Assembly (NCBI GenBank): GCA_944390575.1
Contig: CALXQJ010000001.1
Location: forward strand, 1 to 64,000
DNA length: 64,000 nucleotides
DNA from: an uncultured Spirochaetota bacterium
GTDB taxonomy: Bacteria; Spirochaetota; Brachyspiria; Brachyspirales; Brachyspiraceae
Direction: 5' to 3'
Below are positions 1 to 64,000 of the stretch, one piece after another (the first letter of the stretch is position 1; each line of letters opens with the position of its first letter). The notes below the pieces were generated by a model, which saw nothing but the letters and a program-made list of their open reading frames with translations, ran no database searches and was not told the DNA's origin. The translations under genes and the position numbers were made by a program.

Positions 1-122
1 CTATTGATATAGGACCTATTGATATAGGACCTATTGATATAGGACCTATTGATATAGGACCTATTGATATAGGACCTATTGATATAGGACCTATTGATAT
101 AGGACCTATTGATATAGGACCT
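1..122. repeat. 15-bp direct tandem repeat array, about 8 copies
   Basis: The unit CTATTGATATAGGAC is repeated without visible variation from base 1 and continues off the left edge, so the true copy number is unknown. Each unit contains CCTAT-TGAT-ATAGG, a 5-bp arm hairpin. The repeat length is a multiple of three, and one plus-strand frame stays open as repeated Ile-Asp-Ile-Gly-Pro. That frame then reads Ile-Leu-Ser and stops at TAA 132-134, so the array may be the C-terminal tail of a gene that starts outside the window. Two minus-strand frames are also open, so coding is not proven. There are no unique spacers, so it is not a CRISPR array. Exact repeats of this kind usually vary in copy number. 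Confidence 0.9.
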
Positions 123-171
123 ATCCTTTCATAATTTTATCATATTTTACTAAAAAATCAATTTTATTTTT

Positions 172-199
172 TTGCTAATATTGAAATATTTATTATACT
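172..199 (+). promoter_or_regulatory. Probable promoter of fcl-gmd
   Basis: TTGCTA (172-177) is followed after 16 bases by TATACT (194-199). This gives a leader of about 30 bases ahead of the fcl Shine-Dalgarno AAAGGA. The surrounding DNA is very AT-rich, so a chance match is possible. Confidence 0.4.
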
Positions 200-234
200 A
201 TGATATTTTTTTATTACATTAAAAGGATTAATAA

Positions 235-1173
235 ATGAAAAGAATTTATATAGCAGGGCACAAAGGATTAGTTGGTAGTGCTTTAGAAAGAGTATTTGTA
301 AAAAATGGATATAGTAATATTATAAAAAGAACTCATAGTGAATTAGACTTAGAAAATAGAGAAAAAGTTTTCAATTTTTTTGATGAAGAAAAGCCAGATT
401 GGGTTATTTTAGCTGCTGCAAAAGTTGGTGGTATATATGCAAATAATACCTATCCTGTAGATTTTTTACTTAATAATTTAAAAATACAAAATAATATTAT
501 AGAGGCCTCTTATCAGAACAATGTGGAAAAGTTATTATTTCTTGGTTCTAGTTGTATATATCCAAGAGAGTGTCCACAGCCTATAAAGGAAGACTACTTA
601 CTATCTGGATATTTAGAATCTACAAATCGTCCTTATGCTTTAGCTAAGATATCAGGTATAGAGCTTTGCGATGCTTATAATAGACAGTATAATACAAATT
701 ATATATCTGTTATGCCTTGTAATTTATATGGAATTAATGATAATTATCATAAAGAGAATGCTCATGTTATACCTATGCTTATTCGTAGATTTCACGAGGC
801 TAAACTTAATAATGATAAGTCTACTACTATTTGGGGTACTGGAACTCCTTTAAGAGAGTTTATGTGTTCTGATGATTTAGCTGAAGCTTGCTTTTATTTA
901 ATGGAGAATAAAACAGCAAAAGATATTGGCAAGTTTATTAATATAGGTACAGGCGTTGATATATCTATCAAAGATTTAGCATATTTAATAAAAGAAGTAG
1001 TTGGATTTGAAGGCGAAATATTGCTTGATACTACTAAGCCAGATGGTACTATGAAAAAGTTATTAGATGTATCAAGAATTAATAACTTAGGCTGGAAGGC
1101 TAGAATAGGACTAAAAGAAGGCTTAGAAATGTCTTATAATGATTTTATTAATAATTATGATAAATATAAATAA
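235..1173 (+). CDS. fcl: GDP-L-fucose synthase
   Basis: This enzyme is the NADPH-dependent epimerase/reductase that converts GDP-4-keto-6-deoxymannose to GDP-L-fucose in the cytoplasm. The 312-residue protein is an extended short-chain dehydrogenase. A Rossmann glycine motif lies near residues 8-14 (GHKGLVGS), and the catalytic set is Ser105/Ser106 in GSSCIYP with Tyr134 and Lys138 in YALAK. These match the Ser-Tyr-Lys positions of the E. coli enzyme closely. The start follows AAAGGA with good spacing. The stop is 17 bases before gmd, the enzyme that makes its substrate, so the two are almost certainly cotranscribed. The fucose product probably feeds surface polysaccharide or protein glycosylation. 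No fucosyltransferase is adjacent, so the acceptor is unknown. Confidence 0.95.
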
Positions 1174-1190
1174 AAATTAAGGGAACTTAT

Positions 1191-2177
1191 ATGAAAAAAG
1201 CATTAATTACAGGTATTACAGGACAGGATGGAGCATATTTAACAGAATTGCTTTTAGAGAAAGGATATGAGGTACATGGTATCATAAGAAGAAGTTCTTC
1301 ATTTAATACTGATAGAATAGATCATTTATATAAAGATCCTCATATTAATGATGTAAGGATGTTTTTACATTATGGGGATTTAAGTGATGGTTCTAATATA
1401 TCAAGACTTTTAGAAAAGATACAACCTGATGAAATATATAACTTAGCAGCACAAAGTCATGTTCGTGTTAGCTTTGATGTACCAGAATATACTGCTGATG
1501 TTACAGGTCTTGGTACTATTCGTTTACTTGATGCTATAAAAGATACTCAAATAAAAACGAAATTCTATCAAGCTTCTACTTCAGAGCTTTATGGTAAAGT
1601 AGTAGAAACTCCTCAAAATGAAAAAACACCTTTTTATCCTCGTAGTCCTTATGCTTGTGCTAAACTTTATTCATATTGGGTTACTGTAAACTACAGAGAG
1701 TCTTATAATTTATTTGCTTGTAATGGTATTTTATTTAATCATGAAAGCCCTATACGTGGCGAGACTTTTGTGACAAAAAAAATTACTCGTGCTTTGGCAA
1801 ATATAGTAGCTAAAAAACAAGATAAATTATATCTTGGAAATATAGAAGCTAAAAGAGACTGGGGATATGCTAAGGACTATGTTGAAGGTATGTGGCTTAT
1901 GTTACAGCAAGATACTCCTGATGATTATGTTCTTGCTACAGGAGAAACACATTCAGTACGTGAGTTCTTAGATGAAGCTTTTGGACTTGTTGGTCTTGAT
2001 TGGCAAAAATATGTTGAGATTGATCCTCGTTATTATAGACCTGCTGAAGTAGATTTACTTTTAGGAGATGCTACTAAGGCTAAAGAAAAATTAGGTTGGA
2101 CTCCTAAAACTACATTTAAAGAATTAGTAAGAATAATGGTAGAATCTGATTTAAAAAGTGTTGGTTTAAGTTTATAA
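1191..2177 (+). CDS. gmd: GDP-mannose 4,6-dehydratase
   Basis: The protein makes GDP-4-keto-6-deoxy-D-mannose from GDP-mannose, the step before Fcl. It has 328 residues, somewhat shorter than many family members of 345-370. The N-terminal [10 protein letters not shown] is the NADP-binding motif. The active site shows Thr130-Ser131-Glu132 (ASTSELYG) and Tyr154/Lys158 in YACAK. The [14 protein letters not shown] stretch near residues 34-47 is typical of Gmd. It sits directly downstream of fcl and is followed by a strong bidirectional terminator, so fcl-gmd is a two-gene operon. The order fcl then gmd is the reverse of the common gmd-fcl arrangement. Confidence 0.95.
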
Positions 2178-2192
2178 TTTTTAGAAAAAATA

Positions 2193-2228
2193 AGTATCCA
2201 TTTTTGACTTTGTCAATTATAGGATACT
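2193..2228. terminator. Bidirectional terminator between gmd and the transglycosylase gene
   Basis: AGTATCC (2193-2199) pairs with GGATACT (2222-2228) and is followed by a T-run on the plus strand. On the minus strand the other arm is also followed by a T-run. The loop holds a second small hairpin, TTGAC-TTT-GTCAA (2204-2216). It lies between convergent genes and overlaps the minus-strand stop codon. Confidence 0.8.
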
Positions 2229-3624
2229 ATTTTTTTACAGGTATTCTCAAAAATATTTCACTACCTACAGAAAGTGTATTATTTTTTAATTGATTCCAAG
2301 CTTTAATTTCTGATATATCAACTTTAAACTTACGAGCGATAATCCATAAAGTGTCCCCCTGTCTAACATGATACATTATATCTTTATATTCATAGTCGGG
2401 CGGTGGAAGAGATTCAAAATGTACAAATCTACCTTCTCTAATTTTTGCTTGTTCTTCTTCATATTGAGCTAAATCAACTTGCTTTGCATTGTCAAGACCT
2501 TGTATAGGTATCATAACTTGTTGTCCTATATTAAGGTTTTTTGATTTTAATTTATTAATTTCAACTATAGCTTTTATTGGTACATTATAGAAGTTAGCAA
2601 GATGTGATAGAGTTTCATTCATCTTAACTTCATGACGTCTAAATGTAACTCTTTCATTTGCAGGTATTTTTCCAAATGTTTCATAAAATAATTGCTCTTT
2701 TCCTGCTGGTATTCTTAGAGGATATTTTACCATACCAGGTGGTGTTACTCCTCTTGATAGATGTGGATTTAATGCTTTTAAATCACTTGCATCTACATTT
2801 ATCATCTTTGATATGATAGATAAGTCGGCAGCATCATCAACATAAACAACATCACCTTCAGGAAATACTACTTTTGGTTTATTAATTTTAAAACCAAACT
2901 TTTCAGGATTTTTAGCTATTATAACAGCAGCAACATATTTAGGGATATACTCAGCAGTCTCCTTAGGTAATTCACCAGCTCTTAATAAATCATAATAATT
3001 ATTACTTTTTACTTTTTTTATAGCCCTCGATATTCTACCACCGCCAGCATTATAAGCCATTAATGCTACAACCCAAGACTTAAAGTTTTTATCAAGTCTA
3101 ATTAAATGTTCAGCGGCAGCCTTAGTAGAACGCTCGGGGTCAAATCTATCATCCGCCCAATAATTTACTTTTAATTTATATATAGCACCCGTCATAGGCA
3201 TAAATTGCCAAAGCCCAGCAGCCCCAGCGTGTGATACAGCTTGTGGATTAAATGAACTTTCTATAATAGGTAGGTAAATTAAATCTTCTGGAACACCTTT
3301 TTCTGCAAATACTTTTTTTATGTATGGTAAATATATTTGTGCTCTATCTATTATAGTTTGCATATATGGTTTCCAAGCACCTTGATATCTATTTACATAA
3401 AAAGATACTCTATCACTTCTAAAGTCTTCTACATTAAATCCTCTAAGTTCTACTACTTTTATATCTCCGCCAAGTTCTTCTCCATAAACACTAAGTTCAT
3501 AAAGATTTGATCCTTCTAATGCCTTTCTAACATAAAGTTCAAATGTATCACAAGATACTGAAAATAATAGTACTATTATAAGAAAAATAGATATTATGAT
3601 TCTTTGAATTTTTCTTTTTATCAT
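2227..3624 (-). CDS. mltD: MltD-like lytic murein transglycosylase lipoprotein with LysM domains
   Basis: This is a predicted envelope lipoprotein that cleaves peptidoglycan glycan strands. The first 25 residues form a signal peptide ending in a lipobox with Cys25 (FSVSC). An SLT/goose-lysozyme-like domain spans about 85-260. Its catalytic Glu122 is in LPIIESSFNP, followed by the family motifs GAAGLWQFMP and ALMAYNAGGG. Two LysM peptidoglycan-binding repeats lie near residues 333-378 and 415-460. The length of 465 fits MltD with two LysM repeats. It is a single gene flanked by the shared terminator at its 3' end and the divergent ferritin gene at its 5' end. Symbol use is by domain architecture. 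Confidence 0.88.
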   Translation of the reverse strand: MIKRKIQRIIISIFLIIVLLFSVSCDTFELYVRKALEGSNLYELSVYGEELGGDIKVVELRGFNVEDFRSDRVSFYVNRYQGAWKPYMQTIIDRAQIYLPYIKKVFAEKGVPEDLIYLPIIESSFNPQAVSHAGAAGLWQFMPMTGAIYKLKVNYWADDRFDPERSTKAAAEHLIRLDKNFKSWVVALMAYNAGGGRISRAIKKVKSNNYYDLLRAGELPKETAEYIPKYVAAVIIAKNPEKFGFKINKPKVVFPEGDVVYVDDAADLSIISKMINVDASDLKALNPHLSRGVTPPGMVKYPLRIPAGKEQLFYETFGKIPANERVTFRRHEVKMNETLSHLANFYNVPIKAIVEINKLKSKNLNIGQQVMIPIQGLDNAKQVDLAQYEEEQAKIREGRFVHFESLPPPDYEYKDIMYHVRQGDTLWIIARKFKVDISEIKAWNQLKNNTLSVGSEIFLRIPVKK

Positions 3625-3753
3625 ATATAATTTATTTGTATAACAAGTAAAAAACTACTTACATTTAACACTATTTATTTATATTTGCAAGCTAATAATT
3701 TGTAATAATTTTTTACTAAGTATACATAATATAATAATAAAAGGAGAGTAATT

Positions 3754-4269
3754 ATGCCTATAATTTCTGAAGAGACAATAAAAGCTTTAAATGTACAATT
3801 AAATGAAGAGCATTTTTCTTCTAACCTTTATTTTAATATGGCTGGTTGGGCTTCTAAAAATGGTCTTCCTGGTGCTTCTGCTTTTTTAAATATGCATGCT
3901 AAAGAAGAGCATGAGCATTTGGAGTTGTTTAGTAATTTTATTAAAAAAGTAGGTGGACAACCTGTTATGTCTGCTATGCAAGAGCCTGTTTCCTCTTTTG
4001 AGTCTATTGAAGATATTTTTAATAAAATACTACAGCATGAGAAATATATTACTTCTTGTATTAAGAAATTAGTTAATAAAGCTATGGAAGATAAGGATTA
4101 TATAACTTTAAAATTTTTAGATTGGTTTATAGATGAACAAGTAGAAGAAGAAGAATTATTTAGTTCTATAATTGATAAAATAAAGATTTTAGGGGAGCTT
4201 AAAGGTAGAGATTTATATATGTTTGATGAATACCTTGCTTCACTTGCTTCAGCTTCTAAAGAAGAATAG
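3754..4269 (+). CDS. ftn: Bacterial non-haem ferritin
   Basis: This is an iron-storage protein of 171 residues that forms a 24-mer shell and oxidises Fe(II) at a dinuclear centre. Ferroxidase ligands are visible as Glu in NEEHFSSNLYF (about residue 18) and Glu-Glu-His in AKEEHEHLELF (about 51-53). Further Glu residues occur in the third and fourth helices, and VEEEELF is the typical late helix. The start is fixed by AAAGGAG. It is monocistronic, with its own terminator right after the stop. In an anaerobe it would protect against iron-driven oxidative damage together with ahpC (58582). Confidence 0.93.
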   Translation: MPIISEETIKALNVQLNEEHFSSNLYFNMAGWASKNGLPGASAFLNMHAKEEHEHLELFSNFIKKVGGQPVMSAMQEPVSSFESIEDIFNKILQHEKYITSCIKKLVNKAMEDKDYITLKFLDWFIDEQVEEEELFSSIIDKIKILGELKGRDLYMFDEYLASLASASKEE

Positions 4270-4308
4270 ATAATAATATTATTATATATAATATTTTTTA
4301 TAGTATGC

Positions 4309-4341
4309 AAAAGCCTTATAGTTAATATAAGGCTTTTTTAT
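4309..4341 (+). terminator. Rho-independent terminator of the ferritin gene
   Basis: AAAAGCCTTATA (4309-4320), the loop GTTAA and TATAAGGCTTTT form a perfect 12-bp stem followed by further T residues. Confidence 0.92.
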
Positions 4342-4418
4342 TTGCTTGAAAAAAAGATTAGTTTATTATACACTAATGTATCTATATTTTATATAATTTT
4401 TGGAGACATATAAATAAA

Positions 4419-5516
4419 ATGAAAAAAATAGTATACAGTTTATTATTTTTATTTTCTATAAACTTTTATAACACACTTCTTGCAATAGATGATATAGTAG
4501 ATAAAGATAATCTTCATAATCTTATAGAAGGTGTAAACTCCTCAAGAGCTGGTACAGATAGAATAAGTTCTATATACAATATTTCTCCACTAATTAATCA
4601 TGAAACTCCATTAAAAGTAGGAGGTTCTATTTTAAACTTAAAGCATATTGTAGATAATTCTACTATTGTAGAAGATTCAAGACAATATTCTTTTTTACCA
4701 AGAGTATTTATAGGTGCTAGTTATGGTATATTTGCTTTTGGTTATCAGTTTGATTTATACAATAATTTGAATATTAAAAACTCTAGTGTTGCTAATAGCC
4801 ATTCTATATCTTTTGGATTTGCTACAGATAAGTATAGATTTACTTTCCCATTATCTTTTTTATCTGCAGACGAAAATAGTTTTCAAACTAAATTGGAAAT
4901 TAGTTCTACACCAAAGTTTTCTTTTCTTTTTAGAGGTGGTATTGTTGATGAGTTTACTATTTCACTTCATTATGGTATACAGCTTTCTGCTATAACAAAT
5001 GATGCAGTTTCTAGAAGTTCTACTGCACCTATGGTTATAGGTGGTTCTTTATATGGTAATGTTATACTTACTAGGTTTACAGAGTATCCTGTACAAATTA
5101 CTTTACCTATTAAGCTTGGATATTATTATGGTGTAGGAAGTAGATGGGCTACTATAGATGCTGGTTTTGCTGAGGATGCTTCTATTAATTATATTTATGA
5201 TGATAATGGGGGGCGTTCATCTGATAGTATGCGTTTTTATATATCTTTACCTGCTAAATTTGAATCTAAGTTGGGGGCTTTATATACATATATTATGCCT
5301 CGTTTAATGTTTGAAGGAAATTTATATAAAACTGATGCTGAGTATAATTTAAGGTATGGTATAGAGGGTGAATTACAAATTACTCTTGTTGAGAATCTTA
5401 CTTTTGGTTTAACTGCTTATGGTGAGGGTAATAGTATTACAAAAAGAGAGACTGATTTTAATTTCCGTAATGCTTTTGGAGCGGGTTTAGATATTTGGGG
5501 AATTTGGAGATATTAA
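4419..5516 (+). CDS. Predicted secreted or outer-membrane beta-barrel protein, unknown function
   Basis: I do not recognise the family. The 365-residue protein starts with a clear signal peptide (about residues 1-23, hydrophobic core then LLA). From about residue 85 it has many alternating hydrophobic/aromatic strands such as RVFIGASYGIFAFGYQF and GELQITLVENLTFGLTAYG. It ends with a tryptophan/aromatic strand, IWGIWRY. Alternating strands and an aromatic C-terminus suggest an outer-membrane barrel inserted by the BAM machinery. The start has GGAG at moderate spacing. One base separates it from the aminopeptidase gene, so the two are cotranscribed, although no functional link is evident. Confidence 0.7.
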   Translation: MKKIVYSLLFLFSINFYNTLLAIDDIVDKDNLHNLIEGVNSSRAGTDRISSIYNISPLINHETPLKVGGSILNLKHIVDNSTIVEDSRQYSFLPRVFIGASYGIFAFGYQFDLYNNLNIKNSSVANSHSISFGFATDKYRFTFPLSFLSADENSFQTKLEISSTPKFSFLFRGGIVDEFTISLHYGIQLSAITNDAVSRSSTAPMVIGGSLYGNVILTRFTEYPVQITLPIKLGYYYGVGSRWATIDAGFAEDASINYIYDDNGGRSSDSMRFYISLPAKFESKLGALYTYIMPRLMFEGNLYKTDAEYNLRYGIEGELQITLVENLTFGLTAYGEGNSITKRETDFNFRNAFGAGLDIWGIWRY

Positions 5517-5517
5517 T

Positions 5518-6642
5518 ATGACTGATAGTAGAATTATAAAATTAGCTGAGAATTTAATACATTATTCTTGTAAATTACAAAAGGGTGAGAAAGTTTTAAT
5601 TAAAGTTTATGGTGATGGTGAAGCTACTGATTTAGTATTAGCTTTAATTAAAGAGGCTTATAAAGTTGGTGCTAGTCCTTTTGTTTGGAATCATGATGCT
5701 AAGGTACTTCGTGAATTGCTTAGAAATTGTAATGAAGAGCAAATAAAAATTTGGGCAGAGTCTGATTTGATGCTTATGAAAAATATGGATGCGTATGTTG
5801 GAATATGGGGTGGTGCTAATACTGCTGAAAAATCTGCTATTTCTTCTTTACATAATAAAATATATGAAAGTATTTATATTGAGCCTATACATATGCAAGA
5901 ACGTGTTAAGCGTAAGAAGTGGGTTATATTAAATTATCCTACTGCTTCTCTTGCTCAGCAGGCTTCTATGAGTACTGATGCATTTGAGGATTTTTATTTT
6001 GATGTTTGTAATTTGGATTATTCTAAAATGTCTAAGGCTATGGATAATTTAGTTGAGCTTATGGATAAGACTGATAAAGTTAGAATAGTTGGGGTTGGTA
6101 CTGATTTAACTTTTTCTATTAAAGATATAAAGGCTATAAAGTGTGATGGAGAGCGTAATATACCTGATGGTGAGGTTTATACTGCTCCTGTAAAAGATTC
6201 TATTAATGGTATTCTATCATACAATACACCTTCGCTTTATAGTGATGGTTTTATTTATGAGAATATTGTTTTTGAGTTTAAAAATGGAAAGATAGTTAAA
6301 GCTACTTGTAATAATACTGAAAAGATAAATGAAATTTTAGATACTGATGATGGTGCTCGCTATATTGGAGAGTTTGCTATTGGAGTTAATCCTTATATTA
6401 CCAAGCATATGAAAGATATTTTATTTGATGAAAAAATTATGGGTAGTTTTCATTTTACACCTGGTTCTTGTTATGATGAGGCATCTAATGGAAATCATTC
6501 TACTATACATTGGGATTTAGTATGTATTCAGACTCCTGAGTATGGTGGAGGGGAGATATATTTTGATGATGTTCTTATTCGTAAGGATGGACTTTTTGTT
6601 GTTGATAGTTTGAAATGTCTTAATCCTGAGAATTTAATATAA
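5518..6642 (+). CDS. Aminopeptidase, M29 (AmpS/PepS) family
   Basis: This is a cytosolic metal-dependent aminopeptidase with broad specificity for N-terminal residues. The 374-residue protein shows the M29 layout: an N-terminal alpha/beta region (KGEKVLIKVYGDGEATDLVL) and a C-terminal catalytic domain. Metal ligands are expected in GEFAIGVNPYI, FHFTPGSCYDEASNGN, STIHWDLV and the terminal IYFDDVLIRKDGLF. The Glu in GEFAIG and the His/Asp in IHWDL are the visible candidates. It begins one base after the upstream stop without a strong Shine-Dalgarno, so translation is probably coupled. A terminator follows immediately. Confidence 0.85.
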   Translation: MTDSRIIKLAENLIHYSCKLQKGEKVLIKVYGDGEATDLVLALIKEAYKVGASPFVWNHDAKVLRELLRNCNEEQIKIWAESDLMLMKNMDAYVGIWGGANTAEKSAISSLHNKIYESIYIEPIHMQERVKRKKWVILNYPTASLAQQASMSTDAFEDFYFDVCNLDYSKMSKAMDNLVELMDKTDKVRIVGVGTDLTFSIKDIKAIKCDGERNIPDGEVYTAPVKDSINGILSYNTPSLYSDGFIYENIVFEFKNGKIVKATCNNTEKINEILDTDDGARYIGEFAIGVNPYITKHMKDILFDEKIMGSFHFTPGSCYDEASNGNHSTIHWDLVCIQTPEYGGGEIYFDDVLIRKDGLFVVDSLKCLNPENLI

Positions 6643-6672
6643 TAAGGAGTAATTTTATTAATCACTCCTTAT
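6642..6672. terminator. Bidirectional terminator between aminopeptidase and malY-like genes
   Basis: ATAAGGAGT (6642-6650) pairs perfectly with ACTCCTTAT (6664-6672) around a 13-base loop. The genes converge here. T-richness is moderate on the plus side and weaker on the minus side. Confidence 0.7.
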
Positions 6673-6679
6673 AAATATT

Positions 6680-7876
6680 TTAGTTATTTATATTCAAAGA
6701 TTTAATATGATCTACTGTTTTACTTATACGTTGCATACAGTCTTCTATCTTTTTTATTGAACAGGCTGTATTTATACGTAGATGATAGCGACCAGCTTCT
6801 CCATAAGTAATACCATCCATTATGGCTACTTTTCCTACTTCTATTAAATATTTCTGAAATAAGTCATCTTCTATATTTAGAGAACTATAATCTACCCAAG
6901 CAAAGTATGAACTTTCAGGCATTACACATTTTAATTCTGGAATATTTTTGTTTAAATAAGTTATAATATATTTTATATTTTTTTTAGTATATTCTAATAA
7001 TTCATCAAGCCAATATTCACATTTATTATAGGCATTAATAGTTGCTATAACTCCAAATATAGATGCTGAAGATAATGCATCTTTATCTTTTAATATATAC
7101 AAAAACTCTTCCATATCTTTTTCATTTGGTATTAATAAGTATGCTCCTATTAATGCTGGAATATTAAAAGTTTTTGATGCTGATGTTATAAGCACTAGTT
7201 TTTTATAGTCTGTATTTATTTTTAAAATAGGGGTGTGTTTTGTATATGCAATATCCATATGTATCTCATCGGATATAATAAATACATCATATTTTTTACA
7301 TATTTCTATTATTTTGCTTAGTTCTTCTACACTCCAAATCTTACCTATAGGATTATGAGGACTACAAAATAAGAGTATACTTGATTTTTTACAATATTCT
7401 TCAAATAATTCAAAATCAAGATCATATTTTCCTTGAGTATTTTTAAGTAGTGGTAGCTCTAATATGTTTCTATTATTTGCTTTTATAGTTTTAAAAAATC
7501 CATCATAAACAGGAGTAAATACAATAATATTATCTTCTTCTTTAGATTTCATCTTAATAAAAGTTGATACAGCATATATAACACTTGGACTATAGCATAT
7601 AGTATCTTTATCAATATTAAAATTAAATCTCTTTTTATACCAATATTCTATAGCATTTTTAAAGTCATCATTATTCCATCTACTATATCCAAATATTTTA
7701 TGATTTGCTCTTTGTATAATAGATTCTACTATTTCAATTGGAGATTCAAGATCCATATCAGATATAGTAAATGGTAATAAGTCATTACTTCCAAATCTAT
7801 CTTTTATATAGTCCCATTGAGTACAGTATGTTCCTTTTCTGTTTACTATATTATCAAAATTCATATTATACTCCAT
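6680..7876 (-). CDS. malY: MalY/PatB-type aminotransferase (probable cystathionine beta-lyase)
   Basis: This is a PLP-dependent fold-type I enzyme of 398 residues. The PLP lysine is in the SASKTFNIPAL motif, with the upstream motifs FCSPHNPIGKIW and ISDEIHMDI binding the cofactor. MalY/PatB proteins act as cystathionine beta-lyases, releasing homocysteine, pyruvate and ammonia. In E. coli MalY also restrains the maltose activator MalT. The gene lies 5 bases downstream of a glucose-family PTS permease, mirroring E. coli malX-malY, which is why the symbol is used. Whether it has a regulatory role here is unknown, since no MalT is seen in the window. Confidence 0.82.
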   Translation of the reverse strand: MEYNMNFDNIVNRKGTYCTQWDYIKDRFGSNDLLPFTISDMDLESPIEIVESIIQRANHKIFGYSRWNNDDFKNAIEYWYKKRFNFNIDKDTICYSPSVIYAVSTFIKMKSKEEDNIIVFTPVYDGFFKTIKANNRNILELPLLKNTQGKYDLDFELFEEYCKKSSILLFCSPHNPIGKIWSVEELSKIIEICKKYDVFIISDEIHMDIAYTKHTPILKINTDYKKLVLITSASKTFNIPALIGAYLLIPNEKDMEEFLYILKDKDALSSASIFGVIATINAYNKCEYWLDELLEYTKKNIKYIITYLNKNIPELKCVMPESSYFAWVDYSSLNIEDDLFQKYLIEVGKVAIMDGITYGEAGRYHLRINTACSIKKIEDCMQRISKTVDHIKSLNINN

Positions 7877-7881
7877 AAGTT

Positions 7882-9417
7882 TTATGATTTTAATAATTTA
7901 TCTAACTTATTTTTTACAACATGTACCTGAGGACCTATTACTACTTGTAAATTAGTATTATCAAGTTTTATAACAGCAATAGCTCCAGTCGCCTTTATTT
8001 CTTCTTCATTAATAGTATTCATATCATTTACGACCATTCTAAGTCTTGTAATACAATTATCAAGAGAAACTATATTTTCTTTTCCACCTAAAGCAATTAA
8101 TAATCTATCAGCATCAAAACCACCAAGTGTAGCTTTATTATTTTCATCTATAACATCACGACCTGGTGTTTTTAAATTAAACTTAATAATACAATATTTA
8201 AATATAAAGTAATAAACAATAAAAAATGGAATACCAACTACAAATACAAAATACCATTTAGTTTGTAGCCCCTGTAATACTCCAAATACCAATAAGTCTA
8301 TTAAATTTCCATCAGTATTTCCAATAGCAACCTTTAATATGCCCATAATCATAAATCCTAAACCAACAAATACAGCATGTAATATATATAAAGCAGGTGC
8401 TATAAATAAAAATATAAACTCTAAAGGCTCTGTAATACCACCTATAACACAAGCAACTACTCCAGAAATTAATAATCCTTTTATTTTGCTTTTATTTTCA
8501 GGAAGAGCTGTATTATACATAGCAAGTGCTACTGCTGGAAGACCAAATAAATAAACAGGCATTTTCCCTTGAGATAGGAATTTAGTAACATCAGGGTTTA
8601 ATATACCAAGCGAGAAATCTTTATAAAATATAGTTAAAGCTCCTGTAAATACTTCTCCATTAATAATAGCTTCACCACCAGCAGATGTAAATCTTATCAT
8701 AGCTACAAGAATATGATGTAGTCCAAATGGTCTTAATAAAGCTTCACCTGTTCCAAAAATGAAAGGACCAAAAATGCCTGCTTTGCTAATAAGTTCTCCA
8801 ATTTTTATGATACCTTTATTTATTGTAGGCCATATAAAAGGAATTAATAAACTAATAATACCAACTATTACTAATGTAGCGATAGGTACAAATCTTGAAC
8901 CTCCAAAAAAGGCAAAAGCATCTGGTAATTTTATAGTATGATATTTACTATGTATTTTAGAAACAATAATACCAATTATTATACCTCCAAGTACACCTAT
9001 ATCTATACTCTGTATTCCCATAATCATAGCTTGACCTGCTTCTTTAAGGTTTTCTGATGAAGCTAGGCTATTTGTAGCTTTAAGCATAAAATTTACAGAT
9101 AAAAGTGAAACAGTAAAACCAACAAATCCTGAAAAAGCAGCAACTCCTTTATCTTCTTTTACAAGACCTAAAGGAATTGCTATAGCAAACATTAATGGTA
9201 AATTAGAAAAAGCTAATAAACCAAGTGCACTCATAAACTCAAAAATAATTCTAATAAAAGGTATTTTTAAAAATGGTAAAATATTGGCAGTAACATCACT
9301 TGAAAAAGCACTGCCTACTCCAAGTAAAAGACCACAAGCAGCAAGCAATGATACTGGAAGCATAAATGTTTTTCCTAAGCTTTGAAAAAAATCCCAAAAA
9401 TTAATTTTTTTAGTCAT
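7882..9417 (-). CDS. malX: PTS enzyme IICB, glucose/maltose (MalX-like) family
   Basis: This is a sugar-importing phosphotransferase permease of 511 residues in the inner membrane. The IIC domain (about 1-400) has roughly ten hydrophobic segments and the substrate-binding motifs GTGEALLRPFGLHHIL and GITEPLEFIF. A linker leads to a C-terminal IIB domain (about 435-511) with the phosphorylatable Cys in LDNCITRLRM. No IIA domain is fused, so a separate IIA(Glc)-type protein must donate phosphate. The gene sits between its probable regulator and the malY-like gene. The substrate may be maltose or another glucoside but cannot be read from sequence. Confidence 0.88.
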   Translation of the reverse strand: MTKKINFWDFFQSLGKTFMLPVSLLAACGLLLGVGSAFSSDVTANILPFLKIPFIRIIFEFMSALGLLAFSNLPLMFAIAIPLGLVKEDKGVAAFSGFVGFTVSLLSVNFMLKATNSLASSENLKEAGQAMIMGIQSIDIGVLGGIIIGIIVSKIHSKYHTIKLPDAFAFFGGSRFVPIATLVIVGIISLLIPFIWPTINKGIIKIGELISKAGIFGPFIFGTGEALLRPFGLHHILVAMIRFTSAGGEAIINGEVFTGALTIFYKDFSLGILNPDVTKFLSQGKMPVYLFGLPAVALAMYNTALPENKSKIKGLLISGVVACVIGGITEPLEFIFLFIAPALYILHAVFVGLGFMIMGILKVAIGNTDGNLIDLLVFGVLQGLQTKWYFVFVVGIPFFIVYYFIFKYCIIKFNLKTPGRDVIDENNKATLGGFDADRLLIALGGKENIVSLDNCITRLRMVVNDMNTINEEEIKATGAIAVIKLDNTNLQVVIGPQVHVVKNKLDKLLKS

Positions 9418-9489
9418 ACTTTTATTATCTCCATATTAAGTTTAATATACTTAAATAAATACTATATTTTATATATTTTACAATATAAA

Positions 9490-11280
9490 CTATATTTCAC
9501 TTTTTTTTGAAACAGATTGACTATTAATATATGTATTTATCTGTGAATATATTTCTTCTTTATTTCGATTGTGTAGGATTTTTTGTAGTAGAATTGGATT
9601 TTCTATAAGGTTTATTATAAATGACAATATATTTAAGTGTTCTACTTTATTTTTGGCTAATATAATAAATATTATATTTATACTTTTTTCATTTTTGTAG
9701 TCTATTCCAATGTTTGATATTATAATATGAAGTTCTGAAGTTTTTCTTTCTTTTTTGATATTATGATGTTTTATATATTCTGTGCTAAGTAAAAATATAT
9801 TTTTTGATATGAAAAAATATTGGGAAAAATTATTATTTATATTTTTTAATACTTTTATTTCTTTTATAGTTATTTTATCTTTTTTGTATAGTGAATAAAG
9901 ATAGTTGTATAGTAGCTTATTTATTTCTACATCTTTATTTATTATAAAAATATTATTTTTGTTTATTGTTTTTATAATATCAAAGTTGTCATTATTTTCT
10001 AAATCATCAGTTATATATTTTGAATATCTCTTTATTAGTTTTTTAGCTAAGTGATTTCTATTATCTTTATATTTTTCTATTATGCTTAACAATTCTTTTA
10101 GCGATATTTTTTTATTTTGTATAGAGTTATTTTTTATTATTTTTGCTATATTATAAATCTCTTCATCTCTAAGTGGCTCTTTTAAATATTCTACATTGTT
10201 ATCAATAGCTATTTGTACTTTTGTAAGTAGATCATATTCTATTTTATTTATGTCTATATTATTTTCTATAGTAAAGTTATTTTTTATTCTATATATTGCA
10301 GGTATTATATACTGCATTAATTTATCTATTATATCTTTTCTAATTTTAATATTTAAATCTTCTAATACTTTTATTATAAAACGTTCTACTATAATTTTGT
10401 TTTCGTATGAGTATTTATGATAGTATTCACTTAAGAAGTATTCTGTTAAGTGAAGCATTTCATATTCATAGTCTTTATTTATAACATTATTTAATACTTC
10501 TTTTATTTTACTATACTCTGGAATTTTCATTAAAAACTCATAGTTATTCTTTCTATTTAGAATATGATTATTACTTATCCTCTCAAATGTTACTATTAAG
10601 TATATAAATATAATATTTCTAAACTTATCACTAAAGTTATATTTTAATTTATTTTCTACATTATTAATAACAAATATAGGGTTGTTTAAATCTTGTTTAT
10701 ATATATAATCTTTTATTAAGTCTAAATTTCTACGTTCACTTGGAGTTATTTTTTCTATATATCTAATTTTATTTTCATAAAAGCTTATATACTCAGATAA
10801 TTTTAAAAACATTAAATGTCTTAATTTCTTTTCTTTTCCCATTAAAAATAGTTTATTATTGTCTATATTAAAGTATACTTCAAATGTATATAGATATGAT
10901 TTTAACTCTTTTATATCATTTTTTATTGTTGTTCTGCTTACATTTAATTTTTCTTCTAAAATAGTTATTTTTATATTTTTCTTAAAAAGAAAATTTAATA
11001 GTATAAATTTTATTCTCTCTTCTTTAGATAAAATATATTCATTAAAGTTTAATGACTTAAAAAAAGTTATAATTTTATCATCATCTATAGATAGATATAT
11101 TTTTGATTTTTTTATATTTATAGTATCTATATCATACTTACTTAAATAATAGTTAATATTATTAAGAGAATATCTAATAGTTCTTGATGTTATATTATAT
11201 TTTTGAACCAATTCATTAATAGATATTATATTATTATTTATATGTTTTAATATATCTAAGTCAATTTTAGTTAGGCTCAT
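9490..11280 (-). CDS. PRD-domain transcriptional regulator with two N-terminal HTH and an EIIA-like C-terminus
   Basis: This is a BglG/MtlR/LicR-style regulator of 596 residues. Two helix-turn-helix domains lie at about residues 5-55 (ISINELVQKYNITSRTIRYSL) and 85-135 (EEKLNVSRTTIKNDIKEL), so it should act on DNA, not as an RNA antiterminator. Two PTS regulation domains follow (about 190-290 and 300-400). A C-terminal part resembles a fructose-type EIIA fold (IIFIILAKNKVEHLNILSFI). At the usual phospho-histidine place of both PRDs I read Tyr (IYLIVTFERI and QYIIPAIYRI). Its ATG overlaps the methyltransferase stop as ATGA, and it lies 72 bases upstream of the malX-like gene, which it probably controls. 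Confidence 0.8.
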   Translation of the reverse strand: MSLTKIDLDILKHINNNIISINELVQKYNITSRTIRYSLNNINYYLSKYDIDTINIKKSKIYLSIDDDKIITFFKSLNFNEYILSKEERIKFILLNFLFKKNIKITILEEKLNVSRTTIKNDIKELKSYLYTFEVYFNIDNNKLFLMGKEKKLRHLMFLKLSEYISFYENKIRYIEKITPSERRNLDLIKDYIYKQDLNNPIFVINNVENKLKYNFSDKFRNIIFIYLIVTFERISNNHILNRKNNYEFLMKIPEYSKIKEVLNNVINKDYEYEMLHLTEYFLSEYYHKYSYENKIIVERFIIKVLEDLNIKIRKDIIDKLMQYIIPAIYRIKNNFTIENNIDINKIEYDLLTKVQIAIDNNVEYLKEPLRDEEIYNIAKIIKNNSIQNKKISLKELLSIIEKYKDNRNHLAKKLIKRYSKYITDDLENNDNFDIIKTINKNNIFIINKDVEINKLLYNYLYSLYKKDKITIKEIKVLKNINNNFSQYFFISKNIFLLSTEYIKHHNIKKERKTSELHIIISNIGIDYKNEKSINIIFIILAKNKVEHLNILSFIINLIENPILLQKILHNRNKEEIYSQINTYINSQSVSKKSEI

Positions 11281-12107
11281 TTTTTAGTTTTGCCTATACT
11301 TGCTTGCTGACATATATCTGTATATCTTGGATCTTTAATTTTCTTTTCTATAACAATAATCCCATCATAATAATGTATAGAATATGCTGTATTTGTAAAA
11401 CTATTAACTTCTAAATCATCACCCTCTATAGCCCAAGAAGCATGTAAATAGTCTATTAAATTTTTAGTATACTCTATAAATGAAGTAGAAGAACGATAAC
11501 CACCATTAAAGTTTGGCCAATATGAAGTATAAATATCTTCACACCAATATATACCATCATCTTTAATATGATCAAACATTTCTTCAAATGTTATAATCTG
11601 TTCATCTGTAATATGTCCTGCATCATCTATTAAAATATCTACTTTTGGTATTTCTTTTTTTATTTCTCTTAAAAAATTTCTATCAGATTGTGATCCTATA
11701 AATATTTTTATTCCATCTTTTTCAAATTGCTTACATTTTTCATTTACATCTATTCCATAAATATTCACTTTAGCATCTGGATATTTTTCTGTAAAATAAT
11801 GCTTCCACATCTTAACAGAACCTCCAGAACCAACTCCAATCTCAAGCAAATTTAAATCTTTTCCTCTATATTTAGAAAAATATCTCTCATAAATATCAAA
11901 GTAGGGTAAATGTTTAAAAATAGCTTCTTCTCTATTATTTATAAAATAATTATGTAAATCACATTTATCTTTATTATCTTCATTAATAAGAATATTCTTA
12001 ACAGCTTCACGCATTCTTATTTCTAAGTCACTATCATCACCTTTAATTGCAAATGTATGTTTTGGTATTTTTACTCTTATTTTAATTTTATTAGCAGGTT
12101 TAGTCAT
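11277..12107 (-). CDS. Class I SAM-dependent methyltransferase, CmcI/TylF-like
   Basis: This is a 276-residue predicted O-methyltransferase. The SAM-binding glycine motif is LLEIGVGSGGSVKMW (about residue 91). It is followed by an acidic residue in YGIDVNEKC and the metal-binding-like LIDDAGHITDEQ, as in sugar/macrolide 3-O-methyltransferases and the CmcI fold. The N-terminal 60 residues are charged and not recognised. It is the first gene of the minus-strand group, and its stop overlaps the start of the PRD regulator by 4 bases, so the two are translationally coupled. A substrate cannot be assigned. A surface-sugar or secondary-product substrate would fit the family better than carbohydrate uptake. 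Confidence 0.78.
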   Translation of the reverse strand: MTKPANKIKIRVKIPKHTFAIKGDDSDLEIRMREAVKNILINEDNKDKCDLHNYFINNREEAIFKHLPYFDIYERYFSKYRGKDLNLLEIGVGSGGSVKMWKHYFTEKYPDAKVNIYGIDVNEKCKQFEKDGIKIFIGSQSDRNFLREIKKEIPKVDILIDDAGHITDEQIITFEEMFDHIKDDGIYWCEDIYTSYWPNFNGGYRSSTSFIEYTKNLIDYLHASWAIEGDDLEVNSFTNTAYSIHYYDGIIVIEKKIKDPRYTDICQQASIGKTKK

Positions 12108-12198
12108 ATATTATATTTATTATCCTTAAATTATAAATATTATAAAAGCGTGCATTAATTAAATATTAAAAAAATATAAATTTCAAGTGATATTATTT

Positions 12199-13533
12199 CT
12201 ATTCGCTCTCTTTAAGTTTGCGATATAAAGTAGCTCTTTCTATACCTAATATTTTTGCAACTTGTGCTTTATTGAAGTTATTTTTACTTAATAGATGATT
12301 AATATATTGATGCTCAAGTTCACTTAGTGTTATATCTTTATCTACAACAAAATTTTTTGTATTAGTTTTTGTAGCGAAATCAGGTATAGTGCTTTCATCT
12401 ATTTTTCCATCCTTACTCATTATAAGCATAGTTTCAACTACATTTCTAAGTTCTCTCACATTTCCTTCCCAGACCATAGATGATAGTATTTTATATATTT
12501 TTTTATCTATACTTTTTATTTCTATATTATGTAAAGTAGAGAATTCTTTAAGAAAGTTATCAACAAGCAATGGTATATCTTCTCTTCTTTCTCTTAGAGG
12601 TGGCATTTCTATTTTTATAACATTAAGTCTATAGTATAAATCCTCTCTAAAGTTTCCAGTTTTAATTTCTTCTGATAGTTTCTTATTAGTAGCAGCGATA
12701 ACTCTAATATCTACATCTATAGAAGAGTTAGATCCAACATGTTCTATTTTACGCTCTTCTAATACTCTAAGTAGTTTAACTTGTACAGTTTGATTAATTT
12801 CTCCAATCTCATCTAAAAATATAGTACCTTTATTAGCAGCTTCAAATCTACCTATCTTTTTTTCTATAGCACCAGTAAAAGCACCTTTCTCATGTCCAAA
12901 TAATTCACTCTCCAAAACACCTTCAGAAAGAGCAGCACAATTTACTGTAATATATGCCTGATTTGCTCTGTCAGAAATTTGATGAATAGCAGAAGCAACA
13001 AGCTCCTTACCAGTACCACTTTCTCCTTCTATAAGCACAGTAGCACGAGTACGGGCAACTTGTTTTATAGCCTCATATACTTTAAGCATTTTACTACTTC
13101 TACCAACCATACCATAAAAAGACTCGTTATAATCTGTTCTCTTTTCTAATATTTCATTTGTCTTTTTTATATTTTTATTTTCTAAAGCACGTGCTATTAT
13201 AAGTAGCATTTTATCTAAGTTAAAAGGCTTTGTCATAAAATCATAAGCACCAATACGCATCATATCTACAGCAGTCTCTACATTACCATGTCCTGTTAAA
13301 ATTATAACAGGAAGATGTTTATCAAAGTTTAATACATCTTTTAAAAATTCTTCTCCAGTCTTATTAGGCATTTTTAAATCAGTAATAACTAAGTCTATTC
13401 CCCCTTGATATACTTCATTAATTCCATCTTCTCCATCCTTAGCACTGATAACCTCATAGCCTTCATACTCAAGAGATTTTTTGATTCCATCTCGTATATT
13501 TTTTTCATCATCTATTACTAATATTTTTGCCAT
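12199..13533 (-). CDS. Sigma-54-dependent response regulator, NtrC family
   Basis: This is a 444-residue transcriptional activator. The N-terminal receiver domain has the phospho-acceptor Asp52 (VITDLKMP), a Thr in ILTGHGN and Lys in MTKPF. The AAA+ domain has Walker A GESGTGKE, the sigma-54 contact loop GAFTGA and Walker B GTIFLDEIGE. A Fis-type helix-turn-helix ends the protein (FNKAQVAKILGIERATLYRKL). All three hallmarks are intact, so it should remodel sigma-54 RNA polymerase when phosphorylated. The kinase gene is 6 bases upstream in the same direction. I saw no convincing TGGCAC-N5-TTGCA promoter in the nearby gaps, so its targets probably lie elsewhere. Confidence 0.93.
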   Translation of the reverse strand: MAKILVIDDEKNIRDGIKKSLEYEGYEVISAKDGEDGINEVYQGGIDLVITDLKMPNKTGEEFLKDVLNFDKHLPVIILTGHGNVETAVDMMRIGAYDFMTKPFNLDKMLLIIARALENKNIKKTNEILEKRTDYNESFYGMVGRSSKMLKVYEAIKQVARTRATVLIEGESGTGKELVASAIHQISDRANQAYITVNCAALSEGVLESELFGHEKGAFTGAIEKKIGRFEAANKGTIFLDEIGEINQTVQVKLLRVLEERKIEHVGSNSSIDVDIRVIAATNKKLSEEIKTGNFREDLYYRLNVIKIEMPPLRERREDIPLLVDNFLKEFSTLHNIEIKSIDKKIYKILSSMVWEGNVRELRNVVETMLIMSKDGKIDESTIPDFATKTNTKNFVVDKDITLSELEHQYINHLLSKNNFNKAQVAKILGIERATLYRKLKESE

Positions 13534-13539
13534 ATATAA

Positions 13540-14712
13540 TTAATCCATTTTTAAGAATTTTTGATTTTCTTGTATTAATGGTAATGTTATGATTACAGAT
13601 ACTCCATCTTTAGTGTTTTCTATATTAATATTACCATTATGTGCTTCTATTATACGAGCCACATTTGTAAGTCCAAGACCTGTACCACTTCTTTTAGTTG
13701 TAAAGTATGGCTCAAATATTTTTGATAATTTATCTTTTTCTATTCCTTTTCCTGTATCTTTAATATTTATTATAGCATTATTTTCTAATACTTTTAATTT
13801 TATTAAAATATTTCTTTTTTCTTTTCTACTTTCTATTATAGAGTCTATTGAGTTTTGAATTATATTTATCAATGATTGTTTTATGTATTTTTCATCTATT
13901 TTTAATATTAAGTTTTCAATATCAAATTTTACTTCTATATTAATATTATTATTTTCTATCTCATATTTTAGAAAAGATATAGTATCTAATATTAATTTAT
14001 TTATATTTACTTCTTTTAATTCTAACTCTAATTTACGAACAGAAAACAAAAAAGAGTTTATAGTATCTTCAAGCCTTGATATCTCTTCTTTTATTATATT
14101 TGTATATTCATTTATATCTTCATAAAATTTAAAGTTTTTATCTATATTACTTTTTATAATTTTTTCTATAAGTTGTATATATATTGAAATAGAACCTAAT
14201 GGATTTTTTATTTCGTGTGCTACTCCTGCTGCTAATGTTGTTAATGCTGCTAACTGTTCTGCTCTTTTTAGTTTTTGAGAGTTTTCATAACTTTCTGTTA
14301 TATCCAGTGCTTTTATTAGAGTTCCTATTATTTTTCCTTTTTCTCCTAATGGTAATATAGTTATTTGTAGTATTCTTTTATTTTTATCATCTTTTATTAT
14401 TCTATCTTCATTATCTTTTGACTTTATTAATTCTAATATAGTTTTTCCTATTTCCGTATTCATCAAATATGTTTCTAATAATGTATCTTCAGAGTTTCTT
14501 GGTATAGAAAATAGAAAAGATGCTTTTTTATTAATACCTTGTATTATACCATCAGTATTAATTGCTATTATTCCTTCTTCTAAGTTTTCTATTATTATAT
14601 TTTGAGATGTACATAGTATTGATAATCTTTCAAATACTCTTTTTTTTTCTGTATTTGCTATTTTATCAAAATTTTGTATAAACTTTTCAAAAAATTGATT
14701 CATTCTACTCAT
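13540..14712 (-). CDS. PAS-containing sensor histidine kinase, NtrB/AtoS type, cytosolic
   Basis: This is the partner kinase of the NtrC-like regulator. The 390-residue protein has no membrane segment. A PAS domain (about 45-150, IENLEEGIIAINTDGIIQGIN) is followed by the dimerisation/phospho-acceptor domain with His in VAHEIKNPLG. The ATPase domain has the N box QNSIDSI and G boxes DTGKGIEKDKLS and GTGLGLTNV. A cytosolic PAS suggests an internal metabolic or redox signal. There is a nearby in-frame ATG at 14703 as an alternative start. The gene overlaps neither neighbour but shares a promoter region with divergent lspA. Confidence 0.9.
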   Translation of the reverse strand: MSRMNQFFEKFIQNFDKIANTEKKRVFERLSILCTSQNIIIENLEEGIIAINTDGIIQGINKKASFLFSIPRNSEDTLLETYLMNTEIGKTILELIKSKDNEDRIIKDDKNKRILQITILPLGEKGKIIGTLIKALDITESYENSQKLKRAEQLAALTTLAAGVAHEIKNPLGSISIYIQLIEKIIKSNIDKNFKFYEDINEYTNIIKEEISRLEDTINSFLFSVRKLELELKEVNINKLILDTISFLKYEIENNNINIEVKFDIENLILKIDEKYIKQSLINIIQNSIDSIIESRKEKRNILIKLKVLENNAIINIKDTGKGIEKDKLSKIFEPYFTTKRSGTGLGLTNVARIIEAHNGNINIENTKDGVSVIITLPLIQENQKFLKMD

Positions 14713-14724
14713 TGTAGGTTTAAG

Positions 14725-14752
14725 TATATAAAAAAGTCTAAAAACTTCAATA
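14725..14752 (-). promoter_or_regulatory. Possible promoter of the kinase-regulator operon
   Basis: On the minus strand TTGAAG is followed after 16 bases by TATACT, ending close to the kinase start. The positions are approximate and the match is moderate. Confidence 0.35.
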
Positions 14753-14848
14753 GTATTAAATAAATATCATAATTAATTCTTGTAATTTTTGCATTTTTAA
14801 ATTATTATTATTCTACTAAAAATATAGAATATTATGTGGTAATTAAAA

Positions 14849-15427
14849 ATGATAAAAAGTATTATTAATAAAATTAAAGATAAAAAAATATATCTAATAA
14901 TATCAGCTATATTAGTAGTATTGGATATTATATCTAAAATATATGTTCAAACTGTTGTAAAGCCTGTTATTTATAAACCTATTATTGGTAATTACTTGGT
15001 TTTTATATATACTGAAAATTATGGTGTTGCTTTTGGTTTTTTAAATAATTTACCACAATCTATTAAGGATATCATTCCTACTATTTTACTTATTATTGTA
15101 TTTTGTGCCATTTTACTTGTTCTTACAATACTTCTTAATCTTGATAAGAGTAAACAAAGACTATCTACTATTGGTTTTAGTATGATTTTTGCTGGTGCTA
15201 TTGGTAATTTTTTGGATAGGCTTCAGCGTGGATATGTTACTGATTTTGTTAATATGGGTATTAATGATACTATAAGATTTAATTATAATTATAATGTTGC
15301 TGATGCTTGTATTACTGTTGGAATTACTATTATTGCTATAGGTGTATTTATATTAAAAGAAGATTTTGATACTACTAAGAAAAGTCTAAAAGATAATAAT
15401 AGTCAGTCAGAAGAAGATAATAATTAA
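14849..15427 (+). CDS. lspA: Lipoprotein signal peptidase II
   Basis: LspA is an inner-membrane aspartyl protease that removes signal peptides from prolipoproteins after lipidation. The 192-residue protein has four hydrophobic segments. The catalytic aspartates are Asp123 in GNFLDRLQRGYVTDF and Asp152 in YNVADACI, and ENYGVAFGF is the conserved early motif. The last 25 residues are a charged, serine/asparagine-rich tail longer than in many homologues. It overlaps the downstream pseudouridine synthase start by one base (TAATG). Substrates in this window include the lipoproteins at 2227, 28093, 45345 and 62276. Confidence 0.94.
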   Translation: MIKSIINKIKDKKIYLIISAILVVLDIISKIYVQTVVKPVIYKPIIGNYLVFIYTENYGVAFGFLNNLPQSIKDIIPTILLIIVFCAILLVLTILLNLDKSKQRLSTIGFSMIFAGAIGNFLDRLQRGYVTDFVNMGINDTIRFNYNYNVADACITVGITIIAIGVFILKEDFDTTKKSLKDNNSQSEEDNN

Positions 15428-16323
15428 TGCCTGAATATATAGTCAAAGAAGAAGATTCTAATAAGAGATTAGATTTATTTATTAGTGAAAAATTAGCAGT
15501 AACTCGCTCTCAAGTGAAGAATTATATTAATACTATATTAGTTAATAATGTAGAAAAAAAACTTTCTTATTCTACTAAAATTAATGATATTATATTTATA
15601 AATGATTTTAATAATAATACAACTGATATAGAAAATCCATTAGCAGAGAATATTGATATAGACATACTTTATGAAGATAAATATTTACTTGTTTTAAATA
15701 AAAGAGCAAATATGAGTGTACATTGTTCTTCATCAGAAACTACTGGTACTCTTGTTAATGCACTTTTATATCATATTAAAGATTTTGATTTTGTTGGTGA
15801 TAGAAGTAGGGCAGGTATAATACATAGGCTTGATAAAGATACTTCTGGAATTATGATAGTAGGTAAAAATTCAAATATAGTATCATTAATGCAAGAACAA
15901 TTTAAAAATAGAAGTATAAAAAAAATATATAATGCTATAGTGATAGGTCTTTTAAAAGAAAATAATATAGAAATTAATTTACCAATAGGTAGACATCCAG
16001 TATATAGAAAAAAGATGACAGTAAGAGATGATGGAAAGAATGCTCTTACTATTATTAATGTCTTAAAAAGATTTAAGTCTCACTCTTTAATAGAAATAGA
16101 TTTAAAAACAGGTAGAACACATCAAATAAGAGTTCATTGTTCTTATAAGGGTTTTCCTGTTGCAGGTGACAAAATATATTCTAAAAGTTATAATAATTAT
16201 AATGGTTTAATGCTTATTGCTAAAAAAATAGAATTTTTACATCCTATATCAAAAGATATTATGAGCTTTGAAGTGGATTATCCTGATTATTTTAAATCTT
16301 TTCTATATTCTGATGATATTTAA
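15427..16323 (+). CDS. RluA-family RNA pseudouridine synthase (RluD-like)
   Basis: This enzyme converts uridine to pseudouridine in ribosomal or transfer RNA. The 298-residue protein has an N-terminal S4 RNA-binding domain (about 10-60, RLDLFISEKLAVTRSQVKNYI) and a RluA catalytic domain. The catalytic Asp is in HRLDKDTSGIM, and the conserved late motif is TGRTHQIRVH. The S4 plus catalytic layout fits RluC/RluD, but the exact target uridine cannot be read. It is coupled to lspA by TAATG, a common lspA-rluD pairing. Its last 4 bases overlap the convergent GalT-like gene. Confidence 0.9.
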   Translation: MPEYIVKEEDSNKRLDLFISEKLAVTRSQVKNYINTILVNNVEKKLSYSTKINDIIFINDFNNNTTDIENPLAENIDIDILYEDKYLLVLNKRANMSVHCSSSETTGTLVNALLYHIKDFDFVGDRSRAGIIHRLDKDTSGIMIVGKNSNIVSLMQEQFKNRSIKKIYNAIVIGLLKENNIEINLPIGRHPVYRKKMTVRDDGKNALTIINVLKRFKSHSLIEIDLKTGRTHQIRVHCSYKGFPVAGDKIYSKSYNNYNGLMLIAKKIEFLHPISKDIMSFEVDYPDYFKSFLYSDDI

Positions 16324-17318
16324 TCTTTTAATAATTTAGTAGCATCTTCTGGAGTTATATAGTTTATTAATGTACCGCTTCCAAGTTCATATCCTGCTAA
16401 TTTACTAATTTTAGGCATAATATCTAAAAACCAATGATTAGACTTTGAGTATTGATTTTCTAATTTTATTGGTAGAGTGTGAAGTACATAATTAAAACTA
16501 ATTTCTCCAAGAACTTTTTTTATTCTGTTAAAAATATCTTGAACTATTTCTGAAAATAGTATATTCGAGTGCTTTGAGTTTATAATACTCGCAGAATGAT
16601 TTTTAGGAAGTATATATATTTGATATGGTGATTTTGATGCAAAAGGAGAAATAGCTATAAACTCTTCATTTTGTGAAATTACTCTCTCATTTAGCTTTAT
16701 TTCTTCTTTAATGATATCACAATATACACATATATCATTTTTATTGTAATAGTCTAATGCTCCATTCATCTCATTTAATATTTGTATAGGTATAAATGAG
16801 TTAGTAACCATTTGAGAATGAGAGTGATATAAACTCGCTCCAGCATCCACACCAAAATTTTTAAAGTATAGACTATATAAATTACTCTCTTCTTTTGATA
16901 ATTCTTTTATTCTTTGAACAACTATATCAAATATATATTCTAAATCTTTAGGTTTTGCATTATAAAAATTGAAATTATGATCTGCACTTTCTATTATAAC
17001 ATCATGAAAGCCTTTTGCTATATCTGTATGAAATAGTTTATTATACTTTGGAATTTTCTCTTCATTATTTGTGTCTGATATAATAGGGTATTTATTTGGC
17101 ACTACTTTAACTATCCAATTATTGTTGTTGTCATATATTATATTTGAGTATTCAGGAGTTCTATTTTCATTTCCTCTACAAAAAGGACATATAAACTCAG
17201 ATGAAGATAAGACTTTTAAGTTTGTATTATCATAAATATAGTCTGTAGGTTTTTGTACTCTTTGTGTAGCAATAATAACAGCTTGTTTAGTTATAGGATC
17301 TATTCGTATATGCGACAT
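16320..17318 (-). CDS. GalT-like nucleotidylyl transferase (possible ADP-glucose phosphorylase)
   Basis: This is a 332-residue two-domain HIT-superfamily protein of the galactose-1-phosphate uridylyltransferase family. Zinc-type Cys pairs are at ICPFC and VYC. The catalytic motif reads His-Ser-His-Ser-Gln (about residues 164-168, YHSHSQMV), not the His-Pro-His of classical GalT. A second conserved block is NHWFLDIMP. As far as I recall, the HSHSQ form is shared with the Arabidopsis GalT-like ADP-glucose phosphorylase, so the nucleotide sugar could be ADP-glucose. Its Shine-Dalgarno AGGA lies in the last codons of the upstream response regulator, two bases away, which implies coupled translation. 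Confidence 0.8.
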   Translation of the reverse strand: MSHIRIDPITKQAVIIATQRVQKPTDYIYDNTNLKVLSSSEFICPFCRGNENRTPEYSNIIYDNNNNWIVKVVPNKYPIISDTNNEEKIPKYNKLFHTDIAKGFHDVIIESADHNFNFYNAKPKDLEYIFDIVVQRIKELSKEESNLYSLYFKNFGVDAGASLYHSHSQMVTNSFIPIQILNEMNGALDYYNKNDICVYCDIIKEEIKLNERVISQNEEFIAISPFASKSPYQIYILPKNHSASIINSKHSNILFSEIVQDIFNRIKKVLGEISFNYVLHTLPIKLENQYSKSNHWFLDIMPKISKLAGYELGSGTLINYITPEDATKLLKD

Positions 17319-17320
17319 TA

Positions 17321-17683
17321 TTATCCTATAAGTCTTTTAATCTTATCTTTAATTTCAGTAAGATTTCCAGATTTCAATATATATCCATCAGCATTCCATA
17401 CAGAAAACTCATGTCTATAATTGTTGTAGGCAGTACAAATAATAATAGGTAAATCTCTATGCTTTTCTCTTACTTTAGCTAAGAAATCTAATCCATCCAT
17501 TTTAGGCATTTTTATATCTAAAGTTATAAGGTCTATATGAGAATTTTCTTTTTCAAGTATTTCTAATGCTTCTTCACCACTATCAGTAGATACTACGTCA
17601 TAACCTTCATCTTTGAATTCTTCTTCAAATAATGTTCTAATACTCTTTTCATCATCCAATACTAATATAGTTTTTTTAGACAT
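17321..17683 (-). CDS. Single-domain response regulator (CheY/Spo0F-like)
   Basis: This is a 120-residue receiver domain with no output domain. Acidic pocket residues are Asp10/Asp11, the phospho-acceptor is Asp56 (LITLDIKMP), a Thr lies in ICTAYNN, and Lys in YILKSG. The start is set at 17683, not at an in-frame ATG 27 bases upstream. AAGGAG sits just before 17683, and the upstream ATG coincides with the transcription start expected from a strong promoter (17716-17744). The gene leads directly into the GalT-like gene. It could be a phosphorelay intermediate or act by protein contact. The partner is unknown. Confidence 0.88.
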   Translation of the reverse strand: MSKKTILVLDDEKSIRTLFEEEFKDEGYDVVSTDSGEEALEILEKENSHIDLITLDIKMPKMDGLDFLAKVREKHRDLPIIICTAYNNYRHEFSVWNADGYILKSGNLTEIKDKIKRLIG

Positions 17684-17715
17684 ATATCTATACTCCTTCA
17701 ACTTATTCATTAAAT

Positions 17716-17744
17716 ATTATAATTGCTAGATATTAAAAAGTCAA
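17716..17744 (-). promoter_or_regulatory. Promoter of the response regulator/GalT-like operon
   Basis: On the minus strand TTGACT is followed after exactly 17 bases by TATAAT, a near-consensus housekeeping promoter. The predicted start of transcription is near 17709, leaving about 26 bases of leader that contain AAGGAG. Confidence 0.75.
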
Positions 17745-17772
17745 ATTTACATTAATTATTTATTTTTCTTTT

Positions 17773-18210
17773 TTAATTCTTAGCACTAACAACAAACATA
17801 CTTCCCATCATTTTTGCAAGTAGTTTATCGTTTTCATCTTTAAGTTCTGCTTCTACTACAATTATTGTTTTTCCCTTATTTATAACATTTCCAGTAGCAA
17901 ATACTTTTTTTGATATAACAGGTCTAATATAGTTAATTTTAAGTTCAGATGTTACGATGTATTCAGTTTCTCCAACTAAAGTTAAAGCAGCATAAGCACC
18001 AGCCGTATCTAATAATGTAGCAACCATTCCTCCATGCATATAGTTAATAGCCTGAGAAAACTCTTTTTTATTTTCAGCAGACATAATAACTTTTCCTTTT
18101 TCCATATAGTCTAATTGTATGCCAAGTAGATTTAAAAAATTTTGTTTGCTTGCTAAGTTTATTATTTTATTATAAATATTTTCATCTAGTTTTTTTTCTT
18201 CTTTTTTCAT
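17773..18210 (-). CDS. PaaI-type hotdog-fold thioesterase
   Basis: This is a 145-residue acyl-CoA thioesterase-like protein. The family motif appears as NYMHGGMVATLLDTAGAYAAL (split around residues 56-76), where Gly/Asp residues position the thioester. It is followed by the strand pattern ELKINYIRPVISKKVFATGNVINKGKTIIVVEAEL. Such proteins hydrolyse aryl- or acyl-CoA as tetramers in the cytosol. The substrate is not readable. The start has GGAG at 10-base spacing. It stands alone between the response regulator promoter and divergent kdsA. Confidence 0.82.
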   Translation of the reverse strand: MKKEEKKLDENIYNKIINLASKQNFLNLLGIQLDYMEKGKVIMSAENKKEFSQAINYMHGGMVATLLDTAGAYAALTLVGETEYIVTSELKINYIRPVISKKVFATGNVINKGKTIIVVEAELKDENDKLLAKMMGSMFVVSAKN

Positions 18211-18296
18211 AGTAAATATTCTCCATAATTTTCTATTATTTAGAGTATATAAAACTTATAAAGTTTTTTCAATTTTATTCTATATAAAATATAATA

Positions 18297-18324
18297 TTGA
18301 CTTTAGACTTTATTATAGTATCAT
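18297..18324 (+). promoter_or_regulatory. Probable kdsA promoter
   Basis: TTGACT (18297-18302) is followed after 16 bases by TATCAT (18319-18324). The open frame reaches back to this TTG, but the bases read better as a -35 box than as a start codon. Confidence 0.5.
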
Positions 18325-18350
18325 ATTTCTATGTTTATAAGGGGGATTTT

Positions 18351-19169
18351 ATGATTTTTGATTATAAGGGTATTACAAATAGAAACAAAGACTTAATATT
18401 TATAGCAGGTCCTTGCGTTATAGAAAGTGAAGAAATAACAATGGGTATTGCTAAGAAGCTAAAAGAAATTAAAGATAAACTAAATATACAGCTTGTATTT
18501 AAGGCTAGTTATGATAAAGCTAATAGAACATCTATGTATTCATATAGAGGTCTTGGTATGAAAGAGGGACTTACTATATTAAAAAATATCTCTAAAGAAT
18601 ATGATCTACCAACAATAACAGATATTCATATACCTAATGAGGCAGAGATTGCTGCTGAGTATGTAGATATACTTCAGATACCAGCATTTTTATGTAGACA
18701 GACTGATATGCTTAGAGCTGCTTGTGATACTAAAAAGGCTATTAATGTTAAGAAGGGACAATTTATTAGTGGTTATGATTGTCAGTATATTGCAGATAAG
18801 TGTAGGGATGCTATTGATGAGAATAGACTTTTACTTTGTGAGCGTGGCACCATGTTTGGATATGGTAATTTAATCGTAGATATGAAAAACTTAGAAATTA
18901 TGAAAAAGTATGCACCTGTAGTTTATGATGCTACTCACTCTGTGCAACAACCTTCTGCTGCAGGTGGAGTATCTGGAGGTGATAGAGAGTTTATACCTTC
19001 TTTATTAAAATCTGCTGTGGCTTTGGGTATAGATGGTGTATTTATGGAAGTGCATACTAACCCTAAAGAGAGTAAATCTGATGCTAATACTATTTTTGAT
19101 ATAAATAAGGTAGAGGAATTATGGACTCAGATTATTAAAATTAATGAACTTGTTAAGAGTTTTAATTAA
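18351..19169 (+). CDS. kdsA: 3-deoxy-8-phosphooctulonate synthase (KDO-8-phosphate synthase)
   Basis: The enzyme condenses phosphoenolpyruvate with arabinose-5-phosphate to give KDO-8-phosphate, the precursor of the inner-core sugar of lipooligosaccharide. The 272-residue TIM-barrel protein shows LIFIAGPCVIES, NRTSMYSYRGLGM, the metal/PEP segment DATHSVQQP and the late GVFMEVHTNP. The Cys in AGPCV marks the metal-dependent class if the other ligands are present. The start at 18351 follows AAGGGGG. An in-frame TTG 54 bases earlier falls in the promoter and was rejected. It indicates that this organism makes a KDO-containing glycolipid, consistent with the LptD-like gene at 40636. Confidence 0.93.
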   Translation: MIFDYKGITNRNKDLIFIAGPCVIESEEITMGIAKKLKEIKDKLNIQLVFKASYDKANRTSMYSYRGLGMKEGLTILKNISKEYDLPTITDIHIPNEAEIAAEYVDILQIPAFLCRQTDMLRAACDTKKAINVKKGQFISGYDCQYIADKCRDAIDENRLLLCERGTMFGYGNLIVDMKNLEIMKKYAPVVYDATHSVQQPSAAGGVSGGDREFIPSLLKSAVALGIDGVFMEVHTNPKESKSDANTIFDINKVEELWTQIIKINELVKSFN

Positions 19170-19262
19170 GTTATAAATATTTATTTTTTAGTTTTAAAAA
19201 ATATTTGATAATTTTCCGATTTTTTGTTAGAATATTTTATTATTTTTTAGGAAAAAATTTAG

Positions 19263-20261
19263 ATGATTAAAGTAGAAAATCTTGTTAAATACTACGGTGA
19301 ATATTTGGCACTTAAAGGTGTTTCATATACTATAAATAAAGGAGAAATAGTAGGTTTTTTAGGACCAAATGGTGCAGGAAAATCTACTATGATGCGTATT
19401 ATTACAGGCTATCTTCCTGCTACAAGTGGATATGTTTATTTAGACGATTATGAAGTTTATGATAATCCTATAGAGCTTAAAAAGAGAATGGGATATATGC
19501 CTGAAAATGTTTCTTTATATACAGAAATGACAGTTCAAGATTATTTAACATTTTCTGCAAAACTTAAAGGAATTCCTTTTAAACAAATAAAATCTTCTGT
19601 AGAAAAAGTTATAGAAGAGACTGGTCTTACTAATTATAGAAATAGAATAATAGGACATTTATCTAAAGGATATAAACAGCGTACAGGTATTGCACAGGCT
19701 ATTATACATGATCCTGAAGTTTTAATTTTGGATGAGCCTACAAGTGGACTTGATCCTAATCAGCTTATAGATGTTAGAGCTTTGATTAAGAGACTTGGAG
19801 GAAGTAGAACTGTTATATTGTCTACTCATATATTAAGTGAGGTTGAGGATACTTGCGAGCGTGCTTTGATTATTGATAGTGGTGAGCTTATAGCAGAAGA
19901 TACTATTGAAGGCTTAAAAACTGCTATGGATAGAGAAATACTTGGTGGTAATATTATTCTAAAAGTAGCAAATAGAGTAGAGGATGCTGTAGTTGCTGTG
20001 CGAGAGGTTTATGGGGTTGTACAGTCTGAAATTGATCAATTCGGTTCTATTTTGGTTGAGTGCGAACGTGGAAATGATGTACGTGCTAATATTGTTAAAC
20101 ATTTAGTTAATAATAGTTTTGAAGTTATAGAACTTAAAACAAAAGAACGTTCTTTGGAAGAAGTATTTATTTACTTTACTGATAAAAAGAAAAATGAAGA
20201 TTTTGATAAGTCTAAGTATATAAAAAATGTTTCTGTTAGTACAAATAGTGCTGATAATTAA
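19263..20261 (+). CDS. ABC transporter ATP-binding protein, GldA-like
   Basis: This is a 332-residue cytosolic ATPase subunit. It shows Walker A GPNGAGKST (34-42), the Q-loop region, the signature LSKGYKQRTGIAQA, Walker B VLILDEPTSGLDP and the switch His in STHILSEVE. A C-terminal extension of about 100 residues includes a small alpha/beta domain (NIILKVANRVEDAVVAV) as in GldA/NatA/CcmA-type exporters. It pairs with the permease 20 bases downstream. In Bacteroidetes the GldA-GldF-GldG set is linked to gliding. In other bacteria related pairs export unknown substrates, so function here is open. Confidence 0.88.
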   Translation: MIKVENLVKYYGEYLALKGVSYTINKGEIVGFLGPNGAGKSTMMRIITGYLPATSGYVYLDDYEVYDNPIELKKRMGYMPENVSLYTEMTVQDYLTFSAKLKGIPFKQIKSSVEKVIEETGLTNYRNRIIGHLSKGYKQRTGIAQAIIHDPEVLILDEPTSGLDPNQLIDVRALIKRLGGSRTVILSTHILSEVEDTCERALIIDSGELIAEDTIEGLKTAMDREILGGNIILKVANRVEDAVVAVREVYGVVQSEIDQFGSILVECERGNDVRANIVKHLVNNSFEVIELKTKERSLEEVFIYFTDKKKNEDFDKSKYIKNVSVSTNSADN

Positions 20262-20281
20262 TTTTTATTAAGAGGTTTATA

Positions 20282-20989
20282 ATGAGAAATATATATGTTA
20301 TATTTTCTAGGGAAATACAGTCTTTTTATGTATCGCCACTTTATTATATATTAGGATTTATTTATTTAGCTTTAACTGGATATTTCTTTACTATAGAAGT
20401 TTATTATAGTAGACTTGCTGTTATGGAAAACACTATGTATAACATAGGTTTTTTTACTATATTATTTTTATCTATTCTTTGTATGAAACTTATAGCAGAA
20501 GAGCGTGCATCTGGTACTTTTGAAATTATAATGACTTCTCCTATTACTTCTTTACAATATGTAGTAGGTAAGTATTTAGCTGTATTAGTAGTTTATACAT
20601 CTCTTCTTTTAATGACTTTTGTATATCCTATACTTTTAATCGCATTTGGTAAACCTGATATTGGTGTTATTTTAAGTGGATATTTAGGATTATTTTTACT
20701 TGGTACTGCTATTTTAGGGCTTGGTCTTATTGCTACAAGTGCTTCTAAAAGTCAATTAGTGGCTGCTATTTTGGGTGTATCTATGGGTATATTTGCTTAT
20801 ATTATTAATTGGCTTAGTGAAATGTTTAGTGGTGCTAGTAGAATATTGAATGCTATCTCTATTACTACTTATTTTTCTGATTTTACTAAGGGGCTTATAG
20901 ATATTCAAAATGTTATATTTTTCTTGATATGGGCTATTGCTTGTATTTCTATTTCTACTATGTTTGTAGAATCTTATAAGTGGCAGTAA
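20282..20989 (+). CDS. ABC transporter permease, GldF-like
   Basis: This is a 235-residue membrane protein with about six hydrophobic segments (near 20-40, 55-75, 100-125, 135-155, 160-185 and 210-230). It belongs to the ABC-2/GldF type: the N-terminal REIQSFYVSPLYYILGFIYLALTGYFF and the cytosolic EERASGTFEIIMTSPIT loop are characteristic. The loop contacts the ATPase. It starts after AGAGG, 20 bases behind its ATPase gene, and 24 bases before the ankyrin gene. No GldG-like partner follows, unlike the classical three-gene set. Confidence 0.85.
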   Translation: MRNIYVIFSREIQSFYVSPLYYILGFIYLALTGYFFTIEVYYSRLAVMENTMYNIGFFTILFLSILCMKLIAEERASGTFEIIMTSPITSLQYVVGKYLAVLVVYTSLLLMTFVYPILLIAFGKPDIGVILSGYLGLFLLGTAILGLGLIATSASKSQLVAAILGVSMGIFAYIINWLSEMFSGASRILNAISITTYFSDFTKGLIDIQNVIFFLIWAIACISISTMFVESYKWQ

Positions 20990-21013
20990 ATAATTTTAGG
21001 AGTGTATGTTATT

Positions 21014-21592
21014 ATGCACGAAATAGTTAATTTTGTTAGAAATAATGATATAGATAATGTAAAAAGATGTATAGACAGTGACTCTACTTTAGTTGATGCT
21101 CGTGATGAAGAGAATAGATTTACTGTTTTGATGATATGTGCTAAAAAGGGTTATTTAGAGATTGCAAAGATTTTAGTAGAAAATGGTGCTTCTATAGATG
21201 CTCGTAGTAAAACTGGTATTACTGCATTAATGTTTGCTTGTGCGGAGAAGAGAGTTGATATTGTAAAATATTTGATAGATTCTGGAGCTAATGTTAATTT
21301 AATTGATAGAGTATCTTTTACTGCACTTTTATATGCTTCACTTACTAAGGAGTTTGATATAATTAAGGCTTTAGTGGATGCTGGAGCTAATGTTAATGCT
21401 AAGAATTTTAAGCTTGTGACACCTTTGATGTTTGCTTCTGGTATTAATGATATTAATACTGTTAAATTTTTAATAGAAAGTGGTGCTGATTTAGAGCATA
21501 AAAACAAAGAAGGACAAAATGCTTTAGCATTTGCAATGAAAAAAGAAGCCTTTGAAGCAGTAGATTTTCTCAAACCTTATTATGATAAATAA
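21014..21592 (+). CDS. Ankyrin-repeat protein
   Basis: This is a 192-residue protein made almost entirely of about five to six ankyrin repeats. Each shows the pattern G.T.LM.A...G....V..L...GA.V.. (for example GITALMFACAEKRVDIVKYLI). There is no signal peptide, so it should be cytosolic and act through protein contact. The start is the ATG at 21014 because AGGAG (20998-21002) lies 11 bases before it. An in-frame GTG at 21002 overlaps that Shine-Dalgarno and was rejected. It closes the ABC exporter transcript, which is followed by a strong terminator, so it may modulate the transporter. Confidence 0.85.
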   Translation: MHEIVNFVRNNDIDNVKRCIDSDSTLVDARDEENRFTVLMICAKKGYLEIAKILVENGASIDARSKTGITALMFACAEKRVDIVKYLIDSGANVNLIDRVSFTALLYASLTKEFDIIKALVDAGANVNAKNFKLVTPLMFASGINDINTVKFLIESGADLEHKNKEGQNALAFAMKKEAFEAVDFLKPYYDK

Positions 21593-21615
21593 TTATTTTA
21601 TATATATAAAAAAAT

Positions 21616-21652
21616 AAGGGTTATATATAAAAATCTATATATAACCCTTTTA
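21616..21652. terminator. Bidirectional terminator between the ankyrin and AbgT-type genes
   Basis: AAGGGTTATATATA (21616-21629) pairs perfectly over 14 bp with TATATATAACCCTT (21636-21649), with a 6-base loop. A T-rich tail follows on the plus strand and an A-rich lead supplies T residues for the minus strand. Confidence 0.9.
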
Positions 21653-21658
21653 TTTATT

Positions 21659-23218
21659 TTATGGGTGATAGTGTATTTGTCCACCTATACCTATAGGAAG
21701 ACCTAATAACATCCATACTATTAATAATATAATCCATGATATTAAAAAAGCTATAGAATATGGTAGCATCATAGAAGCTATTGTTCCTATTCCAGAATCT
21801 TTTTGATTTTCTTTTTTTACAGTATACTTTTCTGCAAATACGGCTATCATAGCAAAATAAGTCATTAATGGAGTTATAATATTTGTAGTAGAATCACCTA
21901 TTCTATATGCTAATTGTGTAAACTCAGGAGCATATCCAAGTTGCATAAATATAGGTACAAATATAGGAGCCATTATAGCCCATTTAGCTGATGCCGATCC
22001 TATAAATAAGTTAATAAATGCTGATAATAATACAAAACTAACTATTAAAGGTATACCTGTAAAACCAGTAGATTTTAATAAATTAGCCCCTGTAACAGAA
22101 ATTACAGTACCTATATGAGTATATGAAAAGTAGTATACAAATTGAGAAGCAAAGAAAGCTAATACCAAATATGAACCTAAGCTAGACATAGCTTTAGTCA
22201 TAGCAGCAACTACATCCTTATCACTTCTAAATTGTCCAGTCATAAAAGCATACACAACACTTGGTATAAAAAATGCTAATGATATTATAACTACTAAAGA
22301 ATCTATAAATGGAGAACGTAATATAGCCCCATTTTCTCCTCTTAATATAGCATTTTCAGGTGCTACTAATAAAATTATAATAGTAGCAAAAATTAGTAAA
22401 GCTACTATAGCTGATAGTAGTGCTTTTTTTTCAGTTGATGTAATTTCCATTTTTAATTTATCAGCACTATCATCTACATCACCTTCATATTTTCCAAGAC
22501 TAGGCTCTACTATTTTTTCTGTTATTATAGTACCTACTATAGTAAGTACAAATGTAGATACTATCATAAAGTAGTAATTAGATGTACTTGTTATGCTATA
22601 ATTAGGATCTATAATTGCAACTGCAGAGTTAGTAAATCCAGCTAATAATATATCAACAGTACCTATAAGTAGGTTAGCAGAAAATCCTCCAGAAACTCCA
22701 GCAAAAGTAGCAGCAAGTCCAGCTAATGGATGACGCCCCATTATATGAAATACTATAGCCCCCAATGGTATTAGTATAACATATCCAATATCAGAAGCTA
22801 CATTAGACATAATCCCACTAAATACAACAACAGATGTAATTAATCTTTTAGGTGTCTTTAAAACTATAAGTCTTAATATAACAGAAATAAGTCCACTTGA
22901 TTCAGATATACCTATTCCAAGCATAGCAACTAATACTACACCCAAAGGTGCAAACCCTATAAAGTTTGGAAGTGCTCTTGTAAGTATTACTTTAATACCT
23001 TCTAAACTTAATAAAGATCTCACAGATGTATGAAGAGTAGTTTCAACACCATCTTTAAAGCCAATATATTCTACGCTAATGCCAAGTCTAAATAATATTT
23101 CAGAAGCGATAATAACAATTACTGAAAGAATTAAAAATATTGATGCGGGATTAGGTAGTCTATTTCCTATTATTTCAATACTTTTTAGAAGTCTCAGTAA
23201 ACGAGTATTGTCCTTCAT
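21659..23218 (-). CDS. abgT: AbgT-family transporter
   Basis: This is an inner-membrane transporter of 519 residues with roughly 11-13 hydrophobic segments. The N-terminus IEIIGNRLPNPASIFLILSV and the repeated motifs GVSGGFSANLLIGTVD and GSASAKWAIMAPIFVPI are typical of AbgT. E. coli AbgT imports p-aminobenzoyl-glutamate, a folate breakdown product. Other members have been proposed to export sulfonamides, so the direction and substrate here are inferred. Near-perfect AGGAGG precedes the start. A dyad that brackets the -10 box may be an operator. No abgA/abgB peptidase genes are adjacent. Confidence 0.88.
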   Translation of the reverse strand: MKDNTRLLRLLKSIEIIGNRLPNPASIFLILSVIVIIASEILFRLGISVEYIGFKDGVETTLHTSVRSLLSLEGIKVILTRALPNFIGFAPLGVVLVAMLGIGISESSGLISVILRLIVLKTPKRLITSVVVFSGIMSNVASDIGYVILIPLGAIVFHIMGRHPLAGLAATFAGVSGGFSANLLIGTVDILLAGFTNSAVAIIDPNYSITSTSNYYFMIVSTFVLTIVGTIITEKIVEPSLGKYEGDVDDSADKLKMEITSTEKKALLSAIVALLIFATIIILLVAPENAILRGENGAILRSPFIDSLVVIISLAFFIPSVVYAFMTGQFRSDKDVVAAMTKAMSSLGSYLVLAFFASQFVYYFSYTHIGTVISVTGANLLKSTGFTGIPLIVSFVLLSAFINLFIGSASAKWAIMAPIFVPIFMQLGYAPEFTQLAYRIGDSTTNIITPLMTYFAMIAVFAEKYTVKKENQKDSGIGTIASMMLPYSIAFLISWIILLIVWMLLGLPIGIGGQIHYHP

Positions 23219-23241
23219 AATATAAACCTCCTGATATTATT

Positions 23242-23279
23242 ATATATAGTAATTTATTATATCATATATTGCTATATAT
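23242..23279 (-). promoter_or_regulatory. Dyad around the probable abgT promoter -10 box
   Basis: ATATATAGTAA (23242-23252) faces TTGCTATATAT (23269-23279) with one G-U type mismatch. On the minus strand TATAAT (23261-23256) lies within the 16-base spacer. A symmetric site over the -10 box is a plausible repressor operator, but the DNA is so AT-rich that chance cannot be excluded. Confidence 0.35.
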
Positions 23280-23310
23280 GTAAATATTATTGAAAATAAA
23301 AATATGAAGT

Positions 23311-24144
23311 TTACTTTTTTGTATAAATATTTTCTGACTTTGAAATATTAAATTTAGATAGTATATATACAATTCCTATTAAAAATCTTAAAAAATACAT
23401 AGAAAGAGTATATATTGGATGTTTTAGCATTTTTTTCCATTTTGAATTTTCTATAAATACTCCAAAATATCTATAATAAAAACCAAACTGTTTTTTAGTC
23501 GTATCATTAAATCCCCATTTCTTGAAATAATTTTCAAAATTTGATGCATAGTAGCTTTTTTTAATAATATATTCTTTTAAGGTATGATTTTCTTTATGAT
23601 ATAGTGGAGAGTTTATAATAGATACTTCACCTATTTCTTTTATTCGTCTATCAATATCCCAATCTTCTGTTCCATTTAAATTTGTATCAAAACCATTTAT
23701 TTTAATAAAATCCTCTTTTCTAAAGAAGCGAACAGCATCTATTACTGTTGCATTATAAAATGATCTTTCAAAATTTCTTACTCTATTAAAAAAGCTATTT
23801 CCAAAAATATTTTCTGGTATGTATAGTGCTTTTATATTTTTATTATTATTAAAAATAGAAACGCATTCAGATATAACATTTTCTGATAAGCACATATCAA
23901 CATCTAAAAATCCTATAATATCTCCAGATGATACTTGAGCACCATAATTACGTTGTGCAGAACGTTCAGGACCTTTATTAAAAGTTTTTGCTCCTAATTC
24001 TTTTGCTATATCTATAGTTTTATCTTCAGAATAATTATCTACAACTATAATCTCAACATCTTTATATGTAGAGTTTTTAATAGCATTTATACAGTCGGAA
24101 ATAAAAATTTCAGAGTTTTTAGTTGTTATTATAATGCTTATCAT
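23311..24144 (-). CDS. Family 2 glycosyltransferase
   Basis: This is a 277-residue GT-A fold transferase. The N-terminal ISIIITTKNSE and VVDNYSEDKT bind the nucleotide, the metal motif is Asp-Val-Asp in GFLDVDMCL (about residue 85), and ED in NGTEDWDID is the likely catalytic base region. One hydrophobic segment near the C-terminus (YFLRFLIGIVYILS) suggests membrane anchoring. Donor and acceptor are unknown. It starts 24 bases behind the B12-binding radical SAM gene and probably works in the same surface-lipid or glycan pathway. Confidence 0.85.
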   Translation of the reverse strand: MISIIITTKNSEIFISDCINAIKNSTYKDVEIIVVDNYSEDKTIDIAKELGAKTFNKGPERSAQRNYGAQVSSGDIIGFLDVDMCLSENVISECVSIFNNNKNIKALYIPENIFGNSFFNRVRNFERSFYNATVIDAVRFFRKEDFIKINGFDTNLNGTEDWDIDRRIKEIGEVSIINSPLYHKENHTLKEYIIKKSYYASNFENYFKKWGFNDTTKKQFGFYYRYFGVFIENSKWKKMLKHPIYTLSMYFLRFLIGIVYILSKFNISKSENIYTKK

Positions 24145-24168
24145 AATTTTTTATAACTTCTATAATTT

Positions 24169-25626
24169 TTACGCAAAGTCTTTTAAATGCCCACCAGCTA
24201 CTTTCTTAAAAGCTCTTAAGTAATATTTAATATCATCTAAATCACGAATAGACAATACTTTATGAGTTAAAAACTGTGGAGTGAAGCTTAAATTATATAG
24301 TTTTTGTACCCATTCTTTTACTTTCTCTTCACCAACATCAGTTTTCATAATAGCTTTACGCATATCATAATCTTCCCAATTTTCTGTAGTAAGCCAATTA
24401 TTTTCTTTACATTGTTTAAATAATTCTGTACCAGGATATGGTATAATAATAGTAGCCTGCATTGTTTTAGCATATCCTTTAAGAAGAAGTTTTTTTGTAA
24501 GCTCATAAGTTCTCTCAATATCTTCTTCAGTTTCCCAAGGATATCCAAGCATAACTGTAATATGTGGAGAAAGTCCAGCATCAGAAGCTGCTTTACAAGA
24601 AGGAAGTATTTCTTCTACTTTATTTCCCTTTTTTAGCATATCAAGTGTATGCTGACTTGCAGATTCTAAACCAAATAATAAAAATCTAAAACCAGCTTTT
24701 TTCATATGCCTATATTCATCTTCATTAACAGCACCAAAACGCATATTACAATCCATATTAACTTTTTTGTTTAATTTCCTGTCAATCATCATATCACAAA
24801 AATCTTTAAGCCATTTTTTTATAGGGAAACAACCAGTATCATCCATAATTTCTCTGATATTATAATTTTTATATAAATACTCAACTTCATCAACTACATT
24901 CTCAGGAGTTCTAGCTCTAAAGTTTGTATATATGCTAGTCCAAGAACAAAATGTACATTTATGATGCCAACAGTCACGACCTGCCATTATATATGTACCT
25001 GGTATTCTTTTGAAATTTCCATTATCAAAAGCATATCTTTTCCATTCTGTTAGATCTCTATCTATAAATGGAAGACCTTTTAAATCATGTCTAAGTTCAA
25101 ATGGACCCGTATTTACTATCTTTTCTCCTTCTCTATAGTATATACCAGCTTCTAATGTAGCTTTACCATTTAGAGTTTCTATTAAGTTTAGAAGTAAAAA
25201 ATCATAGTCGCCACCTGTAAGTATATAATCTACTTTAGAGTTTTCAAAAGTCTCTTCAGGCATAGCAGATACATGATCACCACCTATAACTACAATCATA
25301 GAAGGAAACTTTTGTTTAACTTCATTAACAATTTTCCAAGCTTTATATATAACAGGAGTTTTTACCTCAAAAAATAATAAATCAGGAGTATTAGAGTTTA
25401 AATATTCAAACCAATCATTCATACTCATATTACGAGCAATTGCATCTACAAAGCGTACATCATATCCTGCATTTTTTATCATAGTAGCTGCTGTTGCTGG
25501 TACTACTGGATATATGTATGTAGGACTTTGAAACCACTGAAATTGTCTATTTTGCGAAAGTAGTGCTACACCTCTATCACTTTCAAAAGGAGGGTAGCCA
25601 ACATATATTTTATTTATTTTATTCAT
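24169..25626 (-). CDS. B12-binding-domain radical SAM protein
   Basis: This is a 485-residue enzyme predicted to use cobalamin and a [4Fe-4S] cluster with S-adenosylmethionine for radical chemistry, often methylation of an unreactive carbon. An N-terminal B12-binding-like Rossmann domain (about 1-160, VVIGGDHVSAMPEET) precedes the radical SAM barrel (about 205-420, FLLFGLESASQHTLDMLKKG). The cluster motif reads Cys-x4-Cys-x2-Cys (DCWHHKCTFCS) instead of the common Cys-x3-Cys-x2-Cys. A C-terminal DUF4070-like helix region follows. It leads the operon with the GT2 gene, and a good promoter lies upstream. The substrate is unknown; a lipid, glycan or hopanoid-like target is possible. Confidence 0.82.
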   Translation of the reverse strand: MNKINKIYVGYPPFESDRGVALLSQNRQFQWFQSPTYIYPVVPATAATMIKNAGYDVRFVDAIARNMSMNDWFEYLNSNTPDLLFFEVKTPVIYKAWKIVNEVKQKFPSMIVVIGGDHVSAMPEETFENSKVDYILTGGDYDFLLLNLIETLNGKATLEAGIYYREGEKIVNTGPFELRHDLKGLPFIDRDLTEWKRYAFDNGNFKRIPGTYIMAGRDCWHHKCTFCSWTSIYTNFRARTPENVVDEVEYLYKNYNIREIMDDTGCFPIKKWLKDFCDMMIDRKLNKKVNMDCNMRFGAVNEDEYRHMKKAGFRFLLFGLESASQHTLDMLKKGNKVEEILPSCKAASDAGLSPHITVMLGYPWETEEDIERTYELTKKLLLKGYAKTMQATIIIPYPGTELFKQCKENNWLTTENWEDYDMRKAIMKTDVGEEKVKEWVQKLYNLSFTPQFLTHKVLSIRDLDDIKYYLRAFKKVAGGHLKDFA

Positions 25627-25668
25627 AACTTTATTTAGCCTTATAATTTTATTATGTTTAATAGGCTT

Positions 25669-25697
25669 ATTATATTCTTAAATTATAAAAATGTAAA
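25669..25697 (-). promoter_or_regulatory. Promoter of the radical SAM/glycosyltransferase operon
   Basis: On the minus strand TTTACA is followed after 17 bases by TATAAT, about 40 bases upstream of the start codon. Confidence 0.6.
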
Positions 25698-25739
25698 TAA
25701 TGTTCTTATCTTATTACTTTGTAGTATAATAATTAATTT

Positions 25740-25768
25740 TTGACTTTTTTTATATTTCTCTTTATATT
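25740..25768 (+). promoter_or_regulatory. Promoter of selU
   Basis: TTGACT (25740-25745) is followed after 17 bases by TATATT (25763-25768), about 25 bases upstream of the selU start with AAGGGAA in between. Confidence 0.65.
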
Positions 25769-25799
25769 ATTGAGAATCTAAAAAGGGAATGATAATCCT

Positions 25800-26840
25800 A
25801 TGATAAAAAGAGTAAAGATAGAAGATTTTCTAACTATTCATAGAAATGAAAATATACCTATAATAGATGTACGCTCTCCCATAGAGTATAATGCTGGACA
25901 TATACCAAGTGCTTATAATGTTTATTTATTTAATGATGATGAAAGAGCTAATGTTGGTACTACTTATAAAAAAGAGGGTAGAGAAAGTGCTATACTTCTT
26001 GGTCTTGATTATGTTGGTAGAAGAATGAGCGATATTCTTAGACAAGTAGATGAAATATCTAAAAAACATAATAATACTAAAAAAGTTTTGATTCATTGTT
26101 TTAGAGGCGGGGATAGAAGTGGTTCTATATCTTGGCTTCTTTCTATTTATAAGTATGATGTTTATGTATTGGACGGTGGTTATAAAAGTTATAGAAAATA
26201 TGTTTTAGGATTATTTGAGAAAAATTATAAAATTAATATAGTTACAGGTAGAACTGGATCTTCCAAAACTTTTATATTGCAAAAAATGAAAGAATTAAAT
26301 ATTAAAAATAATAAAGTTATAAATTTAGAGAATCTTGCAAATCATAAAGGTTCTGCTTTTGGTTGGATTAATGAAGATAAACAACCCACACAAGAGCAGT
26401 TTGAAAATAATTTAGCTTTAGAGTTGGAAAGTATAGATAATATTAATGATAAGCTTTGGCTTGAAGATGAAAGCTTACTTATAGGAAAAATAGCTATACC
26501 AAAAGCATTATTCAATAATATGAAAAATCCTGAAAATATTATATATATAGAAAAAAGCATAGAAGATAGAGCTAATCATATAACAGATACTTATGGTAAA
26601 TATAATAAAGATGACTTAAAAGAGTCTATACTAAAAATAAAAAAAAGACTTGGAGATGAGAGAACAAGACTTGCTATTAAACTTTTAGAAGAAAATAGAA
26701 TATATGATTCAGTATTAGAAATATTATATTATTATGATAAGGCTTATAAACTGAGTGTTGATAATAATAAAATTATTAAGTTGGAATGTACAAATAAAAA
26801 TACAGAAACTATTGTAGATATGATATTATCTATTTTCTAA
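25800..26840 (+). CDS. selU: tRNA 2-selenouridine synthase
   Basis: SelU (MnmH) replaces the sulfur of 2-thiouridine at the wobble base of Lys, Glu and Gln tRNAs with selenium, by way of a geranylated intermediate and selenophosphate. The 346-residue protein has a rhodanese domain with the catalytic Cys100 in IHCFRGGDRSG and a P-loop domain with GRTGSSKT (about 150-157). Both halves are needed and both look intact. Its presence implies that selenophosphate synthase is encoded elsewhere. Two of its candidate substrates, tRNA-Lys(TTT) and tRNA-Glu(TTC), are encoded at the right end of this window. Its 3' end overlaps tsaB by 15 bases in convergent orientation. Confidence 0.92.
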   Translation: MIKRVKIEDFLTIHRNENIPIIDVRSPIEYNAGHIPSAYNVYLFNDDERANVGTTYKKEGRESAILLGLDYVGRRMSDILRQVDEISKKHNNTKKVLIHCFRGGDRSGSISWLLSIYKYDVYVLDGGYKSYRKYVLGLFEKNYKINIVTGRTGSSKTFILQKMKELNIKNNKVINLENLANHKGSAFGWINEDKQPTQEQFENNLALELESIDNINDKLWLEDESLLIGKIAIPKALFNNMKNPENIIYIEKSIEDRANHITDTYGKYNKDDLKESILKIKKRLGDERTRLAIKLLEENRIYDSVLEILYYYDKAYKLSVDNNKIIKLECTNKNTETIVDMILSIF

Positions 26841-27515
26841 TTCTTTTTTATTTTCAGCTTCACTTTTTCTAATATATAATGGACTTATAGAAAATACATC
26901 ATCAAAGTCTTTATTATTATATCTACTTTCTGACAACAATATAGTATTAGATGCTTTTATTATATTATCATTATTTATATCTTTTATATTATTTATTTTT
27001 CCTAAAAAGACTTCCTTATTTTTTTCAAATCCATCACCACATAGTATTACATTTTTATTTTCTCTATTTAAATTATTAATTTTTTCTATAAACTCATCTA
27101 CTGTTATATCAAGGTTTTCATATACTTTTTCATCATCACAATATATATTTGCATAAATGCTACCACTACGAGCATTGATAACAGAGGCTTTTATTCCTTC
27201 ATATTCTTTTATATTTTGATATAAAGCTTCTAAACTTGATATTCCTATTATCTTTATATTCTTAGCATAGCATATACTTTTTATAGTAGAAAACAATATT
27301 CTAATAGCCGTAAAAGAGCCAGGTCCTATACCAATTGCTATATAGTCTATATCATCCAATGTTGTATTATGTTGAGAGAGAAACTCTTTTAGAATAGGTA
27401 ATAATATTTCATTATGATTTTTTATATCTTTCTTATTATATTCAAATATTTTATCATTCTTTTTTAATGCGATTGAAAAAGATGTAGATACTGTATCAAA
27501 TCCTAAAATATTCAT
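26826..27515 (-). CDS. tsaB: TsaB, tRNA threonylcarbamoyladenosine complex subunit
   Basis: TsaB is an ASKHA-fold protein that dimerises with TsaD in the t6A37 tRNA modification complex. The 229-residue sequence shows ILGFDTVSTSFSIAL, the helix KNHNEILLPIL, and IAIGIGPGSFTAIRI, all family hallmarks. TsaB lacks catalytic activity of its own. It overlaps the YaaR-like gene by 4 bases (ATGA), so translation is coupled, and its end runs into convergent selU. It is notable that two tRNA-modification genes meet tail to tail. Confidence 0.9.
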   Translation of the reverse strand: MNILGFDTVSTSFSIALKKNDKIFEYNKKDIKNHNEILLPILKEFLSQHNTTLDDIDYIAIGIGPGSFTAIRILFSTIKSICYAKNIKIIGISSLEALYQNIKEYEGIKASVINARSGSIYANIYCDDEKVYENLDITVDEFIEKINNLNRENKNVILCGDGFEKNKEVFLGKINNIKDINNDNIIKASNTILLSESRYNNKDFDDVFSISPLYIRKSEAENKKELENR

Positions 27516-27973
27516 GACATTAAGTTAATAATTAGTCCCTTAAGGTTCATAACTTTTTTTGCTATAGATATATGATTTTTTTGAGCAGACATTATCTCTC
27601 TATATAATGCATCTAATTCTTGATTAATATTTGAAACTACTTGATATTTTCTATTTCCTCTTAAATATGTAGATACTACTCTTACTCTATATGCTTCTTT
27701 TACAACTTTATCTGTTAATGATGTTATTAAGTCTCTAAACTTTTGAAAGTCTTTCATATTAGCACTTTTTTCTAATTTTTCTCCAGCTTCATAAATTTCT
27801 CTTTTAAGCTGATCAAGCTCTAATGAATACTTTGTTATTTGTTGCTCTTCTTCAAGCATAGTAGCAAAAGGTGATGATGATACTGACATTTTTTCTTTAT
27901 GCTGTTCATTATTTGATGACATTAAAACTTTATTTAAATTAGCTTCTCTTGTAGCTCTTTCTTCAACTCTCAT
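27512..27973 (-). CDS. YaaR-like (DUF327) protein
   Basis: This is a 153-residue, mostly helical protein with a disordered N-terminal 35 residues. The C-terminal two thirds match the YaaR/DUF327 pattern: REIYEAGEKLEKSANMKDFQKFRDLI, VVKEAYRVRVV and RGNRKYQVVSNINQELDALYREI. The biochemical role of the family is not established. GAGG lies before the start. It is translated first and coupled to tsaB by an ATGA overlap. Nothing in the sequence suggests membrane targeting or enzymatic residues. Confidence 0.8.
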   Translation of the reverse strand: MRVEERATREANLNKVLMSSNNEQHKEKMSVSSSPFATMLEEEQQITKYSLELDQLKREIYEAGEKLEKSANMKDFQKFRDLITSLTDKVVKEAYRVRVVSTYLRGNRKYQVVSNINQELDALYREIMSAQKNHISIAKKVMNLKGLIINLMS

Positions 27974-28092
27974 AGCATCCTCATCATATTTATTATGTTA
28001 ACTTATAAAATCTATGGTAGATTATCATAATTAAAAAAAAATATCAATATACTAAGAGTCGTATTTTTAGTTTTTTTCTTTAAGAATAATTT

Positions 28093-28623
28093 TTATTGGA
28101 ATCTTCTTGGTCTTTCTAATGTTACTAAATAATTCCAGATGTAGTAAAATACAGTATCTTTTGTATTAAAATGCTCTATTGCTTCATCTGTTTTTAATTT
28201 GTTTAGTTTGTTTGAGAATGTATTGTCTTTTAGTAGATTATCTATTTCAATAGACATCATATCTGTATGTTGTTTTATTTCTGTTATTAATTCTATAGGT
28301 AAGTTTCTTTCATAGTTTCTGTTTGTTAAAGTACCTATAGCATATTCTATATTATTTGGTGCTATTTTTAATGCTACTTGATTAGACTTAACATTTTCAT
28401 CTTCTATTGTAGAAGTAGTCCAGTTTTCAAAGTCTAAAACCCAAGTATTATATAGATTTGAATATTTAGAAGATGAGATTAGATAATCATCTTTAATATT
28501 TTCTGGAAGTATATTAATGAAGTTTCTATATCTTTTTTTCATAGCATAAATAGATCCACCTTCATTGTTGCACGATATGATTAATATTAATGTTGCTATA
28601 AGAGCTAATAGTATCTTTTTCAT
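28093..28623 (-). CDS. Small putative lipoprotein, unknown function
   Basis: This is a 176-residue protein starting MKKILLALIATLILIISC, a lipoprotein signal with the acylated Cys at residue 18. The rest is helical and charged with no motif I recognise. The start at 28623 has AGGAAG upstream and a promoter 30-60 bases before it. An in-frame start 66 bases further upstream would put a second hydrophobic stretch before the signal and lies on the promoter, so it was rejected. It is monocistronic, borders the type I restriction locus, and could be host backbone or part of the insertion. Confidence 0.72.
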   Translation of the reverse strand: MKKILLALIATLILIISCNNEGGSIYAMKKRYRNFINILPENIKDDYLISSSKYSNLYNTWVLDFENWTTSTIEDENVKSNQVALKIAPNNIEYAIGTLTNRNYERNLPIELITEIKQHTDMMSIEIDNLLKDNTFSNKLNKLKTDEAIEHFNTKDTVFYYIWNYLVTLERPRRFQ

Positions 28624-28654
28624 TATACTTCCTATAAAAATAAAATTAATAAGA

Positions 28655-28682
28655 ATTATATTATTAACTGTAAAAAATGCAA
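28655..28682 (-). promoter_or_regulatory. Promoter of the small lipoprotein gene
   Basis: On the minus strand TTGCAT is followed after 16 bases by TATAAT, about 32 bases ahead of the chosen start. Confidence 0.55.
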
Positions 28683-28734
28683 TAATCAAATATAGTTTGA
28701 TTTATATAAACTATTTATTTAAGGGCCTATATGT

Positions 28735-28740
28735 TATAAT
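28735..28740 (+). promoter_or_regulatory. Likely -10 box of the hsd locus
   Basis: A perfect TATAAT lies 28 bases upstream of the hsdR TTG start. No good -35 box is visible at 16-18 bases, so a weak or regulated promoter is inferred. Confidence 0.4.
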
Positions 28741-28768
28741 ATATGTAATCATATAATGGAGTTAGAAA

Positions 28769-31492
28769 TTGAAACCAGAAGAGAAATCTAGAATAAAAAT
28801 AGATGAATTATTAGAGTTATCAGGATGGAGTGTTGTTGATGTAAGTGATTTAGATTCAAATTCTAATAAAGCTTTTGCTATTAGAGAAGTATCTATGAAA
28901 GATGGTACAAGAGCTGATTATATACTTTATTATAAGTATAAGGTTCTTGCTATTTTAGAGGCTAAAAAATTTAATAATACTTTAAGTGGTGTGGAAGAAC
29001 AATCTGAAAATTATGCTAATAATATACCAGATTATATGGACTCTAGTAATTTATTTTTCATATATGAAAGTAATGGTTATTAGATAAGATTTAGAGATAA
29101 AAGAGATGAAGAGTCTAGGTCTAGAACTGTATTTGGATTTCATAAACCAGACACTTTATTATCTCTTGCAACAGAAGATACTACTTTAAGAAATAGATTA
29201 AAACATAATATGCCAGAAATAGATAAAAGTGATTTAAGAGATTGTCAGTATGAGGCTATACTTAAAGTTGAGGAGTCTCTAAAAAATAATTGTGAACGAA
29301 CTTTGCTACAAATGGCTACTGGAGCTGGTAAAACAAGAACATCTATTAATTTATTTTATAGACTTTTAAAATATGCTAATGCTAAGAGAATATTATTTTT
29401 AGTTGATAGAAATAATCTTGGAGAGCAAGCTGAAAGTGCTTTTAATGGTTTTAAAGATAATGGAAGAGAATTTAAAGAGAATTATACGATACAAAGACTA
29501 CAAAATAATATTATAAATGAAAATGCACATGTAGTTATAACAACCATTCAGAGGCTTTATTCTATACTAAATAATGATAATGAGTATGATAATTCTTTAG
29601 ATGATAAGTCTTCTTTTGAGAGAGATAGTCAAAATATTATTAGAGAAGTTAAGTATAATAGTAAAGTTCCTATTGAAACTTTTGATTTTATTTTTATAGA
29701 TGAGTGCCATAGAAGTATATACGGTGAATGGCAGATGGTATTAAAATATTTTGATGCTTTTATTATAGGGCTAACAGCTACACCTTCAAAACATACTATT
29801 GGTTTTTTTAATAAGAACTTAGTGTATGAATATTCTTTGGAGCGATCTATCATAGATGGTGTTAATGTTGATTGTAGGGTGTTTAGAATAAAAACAGAAA
29901 TTAGTGAGAAAGGTGCATTATTAGAAGAAAATACTGTTGTACCTATAATGGATAAAGGTACTAGGCGAGAGATTTATGAAAAACTGGAAGAAGATATTAA
30001 ATATGAGAATAAAGATTTAGATAGAAAAGTAATTTCAAAGAATCAGATAAGAACTATATTGCAGGCTTATAAAGATTCTGTATTTACTCAGCTTTATCCT
30101 AACAGAAAAGATGATTGTATACCAAAAACTTTAATATTTGCTAAAGATGATAATCACGCTGAAAATATAGTTGAGATTGCAAGAGAAGTTTTTGGCAAGG
30201 GTAATGACTTTTGTAGGAAAATTACATATACTTCAACTGATCCCAAAGGTTTAATAAGAGAGTTTAATAATAGTTTTGACTTTAGAATAGCTGTTAGTGT
30301 GGATATGATATCTACTGGTAGTGATATTCAAAGTTTGGAAGTTTTAATATTTATGCGTAATATTAGTTCTGAGATTTACTATGAGCAGATGAAGGGTAGA
30401 GGTGTACGCACTATAGATAAAGAAGTTTTAAAAGTATCTACACCTAATGCTTTGGAGGGTAAAGATTTTTATTATCTTATAGATGCTATTGGTATAACAG
30501 AAAATACAAAAAGTATAAGCACACCATTAGAAAATAAAGAGACAAGAAGTATTAGTACAGAAAAACTATTAGAAAGAATAGCATTGGGTGATAGAAGTGA
30601 AAAAACACTAAGAGCTATTGTTGGTAGAATGTCTACATTGAATAAAAAAATTAGTAAGAAAGATATTGATAAATTAAGAGAAGTTTCTCCTAATAAAAAA
30701 ACATTACTAGAGATTACTAATGATATCTATAATACAGTAGATTATGATATTATAGCTAATAAGGAAGAAGTTGAAATTATGAATATGCGTAATGATGCTG
30801 TTGATCCTTTATGTAATTCTAAATATAGAAATGAGCTTTTAAGTATTTTTAATAAATCTTATTATATTATAGATAATGTTAATCCTGATAAAGTTATTTT
30901 TACAGATTTTTCTTTAGAGAGTGCTGCTAAGATTATAAATAGTTTTACTACTTTTATAAGTAGTAATAAAGATAGTATAGAAGCCCTTTCTTTTATATAT
31001 TCTAAAAATTATAAAATAAGTTATTCTTTATTATATGATTTACAAGAAAAACTCTTTGGTTTTAATCATCAATTAAAAATACCTATTATATGGGAAAATT
31101 ATTATTTAGTTGATAAAGAACGTGTTAAGAGCAAGCGAGTAGAAGATATACTATGTAATCTCATTCAGCTTGTACGTTTTGCTATAGGTAATATTTCCAC
31201 ATTAGAGGATATTAATGTTTTAGGTAGTAGAAATTTTGAGTTTTGGAAAGGTAGGCAGAAGCGTAATTATAATATCGAGTTTGATTCGCAACAGAGTATT
31301 TTTTTAGAAGAATTAAAGAAATATATATTATATAATGGTTATATACATAGTAAAAAAGAAATTAACTCAGCATTGGAAGATATAGGGGGTTATAAGCGTT
31401 TTGAGCAATTATTTATAGATTTTTGTAGCGTTAGCAATTTTCATAGCTTAGAAGATATGCTAGATGATTTATCTTTGAGTTTAATTTCTTAA
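28769..31492 (+). pseudogene. hsdR: Type I restriction subunit HsdR interrupted by one in-frame TAG
   Basis: The start is TTG with GGAG seven bases before it. The first 104 codons hold the nuclease motif (TRADYILYYKYKVLAILEAKK, Asp and Glu-x-Lys). A TAG at 29081-29083 ends the frame after FIYESNGY. The very next codons continue in the same frame with IRFRDKRDEESRSRTVFGFH, and the frame runs to 31492. The rest is an intact SF2 motor: Walker A MATGAGKTRT, DECHRS, GLTATPSK and MKGRGVRT. Total conceptual length is about 907 residues, normal for HsdR. The first ATG after the TAG (29210) has no Shine-Dalgarno. Related proteins commonly have NGYEI here, so a GAG to TAG change is likely. Restriction is probably lost. 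Confidence 0.88.
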
Positions 31493-31541
31493 TTTAGTCT
31501 AATAATAACCGAGAATTTTACAAACTATTAAAGGCTAAAGA

Positions 31542-32741
31542 ATGAGCGATATTATTCCACCTGGATGGGAAGAAAAAGAACTAAATGAAGTTATAAATAT
31601 ACAAAAGGGTAAAAAACCTAAGATTTTGTATGAAGAATATCAAGAGAATTTAATTCCATATTTAGATATAAAATGTTTTGAAAAAAATATTGTATCTAAT
31701 TATGCGAATACTGACAATATGGTTATTTATGATAATAATAAAAATCATATTTTAATAGTATGTGATGGTGCACGTTCTGGTTTAGTTGGTAGATATCATG
31801 GTGTAGGAATAGTTTGTTCTACAACAGCTCTTATAATAACTAAGATTAATAAATACTTTATAGAGTATTATTTAATTTCAAAGTATTTATTTTTAAACAA
31901 AAATACTAAAGGCACAGGAATACCACACTTAAATATTAATATGTTGTTAAAATTAAAAATATTAGTTCCCCCTTTAGAAGAACAACAAGCCATAGTATCT
32001 AAAATCGAGAGCGAGTTTGAGAAGATAGACTTAGCCATAGCGAAGCTTGAAAATACATTGGAGCTTTTGGAGAAATATAAACAATCTATATTGAAATACG
32101 CCTTTGATGAGAACTCTCCATTCTCTAAGGGTAATGATTATATTCCTTACGAGTGGGAAGAGAAAAAATTACAAGATATTACAACTAAAATAACAGATGG
32201 TTCTCATAATCCACCTAAAAAACAAACAGAAGGAATTCCTATGTTAAGTTGTCAAAATATAAAAAATGGTAATATATGTTTTGATAATTTTAGATATATA
32301 TCAAAAGATGATTATAAAAAAGAAGAAAAAAGAATTAATATAAAAAGTGGAGATGTTTTATTAACAATAGTTGGAAGTATTGGAGAAACAGCAGTTGTTC
32401 CAAATAATATTGGTATATTTTCTTTGCAAAGAAGTGTTGCTATAATAAGAACAAATCTAAATTCTTTTTACTTGAAATACTTTTTAAATTCAGAATATTC
32501 TATTGAGTATTATCAAAAAAATCAGAGAGGAACAGCTCAAAAAGGAATATATTTAAATATTTTAAAAAATATGTATATTAAATTTCCTAATATTGAGTTA
32601 CAGAACACTATAGCAAAGAATATTCAAGAATATTTCAAAAACAATGATAAATTAAAAAACATAGCTATAGAAAATATACAAAAATTAAAACAATTAAAGC
32701 AGACTATACTAAAAAAAGCTTTTAGTGGAGAACTTATATGA
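31542..32741 (+). CDS. hsdS: Type I restriction-modification specificity subunit HsdS
   Basis: HsdS recognises a bipartite DNA site for the methyltransferase and restriction complex. The 399-residue protein has two target-recognition domains. The first (about 1-145) starts at PPGWEEKELNEVINIQKGKK. The second (about 200-350) starts at PYEWEEKKLQDITTKITDGSHNPP. Each is followed by a long helical spacer: PPLEEQQAIVSKIESEFEKID, and a terminal helix ending LKQTILKKAFSGEL. Both halves look complete. The central helix is encoded with noticeably higher GC than the flanking recognition domains, which hints at domain exchange. It overlaps hsdM by 4 bases. Confidence 0.92.
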   Translation: MSDIIPPGWEEKELNEVINIQKGKKPKILYEEYQENLIPYLDIKCFEKNIVSNYANTDNMVIYDNNKNHILIVCDGARSGLVGRYHGVGIVCSTTALIITKINKYFIEYYLISKYLFLNKNTKGTGIPHLNINMLLKLKILVPPLEEQQAIVSKIESEFEKIDLAIAKLENTLELLEKYKQSILKYAFDENSPFSKGNDYIPYEWEEKKLQDITTKITDGSHNPPKKQTEGIPMLSCQNIKNGNICFDNFRYISKDDYKKEEKRINIKSGDVLLTIVGSIGETAVVPNNIGIFSLQRSVAIIRTNLNSFYLKYFLNSEYSIEYYQKNQRGTAQKGIYLNILKNMYIKFPNIELQNTIAKNIQEYFKNNDKLKNIAIENIQKLKQLKQTILKKAFSGELI

Positions 32742-34174
32742 GGGATATTAATAAAAACAATTTAATAAATAAAGTATGGAATTTGGCTGATGTGCTTAGA
32801 CAAAGTGGTATCGCATATACTGATTATGTTGCTCAGATTACATATATGATTTTTCTAAAAATGGAGTTTGAAAATCTTGAGTTTAAAGATGAAAATCTTA
32901 TACCTGATGAGTATAGATGGGATACTCTACTAAAACTTAGAGCGGAGGACTTGGAAAAGCATTATAATAATATTTTATCTACTTTATCAAAAAAATCCGG
33001 TATTCTTGGTTTAATTTTTGCTAAGGCACAAAATAAAATTGACACTCCTGTGAATCTGCAGAAGATGATTACATTAATTAATGCTATTGATTGGGCCGTT
33101 ATTGATGTAGATATTAAGGGGGAAATTTATGAAGGACTGTTAGAGAAAAATGCTACAGAATCCAAAGCAGGGGCAGGGCAGTATTTTACACCAAGAGCTT
33201 TAATAAAAGCTATTGTAGAGATTATGAAGCCTCAATTAGGATATACTATTATGGATCCTGCTTGTGGTACTGGAGGTTTTTTAATAGAGGCCTTTCATTA
33301 TATAAAAAGAAATATAGGAAAAGACAAAGAGAAAATAAGAATCTTAAAAGAAGAGACTGTATTTGGAGTAGATATTACTCCTTTAGTTGTTAGTTTATGT
33401 GCTATGAATATGTATTTAAATGGGATAGGGGCTAATATTATTCAAGGGGATTCATTACTTAAAAAAGATGATAAAGCATATAATATGATTCTAACAAATC
33501 CGCCTTTTGGAAAGAAAACAGCATTAAAAAATTTTGACTCTAATACAAATGAAGTTGTGGTAGAAAAAGAGCATTATTCTCGAAATGATTTTTTTGCATC
33601 TACTTCAAACAAGCAAATTAATTTTCTTCAACATATTATGAGTATACTCGCTATAAATGGAAAAGCGGCTGTTGTGCTTCCAGACAATGTACTTTTTGAA
33701 GGTGGAGCAGGTGAGGCTGTTAGAAAATATCTATTAAATAATTTTAATCTACATACTATATTGAGGCTTCCAACAGGTATTTTTTATGCACAAGGTGTAA
33801 AAGCAAATGTACTTTTTTTTGATAGAGGGCTACCTAAAGAGGATGAGGCGCTTACTAAAGAGGTGTGGATTTATGATCTTCGTACAAATATGAATTTAAG
33901 TTTAAAAACAAATCCACTTGCAGAAGAGCATTTAGAAGATTTTAAAAATTGTTTTAATGCTGATAATATTACAAATAGAAAAGAAACTTTTAAGTTTAAA
34001 AAATTTACTTATGAAGAGATAATAAAAAGAGATAAAATAAATTTAGATATATTCTGGATTAAAGATGAAAGTTTAGAAAACTTAGATAATCTTCCACAAC
34101 CAGAAGAGTTACTATCAGAAATAAAATCAAACTTTGAAGATGCATTTGATATTTTTAATAAGATAAATATTTAA
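32738..34174 (+). CDS. hsdM: Type I restriction-modification methyltransferase HsdM
   Basis: HsdM is an N6-adenine DNA methyltransferase that works as M2S1. The 478-residue protein has an N-terminal helical HsdM_N domain (about 1-140, NKVWNLADVLRQSGI), the SAM motif MDPACGTGGFLIEAF and the catalytic motif NPPFGKK. The approach motif GAGQYFTPRALI lies before the SAM site. All are intact, so modification should be active with HsdS even though hsdR carries a stop. Its ATG overlaps the hsdS stop (ATGA). Its 3' end overlaps convergent mtnA by 4 bases, so the right border of the locus is abrupt. Confidence 0.93.
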   Translation: MRDINKNNLINKVWNLADVLRQSGIAYTDYVAQITYMIFLKMEFENLEFKDENLIPDEYRWDTLLKLRAEDLEKHYNNILSTLSKKSGILGLIFAKAQNKIDTPVNLQKMITLINAIDWAVIDVDIKGEIYEGLLEKNATESKAGAGQYFTPRALIKAIVEIMKPQLGYTIMDPACGTGGFLIEAFHYIKRNIGKDKEKIRILKEETVFGVDITPLVVSLCAMNMYLNGIGANIIQGDSLLKKDDKAYNMILTNPPFGKKTALKNFDSNTNEVVVEKEHYSRNDFFASTSNKQINFLQHIMSILAINGKAAVVLPDNVLFEGGAGEAVRKYLLNNFNLHTILRLPTGIFYAQGVKANVLFFDRGLPKEDEALTKEVWIYDLRTNMNLSLKTNPLAEEHLEDFKNCFNADNITNRKETFKFKKFTYEEIIKRDKINLDIFWIKDESLENLDNLPQPEELLSEIKSNFEDAFDIFNKINI

Positions 34175-35244
34175 TAAAAATCCTTACTTTCAAAGTTAAA
34201 ATATTCTTCTAAGTTATATGGGGAGAATGCACCTCTATCGGTTACTATTGCGTTTATTAGCTTTGGGGGTGTGATGTCAAATGATGGGTATATAGCCTTA
34301 ACTCCATCTAAGGTATTTTTTATTCCTCTATACGATAATACTTGTTCAGGGTCTCTCTCTTCAATTTTTATATCAGCTTTTGAGTATTTATCTTTATCTG
34401 GTATACCTGTAACATAATAAGGTATATTAAAGTATGAAGCTAATATTGCTGTTTGAAAAGTTCCTATTTTGTTTGCAATGTGTCCGTCTCTTGCTATTGT
34501 GTCTGCTGCTGAAGTAAATATATCAATAGAGCCTTTTTGCATAAGGTATGCTGCCATATTGTCGGTTATGACAGTGGTCTCTATTCCAGACTCTATAAAA
34601 CAAGAAGAAGTAAGTCTTGCTCCTTGTAAATATGGTCTTGTCTCAAGGCAATAGGCTTTGAAAGTTTTATTTTCTTTTTTAGCAGTTCTACACATCATAC
34701 CTATTATAGTTTCTCCAAAGCATTGAGTTAGCACTCCTCCATTATTGGGAATAAGTTTTACTAAGTGTTTTGAAACTTCTTCCATAGTTGAGTATCTTCT
34801 GTTTAGAGATTCTACTGCTGTATCTATTATAGCATCTACTGTACTAACTCCTTCATTAAGAGCTTTTTTAGCAGAGTTTAGGCAGTTGTTTGTTATGATT
34901 CTATATCTATTAGCCGTAGTAGGTCTAGAGTTTGCTATCACTTCAGAAGCTTTTTCTAAATATTCAATTTGTTCTTTTTCATTTTTGTTTTGAACCTCAC
35001 TTGCTGCAATAGCCATTCCCATAGCACAAGCAGTATAAGGTCCAGCACTTTGAGTTACCATATCTGTAATAGCCTTTGCTACTTCTTGGTAGGTAGTACA
35101 TTCTACAAATTTTATCTCAGTAGGGTATATTCTTCTGTCTAATATTCTTACAGTTTTTTTTTCTTTATCAAACCAAGCAACATTTTCATATCTAAGTAAA
35201 AATGGTAAATCATAGTCTTGTCTTTGCATAATTAAATGACTCAC
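34171..35244 (-). CDS. mtnA: Methylthioribose-1-phosphate isomerase
   Basis: MtnA isomerises 5-methylthioribose-1-phosphate to methylthioribulose-1-phosphate in methionine salvage. The 357-residue eIF2B-like protein has TACAMGMAIAA, NCLNSAKKAL, the Cys-bearing GGVLTQCFGETIIGM and ASYFNIPYYVTG, with the catalytic Asp expected in ADTIARDGHIANKIGT. The start is a GTG with no clear Shine-Dalgarno. An ATG at 35229, five codons in, is an alternative. It follows mtnK by 14 bases, and together they handle methylthioribose. Later salvage enzymes are not in the window. The protein could alternatively belong to the ribose-1,5-bisphosphate isomerase branch, but the mtnK partner favours MtnA. Confidence 0.88.
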   Translation of the reverse strand: MSHLIMQRQDYDLPFLLRYENVAWFDKEKKTVRILDRRIYPTEIKFVECTTYQEVAKAITDMVTQSAGPYTACAMGMAIAASEVQNKNEKEQIEYLEKASEVIANSRPTTANRYRIITNNCLNSAKKALNEGVSTVDAIIDTAVESLNRRYSTMEEVSKHLVKLIPNNGGVLTQCFGETIIGMMCRTAKKENKTFKAYCLETRPYLQGARLTSSCFIESGIETTVITDNMAAYLMQKGSIDIFTSAADTIARDGHIANKIGTFQTAILASYFNIPYYVTGIPDKDKYSKADIKIEERDPEQVLSYRGIKNTLDGVKAIYPSFDITPPKLINAIVTDRGAFSPYNLEEYFNFESKDFY

Positions 35245-35258
35245 TTTTGTTTATTAAT

Positions 35259-36461
35259 TTATTTTTGTGAGTTAATAGAATAAAAAGCATCTATTATCTC
35301 TTTTCCAGTTTTTATTTTTTCTCTATTTATAATTAAATATATACCAATATTAATTAAGCTTCTTTCCAACTCTATTTTTTTGTCATCTAAGTCTATAGAT
35401 GAAATTTCAAATACCTTAGAGTCTCCAACAGTTCTTCTTATAATTTCTGTTCCAGCATACCCTAAAGCGTCAGAGAATATATTGCTTATATAGTATGTTT
35501 TAAAATCTTTTTCTTTGTATAGTGGAAACTCTATAATATCATCATACTTTTTGTTGAATGCTGATAGGGTTTTATCGTATGTTTCTATTATAGTATTTTT
35601 TATATATTCTATAAAACTGTTATTATTAGAATAGTATATTTTATTTACAAAATTAAAAAATAAGTTGCCAATAACATTTCCGATATCATATCCAATAGGT
35701 CCATAAAATGCAAATTCAGGGTCTATAATTTTTATTCCATTTTCATTTATAAATATAGAGCCCGTATGTAAATCTCCATGTATAAGTGCTTGAGAATAGT
35801 TCATAAACTTGTCTCTAAGTTTTGCAACTTCTGTTTTTAACTTTGCATTTTTATATAGATTTTCTTCTACAAAATTTTCTTGTCCTTTTGATATTATATT
35901 TCTATTTTTATAATTGTAGTATGGTTCTGTCAATACCAAATCTTCTGTAATATCACATAACTCTTTGTTTATAAAGAACTTAACATAATCTTTTTTTATA
36001 TCTCTGATTAATACTAAGTCTGTAGTTGGAAGTAGAGTATTTGCTAAAAATAAAGATATTTCATCAGAAAAGTTTATATATATTTTTTCATCTATTAATT
36101 CTTTACGTATATTCTTATACTCAGAAATATCTTCCATAGAAAGAGCATTCATATTTTCATCATACATATATACTTCTGGTATATGTTTAGAAGATAGATT
36201 TTTTTGTATTTTTAGTATTTCTGCTTCTATTTTGCTTCTATATGTATCAAGTGGTCTTTGAGATGAGCGAAGTAATATATCAGACTGTTTTACAATAATA
36301 GACTTATTTTTTCCAATAACTCTAAATACATAGTTTATATTTCCATCACCAATTTCAAAGCATTCTATTTTTTCATCTTTATCAAAGTATTTTACAACAT
36401 CAACAACATATTCTTTTACATCTTCAGTATTCATTAAAAAATATTTATCAAATTTGCTCAT
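35259..36461 (-). CDS. mtnK: 5-methylthioribose kinase
   Basis: MtnK phosphorylates methylthioribose at C1 with ATP. The 400-residue protein has a protein-kinase-like fold. The N-lobe includes NINYVFRVIGKNKSIIVKQ. The catalytic loop is LIHGDLHTGSIFI with Asp, and the metal-binding DPEFAFYGPIGYDIGN replaces the DFG motif. It leads the mtnK-mtnA operon behind a near-consensus promoter (36499-36527). No SAM or other riboswitch fold was recognisable in the short leader, so expression looks promoter-driven. Confidence 0.92.
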   Translation of the reverse strand: MSKFDKYFLMNTEDVKEYVVDVVKYFDKDEKIECFEIGDGNINYVFRVIGKNKSIIVKQSDILLRSSQRPLDTYRSKIEAEILKIQKNLSSKHIPEVYMYDENMNALSMEDISEYKNIRKELIDEKIYINFSDEISLFLANTLLPTTDLVLIRDIKKDYVKFFINKELCDITEDLVLTEPYYNYKNRNIISKGQENFVEENLYKNAKLKTEVAKLRDKFMNYSQALIHGDLHTGSIFINENGIKIIDPEFAFYGPIGYDIGNVIGNLFFNFVNKIYYSNNNSFIEYIKNTIIETYDKTLSAFNKKYDDIIEFPLYKEKDFKTYYISNIFSDALGYAGTEIIRRTVGDSKVFEISSIDLDDKKIELERSLINIGIYLIINREKIKTGKEIIDAFYSINSQK

Positions 36462-36498
36462 AAAATATATTCTCTTAAATTTAACTATACAATAAATA

Positions 36499-36527
36499 AT
36501 TATAACTTATAAGCATTTATTTGACAA
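36499..36527 (-). promoter_or_regulatory. Promoter of mtnK-mtnA
   Basis: On the minus strand TTGTCA is followed after 17 bases by TATAAT, about 40 bases upstream of the mtnK start. Confidence 0.65.
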
Positions 36528-36574
36528 TAAAGTTTATTTTATTTAAATTTTTTATAATAATTATTATGTTACCT

Positions 36575-36603
36575 TTGACAAATATATATTTTGATAGTAA
36601 TAT
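36575..36603 (+). promoter_or_regulatory. Consensus promoter of the HAD/TPR/GGDEF operon
   Basis: TTGACA (36575-36580) is followed after exactly 17 bases by TAATAT (36598-36603). Transcription should begin around 36610-36612, essentially at the ATG of the first gene, so the mRNA is predicted to be leaderless. Confidence 0.7.
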
Positions 36604-36611
36604 GTATAATT

Positions 36612-37268
36612 ATGAATATAGCATTTTTTGATCTTGATAAAACCATTTTAAATAGAGATTCTATAGTTGCTTTTGTATTTTTTTATCTTAGAAAAAAGCC
36701 ATTGAAAATATTTGCTTTTATAAGTTTGATTCCATCTTTTATATTGTTTTATTGTAAGCTTATGAGTAATGATAAAATTAAGTATAAGCTTTGTAAAATT
36801 TTTAAAGGGCTTAGTATAGAAGAGGGAGATAGAATAGGAAAAGAGTTTGCTGATACCATTATTCCTAATTTTTATTATGAGGATGCTTTAGCTGAGATAA
36901 AAAAGATAAAAAATAAAGGCTATTCACTTTATTTAGTGACGGCAAGTTTTGAGCTTTATGCTAAGTTTATAGCTGAAAATTTAGGTTTTGATAGATGTAT
37001 GGGTAGTGAACTTTGGACTTTTAGAAATGTTTATACTGGCTACCTTTATGGAAAGAATTGCTATGGTGAGGCAAAAAAACATAGACTATGTACTGACAGT
37101 ATTTTTCCTCGCTATCAAGAACATTGTATAACTTATAGTGATTCTATTAGCGATATGCCACTTTTTAGCTATTCTAGTATTAAAATATGTGTTAATCCTG
37201 ATGAAAAATTAAGAGAGTATGCTATTAATAATTCTAAAGAAGGGTTTAAGATAGTAAATTGGAGATAA
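36612..37268 (+). CDS. HAD-superfamily phosphatase (SerB/HAD-IB type)
   Basis: This is a 218-residue hydrolase of the HAD-IB group. The nucleophile motif is FFDLDKTIL (Asp7, Asp9), motif II is LVTAS, and motif III/IV is TYSDSISDMPLF. A helical cap (about 18-80) includes a hydrophobic stretch typical of HAD-IB proteins and possibly membrane-associated. The substrate is a phosphomonoester that cannot be specified. The ATG at 36612 has no Shine-Dalgarno and sits at the expected transcription start. An in-frame TTG at 36591 would lie inside the promoter and was rejected. It overlaps no gene, but the TPR gene starts 8 bases after its stop. Confidence 0.82.
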   Translation: MNIAFFDLDKTILNRDSIVAFVFFYLRKKPLKIFAFISLIPSFILFYCKLMSNDKIKYKLCKIFKGLSIEEGDRIGKEFADTIIPNFYYEDALAEIKKIKNKGYSLYLVTASFELYAKFIAENLGFDRCMGSELWTFRNVYTGYLYGKNCYGEAKKHRLCTDSIFPRYQEHCITYSDSISDMPLFSYSSIKICVNPDEKLREYAINNSKEGFKIVNWR

Positions 37269-37276
37269 GTTTTTGT

Positions 37277-38350
37277 ATGTCTAATAATCTTGCTATTACT
37301 GATGATATTAATATAAAAGAATATATTGATAAGATAATACTTCAAAGTAATGATACTATTTTTAAAAAGATTAATGAGCTTATACATATAGATAATTTGG
37401 ATTATGCAAAACTTCTCGCTTTTGAGCTTATCAATAAAGATAAAAATTATAAAGATGCATATTTAGTATTATCTGATATTTATTATGAAGAAGAAGATTT
37501 TGATAGTGTTATTAAGATATTAGATGAAGGGCTTTCTATATTAAATGATGATACTGATTTAATAAAAAATAAAATAGAAGCACTTATAAATACTTATGAA
37601 TATGATAGTGCTATTGATATTATTAATTATTTAATATCTAAAAATATTATTACTTCTGACTTATATGGACAATATGGAAATATATACTCTCATCAAGGTG
37701 ATTATAATAAGTCTATAGAGTATTATAAAAAAGCTATAGAGTTGGATTCTAATGATATTTGTTCTCTTATTAATATGTCTATATCATATACTTCTTTATA
37801 TATGTATGATGAGGCTTTGGATATTTTAAATAAGGCTTATAGTTTGGATAGTAGTAAGTTTATTAAGTCTAAACAAGATAAAATCAAATCATTAAAAGAG
37901 TTATCATATTTTGATAGTGGTAATTTAATACCTATTAAAACAGTTCCTGATAAGTTTCATTTATTAATACCTGATAATTTTAAAGCTTATGTAGATGATT
38001 GTTCTTTGAGGTTTGAAAGTGCTGATGATAAGACACATATAATACTTAGTGTTGCTAATATTGATAATAGAGATGATATAAGTATTTTATTTAATGATTT
38101 TAAGTCTCATAGTGGTGAATTATATTCTATAGTATCTCCATTTTCTATTAATGTTAGAGAAGAGTATGATGATATTTTTGCTTCTATGATATTTACATCT
38201 AAAGTTATCAATGCTTATTTATTTAATGCTATGGCTATTGTAAAAAAAGATAATGATTCTATTATGCTTACCATATCTTCAAGTGTTGCTATTAGTTCTA
38301 AATTGATCACATTTACAAATAATATACTTAATAGTTTATATTTCAAATAA
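37277..38350 (+). CDS. TPR-repeat protein with unknown C-terminal domain
   Basis: This is a 357-residue cytosolic protein. Several TPR repeats lie at about residues 35-200, for example QYGNIYSHQGDYNKSIEYYKKAIELDSND. A beta-rich C-terminal part (about 215-357) begins TVPDKFHLLIPDNFKAYVDD. Its pattern of strands and a terminal helix is not one I can name. The start at 37277 follows GGAG at 12 bases. An in-frame TTG 18 bases earlier overlaps the HAD stop. It lies 3 bases before the diguanylate cyclase gene and may be a scaffold for it. Confidence 0.78.
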   Translation: MSNNLAITDDINIKEYIDKIILQSNDTIFKKINELIHIDNLDYAKLLAFELINKDKNYKDAYLVLSDIYYEEEDFDSVIKILDEGLSILNDDTDLIKNKIEALINTYEYDSAIDIINYLISKNIITSDLYGQYGNIYSHQGDYNKSIEYYKKAIELDSNDICSLINMSISYTSLYMYDEALDILNKAYSLDSSKFIKSKQDKIKSLKELSYFDSGNLIPIKTVPDKFHLLIPDNFKAYVDDCSLRFESADDKTHIILSVANIDNRDDISILFNDFKSHSGELYSIVSPFSINVREEYDDIFASMIFTSKVINAYLFNAMAIVKKDNDSIMLTISSSVAISSKLITFTNNILNSLYFK

Positions 38351-38353
38351 AGT

Positions 38354-39178
38354 ATGGAAAATAAATTAGTTTTAAAAGAAGTTAATAATATAATAAAAAT
38401 ATTAAATGATATACCAGAACCCTTTTCTGTTGATGGTATTATTAAAATATTTGAAAGTAATTCTAAGAGTATAATAAATAACTTTGCTATTTATTTTTAT
38501 AAAGAGGGGACTAAGGATTCTTTTTTGTGGTATGATACTGATAAGGATAAAGTATATGATAGTAAGTATTTATTAATATCTCGCGGTTATGAGTTTGGAT
38601 ATATATGTATAGATAGTCATTTAGATAGTGCTTATTTATCAATATTAGTTAATCATTTGGCTTTAATTTTATATAGTGAGAAATTATCTTTTTTAGCAAA
38701 TAGGGATAAGCTAACTAAAGTTTATAATAGAGGCTATATATTAAAGTATTTAAAAGAACAAGAAGAATTAAAAAAATTATATTCTATAGTTATTATAGAT
38801 TTAGATAAGTTTAAGCATTATAATGATAGCTATGGACATAATATAGGAGATCATATATTAAAAAGAGCTTCTAAAGTTATGAAAGAGTCTATAAAACAAA
38901 TAGAATATAAGTCTATATTAGCACGCTATGGTGGTGAGGAGTTCATATTAGTTTTAGATATTCAAGATAAAGATATTTTGTATAAATCTATGGAGATTAT
39001 AAGAAATAATATTTCTAATACAGATTTTTCTACAAATGATTATTCTCTAAAAGCTACAGCATCATTGGGCGGTAGTATAAGAGATTATAATTATTCATTA
39101 GAAGATTTTATAGATACAGCAGATAAAGCTCTTTATAGTTCTAAGAAAAATGGAAGAAATAAATCTACTATATTTTAA
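38354..39178 (+). CDS. Diguanylate cyclase (GGDEF domain)
   Basis: This protein makes cyclic di-GMP from two GTP. Of its 274 residues, about 1-115 form a weakly GAF-like sensor region and 120-274 the GGDEF domain. The active-site loop reads RYGGEEF, a catalytically competent form, and metal ligands are in IIDLDKFKHYND. The inhibitory RxxD site five residues before the loop is absent (EYKS), so product feedback is probably missing. There is no membrane segment. The start has little Shine-Dalgarno and follows the TPR stop by 3 bases, so translation is probably coupled. Confidence 0.9.
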   Translation: MENKLVLKEVNNIIKILNDIPEPFSVDGIIKIFESNSKSIINNFAIYFYKEGTKDSFLWYDTDKDKVYDSKYLLISRGYEFGYICIDSHLDSAYLSILVNHLALILYSEKLSFLANRDKLTKVYNRGYILKYLKEQEELKKLYSIVIIDLDKFKHYNDSYGHNIGDHILKRASKVMKESIKQIEYKSILARYGGEEFILVLDIQDKDILYKSMEIIRNNISNTDFSTNDYSLKATASLGGSIRDYNYSLEDFIDTADKALYSSKKNGRNKSTIF

Positions 39179-39202
39179 TTTTTTTGCTTAATTAAAAAGA
39201 TT

Positions 39203-39281
39203 CACTTTTATTTAGCTTTATATAGAAATAAAGCCAAATAAAAGTGGGAGATTATTTATGAAAAATACTTATAATATATAA
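39203..39281 (+). other. Long hairpin followed by a Shine-Dalgarno and a 7-codon reading frame
   Basis: CACTTTTATTT (39203-39213) and GCTTTAT (39215-39221) pair with ATAAAGC (39228-39234) and AAATAAAAGTG (39236-39246), a stem of 18 pairs with one mismatch. No T-run follows on the plus strand. Instead GGGAG comes directly after the stem, then ATG AAA AAT ACT TAT AAT ATA TAA (39258-39281), encoding MKNTYNI. A terminator begins two bases later. It could be a decaying gene remnant, an mRNA 3' stabiliser or a small regulated peptide. I cannot decide from the sequence. Confidence 0.4.
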
Positions 39282-39282
39282 C

Positions 39283-39328
39283 AAATATTTAGAAGATAGG
39301 TTAAATATTTTTTTATTTTTTTTATAAA
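39283..39328 (+). terminator. Terminator upstream of tyrS
   Basis: AAATATTTA (39283-39291) pairs with TAAATATTT (39302-39310), followed by a long T-rich run. The stem is all A-T but the T-tract is strong. Confidence 0.65.
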
Positions 39329-39338
39329 AATTATAGAA

Positions 39339-39367
39339 TTGACTTTAATGTTAATCTATATTATGAT
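39339..39367 (+). promoter_or_regulatory. Promoter of tyrS
   Basis: TTGACT (39339-39344) is followed after 17 bases by TATGAT (39362-39367). A 19-base block containing this -35 box recurs exactly before the STAS gene (44917-44935). Confidence 0.7.
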
Positions 39368-39405
39368 AATTAGGATATTTTAAATTTTACCAAAGGTGCT
39401 ACTTA

Positions 39406-40605
39406 ATGGAAACTAAAAAGTATAGTGTAGAAGAATCTATAGAATTAATAACTCGCGGTATAAGTGAGGTTATAGGTTTAGAAGAAATAAAGGAAAAACT
39501 ACAAAAAGGCAAGCAATTAGTAGTTAAGGCAGGTTTTGACCCTACAGCACCAGATATACATTTAGGGCATACCGTACTTCTTAGAAAAATGAAACATTTT
39601 CAAGACTTAGGACATAAAGTTGTATTTTTAATAGGAGATTTTACAGGAAGAATAGGTGATCCTTCAGGTAAAACAAAGACACGTCCACCTCTAACAACAG
39701 AGGATGTTATTAGAAATGCTGAAACATATAAAGAGCAAGTATTTAAGATATTAGATCCTGAAAAAACTATAGTAGAGTTTAATTCTAAGTGGCTTGGTGG
39801 TATGAGTTTTGCTGATGTACTTGCACTTACTTCTCGATATACTGTAGCACAAATGCTTGAGAGAGATGATTTCTCTAAGAGATATAAAAGTGGTACTGCT
39901 ATTAGTATAATGGAGTTTTTATATCCACTTGCTCAGGGGTATGATTCTGTTGCTTTAGAATGTGATATAGAGCTTGGTGGTACCGATCAGAAGTTTAATT
40001 TACTTGTTGGTAGAACTTTGATGAAGGAATATGGAAAATCTCCACAAGCTATTATTACTCTTCCTCTTTTAGAAGGGCTTGATGGAGTTAATAAAATGAG
40101 TAAATCTTTAGGTAATTATATTGGTATTTATGATACTGCTAAAGATATGTATGGAAAGGCTATGAGTATTCCTGATAATTTAATTACTAAATATATGGAG
40201 CTTTTAACTGATATACCTATTTCTGATATAAAGAACTATCAAACTGCTATGGATAATGGAGAAAATCCAAGAAATATTAAAAATATTTTAGCAAAAGAAA
40301 TAGTAAGCATATACTATAATACTGATGAGGCAAATAATGCCGAAATAGAATTTAAGAAAGTGTTTAGTGCTAAAGGAGTTCCAGACGATATAGAAGAGAT
40401 TATGATTTCTTCGTCTGACAATAATATTTTAAATGCACTATCTATTTGTATGCCTAATGAAAGTAAGTCTAATTTGAAAAGACTTATATCTCAGGGTAGT
40501 GTTTCTTTAGATAATAATAAAATATTGGATATTAATTATACACTTGATAAAGAAGGAATTTTAAAGGTTGGTAAACGTAATTTCTTTAAGATTAAATTAA
40601 ATTAG
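39406..40605 (+). CDS. tyrS: Tyrosyl-tRNA synthetase
   Basis: The protein charges tRNA-Tyr. It has 399 residues. The class I HIGH motif is [11 protein letters not shown] and the KMSKS loop is NKMSKSLGN. Tyrosine binding is supported by [13 protein letters not shown] and LGGTDQKFN, and an S4-like anticodon-arm domain ends the protein ([19 protein letters not shown]). It is expressed from its own promoter after a terminator. I found no T-box or similar leader. A 5' leader of about 35 bases carries AAGGTG. Confidence 0.95.
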
Positions 40606-40635
40606 AGGTATTATCAATATACTTAAGAGTAATTA

Positions 40636-43533
40636 ATGCGTGCCATAATAATATTATTATTAACACTAATTCTATCTATTAACTTATATACTCAAGATAG
40701 TACACCCACAGCAAATGAAAATGCTTTAATGAGAATTAATAAATTTGAGGCACGTAAAAACCCTGTTTCATTTATTAATATAGTTTTATTTACTCCATAT
40801 CCTACATTATTAGAGTATGCTCGAATCAATGGAATTGAAATATACCCTTATGATAATGAGGCTTCTTTAAGAAGAAGAATTATTAAAAGACAGGTTAATA
40901 TAGATGTTGTACCTGCTAAGGGTAATGATGAAATAAAAACTGTTATGCGAAATGTTACAAGAAGTACTGGAGGTAGTGTTCAACTTCAAAGTGCTGATTA
41001 TGCCGAGCGTTATACTATAAAAGAGGTAGATGAAGAACTTATATTTTTGTATGGTAATGTAACATTAAAACTATATCAGAACTTTTTATCAGCAGATAGA
41101 GCTGTTTATAGTTTAAAGACTGGTGAGGTTTTTGCACAGGGAAATATTAAGGTTAAATCTTCTGATAATGATCTTAATGGAGACTGGTTCTTACTTAATA
41201 GAGATAGTAAGCGTGGAGTTTTATTTAATGGTGCTACTAAATTTCAAACTTATAGAATTGAAGGTGATATCATTAAGTTTAATGATGAGAAGTTTTTTGC
41301 AGAAAATAGTAGTGTTAGTTTTTCGAGACTTACACCTGTAGCTCATGATTTTTTAACTAGTAGAGTATATTTATGGGACAGTAAAAAGATATTAACAGTT
41401 AATAGTATATATAGGGTTGGTATACAGCCAGTATTTTATTTTCCTATATTTCTACAAAACTATGTAGGAACAGGTATTATATCTACTTTTGGTCAAACTT
41501 TAAGAGAAGGGGTTTATATACAAAATAGTAAGACTTTTGACTTTTATGGTATGACTCATAGACTTAGATTTGATGCTTATCAGAAGTTGGGTTTTCTTAT
41601 TGGAGATGAAATAAGATATACTAGTAAAGATCATAATTTATCATTGGATGCTATGTTTGCACTTGGGCGTCAATATTACTTATTAGACTCTTATATATCA
41701 TCAAGTTTAGGTTATGGTACTAGGTATGTAAACTATTTTGTAGATGGACAAGTTGGTAAGTATGTTCCTCGTTATAAAATACAATATGATCATACTGTGC
41801 AATTATATGATAGCGAGAATATTAGAAGCTCTATTAGCGGACGATTAAACTTAAATAGTGATTTATATTTTAAGTCTGATTTTTATAATCAAAGACAGAA
41901 CTTAGATATATTATCATTATTTACATCATTAACTGGTAATTTAGATGATATAGGTAACTCTACACCTGAAAGCTATATTGAAAATTCATTTTATATAAAT
42001 AATTATATATATGGTTTTAATTTAAGAGTAGGTGCACAGTGGGATTTAGCTAGTGTTAGAAATACCTCTGTAGATAAAAATACAAATTTCGATTATTATA
42101 TGCCAAAACCAAGTAGGTTAATATTACCATCTGTACAAGCAAGTTATAGTTCTGTTATTGGTAATGATGTTTCATACTATTTTCAAGATTGGTATGTAAA
42201 TTATTCTCTTGGTTTAGATTATTCACATACTATAAATTATAAAACTTCAGAAGGTATTGATTTTTATAATAATCCTAAATTAGATGAACAGTTGCAAGAA
42301 AAATTAGCAGAAAGAGATAATCTTAAAACAAGAGCTTCTCTTAATAAAAGTTTTACTAATTCATTTATTAATTTTACTCCTTATGCTTTATTAGATTATA
42401 GTTATCAAAAAAGTATTAACCCAAAAGCTGAAGATCTTATTTATGATAAAGATAATACCTATGTTGGACTTGGTACAAGGTCTACATTTTCTATGTTTCT
42501 TCCTGATAGTGTTGTGCCTTATAGTTGGGATAATTATTTTACACCTTCTATTAGATGGGATAATACTTATAGTTTAGGTTATAGATTTAAGGAAGTTTCT
42601 GTTGATAAAAATACTAATGCCAATGGTAGTGGTGAGTTTGCAAATCATGATATTAATACGAGGTTTTCTATTGGTGGTACTGGGTATGGTTTATTTTTCT
42701 TGAAAAATTTAGACTTAACACTTGAAGGTTATATAACTGCTGGTTATGATTTGAAACCTACTTATAATATTGAAAATAGAATGTATGAAATTAATTTTTC
42801 TACTAATAGATTTTTAACAACAGAAGTAGGTAGTACAAGTAGACTTTCTTTTTATGAATCTTATTTATCTTATGATATATCTAAAAACTTAATAGGAACT
42901 AATTTTACAAGAAATATACTTAATACTTTGATAAGAGTTCCAATACCTTTGGATGATCTTACAGATTGGATTTTAATAGAGCATGGTATGCGGCCATTTT
43001 TTGAAAATAGTGCTGGTATTAATAATTTTAGATTATTTTTTGATTTATCTTATAAGCATGACTTTATTAATTATAAATATAATAATATAGGTTTTACATT
43101 TGGGTTGGATTTGAAAATTTTAGATCAATGGCGATTTAGATTCTCTACTACAAGTGCTAATAATAGGGCATATAGATATATTAAAAGTTATGCAGAAAAG
43201 GAAAATGAAACTTGGGTTAATCCATTTGAGGATATTGCTAATTCTTTTGCTTATTCTGATTCTCAAAAGAGAATAGATAGTTTATTTAAACTTAGTTCTA
43301 TTCAAACTAGTATATGGCATGAGCTTGATGGTTGGCAGATGGAAATATCATTTGCTGTCAAACCTTCTACACTTCCTTCTGATATAGCAAGTGGTTCTGT
43401 AAAGGGGGCTTATTGGAGTAAGGAGTTTTGGGTTGAGTTTACTCTTACAGACTTTAATGGTGTTGGTTTACCTAAAAGAGAGTATGACCTTAACACTACT
43501 ATTACTGACTTAAAAAATAATAATAATAATTAA
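40636..43533 (+). CDS. lptD: LptD-like outer-membrane LPS/LOS assembly protein
   Basis: This is a 965-residue outer-membrane protein. A signal peptide (about 1-19) is followed by an unusual N-terminal stretch. An OstA/LptA-like beta-jellyroll lies at about 130-230 (EELIFLYGNVTLKLYQNFLSADRAVYSL and GEVFAQGNIKVKSSDN). A large C-terminal barrel of alternating aromatic strands follows from about 280. PVFYFPIFLQNYVGTGI corresponds to the conserved start of the LptD barrel. Disulfide cysteines of the E. coli type are absent. With kdsA it argues for a lipooligosaccharide-bearing outer membrane. The length and layout fit LptD, though divergence is large. Confidence 0.78.
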   Translation: MRAIIILLLTLILSINLYTQDSTPTANENALMRINKFEARKNPVSFINIVLFTPYPTLLEYARINGIEIYPYDNEASLRRRIIKRQVNIDVVPAKGNDEIKTVMRNVTRSTGGSVQLQSADYAERYTIKEVDEELIFLYGNVTLKLYQNFLSADRAVYSLKTGEVFAQGNIKVKSSDNDLNGDWFLLNRDSKRGVLFNGATKFQTYRIEGDIIKFNDEKFFAENSSVSFSRLTPVAHDFLTSRVYLWDSKKILTVNSIYRVGIQPVFYFPIFLQNYVGTGIISTFGQTLREGVYIQNSKTFDFYGMTHRLRFDAYQKLGFLIGDEIRYTSKDHNLSLDAMFALGRQYYLLDSYISSSLGYGTRYVNYFVDGQVGKYVPRYKIQYDHTVQLYDSENIRSSISGRLNLNSDLYFKSDFYNQRQNLDILSLFTSLTGNLDDIGNSTPESYIENSFYINNYIYGFNLRVGAQWDLASVRNTSVDKNTNFDYYMPKPSRLILPSVQASYSSVIGNDVSYYFQDWYVNYSLGLDYSHTINYKTSEGIDFYNNPKLDEQLQEKLAERDNLKTRASLNKSFTNSFINFTPYALLDYSYQKSINPKAEDLIYDKDNTYVGLGTRSTFSMFLPDSVVPYSWDNYFTPSIRWDNTYSLGYRFKEVSVDKNTNANGSGEFANHDINTRFSIGGTGYGLFFLKNLDLTLEGYITAGYDLKPTYNIENRMYEINFSTNRFLTTEVGSTSRLSFYESYLSYDISKNLIGTNFTRNILNTLIRVPIPLDDLTDWILIEHGMRPFFENSAGINNFRLFFDLSYKHDFINYKYNNIGFTFGLDLKILDQWRFRFSTTSANNRAYRYIKSYAEKENETWVNPFEDIANSFAYSDSQKRIDSLFKLSSIQTSIWHELDGWQMEISFAVKPSTLPSDIASGSVKGAYWSKEFWVEFTLTDFNGVGLPKREYDLNTTITDLKNNNNN

Positions 43534-43548
43534 GAAATAGTATTTATT

Positions 43549-44922
43549 ATGAAAAAAGTATTTATTTTTATTATATCTTTAATGATTATATCTTTATTTT
43601 CTATAGATTTGAATGCTAGAAAAGATGTAGAAAGTTATAATGATGATTTATCTTTATTTTATGAGGCTATGGATAGTAATGATATTGTTTATATACAAGG
43701 AATTATAGATTTTCAAACTAATGAATATATTATAAATGAGCAAATTTATACTCATGATAATGAACTTTCTGGAAGTACATCTATTTTATATTCATTATAT
43801 CATAATTATACGAATGTTGTTGATACTTTATTATCATATAGCAATATAGATTTAAGTATAACTGATGATAGGGGCTGGAATGCATTGATGTATGCTGCTG
43901 CTTATTCTGATATTTCTATATTTACTAATGTATTATATAAAGATACAAATCATATATATACTTCTAAGTGTTCAAATATTAATATTCTTCACATTGCTAG
44001 TAAATATAATAACTATGAAATTATATCGTATGTAGTAACAAATCTAAAAATAGATATAGATGTACTTGATAGTTTTAACTCTACACCTCTACATTATGCA
44101 GCAAATAACTCTTCTATTGAAAGCTATAGAGAATTAATTAAACTTGGAGCAGACACTACTATTAGAGATAATAGTAATAATTATGCTGAAGATATTTTTA
44201 TAAAAAATACTGGTGAAAAACATTTATTATCATTAGAAGGTATAAATAAAGAATTATTTATAGCAGTTGAAAATAATAATGTAGATATGGTAAAGAATGC
44301 TGTTAGAAATGGTGCTAATATTAATATTAGAGATGGATTTGGGCTTGGAGTACTACATAATGCTATTAAATATAATAGTTTAGATTCTATTAAATATTTA
44401 TTATCTTTAGATGGTATTGATATTGAAAGGAAACTACCGTCTAAGTATGTAACATATTTAGGGAGAAATATTAATCAAGCTACATACATAGGTGAAGCTA
44501 CTCCTTTGCTTTATGCTATTTTTAGAAATAATTATAATATTTCCGAACTTTTATTAAAACGTAATGCTAATATTAATGCTAAAGATGAAGAAGGGTGGAA
44601 TACTTTTCTTTATGCTTCTTCTTTTTCAGATTCTAAAATGATACGACTTCTTTTATCAAACAATGAAGAATTAAGCAAAAGCTATACAAAAGACAATCTT
44701 ACAGGGCTTCATCTTGCGGTTATTTTTGATAATATGCGTGTTGTTAAATATTTAGTAGAAAATGCCAATATAGATATTAATTATCAAGATAAAGATGGAT
44801 GGACTGCATTACATTATGCAGCATACAATAAAAAAAATAGAATATATAATTTACTTCTTAGGCTTGGTGCTGATATAAGCATAAAAAATAATGATAATGA
44901 AACTGCTGATATGCTTTTATAG
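43549..44922 (+). CDS. Exported ankyrin-repeat protein
   Basis: This is a 457-residue protein. A signal peptide spans about 1-23 (FIFIISLMIISLFSIDLNA), so the protein is secreted or periplasmic. The rest is a row of roughly nine or ten ankyrin repeats, for example DRGWNALMYAAAYSDISIF and KDGWTALHYAAYNKKNRIYNLLLRLGADI. Some repeats are degenerate. It lies 15 bases after the LptD-like gene and is probably cotranscribed. No enzyme domain is seen; a protein-binding role in the envelope is the cautious reading. Confidence 0.85.
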   Translation: MKKVFIFIISLMIISLFSIDLNARKDVESYNDDLSLFYEAMDSNDIVYIQGIIDFQTNEYIINEQIYTHDNELSGSTSILYSLYHNYTNVVDTLLSYSNIDLSITDDRGWNALMYAAAYSDISIFTNVLYKDTNHIYTSKCSNINILHIASKYNNYEIISYVVTNLKIDIDVLDSFNSTPLHYAANNSSIESYRELIKLGADTTIRDNSNNYAEDIFIKNTGEKHLLSLEGINKELFIAVENNNVDMVKNAVRNGANINIRDGFGLGVLHNAIKYNSLDSIKYLLSLDGIDIERKLPSKYVTYLGRNINQATYIGEATPLLYAIFRNNYNISELLLKRNANINAKDEEGWNTFLYASSFSDSKMIRLLLSNNEELSKSYTKDNLTGLHLAVIFDNMRVVKYLVENANIDINYQDKDGWTALHYAAYNKKNRIYNLLLRLGADISIKNNDNETADMLL

Positions 44923-44924
44923 AA

Positions 44925-44952
44925 TTGACTTTAATTTTTAGTTTGTTATAAT
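44925..44952 (+). promoter_or_regulatory. Promoter of the STAS gene
   Basis: TTGACT (44925-44930) is followed after 16 bases by TATAAT (44947-44952). The -10 box overlaps a TTG that would otherwise extend the STAS frame, which supports the start at 44982. Confidence 0.7.
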
Positions 44953-44981
44953 TGTGTATAAAATTATTGGATTTTAGTACT

Positions 44982-45314
44982 ATGCCATTAAATATAGAAG
45001 ATAGACACAATATTAAAGTAATTCGTTTATCTGGAAAAATAGATTTTAATAATTATTCTTCTTTTGAATCTGATTTAGAAGAGCTTGTTGAGTTTGGTTA
45101 TCTTAATTTTGTATTTGATTTATCAAAAATAGAATATCTAAGCTCTAGTGGTGTTATGGCATTAATTTCTATACATAAAAAAATTAGAGAAAAAAGTGGT
45201 AAGTTAGTTTTGGTGTATATACCTGATGTTGTAATTAATATACTTAAGAATGTTAAGCTTGATGATTTATTTGAAATATATGAAGATATGGAAGAGGCTT
45301 TATCTGCTTTTTAG
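44982..45314 (+). CDS. STAS-domain anti-sigma factor antagonist
   Basis: This is a 110-residue protein of the SpoIIAA/RsbV type that binds an anti-sigma kinase unless phosphorylated. The strand-helix pattern and the phosphorylation loop are clear: KIEYLSSSGVMAL, with Ser55 aligning with the phospho-serine. The first Asp of the usual Asp-Ser-Ser-Gly is Ser here. The start at 44982 was chosen because the longer frame begins inside the promoter. No anti-sigma kinase is adjacent, so the partner is elsewhere. The giant lipoprotein follows after 30 bases. Confidence 0.88.
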   Translation: MPLNIEDRHNIKVIRLSGKIDFNNYSSFESDLEELVEFGYLNFVFDLSKIEYLSSSGVMALISIHKKIREKSGKLVLVYIPDVVINILKNVKLDDLFEIYEDMEEALSAF

Positions 45315-45344
45315 ATTTTTAAATTTCTTAAATTATGTTTTTAT

Positions 45345-48300
45345 ATGAGATATAGACTATTATTTTTTATTTTTATTATAATATCTTGTGCTTCTACTGA
45401 TAATTTTTCTTCTAATTCTTTATTAGAGAAGCGTTCTTTTCTAAAAGAGAATAGAAAATATACTCTTACTTATGGTGAGAATAATCCTGCTTTAGATTCT
45501 GTTATTGATAATAAGGCTAAGTGGATTTATTATACTAGAGAGAGTTCTGGAAATACTGATATATTTGCTATAGATTCTTATACTTTAAAGTCTTATAGAT
45601 TAACAAAAAGTCCTGCTATTGATAGTAGTGTTTCTATTGATAATAAATCTAAGTATTTAGTTTTTACTTCTACAAGAGATGATGCTTATGGAGATATTTA
45701 TCTTTATAAGCTTGTTAATTTATTTGGTATTAGGCATACAGATTTAGAAAATTTAGAACAAAATATAGTTAGACTTACTGATTATAGAGGATATGATATA
45801 GATCCTGTTATATCTCATAATTCAGATACTATAGCATTTATTTCTGATAGAGAAGATTTTACTAAAAAATTATATACTATGAAAGTAAATGGAAAAGATA
45901 TAAAAAAAATTTCAGACTTAGAAGCTTCTTCACCTTCTTTTTCATTTGATGATAAGCATATAGTTTTTGTAACCTCTACAGACTTAGATAATGCTTCTCA
46001 ATTAGTTCTTGTTGATACTGATAATACAAATAATACAATATATTTAACAGATTCTGATAGATTTAAGTTTAACCCAACATTTTATAATAATGATAGTATA
46101 GTATATTTTGAAATAGATAGTGATACAGATAGAGATGGTAGTTTTACTTATGCTGATAAAAGACGACTTATGCTTTATTCTATAAGCACTAAAAAATCTT
46201 ATGTATTAGAAGAAGATACAAAATTACGTTCTTTTGATGTTGCTGATTCTAGTCTTCTTGTGGGTAGTTATGTTATTAGTAGTGGAAATACTAGTATAGT
46301 GACATTTGGCTCTACTAAGGATTATTTTATTAAAGATGATAATGCTAATGAAATGTATTCAAATTTCTCTACTCTTACTTTTGATAAAAAGACTCAAGTT
46401 GTCGATAGATTTGCTGAATATTTTCCAGAAGGAGAAGACAGTAGAAATGTTTCTAAAGCATATTTTGATATAATGACAGAGTCTTATACTAATAATAATA
46501 TAGATATTTATAATACAACAAAGAATATATTAATTAATAATTATTCAAATACATTTTTTGGTTTTTTGGCAAATAAAACAGAATATATTGATGATACAAA
46601 TTATAATTGGGTTATTTTTAAGAATTATACTAATAGTGATATTTTTACTAATAATAATATAGAAAATTTTATTTCTTATACTGCGTACATTTTAGCTAAT
46701 GAAAAAACTAAAAATAACTATAATGAAGATGCTTTATTATTGCTTAATAAAGTATTATCCTATAACTCTAATAAAGACCTTTATATACTTATTAGTAAGT
46801 TATATTTAAAGCTATTGGAAAGTGTTGATTCTAATATTTCTGAATATGATATTGTATTTAATAGAAAAGATTTAAGTTTTAATGATAAGTTAATTATAGC
46901 TAAAGATTTTATAAAAGATACGGATATTTCATATGATTTTATAATAGAAAATACTGCTATTAATAGCCCACTTTCTCTTGCTAGTAGATTAAAATATGTT
47001 GATGGTCTTATAGTATCAAAAGATTATGATTTAGCTTTAGAATTATTTGCACCTTATCTAAACTTAGAAAATTATTATAAAGCTTATTATCATTATATTA
47101 ATGCTTTAATATCATTATCAAAAAATAATGAAGATGTTTATTTACTCTTAAAAGATTCCATTAAAGTAGGTGGTAATATATTTGCTTCTACATCGGAAGG
47201 TTTATATGCTAAGAGACTATTATCTGATTATTATTCTGATATTGCAAATGAGGCATATAAGCAAGGTCGTTATAATATAGCTTATGATAATTATAAAGAA
47301 GTTTTAATTTATGATCCTAATAATCTTACCGCTTCATCTCGTATTATAGAAAGTGGACTTAGAGGCTATAGCTCCATTGAGTCTTTAGAGAATACTATTA
47401 AAGAAAGAGAAAATCTTATTATTAAAACAAAATACTCAGATCATAAATCACATTATGAACTTGCCAATGCTTATTACTATTTGGCTAATAGATATTATAG
47501 TATTGCTATTTCTAAGCAAAATAGTGCTGATAGATATGAAGTTGCTGAAAAGAAAAGAGAGGATGGGTTTTATTTATATTTAAATAAGTCTTTTAATACT
47601 GTATTAGAAAAATCTCTTTCTTATATTAACTTTGCAATATTTTTGTATCCTGATGATGTTGAGTATTATATAAAAAAAGCAGAAATGCTAACATTTGCTG
47701 ATGCTCTTAAAACTCAAGTATTACAAGAAGATAAAACTTATAAAAGTATTATAGAATTAGTACCAAGTTATGTAGATAATAATGTTACTAATGAAAATTA
47801 TATAGGCTTTAATACTCTACCTTTTTTATCTTATAATATTGAAACTGATATTATAAACACTCTTTTAATAGCTAAAAGTAGATCTGATGCTAATTCTATT
47901 AATATTATGCTTGCAAATGCATTTTTAATAAATGGTAGATATTCTGATGCTTTATGGGCTTATTCTTTAGCTGAAAAATATATAGATAATTCTAATAGTG
48001 ATAAAAGTAGGGCTTGGTATCATTTCTTTTATGGTTATTCTTTGTGGATGAATGATGATTTTGAAGGTGCTTATAGAGAGTATAACAAATCTAGAGTTCT
48101 ATTTGAAAAACTTAAAGATGTAGATAATATTTATAAAATTATAGGATATATTGCTATTGCTGCTATAGAGAATAAGGATTATAATAAGGCGATAGACGCT
48201 CTTTTAGAACGTAATAAATTTTCTATTAATAGTAGTATTAAAGATACAGAATTAAATGATTTACTTATAGCTGCTTGTTATTTAAAACTTGAAGATTATA

Positions 48301-51300
48301 ATAATGCATTAAAATATTGTGATAATATTAAAAGTAAAATAGATAGTTTAGATACAAGTTTATATACGCCTAATTACGTGAGAGCAACTATTTATGGGGC
48401 TAATGTTAATGTTGTAAACTTGGGCCTTGCTTCTTTTGGAGGATATATACCAGGCGAACCTTTAAACGTAGATAAACAGCAAATGTTATATTCTTTATAT
48501 CAAGATTTATATGAAAAAATGGGACGCTATTCTCAATCTCGTGAGGCCTTAGAAGCATATAAAGACTATATATTAAAAGATAAACCTAAAAAATCTATTC
48601 AACCTTTAATGCTTGCTACATACTATAATAATGAAGGGTATTTATACTATAAACAAGGTTCTACTTCTAATGCTATAAGCTCTTTTATTAAGTCTATAAA
48701 TGAATATAAAAATAGTTTAAACTCCAAAGATGTAACAAATAATCCTAATGTAATATATGAAAATGCTCAAAATGATGTAAAAAATTATTTAAGTTTATCT
48801 TCTTTATACTTAAGATACTTATCTCAAAATGAACTTACTAATATAAAGAGAGTATTCTTTACTGAGTTGTTTAGAGTAGCAGAGCATATTAATGTTTTAT
48901 CTACCAATCCTAAAGTTAGCTCTAAAGATAGATTATTATTATATACTCATATAGCTGCATTACAATATATATTGGCATTCAAATTAACTGCTGATAATAG
49001 TGTAAAAATAGCTAGAGAAGTTAATAAAGATGATCCTACAGATTTAAGAAATCATGATATTAATTATGAACGTCTTAAATTATTAAAAGATGCTATAGAC
49101 AGGTATAAGTATATATTATCATCTAAGTCTGATTTTCCAGTAGACTTAAAAACTGAAATTATTATAAGATATAATTTAGCTAAGGCCTATGAACTTGCAG
49201 GTTATATTGAAGAGGCTTCAAGAGAATATACCTCTGCATACTTAAAAGCAAAAGTATCTTCATTTGTTGTAGAAGAGATAGCTATATTAACATCTTTAAT
49301 AGATTTTTCCAAGAAGTATAGAGATAAATATCCAGATAGTTTAGATTATCCTGTTCAATATGTGTATAGAATGCTTGAACGCATACGCAGTAGTGTATTT
49401 ATGATTACATTTGTTGAGGATAATAGCTTCATACTTGAACAGGCTAAATATAAGGCTATTGAGTTTTTGAAGAGTGATTATCCTGAGGCTAGTGTTAGTA
49501 TTCTTTCTATGTTTGATGCTATTGATATGCGTAAAGAATTTTTAGATAAGAGAATTTTAAATTTGGGTGATAATAATATTTATTTAGAAGATTATTATAA
49601 ATTATATGAAGAGGCTTTATATACTTATCAAAAATATTTATCTGCTGTCTCTTCTGTATATGATAAAAAATTAGAGAGTGAAACTTTAAAGAAAATAGAG
49701 ATATTAGAAAAAGAAGCTATTAAGAAGTTTACTAATACTCCTATAGAAAATATTGTTTTATGCAATTTGATTGCTAAGAATTTATATAAAAAACTTAGAA
49801 ATGATGAAACTCTTATTTGGGATACTTATTTTGATTATAGATTTGTTGTAGAAAATAATGGGGTTAAGTTTTATTATCAAACTAATTCTCTTTTAAATAC
49901 TAAAAACTATATTTCTCATATAAGTTTTAATCATAAATTATTTAATAATACTAACAAAGATGTATTTGTGAGAGAACTTTATGATGCTACTGAATATATG
50001 CTTCCTAAGAAAAGTGTGTATATAGATAAAAGACTTATTGCTTTAAGTAGAGCTGATAGAGCATATAGAGAACAGTTTTCTAAAATGACAAATGAAAATA
50101 ATACTAATAATATTAGAAAAAGAAATAGTAGATATGATGTTATAGAGTTAGAATCTATTAATACTAATGCTTATTCTCCTTTATTTATAGATATATCTAC
50201 TGCTACTGTTAATGAGGTTAGTTATATTAATAAAAACTTATATATAGTATATGCTGATAAGTCTGCATTAGAGCAGTCTAAAGAATTATTAAAAAATGCA
50301 AATGCCATTGCATTTATAGTTGGTAATTCTAATTTTCAGTCGCGTCTTTATTTTTATAGCAATTATTTTAATAAGCTTCAAACAAACTCTATTGAAGAAG
50401 CTATGAAAGGTTTTGATACTTCTCTTCTAACATTCTATGGTACTGCTGATTTGAGTATTAAAGATTTAGAGAATGATACTATTAAATATAAAAATAAAAT
50501 GTATGATTTATATAAGAAAGATGTTAATCCAAGTTTTAGTGTTATGTCTAATTTAATTGCTTATTCTACTAATTATAATGAAAAAATGAGTAATTATGCA
50601 ACTATCGTAGAAGATAGATATAATGCTTTTGATACTAATAATGCTTATTTTTTTGCAGAAGAAGGTTATCAATACCTTTGGAAAAATTATACTAATATAA
50701 GTGAAGATAATGCTTATAGATTTATAAAATCTATGCTTCCAATATTTAAGAATATGGGAGAAGAGGGTGCTATAAAAGGTGCTAATAGGGCTTTACACTT
50801 TGTATATTTATATACAAATTCTAATTATAGCTTGATAGATGAATACTTCACACCAAAAACTTTATCTTATTTTCTAAAAGCAAAAAAAGATAAGAAAGAA
50901 GCTTCTGCATATCTTAATTATATTGCTCCTAAAGTTAAGGGTGAGTATAGAAATAAAATATTAGAGTTGGCATTGTTGTATAATAAAATATATGCTAAGA
51001 ATGATAACATTACAAATATTATTGATATGACAGAAAATAGTGACTATATATTGAATATAGTAGATACTATTTTAGATAAAAACTCTACAAATCAGAAAAA
51101 TATTTTTATGACTATGGACTATATTTATGCTAATGAGTATATGTTTGAAGCTAATACTATTTCTGAATTTGCTGATAGATTTTATGCTAGATATAGACAA
51201 AATCCTACTTATATATTTGGTTTATTAAATAAGATTAGAAATCCTGAAAGTAATTTTACAAATAATATAGTGAATGCGTATAATATTCTTAAACAAGAAG

Positions 51301-52103
51301 ATACTAATACAATGTTTATATATTATACTCTTGAAAATAATAAATATGTTGCATATAGTTATTTAAATGGGGACAAAGAAATAAAGAAAATTTCTTTAGC
51401 TGAAACTAATAGAGTTAATAATTATTTATATAGCTTTGTAAATGCAACTAGTAGTGAAGATAGAGTTAATGCTCTTAATTCTATAGAAAATATTATTATT
51501 AATTCTTCTATAGCAAAAGATTCTAAAAATGCAAAAACTATTTATATAACATCTTCTTATGATGATATATTCTTTATACCATTTGCATATATTCCATCAT
51601 TTAAAAGTGCAGATGTTATAAAGGTTCGTGAGTTTAAATATATAGATAATAGTAATATTTTAGATATTGGTAATATAGATATAAAACAAAATATAAGTAA
51701 TAGTTTTTATACTCAGTTGGAAACTTTGGCTATAAATAATTATAAAAATAATAATAAGATTAATAGTAAGCTTATTCATTATATAGGTACTACTACAAAT
51801 AAAAAGCCTTTTGATAATAATGATATATTCCTATCTCCAGCAACGCAAAATGATATATATGATTATTTATCTTCAAAAAATAATACTAAAGTAATGTTTA
51901 CATACAATAATAATAATATAGGTGATTATTATACAGTATTAAAGTCTTTATACTCTCATTATGATGATAATATAATAGATGCATATAGGTATATAAAAAA
52001 TAATACTATAAAAGCTAATATTATCAAAAATGAAGATAAAAATATTTTATATCAAGATAGTTACACTTTATTCGACTATATTTTACCTGCCATTATAAAA
52101 TAA
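45345..52103 (+). CDS. Giant lipoprotein: beta-propeller, TPR solenoid and degenerate CHAT-like C-terminus
   Basis: This is a 2252-residue protein. A lipoprotein signal ends at Cys15 (IIISCAST). Residues about 40-330 form a TolB/PD40-type propeller (KSKYLVFTSTRDDAYGDIYLY, SDTIAFISDREDF). A long helical region (about 440-1400) carries TPR-like repeats such as QGRYNIAYDNYKEVLIYDPNN. The C-terminal 260 residues have the shape of a CHAT protease: TMFIYYTLENNKYVAYSYL, then DDIFFIPFAYIPSF. An HYIG occurs where the catalytic His is expected, but no Cys occurs in the later strand (KVMFTYNNNN), so it is probably inactive. The Shine-Dalgarno is weak. The propeller suggests envelope location. Function is unknown. 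Confidence 0.72.
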   Translation: MRYRLLFFIFIIISCASTDNFSSNSLLEKRSFLKENRKYTLTYGENNPALDSVIDNKAKWIYYTRESSGNTDIFAIDSYTLKSYRLTKSPAIDSSVSIDNKSKYLVFTSTRDDAYGDIYLYKLVNLFGIRHTDLENLEQNIVRLTDYRGYDIDPVISHNSDTIAFISDREDFTKKLYTMKVNGKDIKKISDLEASSPSFSFDDKHIVFVTSTDLDNASQLVLVDTDNTNNTIYLTDSDRFKFNPTFYNNDSIVYFEIDSDTDRDGSFTYADKRRLMLYSISTKKSYVLEEDTKLRSFDVADSSLLVGSYVISSGNTSIVTFGSTKDYFIKDDNANEMYSNFSTLTFDKKTQVVDRFAEYFPEGEDSRNVSKAYFDIMTESYTNNNIDIYNTTKNILINNYSNTFFGFLANKTEYIDDTNYNWVIFKNYTNSDIFTNNNIENFISYTAYILANEKTKNNYNEDALLLLNKVLSYNSNKDLYILISKLYLKLLESVDSNISEYDIVFNRKDLSFNDKLIIAKDFIKDTDISYDFIIENTAINSPLSLASRLKYVDGLIVSKDYDLALELFAPYLNLENYYKAYYHYINALISLSKNNEDVYLLLKDSIKVGGNIFASTSEGLYAKRLLSDYYSDIANEAYKQGRYNIAYDNYKEVLIYDPNNLTASSRIIESGLRGYSSIESLENTIKERENLIIKTKYSDHKSHYELANAYYYLANRYYSIAISKQNSADRYEVAEKKREDGFYLYLNKSFNTVLEKSLSYINFAIFLYPDDVEYYIKKAEMLTFADALKTQVLQEDKTYKSIIELVPSYVDNNVTNENYIGFNTLPFLSYNIETDIINTLLIAKSRSDANSINIMLANAFLINGRYSDALWAYSLAEKYIDNSNSDKSRAWYHFFYGYSLWMNDDFEGAYREYNKSRVLFEKLKDVDNIYKIIGYIAIAAIENKDYNKAIDALLERNKFSINSSIKDTELNDLLIAACYLKLEDYNNALKYCDNIKSKIDSLDTSLYTPNYVRATIYGANVNVVNLGLASFGGYIPGEPLNVDKQQMLYSLYQDLYEKMGRYSQSREALEAYKDYILKDKPKKSIQPLMLATYYNNEGYLYYKQGSTSNAISSFIKSINEYKNSLNSKDVTNNPNVIYENAQNDVKNYLSLSSLYLRYLSQNELTNIKRVFFTELFRVAEHINVLSTNPKVSSKDRLLLYTHIAALQYILAFKLTADNSVKIAREVNKDDPTDLRNHDINYERLKLLKDAIDRYKYILSSKSDFPVDLKTEIIIRYNLAKAYELAGYIEEASREYTSAYLKAKVSSFVVEEIAILTSLIDFSKKYRDKYPDSLDYPVQYVYRMLERIRSSVFMITFVEDNSFILEQAKYKAIEFLKSDYPEASVSILSMFDAIDMRKEFLDKRILNLGDNNIYLEDYYKLYEEALYTYQKYLSAVSSVYDKKLESETLKKIEILEKEAIKKFTNTPIENIVLCNLIAKNLYKKLRNDETLIWDTYFDYRFVVENNGVKFYYQTNSLLNTKNYISHISFNHKLFNNTNKDVFVRELYDATEYMLPKKSVYIDKRLIALSRADRAYREQFSKMTNENNTNNIRKRNSRYDVIELESINTNAYSPLFIDISTATVNEVSYINKNLYIVYADKSALEQSKELLKNANAIAFIVGNSNFQSRLYFYSNYFNKLQTNSIEEAMKGFDTSLLTFYGTADLSIKDLENDTIKYKNKMYDLYKKDVNPSFSVMSNLIAYSTNYNEKMSNYATIVEDRYNAFDTNNAYFFAEEGYQYLWKNYTNISEDNAYRFIKSMLPIFKNMGEEGAIKGANRALHFVYLYTNSNYSLIDEYFTPKTLSYFLKAKKDKKEASAYLNYIAPKVKGEYRNKILELALLYNKIYAKNDNITNIIDMTENSDYILNIVDTILDKNSTNQKNIFMTMDYIYANEYMFEANTISEFADRFYARYRQNPTYIFGLLNKIRNPESNFTNNIVNAYNILKQEDTNTMFIYYTLENNKYVAYSYLNGDKEIKKISLAETNRVNNYLYSFVNATSSEDRVNALNSIENIIINSSIAKDSKNAKTIYITSSYDDIFFIPFAYIPSFKSADVIKVREFKYIDNSNILDIGNIDIKQNISNSFYTQLETLAINNYKNNNKINSKLIHYIGTTTNKKPFDNNDIFLSPATQNDIYDYLSSKNNTKVMFTYNNNNIGDYYTVLKSLYSHYDDNIIDAYRYIKNNTIKANIIKNEDKNILYQDSYTLFDYILPAIIK

Positions 52104-52104
52104 T

Positions 52105-52177
52105 AGTTTACATAATTTTTTTGTTAATTATTTTTTATAAAAATCCGAGTTTATAAATAGTATACATTATGTAAACT
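52105..52177. repeat. 12-bp inverted repeat flanking the uppP leader
   Basis: AGTTTACATAAT (52105-52116) is the exact reverse complement of ATTATGTAAACT (52166-52177), with 49 bases between the arms. The pair fills the gap before uppP. No T-run follows the second arm, so it is not a standard terminator. It could be a pair of operator half-sites or a long-range mRNA stem. Confidence 0.6.
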
Positions 52178-52190
52178 TTGGGGTAGTAAA

Positions 52191-53003
52191 ATGATAAAAT
52201 CTATTATATTGGGATTAATACAAGCTGTAGCTGAATTTTTACCTATATCAAGTTCTGGGCACTTACGAATAGCTGAATATTTTTTAAATTTTAATATGGA
52301 AAATATTCTTTCTTTTGAGGTAGCTCTTCATTTTGGTACATTTATAGCAACTTGCGTTATTTTTTATAAAGATATTATTAATGCTATAAAAGGATTTTTT
52401 TCAGGATTAAAAAACTATAAAGAAGCAAGTAAAACAGATGAAGGTTTTAGAGTTGCTATTATGGTTATTATAGCTTCTATACCTGTAGCAATAGTTGGAC
52501 TATTATTAGAAAAATATCTAAGTAATATAGAATTACATAGAATAGGGCTTAACTTGATTATAACAGGCTCTATTTTACTTATGACTAAAAAGACAGATAA
52601 TATTACAGTAAAAAAAGATGTACTTACTACTACATATTATAATGCATTAATAATTGGTATAGCACAATCTATAGCGGTTCTACCTGGTATATCAAGATCT
52701 GGTATGACTATTAGTATAGCTTTATTTTTAGGTCTTAGTAGAGAGTTTGCTGGTAGATTTTCTTTTTTAATATCTTTACCTGCTATTTTTGGTGCTTTAC
52801 TTCTTTCTTTAAAAAATATTTTGAATTCGAATTTTAATTTAGAGTATGCTTTAGTTGGTTTTGTTACTTCTTTTATATTTGGAATAATATCTTTAAAGTT
52901 TTTACTTTTATTTTTAAAGAAGGGCGATTTATATAAGTTTGGCTTTTATTGTATTATAGTTGGTGCTGCTGTTACAATATATTTTACATCGGCTATATTA
53001 TAA
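52191..53003 (+). CDS. uppP: Undecaprenyl-diphosphatase UppP (BacA)
   Basis: UppP dephosphorylates undecaprenyl diphosphate, recycling the carrier for peptidoglycan and glycan synthesis. It also confers basal bacitracin tolerance. The 270-residue membrane protein has about eight hydrophobic segments. The two active-site motifs are EFLPISSSGHLRI near residue 15 and LPGISRSGMTISIALFLG near 165. GGGG lies ahead of the start. It stands directly before ftsK; the gap is only 15 bases to the chosen ftsK start, so the genes are probably cotranscribed. Confidence 0.95.
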   Translation: MIKSIILGLIQAVAEFLPISSSGHLRIAEYFLNFNMENILSFEVALHFGTFIATCVIFYKDIINAIKGFFSGLKNYKEASKTDEGFRVAIMVIIASIPVAIVGLLLEKYLSNIELHRIGLNLIITGSILLMTKKTDNITVKKDVLTTTYYNALIIGIAQSIAVLPGISRSGMTISIALFLGLSREFAGRFSFLISLPAIFGALLLSLKNILNSNFNLEYALVGFVTSFIFGIISLKFLLLFLKKGDLYKFGFYCIIVGAAVTIYFTSAIL

Positions 53004-53018
53004 TTGGAGTTTGGGTTT

Positions 53019-56000
53019 ATGTTTTTTAATAATAAGAATTTAAAAAAGCTAATAAAAAGAAAGAGATTAGAAAATAAAGCTCAAAATAATTCTGTAGATT
53101 ATTCTAATAGAAATATTTCTTATGATATTATTGGTTTTTTATTATTTTTATTTTCTGGAATATTACTACTTTCTTATGTTAGTATGAGTATGGATGATAT
53201 TAATTCTAATGCTAATATAAAAAATTTACTTGGTATATTTGGTGCATATATATCTTATTATTCTTTTATATCTTTTGGTTTTACATCTATTATTATTCCT
53301 ATACTTCTTGGATATATAGGTTTTAATACTATTGTAAAAAATAAATTTGATAATATTTTATTACCATCTTCACTTACTATTATATTTATGATTTTATTTT
53401 CTACATTTTTAAATATAATACTTGGTAGTATAAATTATTATTTTAAAGGTGGAATAATAGGGCAAATTATTGGAGATTTTTTAATATCTATTTTTGGTGG
53501 AGTTGGAGCATTTTTAATAATAGTTTCTTTTTTTATTGTTGGAGCTATTGCATTCTTTAAGTTGTCTTTACTTAGTTTATCTAAAAAAGTATTATCTACA
53601 GCTAAGAGTATAGATGTATCTTTACTAAGAGATAGAAAAAATCATATTTTTAATTATATATATAATATAATAAATAAAAAAGTAGATACTAATGTATATA
53701 GTAGTGATAAAAAAGAAGAAAATTATGATGATATAATTGATGACTCTATAGAAATAGTAGAGGAAGAGAAAGTTCCATTTTTTTCTAAAAGAGAGTCATA
53801 TTCATCTATACCTTTTATTGAAAAAAAAGATACTAATAACTTTTTTGATGAGGATAAGTATAGAGAAGAATTAAAACAAAATAGTAGACATTCATTTGAT
53901 GTGTACTACAATGATATTGATGATAATATTAAGAACTTTTGTGAAGAATATGATGAGAAAAGAGAGAGAGAAATTGCTGGAATACTTGGAAAATTAAGAA
54001 GCAATAGTTTTGATATTAATTATACTGATAATAGTGATGATGATATAGGAATAATTTTGGTTGAGGCTGTTTTTGGTTTTAGTAATGCTGATAAATTGAA
54101 TAATAATGATAGTCTAAATTATAATAAGGATTTATCTAATAGTATTAATAATAGCATATCATTTAATGATAATAATGAAGATATGCTTGAGATAAATTTT
54201 AATACTCATAGTGCTTCAGATTTTAAAAAGGCTATTTATAATGATTCTAATAATTTTAAATATAATGTAAATAAAAGTTATATAAAAGCAACTACAAGTG
54301 CTGATAATAGTTATAATGAATACATAAGTGGTAAGAGTATCTTTGATAATAATACAAGTTACAATGATGATACTCTATATAGTGAATCTGAAGATACAGT
54401 TAAAATGTCTAAGACTAATGAAGAAATTAAAGATGATGTACTTTCAAAGTTGAGAAATATTGTAGAGAGAAATAAAAAAAATAGTTTACATAATAATATT
54501 TCTTATAATTCATATGAAGATAATTATTATGAAGAAGAGTATGAAAATATATCTGAAGAAAATAATAATGAGTATGATAGTTATGACAATAATGAAGTGA
54601 AGCCTTTTGAGTTTTCTATGGGATATGCTTCTAAGAGAGAGTATAATAGAGAGGATCATATACCAAACTTTAGAAGAGATGTTGTTAGAGACTTTAACAA
54701 TAAAGAAGAAAATGTATTTAATAATGAGTATAATAATAATGGCTTTCTGGATGAAGATAAATTGATTAATAATTTTAATTCAATAGAAGATGATATAGAA
54801 AGTAATATAGATGATGAAGAGCATAATACTTTTGTAAGTGATGATGTATATTCTGATATAGATAATAATTTTGACTCATTTGATGGAAATATATCTTCTA
54901 CTGTATCTCCTACTATGGAAGAAACTAATGAAGAAGTTAATATAGAAAATTATATAGAAGATATAAAAGAAGATATAAATACAAATAGATTTTCAAATAT
55001 AAAAGAAGAAGAAAATAATAGTGTAAATACATTTAATAAAAAAACTTATATATTAAAACCTACTACTACAAATTCAGATTTTATACAATCTAATTTTGAC
55101 TCTAACTATGTAGATAAACATTATAGTTATCCACCAATAGATTTATTAAACAAATCAGTTCCTGTAAATGATAATGCTATGCTTGAAGCTATTAAACAAA
55201 CAGCCATACAGTTAGAAAATACATTATTAGACTTTAATATAGAAGCAAAAGTTACAGGAGTATCAAGAGGTCCTGTTATAACTCGTTATGAGTTAGAATT
55301 GGCAGCTGGTACAAGAGTATCAAAAATTTCAAATTTAACAGATAATATAGCATTAGCACTAGCTTCAGAGAGTGTTAGAATAATAGCACCAATACCAGGA
55401 AGATCTGTTATAGGAATTGAGATACCAAATAAGGTTAGAAATGCTGTATTTTTAAGAGATGTTTTAGAGAGTAGTGATTTTAGAAGTTCTAAATTAGAAA
55501 TACCTTTTGTACTTGGTAAGGGTATATATGGTAATAATGTTATCACAGATATGTCTGATGCTCCACATTTACTTGTTGCTGGAACAACTGGTTCTGGTAA
55601 GAGTGTTTGTTTATCTACTATTATTCTTTCACTTTTATATAAGTTTAGACCTGATGAGCTTAAATTTATCTTTGTAGATAAAAAAAGAGTAGAGCTTTCT
55701 ATATATAACGGTATTCCTCATTTGATGTCACCTGTAGTATCTGATGAAAAAAAGGCTACTATAGTATTACGCTATATTGTAGATATAATGGAGAAGCGTT
55801 ATGAGAGAATGGAGCGATTCTTTGTTCGTAATGTTAAGACTTACAATGAAAAAGTAAAGCAACTATTAGCAGAAGGTGAAACAGAATTTAATGGAGAACC
55901 TTTAGAACTATTTCCTTATATAGTATTGGTTATAGATGAACTTCATAATTTAATGGTTGTAGCTTCTAAGGAGGTTGAGGATTTAATATCTCGTTTGGCT

Positions 56001-56561
56001 GGTATGAGTAGAGCAGTTGGCATACATTTGATAATAGCAACACAGCGTCCTTCTGCTGATGTAGTTACAGGAGTTATTAAAGCTAATCTTCCAACAAGAA
56101 TAGCATTCCAAGTTCCAAATAAAACTAATTCTCGTATTATAATAGATATGTCTGGAGCAGAACAATTACTTGGTAAAGGAGATGCTTTATTTTGTGCTTC
56201 TGGTAGTCAAATGCCTGAGCGTATTCAGGGTGCTTTTGTTTCTGATAATGAGGTTAAGAAGGTTGTTGACTATTTATCTGGTGGTATGTCTCCTTTATTT
56301 GATGAGAGCTTAATTGCAGCTTTGGAAGGTAGTGATGATGATAAGAATACTGATGAAGAAGATATATTAGATGAAGTATTATGGGAAGATGCTGTTAAAC
56401 TTGTAGCTCGTACTGGAAAAGCTTCTGCTTCTTTCTTACAACGTAGATTAAAAATAGGATATAATAGAGCCGCTCGTATAGTAGAAATTATGGAAAGGCA
56501 AGGAATAGTAGGTCCTGAAAATGGTTCAAAACCAAGAGAAGTATTAATCAGTATTGATTAA
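53019..56561 (+). CDS. ftsK: DNA translocase FtsK/SpoIIIE
   Basis: This is a septal motor that pumps chromosome ends during division. In 1180 residues, four membrane segments (about 35-195) are followed by a very long, low-complexity Asn/Asp/Glu/Ser-rich linker (about 215-690). The alpha/beta motor comes next (about 700-1080), with Walker A GTTGSGKSV, Walker B LVIDELHNL and RPSADVVTGVIKANLPTRIAFQV. A C-terminal winged-helix gamma domain closes the protein (ASFLQRRLKIGYNRAARIVE). The gamma domain normally reads polar KOPS/SRS sequences. The start at 53019 has GGAG 10 bases before it. A TTG at 53004 directly after the uppP stop was rejected. Confidence 0.93.
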   Translation: MFFNNKNLKKLIKRKRLENKAQNNSVDYSNRNISYDIIGFLLFLFSGILLLSYVSMSMDDINSNANIKNLLGIFGAYISYYSFISFGFTSIIIPILLGYIGFNTIVKNKFDNILLPSSLTIIFMILFSTFLNIILGSINYYFKGGIIGQIIGDFLISIFGGVGAFLIIVSFFIVGAIAFFKLSLLSLSKKVLSTAKSIDVSLLRDRKNHIFNYIYNIINKKVDTNVYSSDKKEENYDDIIDDSIEIVEEEKVPFFSKRESYSSIPFIEKKDTNNFFDEDKYREELKQNSRHSFDVYYNDIDDNIKNFCEEYDEKREREIAGILGKLRSNSFDINYTDNSDDDIGIILVEAVFGFSNADKLNNNDSLNYNKDLSNSINNSISFNDNNEDMLEINFNTHSASDFKKAIYNDSNNFKYNVNKSYIKATTSADNSYNEYISGKSIFDNNTSYNDDTLYSESEDTVKMSKTNEEIKDDVLSKLRNIVERNKKNSLHNNISYNSYEDNYYEEEYENISEENNNEYDSYDNNEVKPFEFSMGYASKREYNREDHIPNFRRDVVRDFNNKEENVFNNEYNNNGFLDEDKLINNFNSIEDDIESNIDDEEHNTFVSDDVYSDIDNNFDSFDGNISSTVSPTMEETNEEVNIENYIEDIKEDINTNRFSNIKEEENNSVNTFNKKTYILKPTTTNSDFIQSNFDSNYVDKHYSYPPIDLLNKSVPVNDNAMLEAIKQTAIQLENTLLDFNIEAKVTGVSRGPVITRYELELAAGTRVSKISNLTDNIALALASESVRIIAPIPGRSVIGIEIPNKVRNAVFLRDVLESSDFRSSKLEIPFVLGKGIYGNNVITDMSDAPHLLVAGTTGSGKSVCLSTIILSLLYKFRPDELKFIFVDKKRVELSIYNGIPHLMSPVVSDEKKATIVLRYIVDIMEKRYERMERFFVRNVKTYNEKVKQLLAEGETEFNGEPLELFPYIVLVIDELHNLMVVASKEVEDLISRLAGMSRAVGIHLIIATQRPSADVVTGVIKANLPTRIAFQVPNKTNSRIIIDMSGAEQLLGKGDALFCASGSQMPERIQGAFVSDNEVKKVVDYLSGGMSPLFDESLIAALEGSDDDKNTDEEDILDEVLWEDAVKLVARTGKASASFLQRRLKIGYNRAARIVEIMERQGIVGPENGSKPREVLISID

Positions 56562-56613
56562 TATTGAATAATATATTATATTTAATCTATTATAATGAAA
56601 GGAATACTAAATT

Positions 56614-58476
56614 ATGAAAAAATTAGGAAGTTTAAGGATAAAAATACCATTTATCATAGTTTCCACTGTAACTATAATGATAATTGGTTTATTATCAGCA
56701 TTAATATATTTATTTTCTGATGCTATTACAAAAGTAGCAGTATCAGGGTTTCAAGATTTATCTACAGCTTATGCTTCTCGTATGGATAATTGGGTTTATG
56801 AAAAAAAAGAGATGATGAAATTATTTTCTACTACTTCTTCTAGTATAGATTATTTAGAAACTAAAAATGAAGAGAGTAGAGCTATTTTAGATAGAGATTT
56901 AAGTTATAAATTTTATTTGCTAAAAGATAAATATAATGCTTTTTATATATTAGACTTGGATGGGAATATTTTGCTTTCTTATTCTGATAGTTCGGAAGAT
57001 TATTATTCTAAAAGTGATAATTCTTCAGATTTAATATCTTTAAAAAATTCTAATTATGAGTTTTCAATATCTTCAGAAATAAAAAAATTAAATGATAAAC
57101 TTTCTTTAAATATATATTCAGGAATAAGAAATAGTGCTGGTAATGTTTTAGGTATTCTCGCAGTTACTCTTAAATGGGATGAATTTCTTAAAGTATATTA
57201 TAATCCTATTACTGTAGGAAAATCTGGTAGAACTTTTCTTATTAGTGATATAGATGGCATTATAGGACATAAAAATCCCAATATACTTGGTAATACAGTA
57301 GTTAAGGAAATAAATAAACAAGCAAGAGGAAATAATGAAAAAGGTGTTATTAAGTTTTTAAGTATGAATACAGGGCTTAATTCTATAATGATATTTACTA
57401 CTCTAAATAATATTCCTTGGACTTCTGCTGTTAGTATAGATGAAAGTGAGTTTTATTCTTCTGTAACTACAATTACATATATTACAGTTATAGTTACTAT
57501 TTTAATTTTAATAATTACTGCTATTGTTATTATATTGTATGTAACTAAAAAAATTACAAATGTATTAGAAGACTTAGCAACTTGTGTTACAAAATTAGGT
57601 GATGGAGACCTTAGCTTTAAAATACCAGATTATATCTTAAAAAGGTCTTCAAATAGTGGAGATGAATTAGAGCAAATATCATATGGCTTTAATATGGCTT
57701 TTAATAAGTTACAAAATATTATATCTGATATACATGTTATTGCTTCATCTATAGATAGTATGTCTTCGGATATTTCAAGTAGTAATGATGGTTTATTAGA
57801 TAAAATGGAAAATGCTTCACGCTCTATTGATGGTACTGTATCTTCTATGTCTAAGATAGATTCTACTATTAAAGCTTCTACTAAAATGTCTATAGATGCA
57901 GATAATATGATGACAACTTCACAAGAATCTGTAGAAGAAGCTAGTCTTATTATAGAGCAAACTACTTCTAATATAGAAAAAGTTTTTGATACTAGTACTA
58001 AGATTTCTAGTATTGTTAAAATAATTGAAGATATTGCTTTTCAAACTAATATTCTTGCATTAAATGCTTCTGTAGAGGCTGCACGTGCTGGTGAGCAGGG
58101 TAAAGGATTTGCAGTTGTTGCTGCTGAGGTTAGAAACTTAGCACAAAATACTCAAAATTCTGCTAAAGATATTACTAACTTGGTTTTAGAATCAGAAACT
58201 AATATTAAAAATGCTACAGAAATAGCAAGAAAATCTAAAAATATATTTATAGAAATTAAAAATAAAATAGATGATACTTCTAAAATTATAGAAGAAATGT
58301 CTTCTACTGCAATAGAACAACAAAGAGAGATAGAACAACTTAATAGAGCCATTCTTGATATTAGTTCTAATATACAAGAAAATGTTTCTTTTGCTGATAA
58401 ATCTAAAACAGCAGGTGATGGTCTAAGTAGAACTTCTCATAGGCTTGTAGATATTATTAATTACTTTAAGATTTAA
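56614..58476 (+). CDS. Methyl-accepting chemotaxis protein
   Basis: This is a 620-residue transmembrane chemoreceptor. TM1 (about 12-36) and TM2 (about 288-312) flank a periplasmic sensor of the dCache/PAS-like type, with [21 protein letters not shown] as its membrane-proximal half. A HAMP domain (about 313-370) and a signalling domain follow. The kinase-contact hairpin is [32 protein letters not shown]. The ligand cannot be inferred. The gene is alone in its transcript, with AAAGGA upstream. Chemotaxis genes fit a motile spirochete. Confidence 0.93.
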
Positions 58477-58491
58477 ATTAGCTTTTAGTAA

Positions 58492-58507
58492 TATTTATTA
58501 ATAAATA
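58492..58507. promoter_or_regulatory. 16-bp perfect palindrome upstream of ahpC
   Basis: TATTTATTAATAAATA reads identically on both strands and lies 13 bases upstream of the -35 box of ahpC. It is a possible regulator site, for example for a peroxide sensor, but it is pure A/T in AT-rich DNA and could be chance. Confidence 0.3.
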
Positions 58508-58520
58508 AGTTTTTTTCTTA

Positions 58521-58549
58521 TTGACAAAAAACTACTGTTAGTATATATT
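58521..58549 (+). promoter_or_regulatory. Strong promoter of ahpC
   Basis: TTGACA (58521-58526) is followed after exactly 17 bases by TATATT (58544-58549). The leader of about 25 bases contains AAGGAG. Confidence 0.75.
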
Positions 58550-58581
58550 AACACTATTAATAAATCGAAGGAGTTATAAAA

Positions 58582-59145
58582 ATGAGTTTAATTAATAAAA
58601 AACTTATTGACTTTAAAGTTGATGCATATCAAACAGGTGAGTTTAAAACAGTTACTAAAAATGATGTATTAGGAAAATGGAGTATTTTCTGTTTCTATCC
58701 AGCAGACTTTACTTTTGTTTGTCCTACTGAATTAGAAGATTTACAAGATCATTATGAAGAATTAAAGTCTTTAGGAGCTGAAGTTTATTCTGTATCTAGA
58801 GATAGCCATTTTGTACATAAGGCTTGGGCTGATGCTTCTCCAGCTATAGGTAAAATTAAATATACTATGTTAGGTGATCCTACTGGTTTATTAGCTAGAT
58901 TCTTTGAAGTATTAGTAGAAGAGTCTGGTCAAGCTTTACGTGGTAGCTTCATTCTTAACCCTGAAGGTGAGATTAAGGCTTATGAAGTTAATGATATGGG
59001 TATTGGTCGTGATGCTGCTGATTTAGTTAGAAAACTTCAAGCTGCTCAGTTTGTTGCTAAAAATGGTGGTGAAGTTTGTCCTGCTAAATGGAAGCCAGGT
59101 GCTTCTACATTAAAGCCAAGTATTGATTTAGTTGGTAAAATCTAA
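58582..59145 (+). CDS. ahpC: Peroxiredoxin AhpC
   Basis: This is a cytosolic 2-Cys peroxiredoxin of 187 residues that reduces hydrogen peroxide and organic peroxides. The peroxidatic Cys47 is in [17 protein letters not shown] and the resolving Cys166 in [12 protein letters not shown]. An extra Cys37 is present. The usual reductase gene ahpF is not next to it, so electrons come from elsewhere. The gene is monocistronic, with a consensus promoter and a GC-rich terminator. Its codon use is noticeably more biased (GGT, GCT) than its neighbours, consistent with high expression. Confidence 0.95.
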
Positions 59146-59173
59146 TTAATTTAATAAAATTAGTTAAATAAAA

Positions 59174-59200
59174 TAAAGGGGCTTTTTATAAGCCCCTTAT
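59174..59200. terminator. Bidirectional terminator between ahpC and fabD
   Basis: ATAAGGGGCTT (59174-59184), the loop TTTAT and AAGCCCCTTAT (59190-59200) form a perfect 11-bp GC-rich stem between convergent genes. T-rich sequence follows on the plus side and A-rich sequence precedes it. Confidence 0.92.
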
Positions 59201-59203
59201 TTA

Positions 59204-60118
59204 TTATTCATTAATTGAGTTTAGAGAATCTATATCATAAACAGGTATTGCTTCTATAGAGTCTGATATTTTTTTAGTCATACCAACTAATACTTTACCA
59301 GGACCACATTCATATATTTTAGTAATACCTTGTTCTTTCATGTTGTTCATACTATCATACCATCTTACAGTAGAAAACATTTGCTTGTATAAGTTATCTT
59401 TTATAGTTTCTTTATTATGAATATTTGCTGTAACATTTGAATATACTTTATTTTGAGAATCTTTTATTTCTATACTATCTAGAAATTCTTTTAGATTATC
59501 AGCTGCACTCTTCATAAAATGTGAATGGAAAGCCCCTGATACCTTTAAAGGTAGTACTCTTTTAGCACCAGCTTTCATAAGTTTTGGAGTTACATCTTCT
59601 ATAGCTTTAGATAAACCAGATATTACAATCTGATCTTTTAAATTATAATTAGCAGCTACAACATCCTGATTTTCAGGCATACACTTACTAACAGTATCAA
59701 AATCAAGATTAGTAACAGCAGCCATACCATAAGAAGCATCAGCACCAGCCTTAGACATTAATAATCCACGAGTACGTGCAATCTTAATAGCATCCTCAAA
59801 GCTCAAGTATCCAGCAGCACATAAAGCAGTTATTTCTCCAAGACTATGCCCTGCAAATATATTACCACTAATACCCTTAGACTTTAAAGCTTCATAAATA
59901 GCAATACCAACAGTAACAAGTGCAGGCTGAGTATTCTCTGTCTTTTTTAAGTCTTCTTCACTACCTTCAAAACATAAAGCTTTAATATCTATATCGCTAA
60001 GTATATTAGAAGCTCTATCAAATATCTCTTTAGATTCTGAGATATTATCATATAAAGATTTACCCATACCAGTACACTGAGAACCTTGTCCTGGAAATAA
60101 AAATGCAATATTAGACAT
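59204..60118 (-). CDS. fabD: Malonyl-CoA:ACP transacylase
   Basis: FabD loads malonyl groups onto acyl carrier protein for fatty-acid elongation. The 304-residue protein has the N-terminal FLFPGQGSQ, the catalytic Ser92 in AGHSLGEITAL and the His in SGAFHSHFM. The length and motifs are complete. It starts after AAGGGGG and is third in the ricT-trpS-fabD transcript, 32 bases behind trpS. No other fatty-acid synthesis gene is in the window, an unusual context for fabD. Confidence 0.94.
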   Translation of the reverse strand: MSNIAFLFPGQGSQCTGMGKSLYDNISESKEIFDRASNILSDIDIKALCFEGSEEDLKKTENTQPALVTVGIAIYEALKSKGISGNIFAGHSLGEITALCAAGYLSFEDAIKIARTRGLLMSKAGADASYGMAAVTNLDFDTVSKCMPENQDVVAANYNLKDQIVISGLSKAIEDVTPKLMKAGAKRVLPLKVSGAFHSHFMKSAADNLKEFLDSIEIKDSQNKVYSNVTANIHNKETIKDNLYKQMFSTVRWYDSMNNMKEQGITKIYECGPGKVLVGMTKKISDSIEAIPVYDIDSLNSINE

Positions 60119-60150
60119 AATATATTCCCCCTTAAATATTTTTATTATAT

Positions 60151-61149
60151 TTAATATCTATTTTTGTCATTAAGTCCCATTAACTCTCTAACTTCATATA
60201 AAGTTTGAGATGCCACCTTATTAGCATTATTAGCACCTTCTTTAAGAACATCATATACATAAGACTTTTCATTTTTAAACTTATTAATATTCTCTCTAAT
60301 AGGCTCCAATTCTTTATTAACATTACAAACTAATTTTCTTTTACAATCTGCACATCCAATACTAGCATTAGTGCAAGCTGAATATATTTCTTTTTGTTCA
60401 TCATCTGTAGAAAATATCTTATGATAGTTAAATACATTACATATATCAGGATTACCCTTATCAGTCTTTAATTTTCTATTAGTGTCAGTTACAGCCTTTT
60501 TCATTATAAGTTTTTCTGTTTCTTCAGATGTTATATTAAGAGGTATATGATTATTCAATGATTTACTCATTTTTGTACTTCCATCCAACCCTAATATTCT
60601 CAATACTTTTCCATGATAAACTTCTGGTTCTTGGAAATACTCTCCATATCTATTGTTAAACTTTCTAACAATCATTCTTGTTAATTCTACATGTTGTTCT
60701 TGATCTTCACCAACAGGTACTATCTTAGGCTTGTATAAAAGAATATCGGCAGCCATTAAAGAAGGGTAGGTTAGAAGAGCTGCATTTATATTGTCTACAT
60801 TTTTTTTTGATTTATCTTTATATTGAGTCATTCTTTCTAATTCTGCTACTGGTATTATAGAATTAAATATCCAAGATAGTTCTGTATGAGCTTTTACATC
60901 AGACTGTACAAAAATAGAGCATTTTTTAGGATCTAATCCAGATGCTAAATACTCTACAGCAGCATCAAATATTCTATTTTGCATTTCTTTTGTATCATAT
61001 TCAACTGTAATAGCATGATAGTCTACTATACAAAAAAATCCATAATATTCATCTATAATATTAACCCAATTTTTTAAAGCTCCAAAATAATTACCAATAT
61101 GTAAAGAGCCTGTAGGTTGTATTCCACTTAGCATAATTTTCTTACTCAT
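60151..61149 (-). CDS. trpS: Tryptophanyl-tRNA synthetase
   Basis: The protein charges tRNA-Trp. It has 332 residues. The class I HIGH-like motif is TGSLHIGNYFG, and the KMSKS motif is STKMSKSLNN. GEDQEQHVELTR is the conserved tryptophan-binding segment. Near the C-terminus four cysteines are spaced Cys-x21-Cys-x6-Cys-x2-Cys (ICNVF, SACTNASIGCADC). This resembles the iron-sulfur cluster site known from Thermotoga-type TrpRS. A fifth Cys follows in LVCN. It is the middle gene of the ricT-trpS-fabD operon, with AAAGGA before its start. Confidence 0.94.
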   Translation of the reverse strand: MSKKIMLSGIQPTGSLHIGNYFGALKNWVNIIDEYYGFFCIVDYHAITVEYDTKEMQNRIFDAAVEYLASGLDPKKCSIFVQSDVKAHTELSWIFNSIIPVAELERMTQYKDKSKKNVDNINAALLTYPSLMAADILLYKPKIVPVGEDQEQHVELTRMIVRKFNNRYGEYFQEPEVYHGKVLRILGLDGSTKMSKSLNNHIPLNITSEETEKLIMKKAVTDTNRKLKTDKGNPDICNVFNYHKIFSTDDEQKEIYSACTNASIGCADCKRKLVCNVNKELEPIRENINKFKNEKSYVYDVLKEGANNANKVASQTLYEVRELMGLNDKNRY

Positions 61150-61179
61150 TTTGTATCCTTTTCTATTTCTACAATATAT

Positions 61180-62127
61180 TTATTTACTTTTTATATCTAC
61201 ATTAGCTACAAGTATTTCATCTATCTCTTGTAGATCTGAAGCATTTATATATATAAGTCTTTTATCTTCAGTTTCTATAAGTAATTTTTTGTTTAATGAG
61301 TTCAAATCTTTTATTGTAGAAGGCATTCCATTAAATATAAGTTTAGTACCAACTTTAGGTAAATCTTTTTTTAAGTCGCAATATGCCTTGTATTCATGAG
61401 CCAAACAACACATTAAGCGTCCACATTGCCCTGATATTTTCATAGTATTTAATAGTATGCTCTGTTCTTTAGCCATTTTTATGCTTATAGTTTCAAATTT
61501 ACTTTTCTTTAATCTACAACAAAGCTCTCGTCCACATATACCACATCCACCTATATTTCTAGCCTCATCACGAACACCTATTTGTCTCAATTCTATTCTA
61601 GTTCTAAATTGTGCTGCTAAGTCTTTTACAAGCTCTCTAAAGTCTACACGCTCATCTGCTATAAATTCAAACAATAATTTAGCTCTATCTAGAAAATAAT
61701 AAGCACTTGTTAATTTAAGATTAAGATTATACTTTTCTACTTTTTTCTTACATATTTCAAAAGCATCTAAGGCATCTTTTTTATTATTTTGAAATTGTTC
61801 TATATCTTTTTCTGTTGCCAATCTTAGTATATGATAAATTTTTTCTTTCTTTATAGGAATATTTATTTCTTCTTCATCCGAGTCTATTTCAATATCTTCC
61901 ATAGAGTTAGAATCATCATCATCATGACTATTACAACATCCACAACAGCTTGATTTATCTAATTTACTTAAATCTATATCTTCAAAGTTTATAATATCAC
62001 CAAGTTCTATGCCATCATCTGTTTCTATAACACATCTATCCTTTATATTTAAATTATCTATATGTAAATGCTCAAATTTAGCTATATTGTTATCTCTAAA
62101 TTTAACATTAGCTATATTTTTTATCAT
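61180..62127 (-). CDS. ricT: RicT/YaaT-like PSP1-domain protein
   Basis: This is a 315-residue protein of the PSP1 family. In Bacillus RicT (YaaT) is part of a Fe-S-containing complex that controls RNA processing and phosphorelay. The core shows RTRIELRQIGVRDEARNIGG, GGCGICGRELCCRLK and SGQCGRLMCCLAHEY, with the expected Cys clusters. An insertion near residues 55-100 carries Cys61, Cys62, Cys64 and Cys65 (CCGCC) followed by a His/Asp/Glu-rich run, which I do not recall from the standard family. The start has GGAG. It leads the operon with trpS and fabD. RicA and RicF partners are not in the window. Confidence 0.85.
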   Translation of the reverse strand: MIKNIANVKFRDNNIAKFEHLHIDNLNIKDRCVIETDDGIELGDIINFEDIDLSKLDKSSCCGCCNSHDDDDSNSMEDIEIDSDEEEINIPIKKEKIYHILRLATEKDIEQFQNNKKDALDAFEICKKKVEKYNLNLKLTSAYYFLDRAKLLFEFIADERVDFRELVKDLAAQFRTRIELRQIGVRDEARNIGGCGICGRELCCRLKKSKFETISIKMAKEQSILLNTMKISGQCGRLMCCLAHEYKAYCDLKKDLPKVGTKLIFNGMPSTIKDLNSLNKKLLIETEDKRLIYINASDLQEIDEILVANVDIKSK

Positions 62128-62182
62128 TATTATTATTCTCCAAGAAAATAATTAAAAATAACTCTTTATTATTTTGACTTCT

Positions 62183-62210
62183 ATTCTATTTTAAGTCTGT
62201 ATAATTGCAA
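62183..62210 (-). promoter_or_regulatory. Promoter of the ricT-trpS-fabD operon
   Basis: On the minus strand TTGCAA is followed after 16 bases by TAGAAT, about 55 bases upstream of the ricT start. Confidence 0.5.
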
Positions 62211-62275
62211 GTACATTTTTTGTATATTGTAAATTTTACTTTGATATTATAAAATCATATCTATAAATAATATTT

Positions 62276-62899
62276 ATGAAGCATATAATTTTATTATTGA
62301 TATTATTTTTCACATTTTCTTGTGTGACTATACCTCAGTCTGATCTTACTACTGATGAATCTAAAATATGGATTAATAAAGTAAAAAATAAGTATAGCAT
62401 TGATCCTTTAGAAAATGTATATAGATTTAAAAATAATGGTGATATTGATATTTTTATTTATGGGTATAAAGAACCTATTAAGTATATATTATATAAAGTA
62501 GAAAATAATATTGCTTTCTATTATAGAATATTATCAGTTAAAAATTTTGTAATTAATAATATTCCAGCATTTAATTTATATAACTTAGATGTAGTTAATA
62601 ATACTTATGACTTATTAGATAAACAAATAGATTTTGCTTCTATTAAAAATTTTAAAGATAAAGATATATCTATTATTACAGCATTTGAAGTTAGAGATAA
62701 TGATCTTTATATTATTGTTGCTAAAAATGAAAATTATACTAATAAAGTGAATATGTGGAGAGAAAATAATGGATATATAGGGATGAATACTAATTGGAGA
62801 CCATATAATAATGCCAATTGGTATGAGTATCCTCTTCCTACTGCTGAAGACTTAAACTTAAATGTTAAGTATAAAATTAATAAATTGTATGATATGTAG
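62276..62899 (+). CDS. Putative lipoprotein, unknown function
   Basis: This is a 207-residue protein with a lipoprotein signal ending at Cys16 (FFTFSCVTIP). The remainder is rich in Asn, Tyr and Ile, with repeated short strands (DIDIFIYGYKEPIKYILYKV). I do not recognise a domain. There is no clear Shine-Dalgarno ahead of the ATG. It is flanked by the divergent ricT operon and the hemolysin III gene and is probably transcribed alone. Similar small, Asn-rich lipoproteins at 28093 and 45345 suggest a genus-typical class. Confidence 0.72.
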   Translation: MKHIILLLILFFTFSCVTIPQSDLTTDESKIWINKVKNKYSIDPLENVYRFKNNGDIDIFIYGYKEPIKYILYKVENNIAFYYRILSVKNFVINNIPAFNLYNLDVVNNTYDLLDKQIDFASIKNFKDKDISIITAFEVRDNDLYIIVAKNENYTNKVNMWRENNGYIGMNTNWRPYNNANWYEYPLPTAEDLNLNVKYKINKLYDM

Positions 62900-63021
62900 T
62901 ATAGTATACTATCAGTAGTTATAATTAGCTATCTATATTTTATATAAATAGTTATTCTTAATGATTATAAAAAATATAAATTATATTATCCTCTTTTATA
63001 TAAAATATTAAAGGGGTGATT

Positions 63022-63669
63022 ATGAACGTATCGAGTAATAAGGTTTATATAGGAGAGCTTTATTCTGCAATATCACATAGTGTTGGTGCTTTATTAGGAA
63101 TTGCTGGACTTGTTTTAATGATTATTAGAGTTGATAATAGCTTAAGTATAATAGCTTCTATTGTATATGGGGTAGGTATTATATTACTTTATAGTAGTAG
63201 TTCTATATATCATTTTTTTCCATCTGGAAGAGTTAAGAAATTTTTTAGAAAGTTAGATCATATGAGTATATACATATTTATTGCTGCTACATATACACCT
63301 CTTTGTATTTGTGCATTACCTAAAAGTATTGGTATATCTATATTATCTATTATATGGTTTTGTGCTTTATTTGGAGTAATATCTAATATTAGTTCTACTC
63401 ATAAAAATAGGGTATTAGCAAGTATTATATATGTTCTTATGGGTTGGATAATTATATTTGCTTTTAAACCACTTATAAGTATTTTTAGTATAAATGTTCT
63501 TATCTGGCTTTTAGGTGGTGGTATTTTTTATACTATAGGAGCATTTTTATATGCCTTTGGTAAGAAGTATAATAAAAGAACAGAACAATTTACTCATGAT
63601 ATATTTCATATCTTTGTTCTTATAGGTTCATTCTGCCATTTTTGGTTTATATATAATTATGTTGTTTAA
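63022..63669 (+). CDS. Hemolysin III (PAQR/YqfA) family membrane protein
   Basis: This is a 215-residue membrane protein with seven hydrophobic segments. Family signatures are the first-helix SAISHSVGALLGIAGL, SSSIYHFFP, RKLDHMSIYIFIAATYTPLC and the last-helix DIFHIFVLIGSFCHFWF. The His and Asp residues in these motifs form the zinc site shared with adiponectin receptors. Despite the name, haemolytic activity has been shown for few members and is not implied here. AAGGGG lies directly before the ATG at 63022. A GTG at 63016 overlaps that site and was rejected. Confidence 0.9.
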   Translation: MNVSSNKVYIGELYSAISHSVGALLGIAGLVLMIIRVDNSLSIIASIVYGVGIILLYSSSSIYHFFPSGRVKKFFRKLDHMSIYIFIAATYTPLCICALPKSIGISILSIIWFCALFGVISNISSTHKNRVLASIIYVLMGWIIIFAFKPLISIFSINVLIWLLGGGIFYTIGAFLYAFGKKYNKRTEQFTHDIFHIFVLIGSFCHFWFIYNYVV

Positions 63670-63720
63670 TATTAAATTAAAATATACTATTAATAATTTA
63701 TTTATTAATAGTATATAAAT

Positions 63721-63757
63721 AAAAAAGACTATCCAAATTAATAGATAGCCTTTTTTT
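63721..63757. terminator. Terminator after the hemolysin III gene
   Basis: AAAAAAGACTATC (63721-63733) pairs with GATAGCCTTTTTT (63744-63756) apart from one A-C mismatch, followed by T residues. The A-run on the far side means it can also stop the minus-strand tRNA transcript. Confidence 0.8.
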
Positions 63758-63765
63758 ATTTTATG

Positions 63766-63839
63766 AACCGGTGACGGGTTTCGAACCCGCGAATGCAGGA
63801 ATGAAAATCCTGTGTGTTAAACCTCTTCACCACACCGGC
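63766..63839 (-). tRNA. tRNA-Glu (anticodon TTC)
   Basis: On the minus strand a full cloverleaf can be drawn: acceptor GCCGGTG/CACCGGT with an end G-U pair, anticodon stem CAGGA/TCCTG around TTTTCAT, and T-arm GCGGG-TTCGAAA-CCCGT. The anticodon TTC decodes Glu. CCA is not encoded. It lies 29 bases behind tRNA-Lys in the same direction, so both come from one transcript. Confidence 0.93.
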
Positions 63840-63868
63840 ATTTATAGGTATTATATTAAAGACCTATG

Positions 63869-63941
63869 TGAGCCAAGAAGGGCTCGAACCTTCGACAACC
63901 GCCTTAAAAGGGCGATGCTCTACCGACTGAGCTATTGGCCC
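63869..63941 (-). tRNA. tRNA-Lys (anticodon TTT)
   Basis: On the minus strand the acceptor GGGCCAA/TTGGCTC, D-stem GCTC/GAGC, anticodon stem TCGCC/GGCGG around CTTTTAA, and T-arm GAAGG-TTCGAGC-CCTTC form a standard cloverleaf. The anticodon TTT decodes Lys. The discriminator is A and CCA is not encoded. A TATAAT on the minus strand (63983-63978) lies upstream. Its -35 box would fall just outside the window. Confidence 0.95.
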
Positions 63942-64000
63942 GTTTGATTAAGAAATCTCTTTCTCATCAAGTGTTATATTATAATATAATAATTCTAAAA

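What the first reader, a model, noticed from the sequence alone, without database searches (positions are those of the whole stretch)
28769..31492. Type I restriction gene broken by exactly one amber codon
The reading frame before and after TAG 29081-29083 is the same, and both sides carry conserved HsdR motifs (nuclease before, helicase after). There is no frameshift or deletion, so the loss is recent or the base is a sequencing error. TAG is a normal stop elsewhere here (for example ferritin), so readthrough is not expected. Selenocysteine would need TGA.
Basis: partly seen in the sequence, partly recalled or inferred. Interest (0 to 1): 0.65.

Follow-up and report, generated by a model that had tools for sequence, protein, structure and literature searches.

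The report
Type I restriction gene with stop codon
In a gut spirochaete (Brachyspira), the DNA-cutting gene of a horizontally gained type I restriction-modification operon is interrupted by one stop codon while its DNA-marking partner genes are intact, so the cell most likely still methylates its DNA but no longer cuts foreign DNA with this system; this is an ordinary, recent loss of function or possibly a one-base sequence error.

Summary
The PD-(D/E)XK catalytic motifs lie before the stop; the last strands of the nuclease fold, the helicase and the C-terminal domain lie after it. hsdS and hsdM follow and are intact. The genus is Brachyspira. Five Brachyspira relatives (61-67% identical after the stop) have one and the same residue at this column, and 97% of 80 wider homologues agree. 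It is the only interrupted gene in the 64 kb. RF1 is present and none of the 30 tRNAs found has a CUA anticodon. No second HsdR relative was found in the genome. HsdR is not evolving faster than HsdM on this branch (ratio 1.90 versus 1.91), so the stop is recent. The operon sits between two genes that are neighbours in the closest relatives, so it was gained as a cassette. Best reading: a recent nonsense pseudogene leaving a modification-only system. A sequence error cannot be excluded without reads or sister strains. Nothing novel in kind: 2 of 80 homologues carry their own internal stops elsewhere.

The parts
28769..29083 (+). hsdR 5' part: TTG start preceded by GGAG; 104 codons with the nuclease motifs (D50, E64-A-K66, QxxxY), ended by TAG
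   Evidence: HSDR_N E 2.9e-06; 51-55% identical to five Brachyspira HsdR N termini, which start with ATG at the same place
29081..29083 (+). premature amber codon (codon 105), aligned to a near-invariant sense position (residue 107 of the Brachyspira relatives)
   Evidence: one residue in all five relatives; one residue in 97% of 80 homologues; invariant in 29 of 29
29084..31492 (+). hsdR remainder: end of nuclease domain, helicase (ResIII/SWI2_SNF2/Helicase_C), EcoEI_R_C; open to TAA; first in-frame ATG at 29210 without a recognisable Shine-Dalgarno
31542..32741 (+). hsdS, specificity subunit, 399 aa, two recognition domains, intact
   Evidence: Methylase_S, two stretches, E 2.3e-30; PADLOC Specificity_I
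32738..34174 (+). hsdM, N6-adenine methylase, 478 aa, intact; overlaps hsdS by ATGA
   Evidence: HsdM_N and N6_Mtase; MTase_I PDLC03026 E 1.8e-174, full length
28690..34174 (.). inserted hsdRSM cassette between the 28093-28689 gene and the 34171-35244 gene, which lie next to each other in close relatives

Best explanation
A horizontally gained type I R-M operon (order hsdR-hsdS-hsdM) in a Brachyspira genome has recently lost its restriction subunit through one nonsense mutation. Translation stops at codon 105, giving a nuclease fragment that keeps the catalytic residues but lacks the last strands of its fold and the translocating helicase. HsdM and HsdS are intact, so the cell most likely makes an HsdM2S methylase and no working restriction complex: modification without restriction. 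Shown: the stop, its place in the fold, the intact partner genes, no second HsdR relative, the intact RF1, the conserved sense position, and no accelerated evolution. Inferred: no restriction activity, methylation retained, and a benefit or neutrality of the loss.
For: Single TAG in an otherwise open 906-codon frame. Five Brachyspira relatives uninterrupted at this place, the position near-invariant in 80 homologues. Stop precedes strands 108-112 and 121-123 of the predicted nuclease fold, mean pLDDT 88.7. RF1 present, no CUA anticodon. One HsdR relative in the genome. Window/G004 branch ratio HsdR 1.90, HsdM 1.91; bootstrap ranges overlap. No further stop, which allows at most about 2.1% neutral divergence since inactivation at 95%. 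Empty site in the closest relatives. Two of 80 homologues have their own internal stops (L135 TAG, L154 TGA). Literature: six of ten laboratory-transformed Streptococcus strains had spontaneous hsdRSM mutations (PMC8084154); HsdS-HsdM complexes only modify (PMC6532042).
Against: A single base in one assembly; no reads and no second strain of the species were available. The TTG start instead of ATG could hint at an older weakening. The nuclease part may evolve faster (ratio 2.98), but its bootstrap range is too wide to tell.
Confidence: 0.82

Rival explanations
1. The TAG is a sequencing or assembly error and hsdR is intact in the organism.
For: Only one base is involved; there is no other decay in the gene; the rate test shows full constraint up to now, which is what an intact gene would show.
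Against: No other interrupted ORF among about 50 genes in 64 kb, so the assembly looks clean. The single lesion falls in a dispensable defence gene of a kind sometimes broken (2 of 80 homologues) and not in one of the other genes that make up most of the window.
Confidence: 0.12
2. The gene is still used in two pieces or through leaky readthrough: a 104-aa nuclease fragment plus a 760-aa helicase (from ATG 29210), or a little full-length HsdR, giving weak restriction.
For: Both pieces stay open and conserved; the catalytic residues D, ExK and QxxxY are all before the stop; an ATG follows 127 bases after the stop.
Against: No Shine-Dalgarno before ATG 29210. The split cuts the nuclease fold before its last two strands. 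No suppressor tRNA was found and RF1 is intact. No relative shares the split. The position is near-invariant, so a misread residue may not work.
Confidence: 0.05
3. The hsdR has been dead for a long time and the open frame persists by chance.
For: Long window branch in the HsdR tree (0.75).
Against: HsdM has the same relative rate (1.91 versus 1.90), so the long branch belongs to the lineage or its divergence and not to decay. About 5.4% of single-base changes would create a stop, and none is seen beyond the one.
Confidence: 0.01

Closest known systems
HsdR of Brachyspira alvinipulli ATCC 51933 (L090/L081, G002) and other Brachyspira (L079, L080/L091, L082/L092, L083/L093)
   Same: Same protein family, 61-67% identity over the part after the stop; hsdR, hsdS, hsdM in that order where all are on the contig
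   Different: Relatives have one uninterrupted frame (L083 runs off its contig end) and an ATG start; G004 has an extra 565-aa ORF between hsdR and hsdS and different neighbouring genes
Spontaneous hsdRSM loss mutants of group A Streptococcus (PMC8084154) and the hsdR-deficient S. aureus RN4220 (PMC6532042)
   Same: Loss of type I restriction through mutation in the hsd locus
   Different: There seen in laboratory strains with a transformation phenotype; here a single genome sequence without phenotype
Vibrio vulnificus HsdR fragment, PDB 3h1t
   Same: Solved nuclease-helicase core; aligns over residues 40-231 and 304-553 of the Brachyspira relative L079 and covers the position of the stop (organism name from memory)
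   Different: Distant (E 6.5e-26) and not interrupted

Membership tests
Type I restriction-modification system | HsdR with PD-(D/E)XK nuclease and SF2 helicase in one chain | tested here: not met
   Both domains are encoded in one frame but separated by TAG 29081-29083
Type I restriction-modification system | HsdS with two target recognition domains | tested here: met
   Methylase_S with two stretches, E 2.3e-30
Type I restriction-modification system | HsdM N6-adenine methylase with HsdM_N | tested here: met
   HsdM_N 7.8e-14, N6_Mtase 7.4e-73; PADLOC MTase_I full length
Type I restriction-modification system | Methylation and ATP-dependent cleavage activity | not testable with these tools
   needs methylome and restriction assays
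EcoAI/EcoEI-like (type IB) HsdR | EcoEI_R_C C-terminal domain | tested here: met
   PF08463 E 1e-11, above gathering score
EcoAI/EcoEI-like (type IB) HsdR | NCBIfam EcoAI equivalog cut-off | tested here: not met
   NF046051 174.9 bits against a cut-off of 550: a relative, not the equivalog
Pseudogene by nonsense mutation | Interrupted frame where homologues are intact | tested here: met
   five of five Brachyspira relatives uninterrupted at this place
Pseudogene by nonsense mutation | Lesion real, not a read or assembly error | not testable with these tools
   no reads and no second strain held
Amber recoding or suppression | Suppressor tRNA (CUA) or missing RF1 | tested here: not met
   30 tRNAs, none CUA; prfA 505.6 bits, open

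The most novel reading that the evidence does not exclude
The amber keeps the operon in a low-restriction state: rare readthrough or separately made nuclease and helicase pieces give trace restriction while methylation stays full.
Probability: 0.04. Interest if true: 0.5.

Novelty: new member of a known kind. Interest (0 to 1): 0.17.

Why it matters
If real, this strain should have one barrier fewer against foreign DNA while it still marks its own DNA. That is of practical use for genetics in Brachyspira and is one more example of a type I system decaying to methylase-only. It opens no new mechanism.

Tried and rejected
A phase-variation switch was looked for in 28600-34300: there are no repeats beyond short imperfect matches, and a point stop is not reversible by slippage. 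A suppressor tRNA or missing RF1 was rejected. A second HsdR that could act in trans was not found by protein and Pfam searches of the genome; only a 1021-aa ORF carrying both HSDR_N and N6_Mtase (type IIG-like) exists on C3. Genome decay or a poor assembly is not supported within the window. A long-dead gene was rejected by the HsdR/HsdM rate comparison. The first scan of genome contigs with the single protein found nothing; the alignment query did. Literature on Brachyspira type I restriction pseudogenes: none in the library.

Full report
What is there. The frame 28769-31492 on the + strand begins with TTG (a GGAG lies just upstream) and ends with TAA. It has one internal stop, TAG at 29081-29083, codon 105. 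Before the stop Pfam finds HSDR_N. After it come ResIII, SWI2_SNF2, Helicase_C and EcoEI_R_C. hsdS (31542-32741) and hsdM (32738-34174) follow and are full length with the expected domains. The operon is hsdR-hsdS-hsdM.

Is it more than chance. Both sides align in the same frame with HsdR of five Brachyspira genomes: 51-55% identity before the stop and 61-67% after it; the genus name comes from the named records among them. In a codon-usage scan of the 64 kb, this is the only in-frame stop with coding signal on both sides that is not a normal gene border or an antisense artefact. TAG ends eight other ORFs in the window, so it is an ordinary stop here.

Where the stop lies. It aligns to residue 107 of the Brachyspira relatives. 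That residue is one and the same in all five, in 97% of 80 homologues found across bacterial phyla, and in all 29 sequences of a second alignment. A predicted structure of the intact N-terminal 250 residues of the B. alvinipulli protein (mean pLDDT 88.7) puts it immediately before strand 108-112. Strand 121-123 and helix 129-137 are lost as well. The fragment of 104 aa therefore keeps the catalytic residues but not the whole fold, and has no helicase.

Can the cell read through it. RF1 is present and open. The 30 tRNAs found cover all 20 amino acids and none has a CUA anticodon (the list may have been capped at 30). Only one HsdR relative was found in the genome; a 1021-aa ORF on C3 carries HSDR_N and N6_Mtase domains, as in type IIG enzymes. 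The first in-frame ATG after the stop, 29210, has no Shine-Dalgarno sequence. Readthrough, reinitiation and help in trans are therefore unlikely, though not disproved.

How old is it. On a fixed tree with Brachyspira relatives and outgroups, the window branch is 1.90 times the G004 branch for HsdR and 1.91 times for HsdM. Bootstraps give 1.43-2.60 for HsdR after the stop and 1.33-2.78 for HsdM; the N-terminal part alone is too short to judge. HsdR has therefore been under the same constraint as its intact partner for nearly the whole branch. About 5.4% of single-base changes in the gene create a stop, so the absence of a second one limits neutral drift since inactivation to about 2.1% of sites at 95% (assuming equal rates for all changes).

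Where the operon came from. In the closest relatives (among G011-G014 and G017; about 77% identical at the 34171 gene) that gene lies next to the 28093 gene with a few hundred bases between, wherever both are on the stretch read (four of the stretches). The window has the 5.5 kb operon in between. In G004 the homologous operon has other neighbours. The operon is a gained cassette at this site, and the HsdR tree places it next to the other Brachyspira copies on a long branch.

How common is it. Of 80 homologues, two carry their own internal stop, at other places (L135 TAG at reference residue 529, L154 TGA at 327); four more have stops only at the C-terminal end of the alignment. Spontaneous mutations in hsdRSM were seen in six of ten laboratory-transformed group A Streptococcus strains (PMC8084154), and RN4220 is a known hsdR-deficient strain (PMC6532042). 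Loss of restriction with methylation kept is an established state: complexes without HsdR only modify (PMC6532042).

Verdict. A real feature of the sequence, best read as a recent nonsense pseudogene in a gained type I system, leaving a probable methylase-only system. A base error remains possible (about one in eight by my judgement), because no reads and no second strain could be consulted. Ordinary in kind, low interest.

Noticed in passing
G000:C1:149347-149361 (outside the window, same contig); L078: The programmed frameshift site of prfB (RF2) reads AGGGGG-TAT-CTT-TAA-C, with TAA. All 24 other Brachyspira genomes that hold the motif have TGA there. Since RF1 also reads TAA, RF2 autoregulation is probably weakened in this organism. 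The RF2 body is intact.
   Followed up: partly
G000: The genome is 2.0 Mb at 99.84% completeness, smaller than all 25 other genomes of the genus searched (2.5-3.4 Mb); the window looks compact and without other broken genes.
   Followed up: no
L079:12063-13760: In G004 a 565-aa ORF with a transmembrane-like start and TPR-like repeats sits between hsdR and hsdS; the window operon lacks it.
   Followed up: no
G000:C3:168502-170565 and G000:C2:312916-313503: Two ORFs of about 1021 and 1047 aa with N6_Mtase, the first also with HSDR_N, look like type IIG restriction-methylation enzymes.
   Followed up: no
L135:7591 (Halomonas saccharevitans) and L154:1539 (Sulfurovum MAG): Two other hsdR homologues have one internal stop each, at different places (TAG and TGA).
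   Followed up: partly
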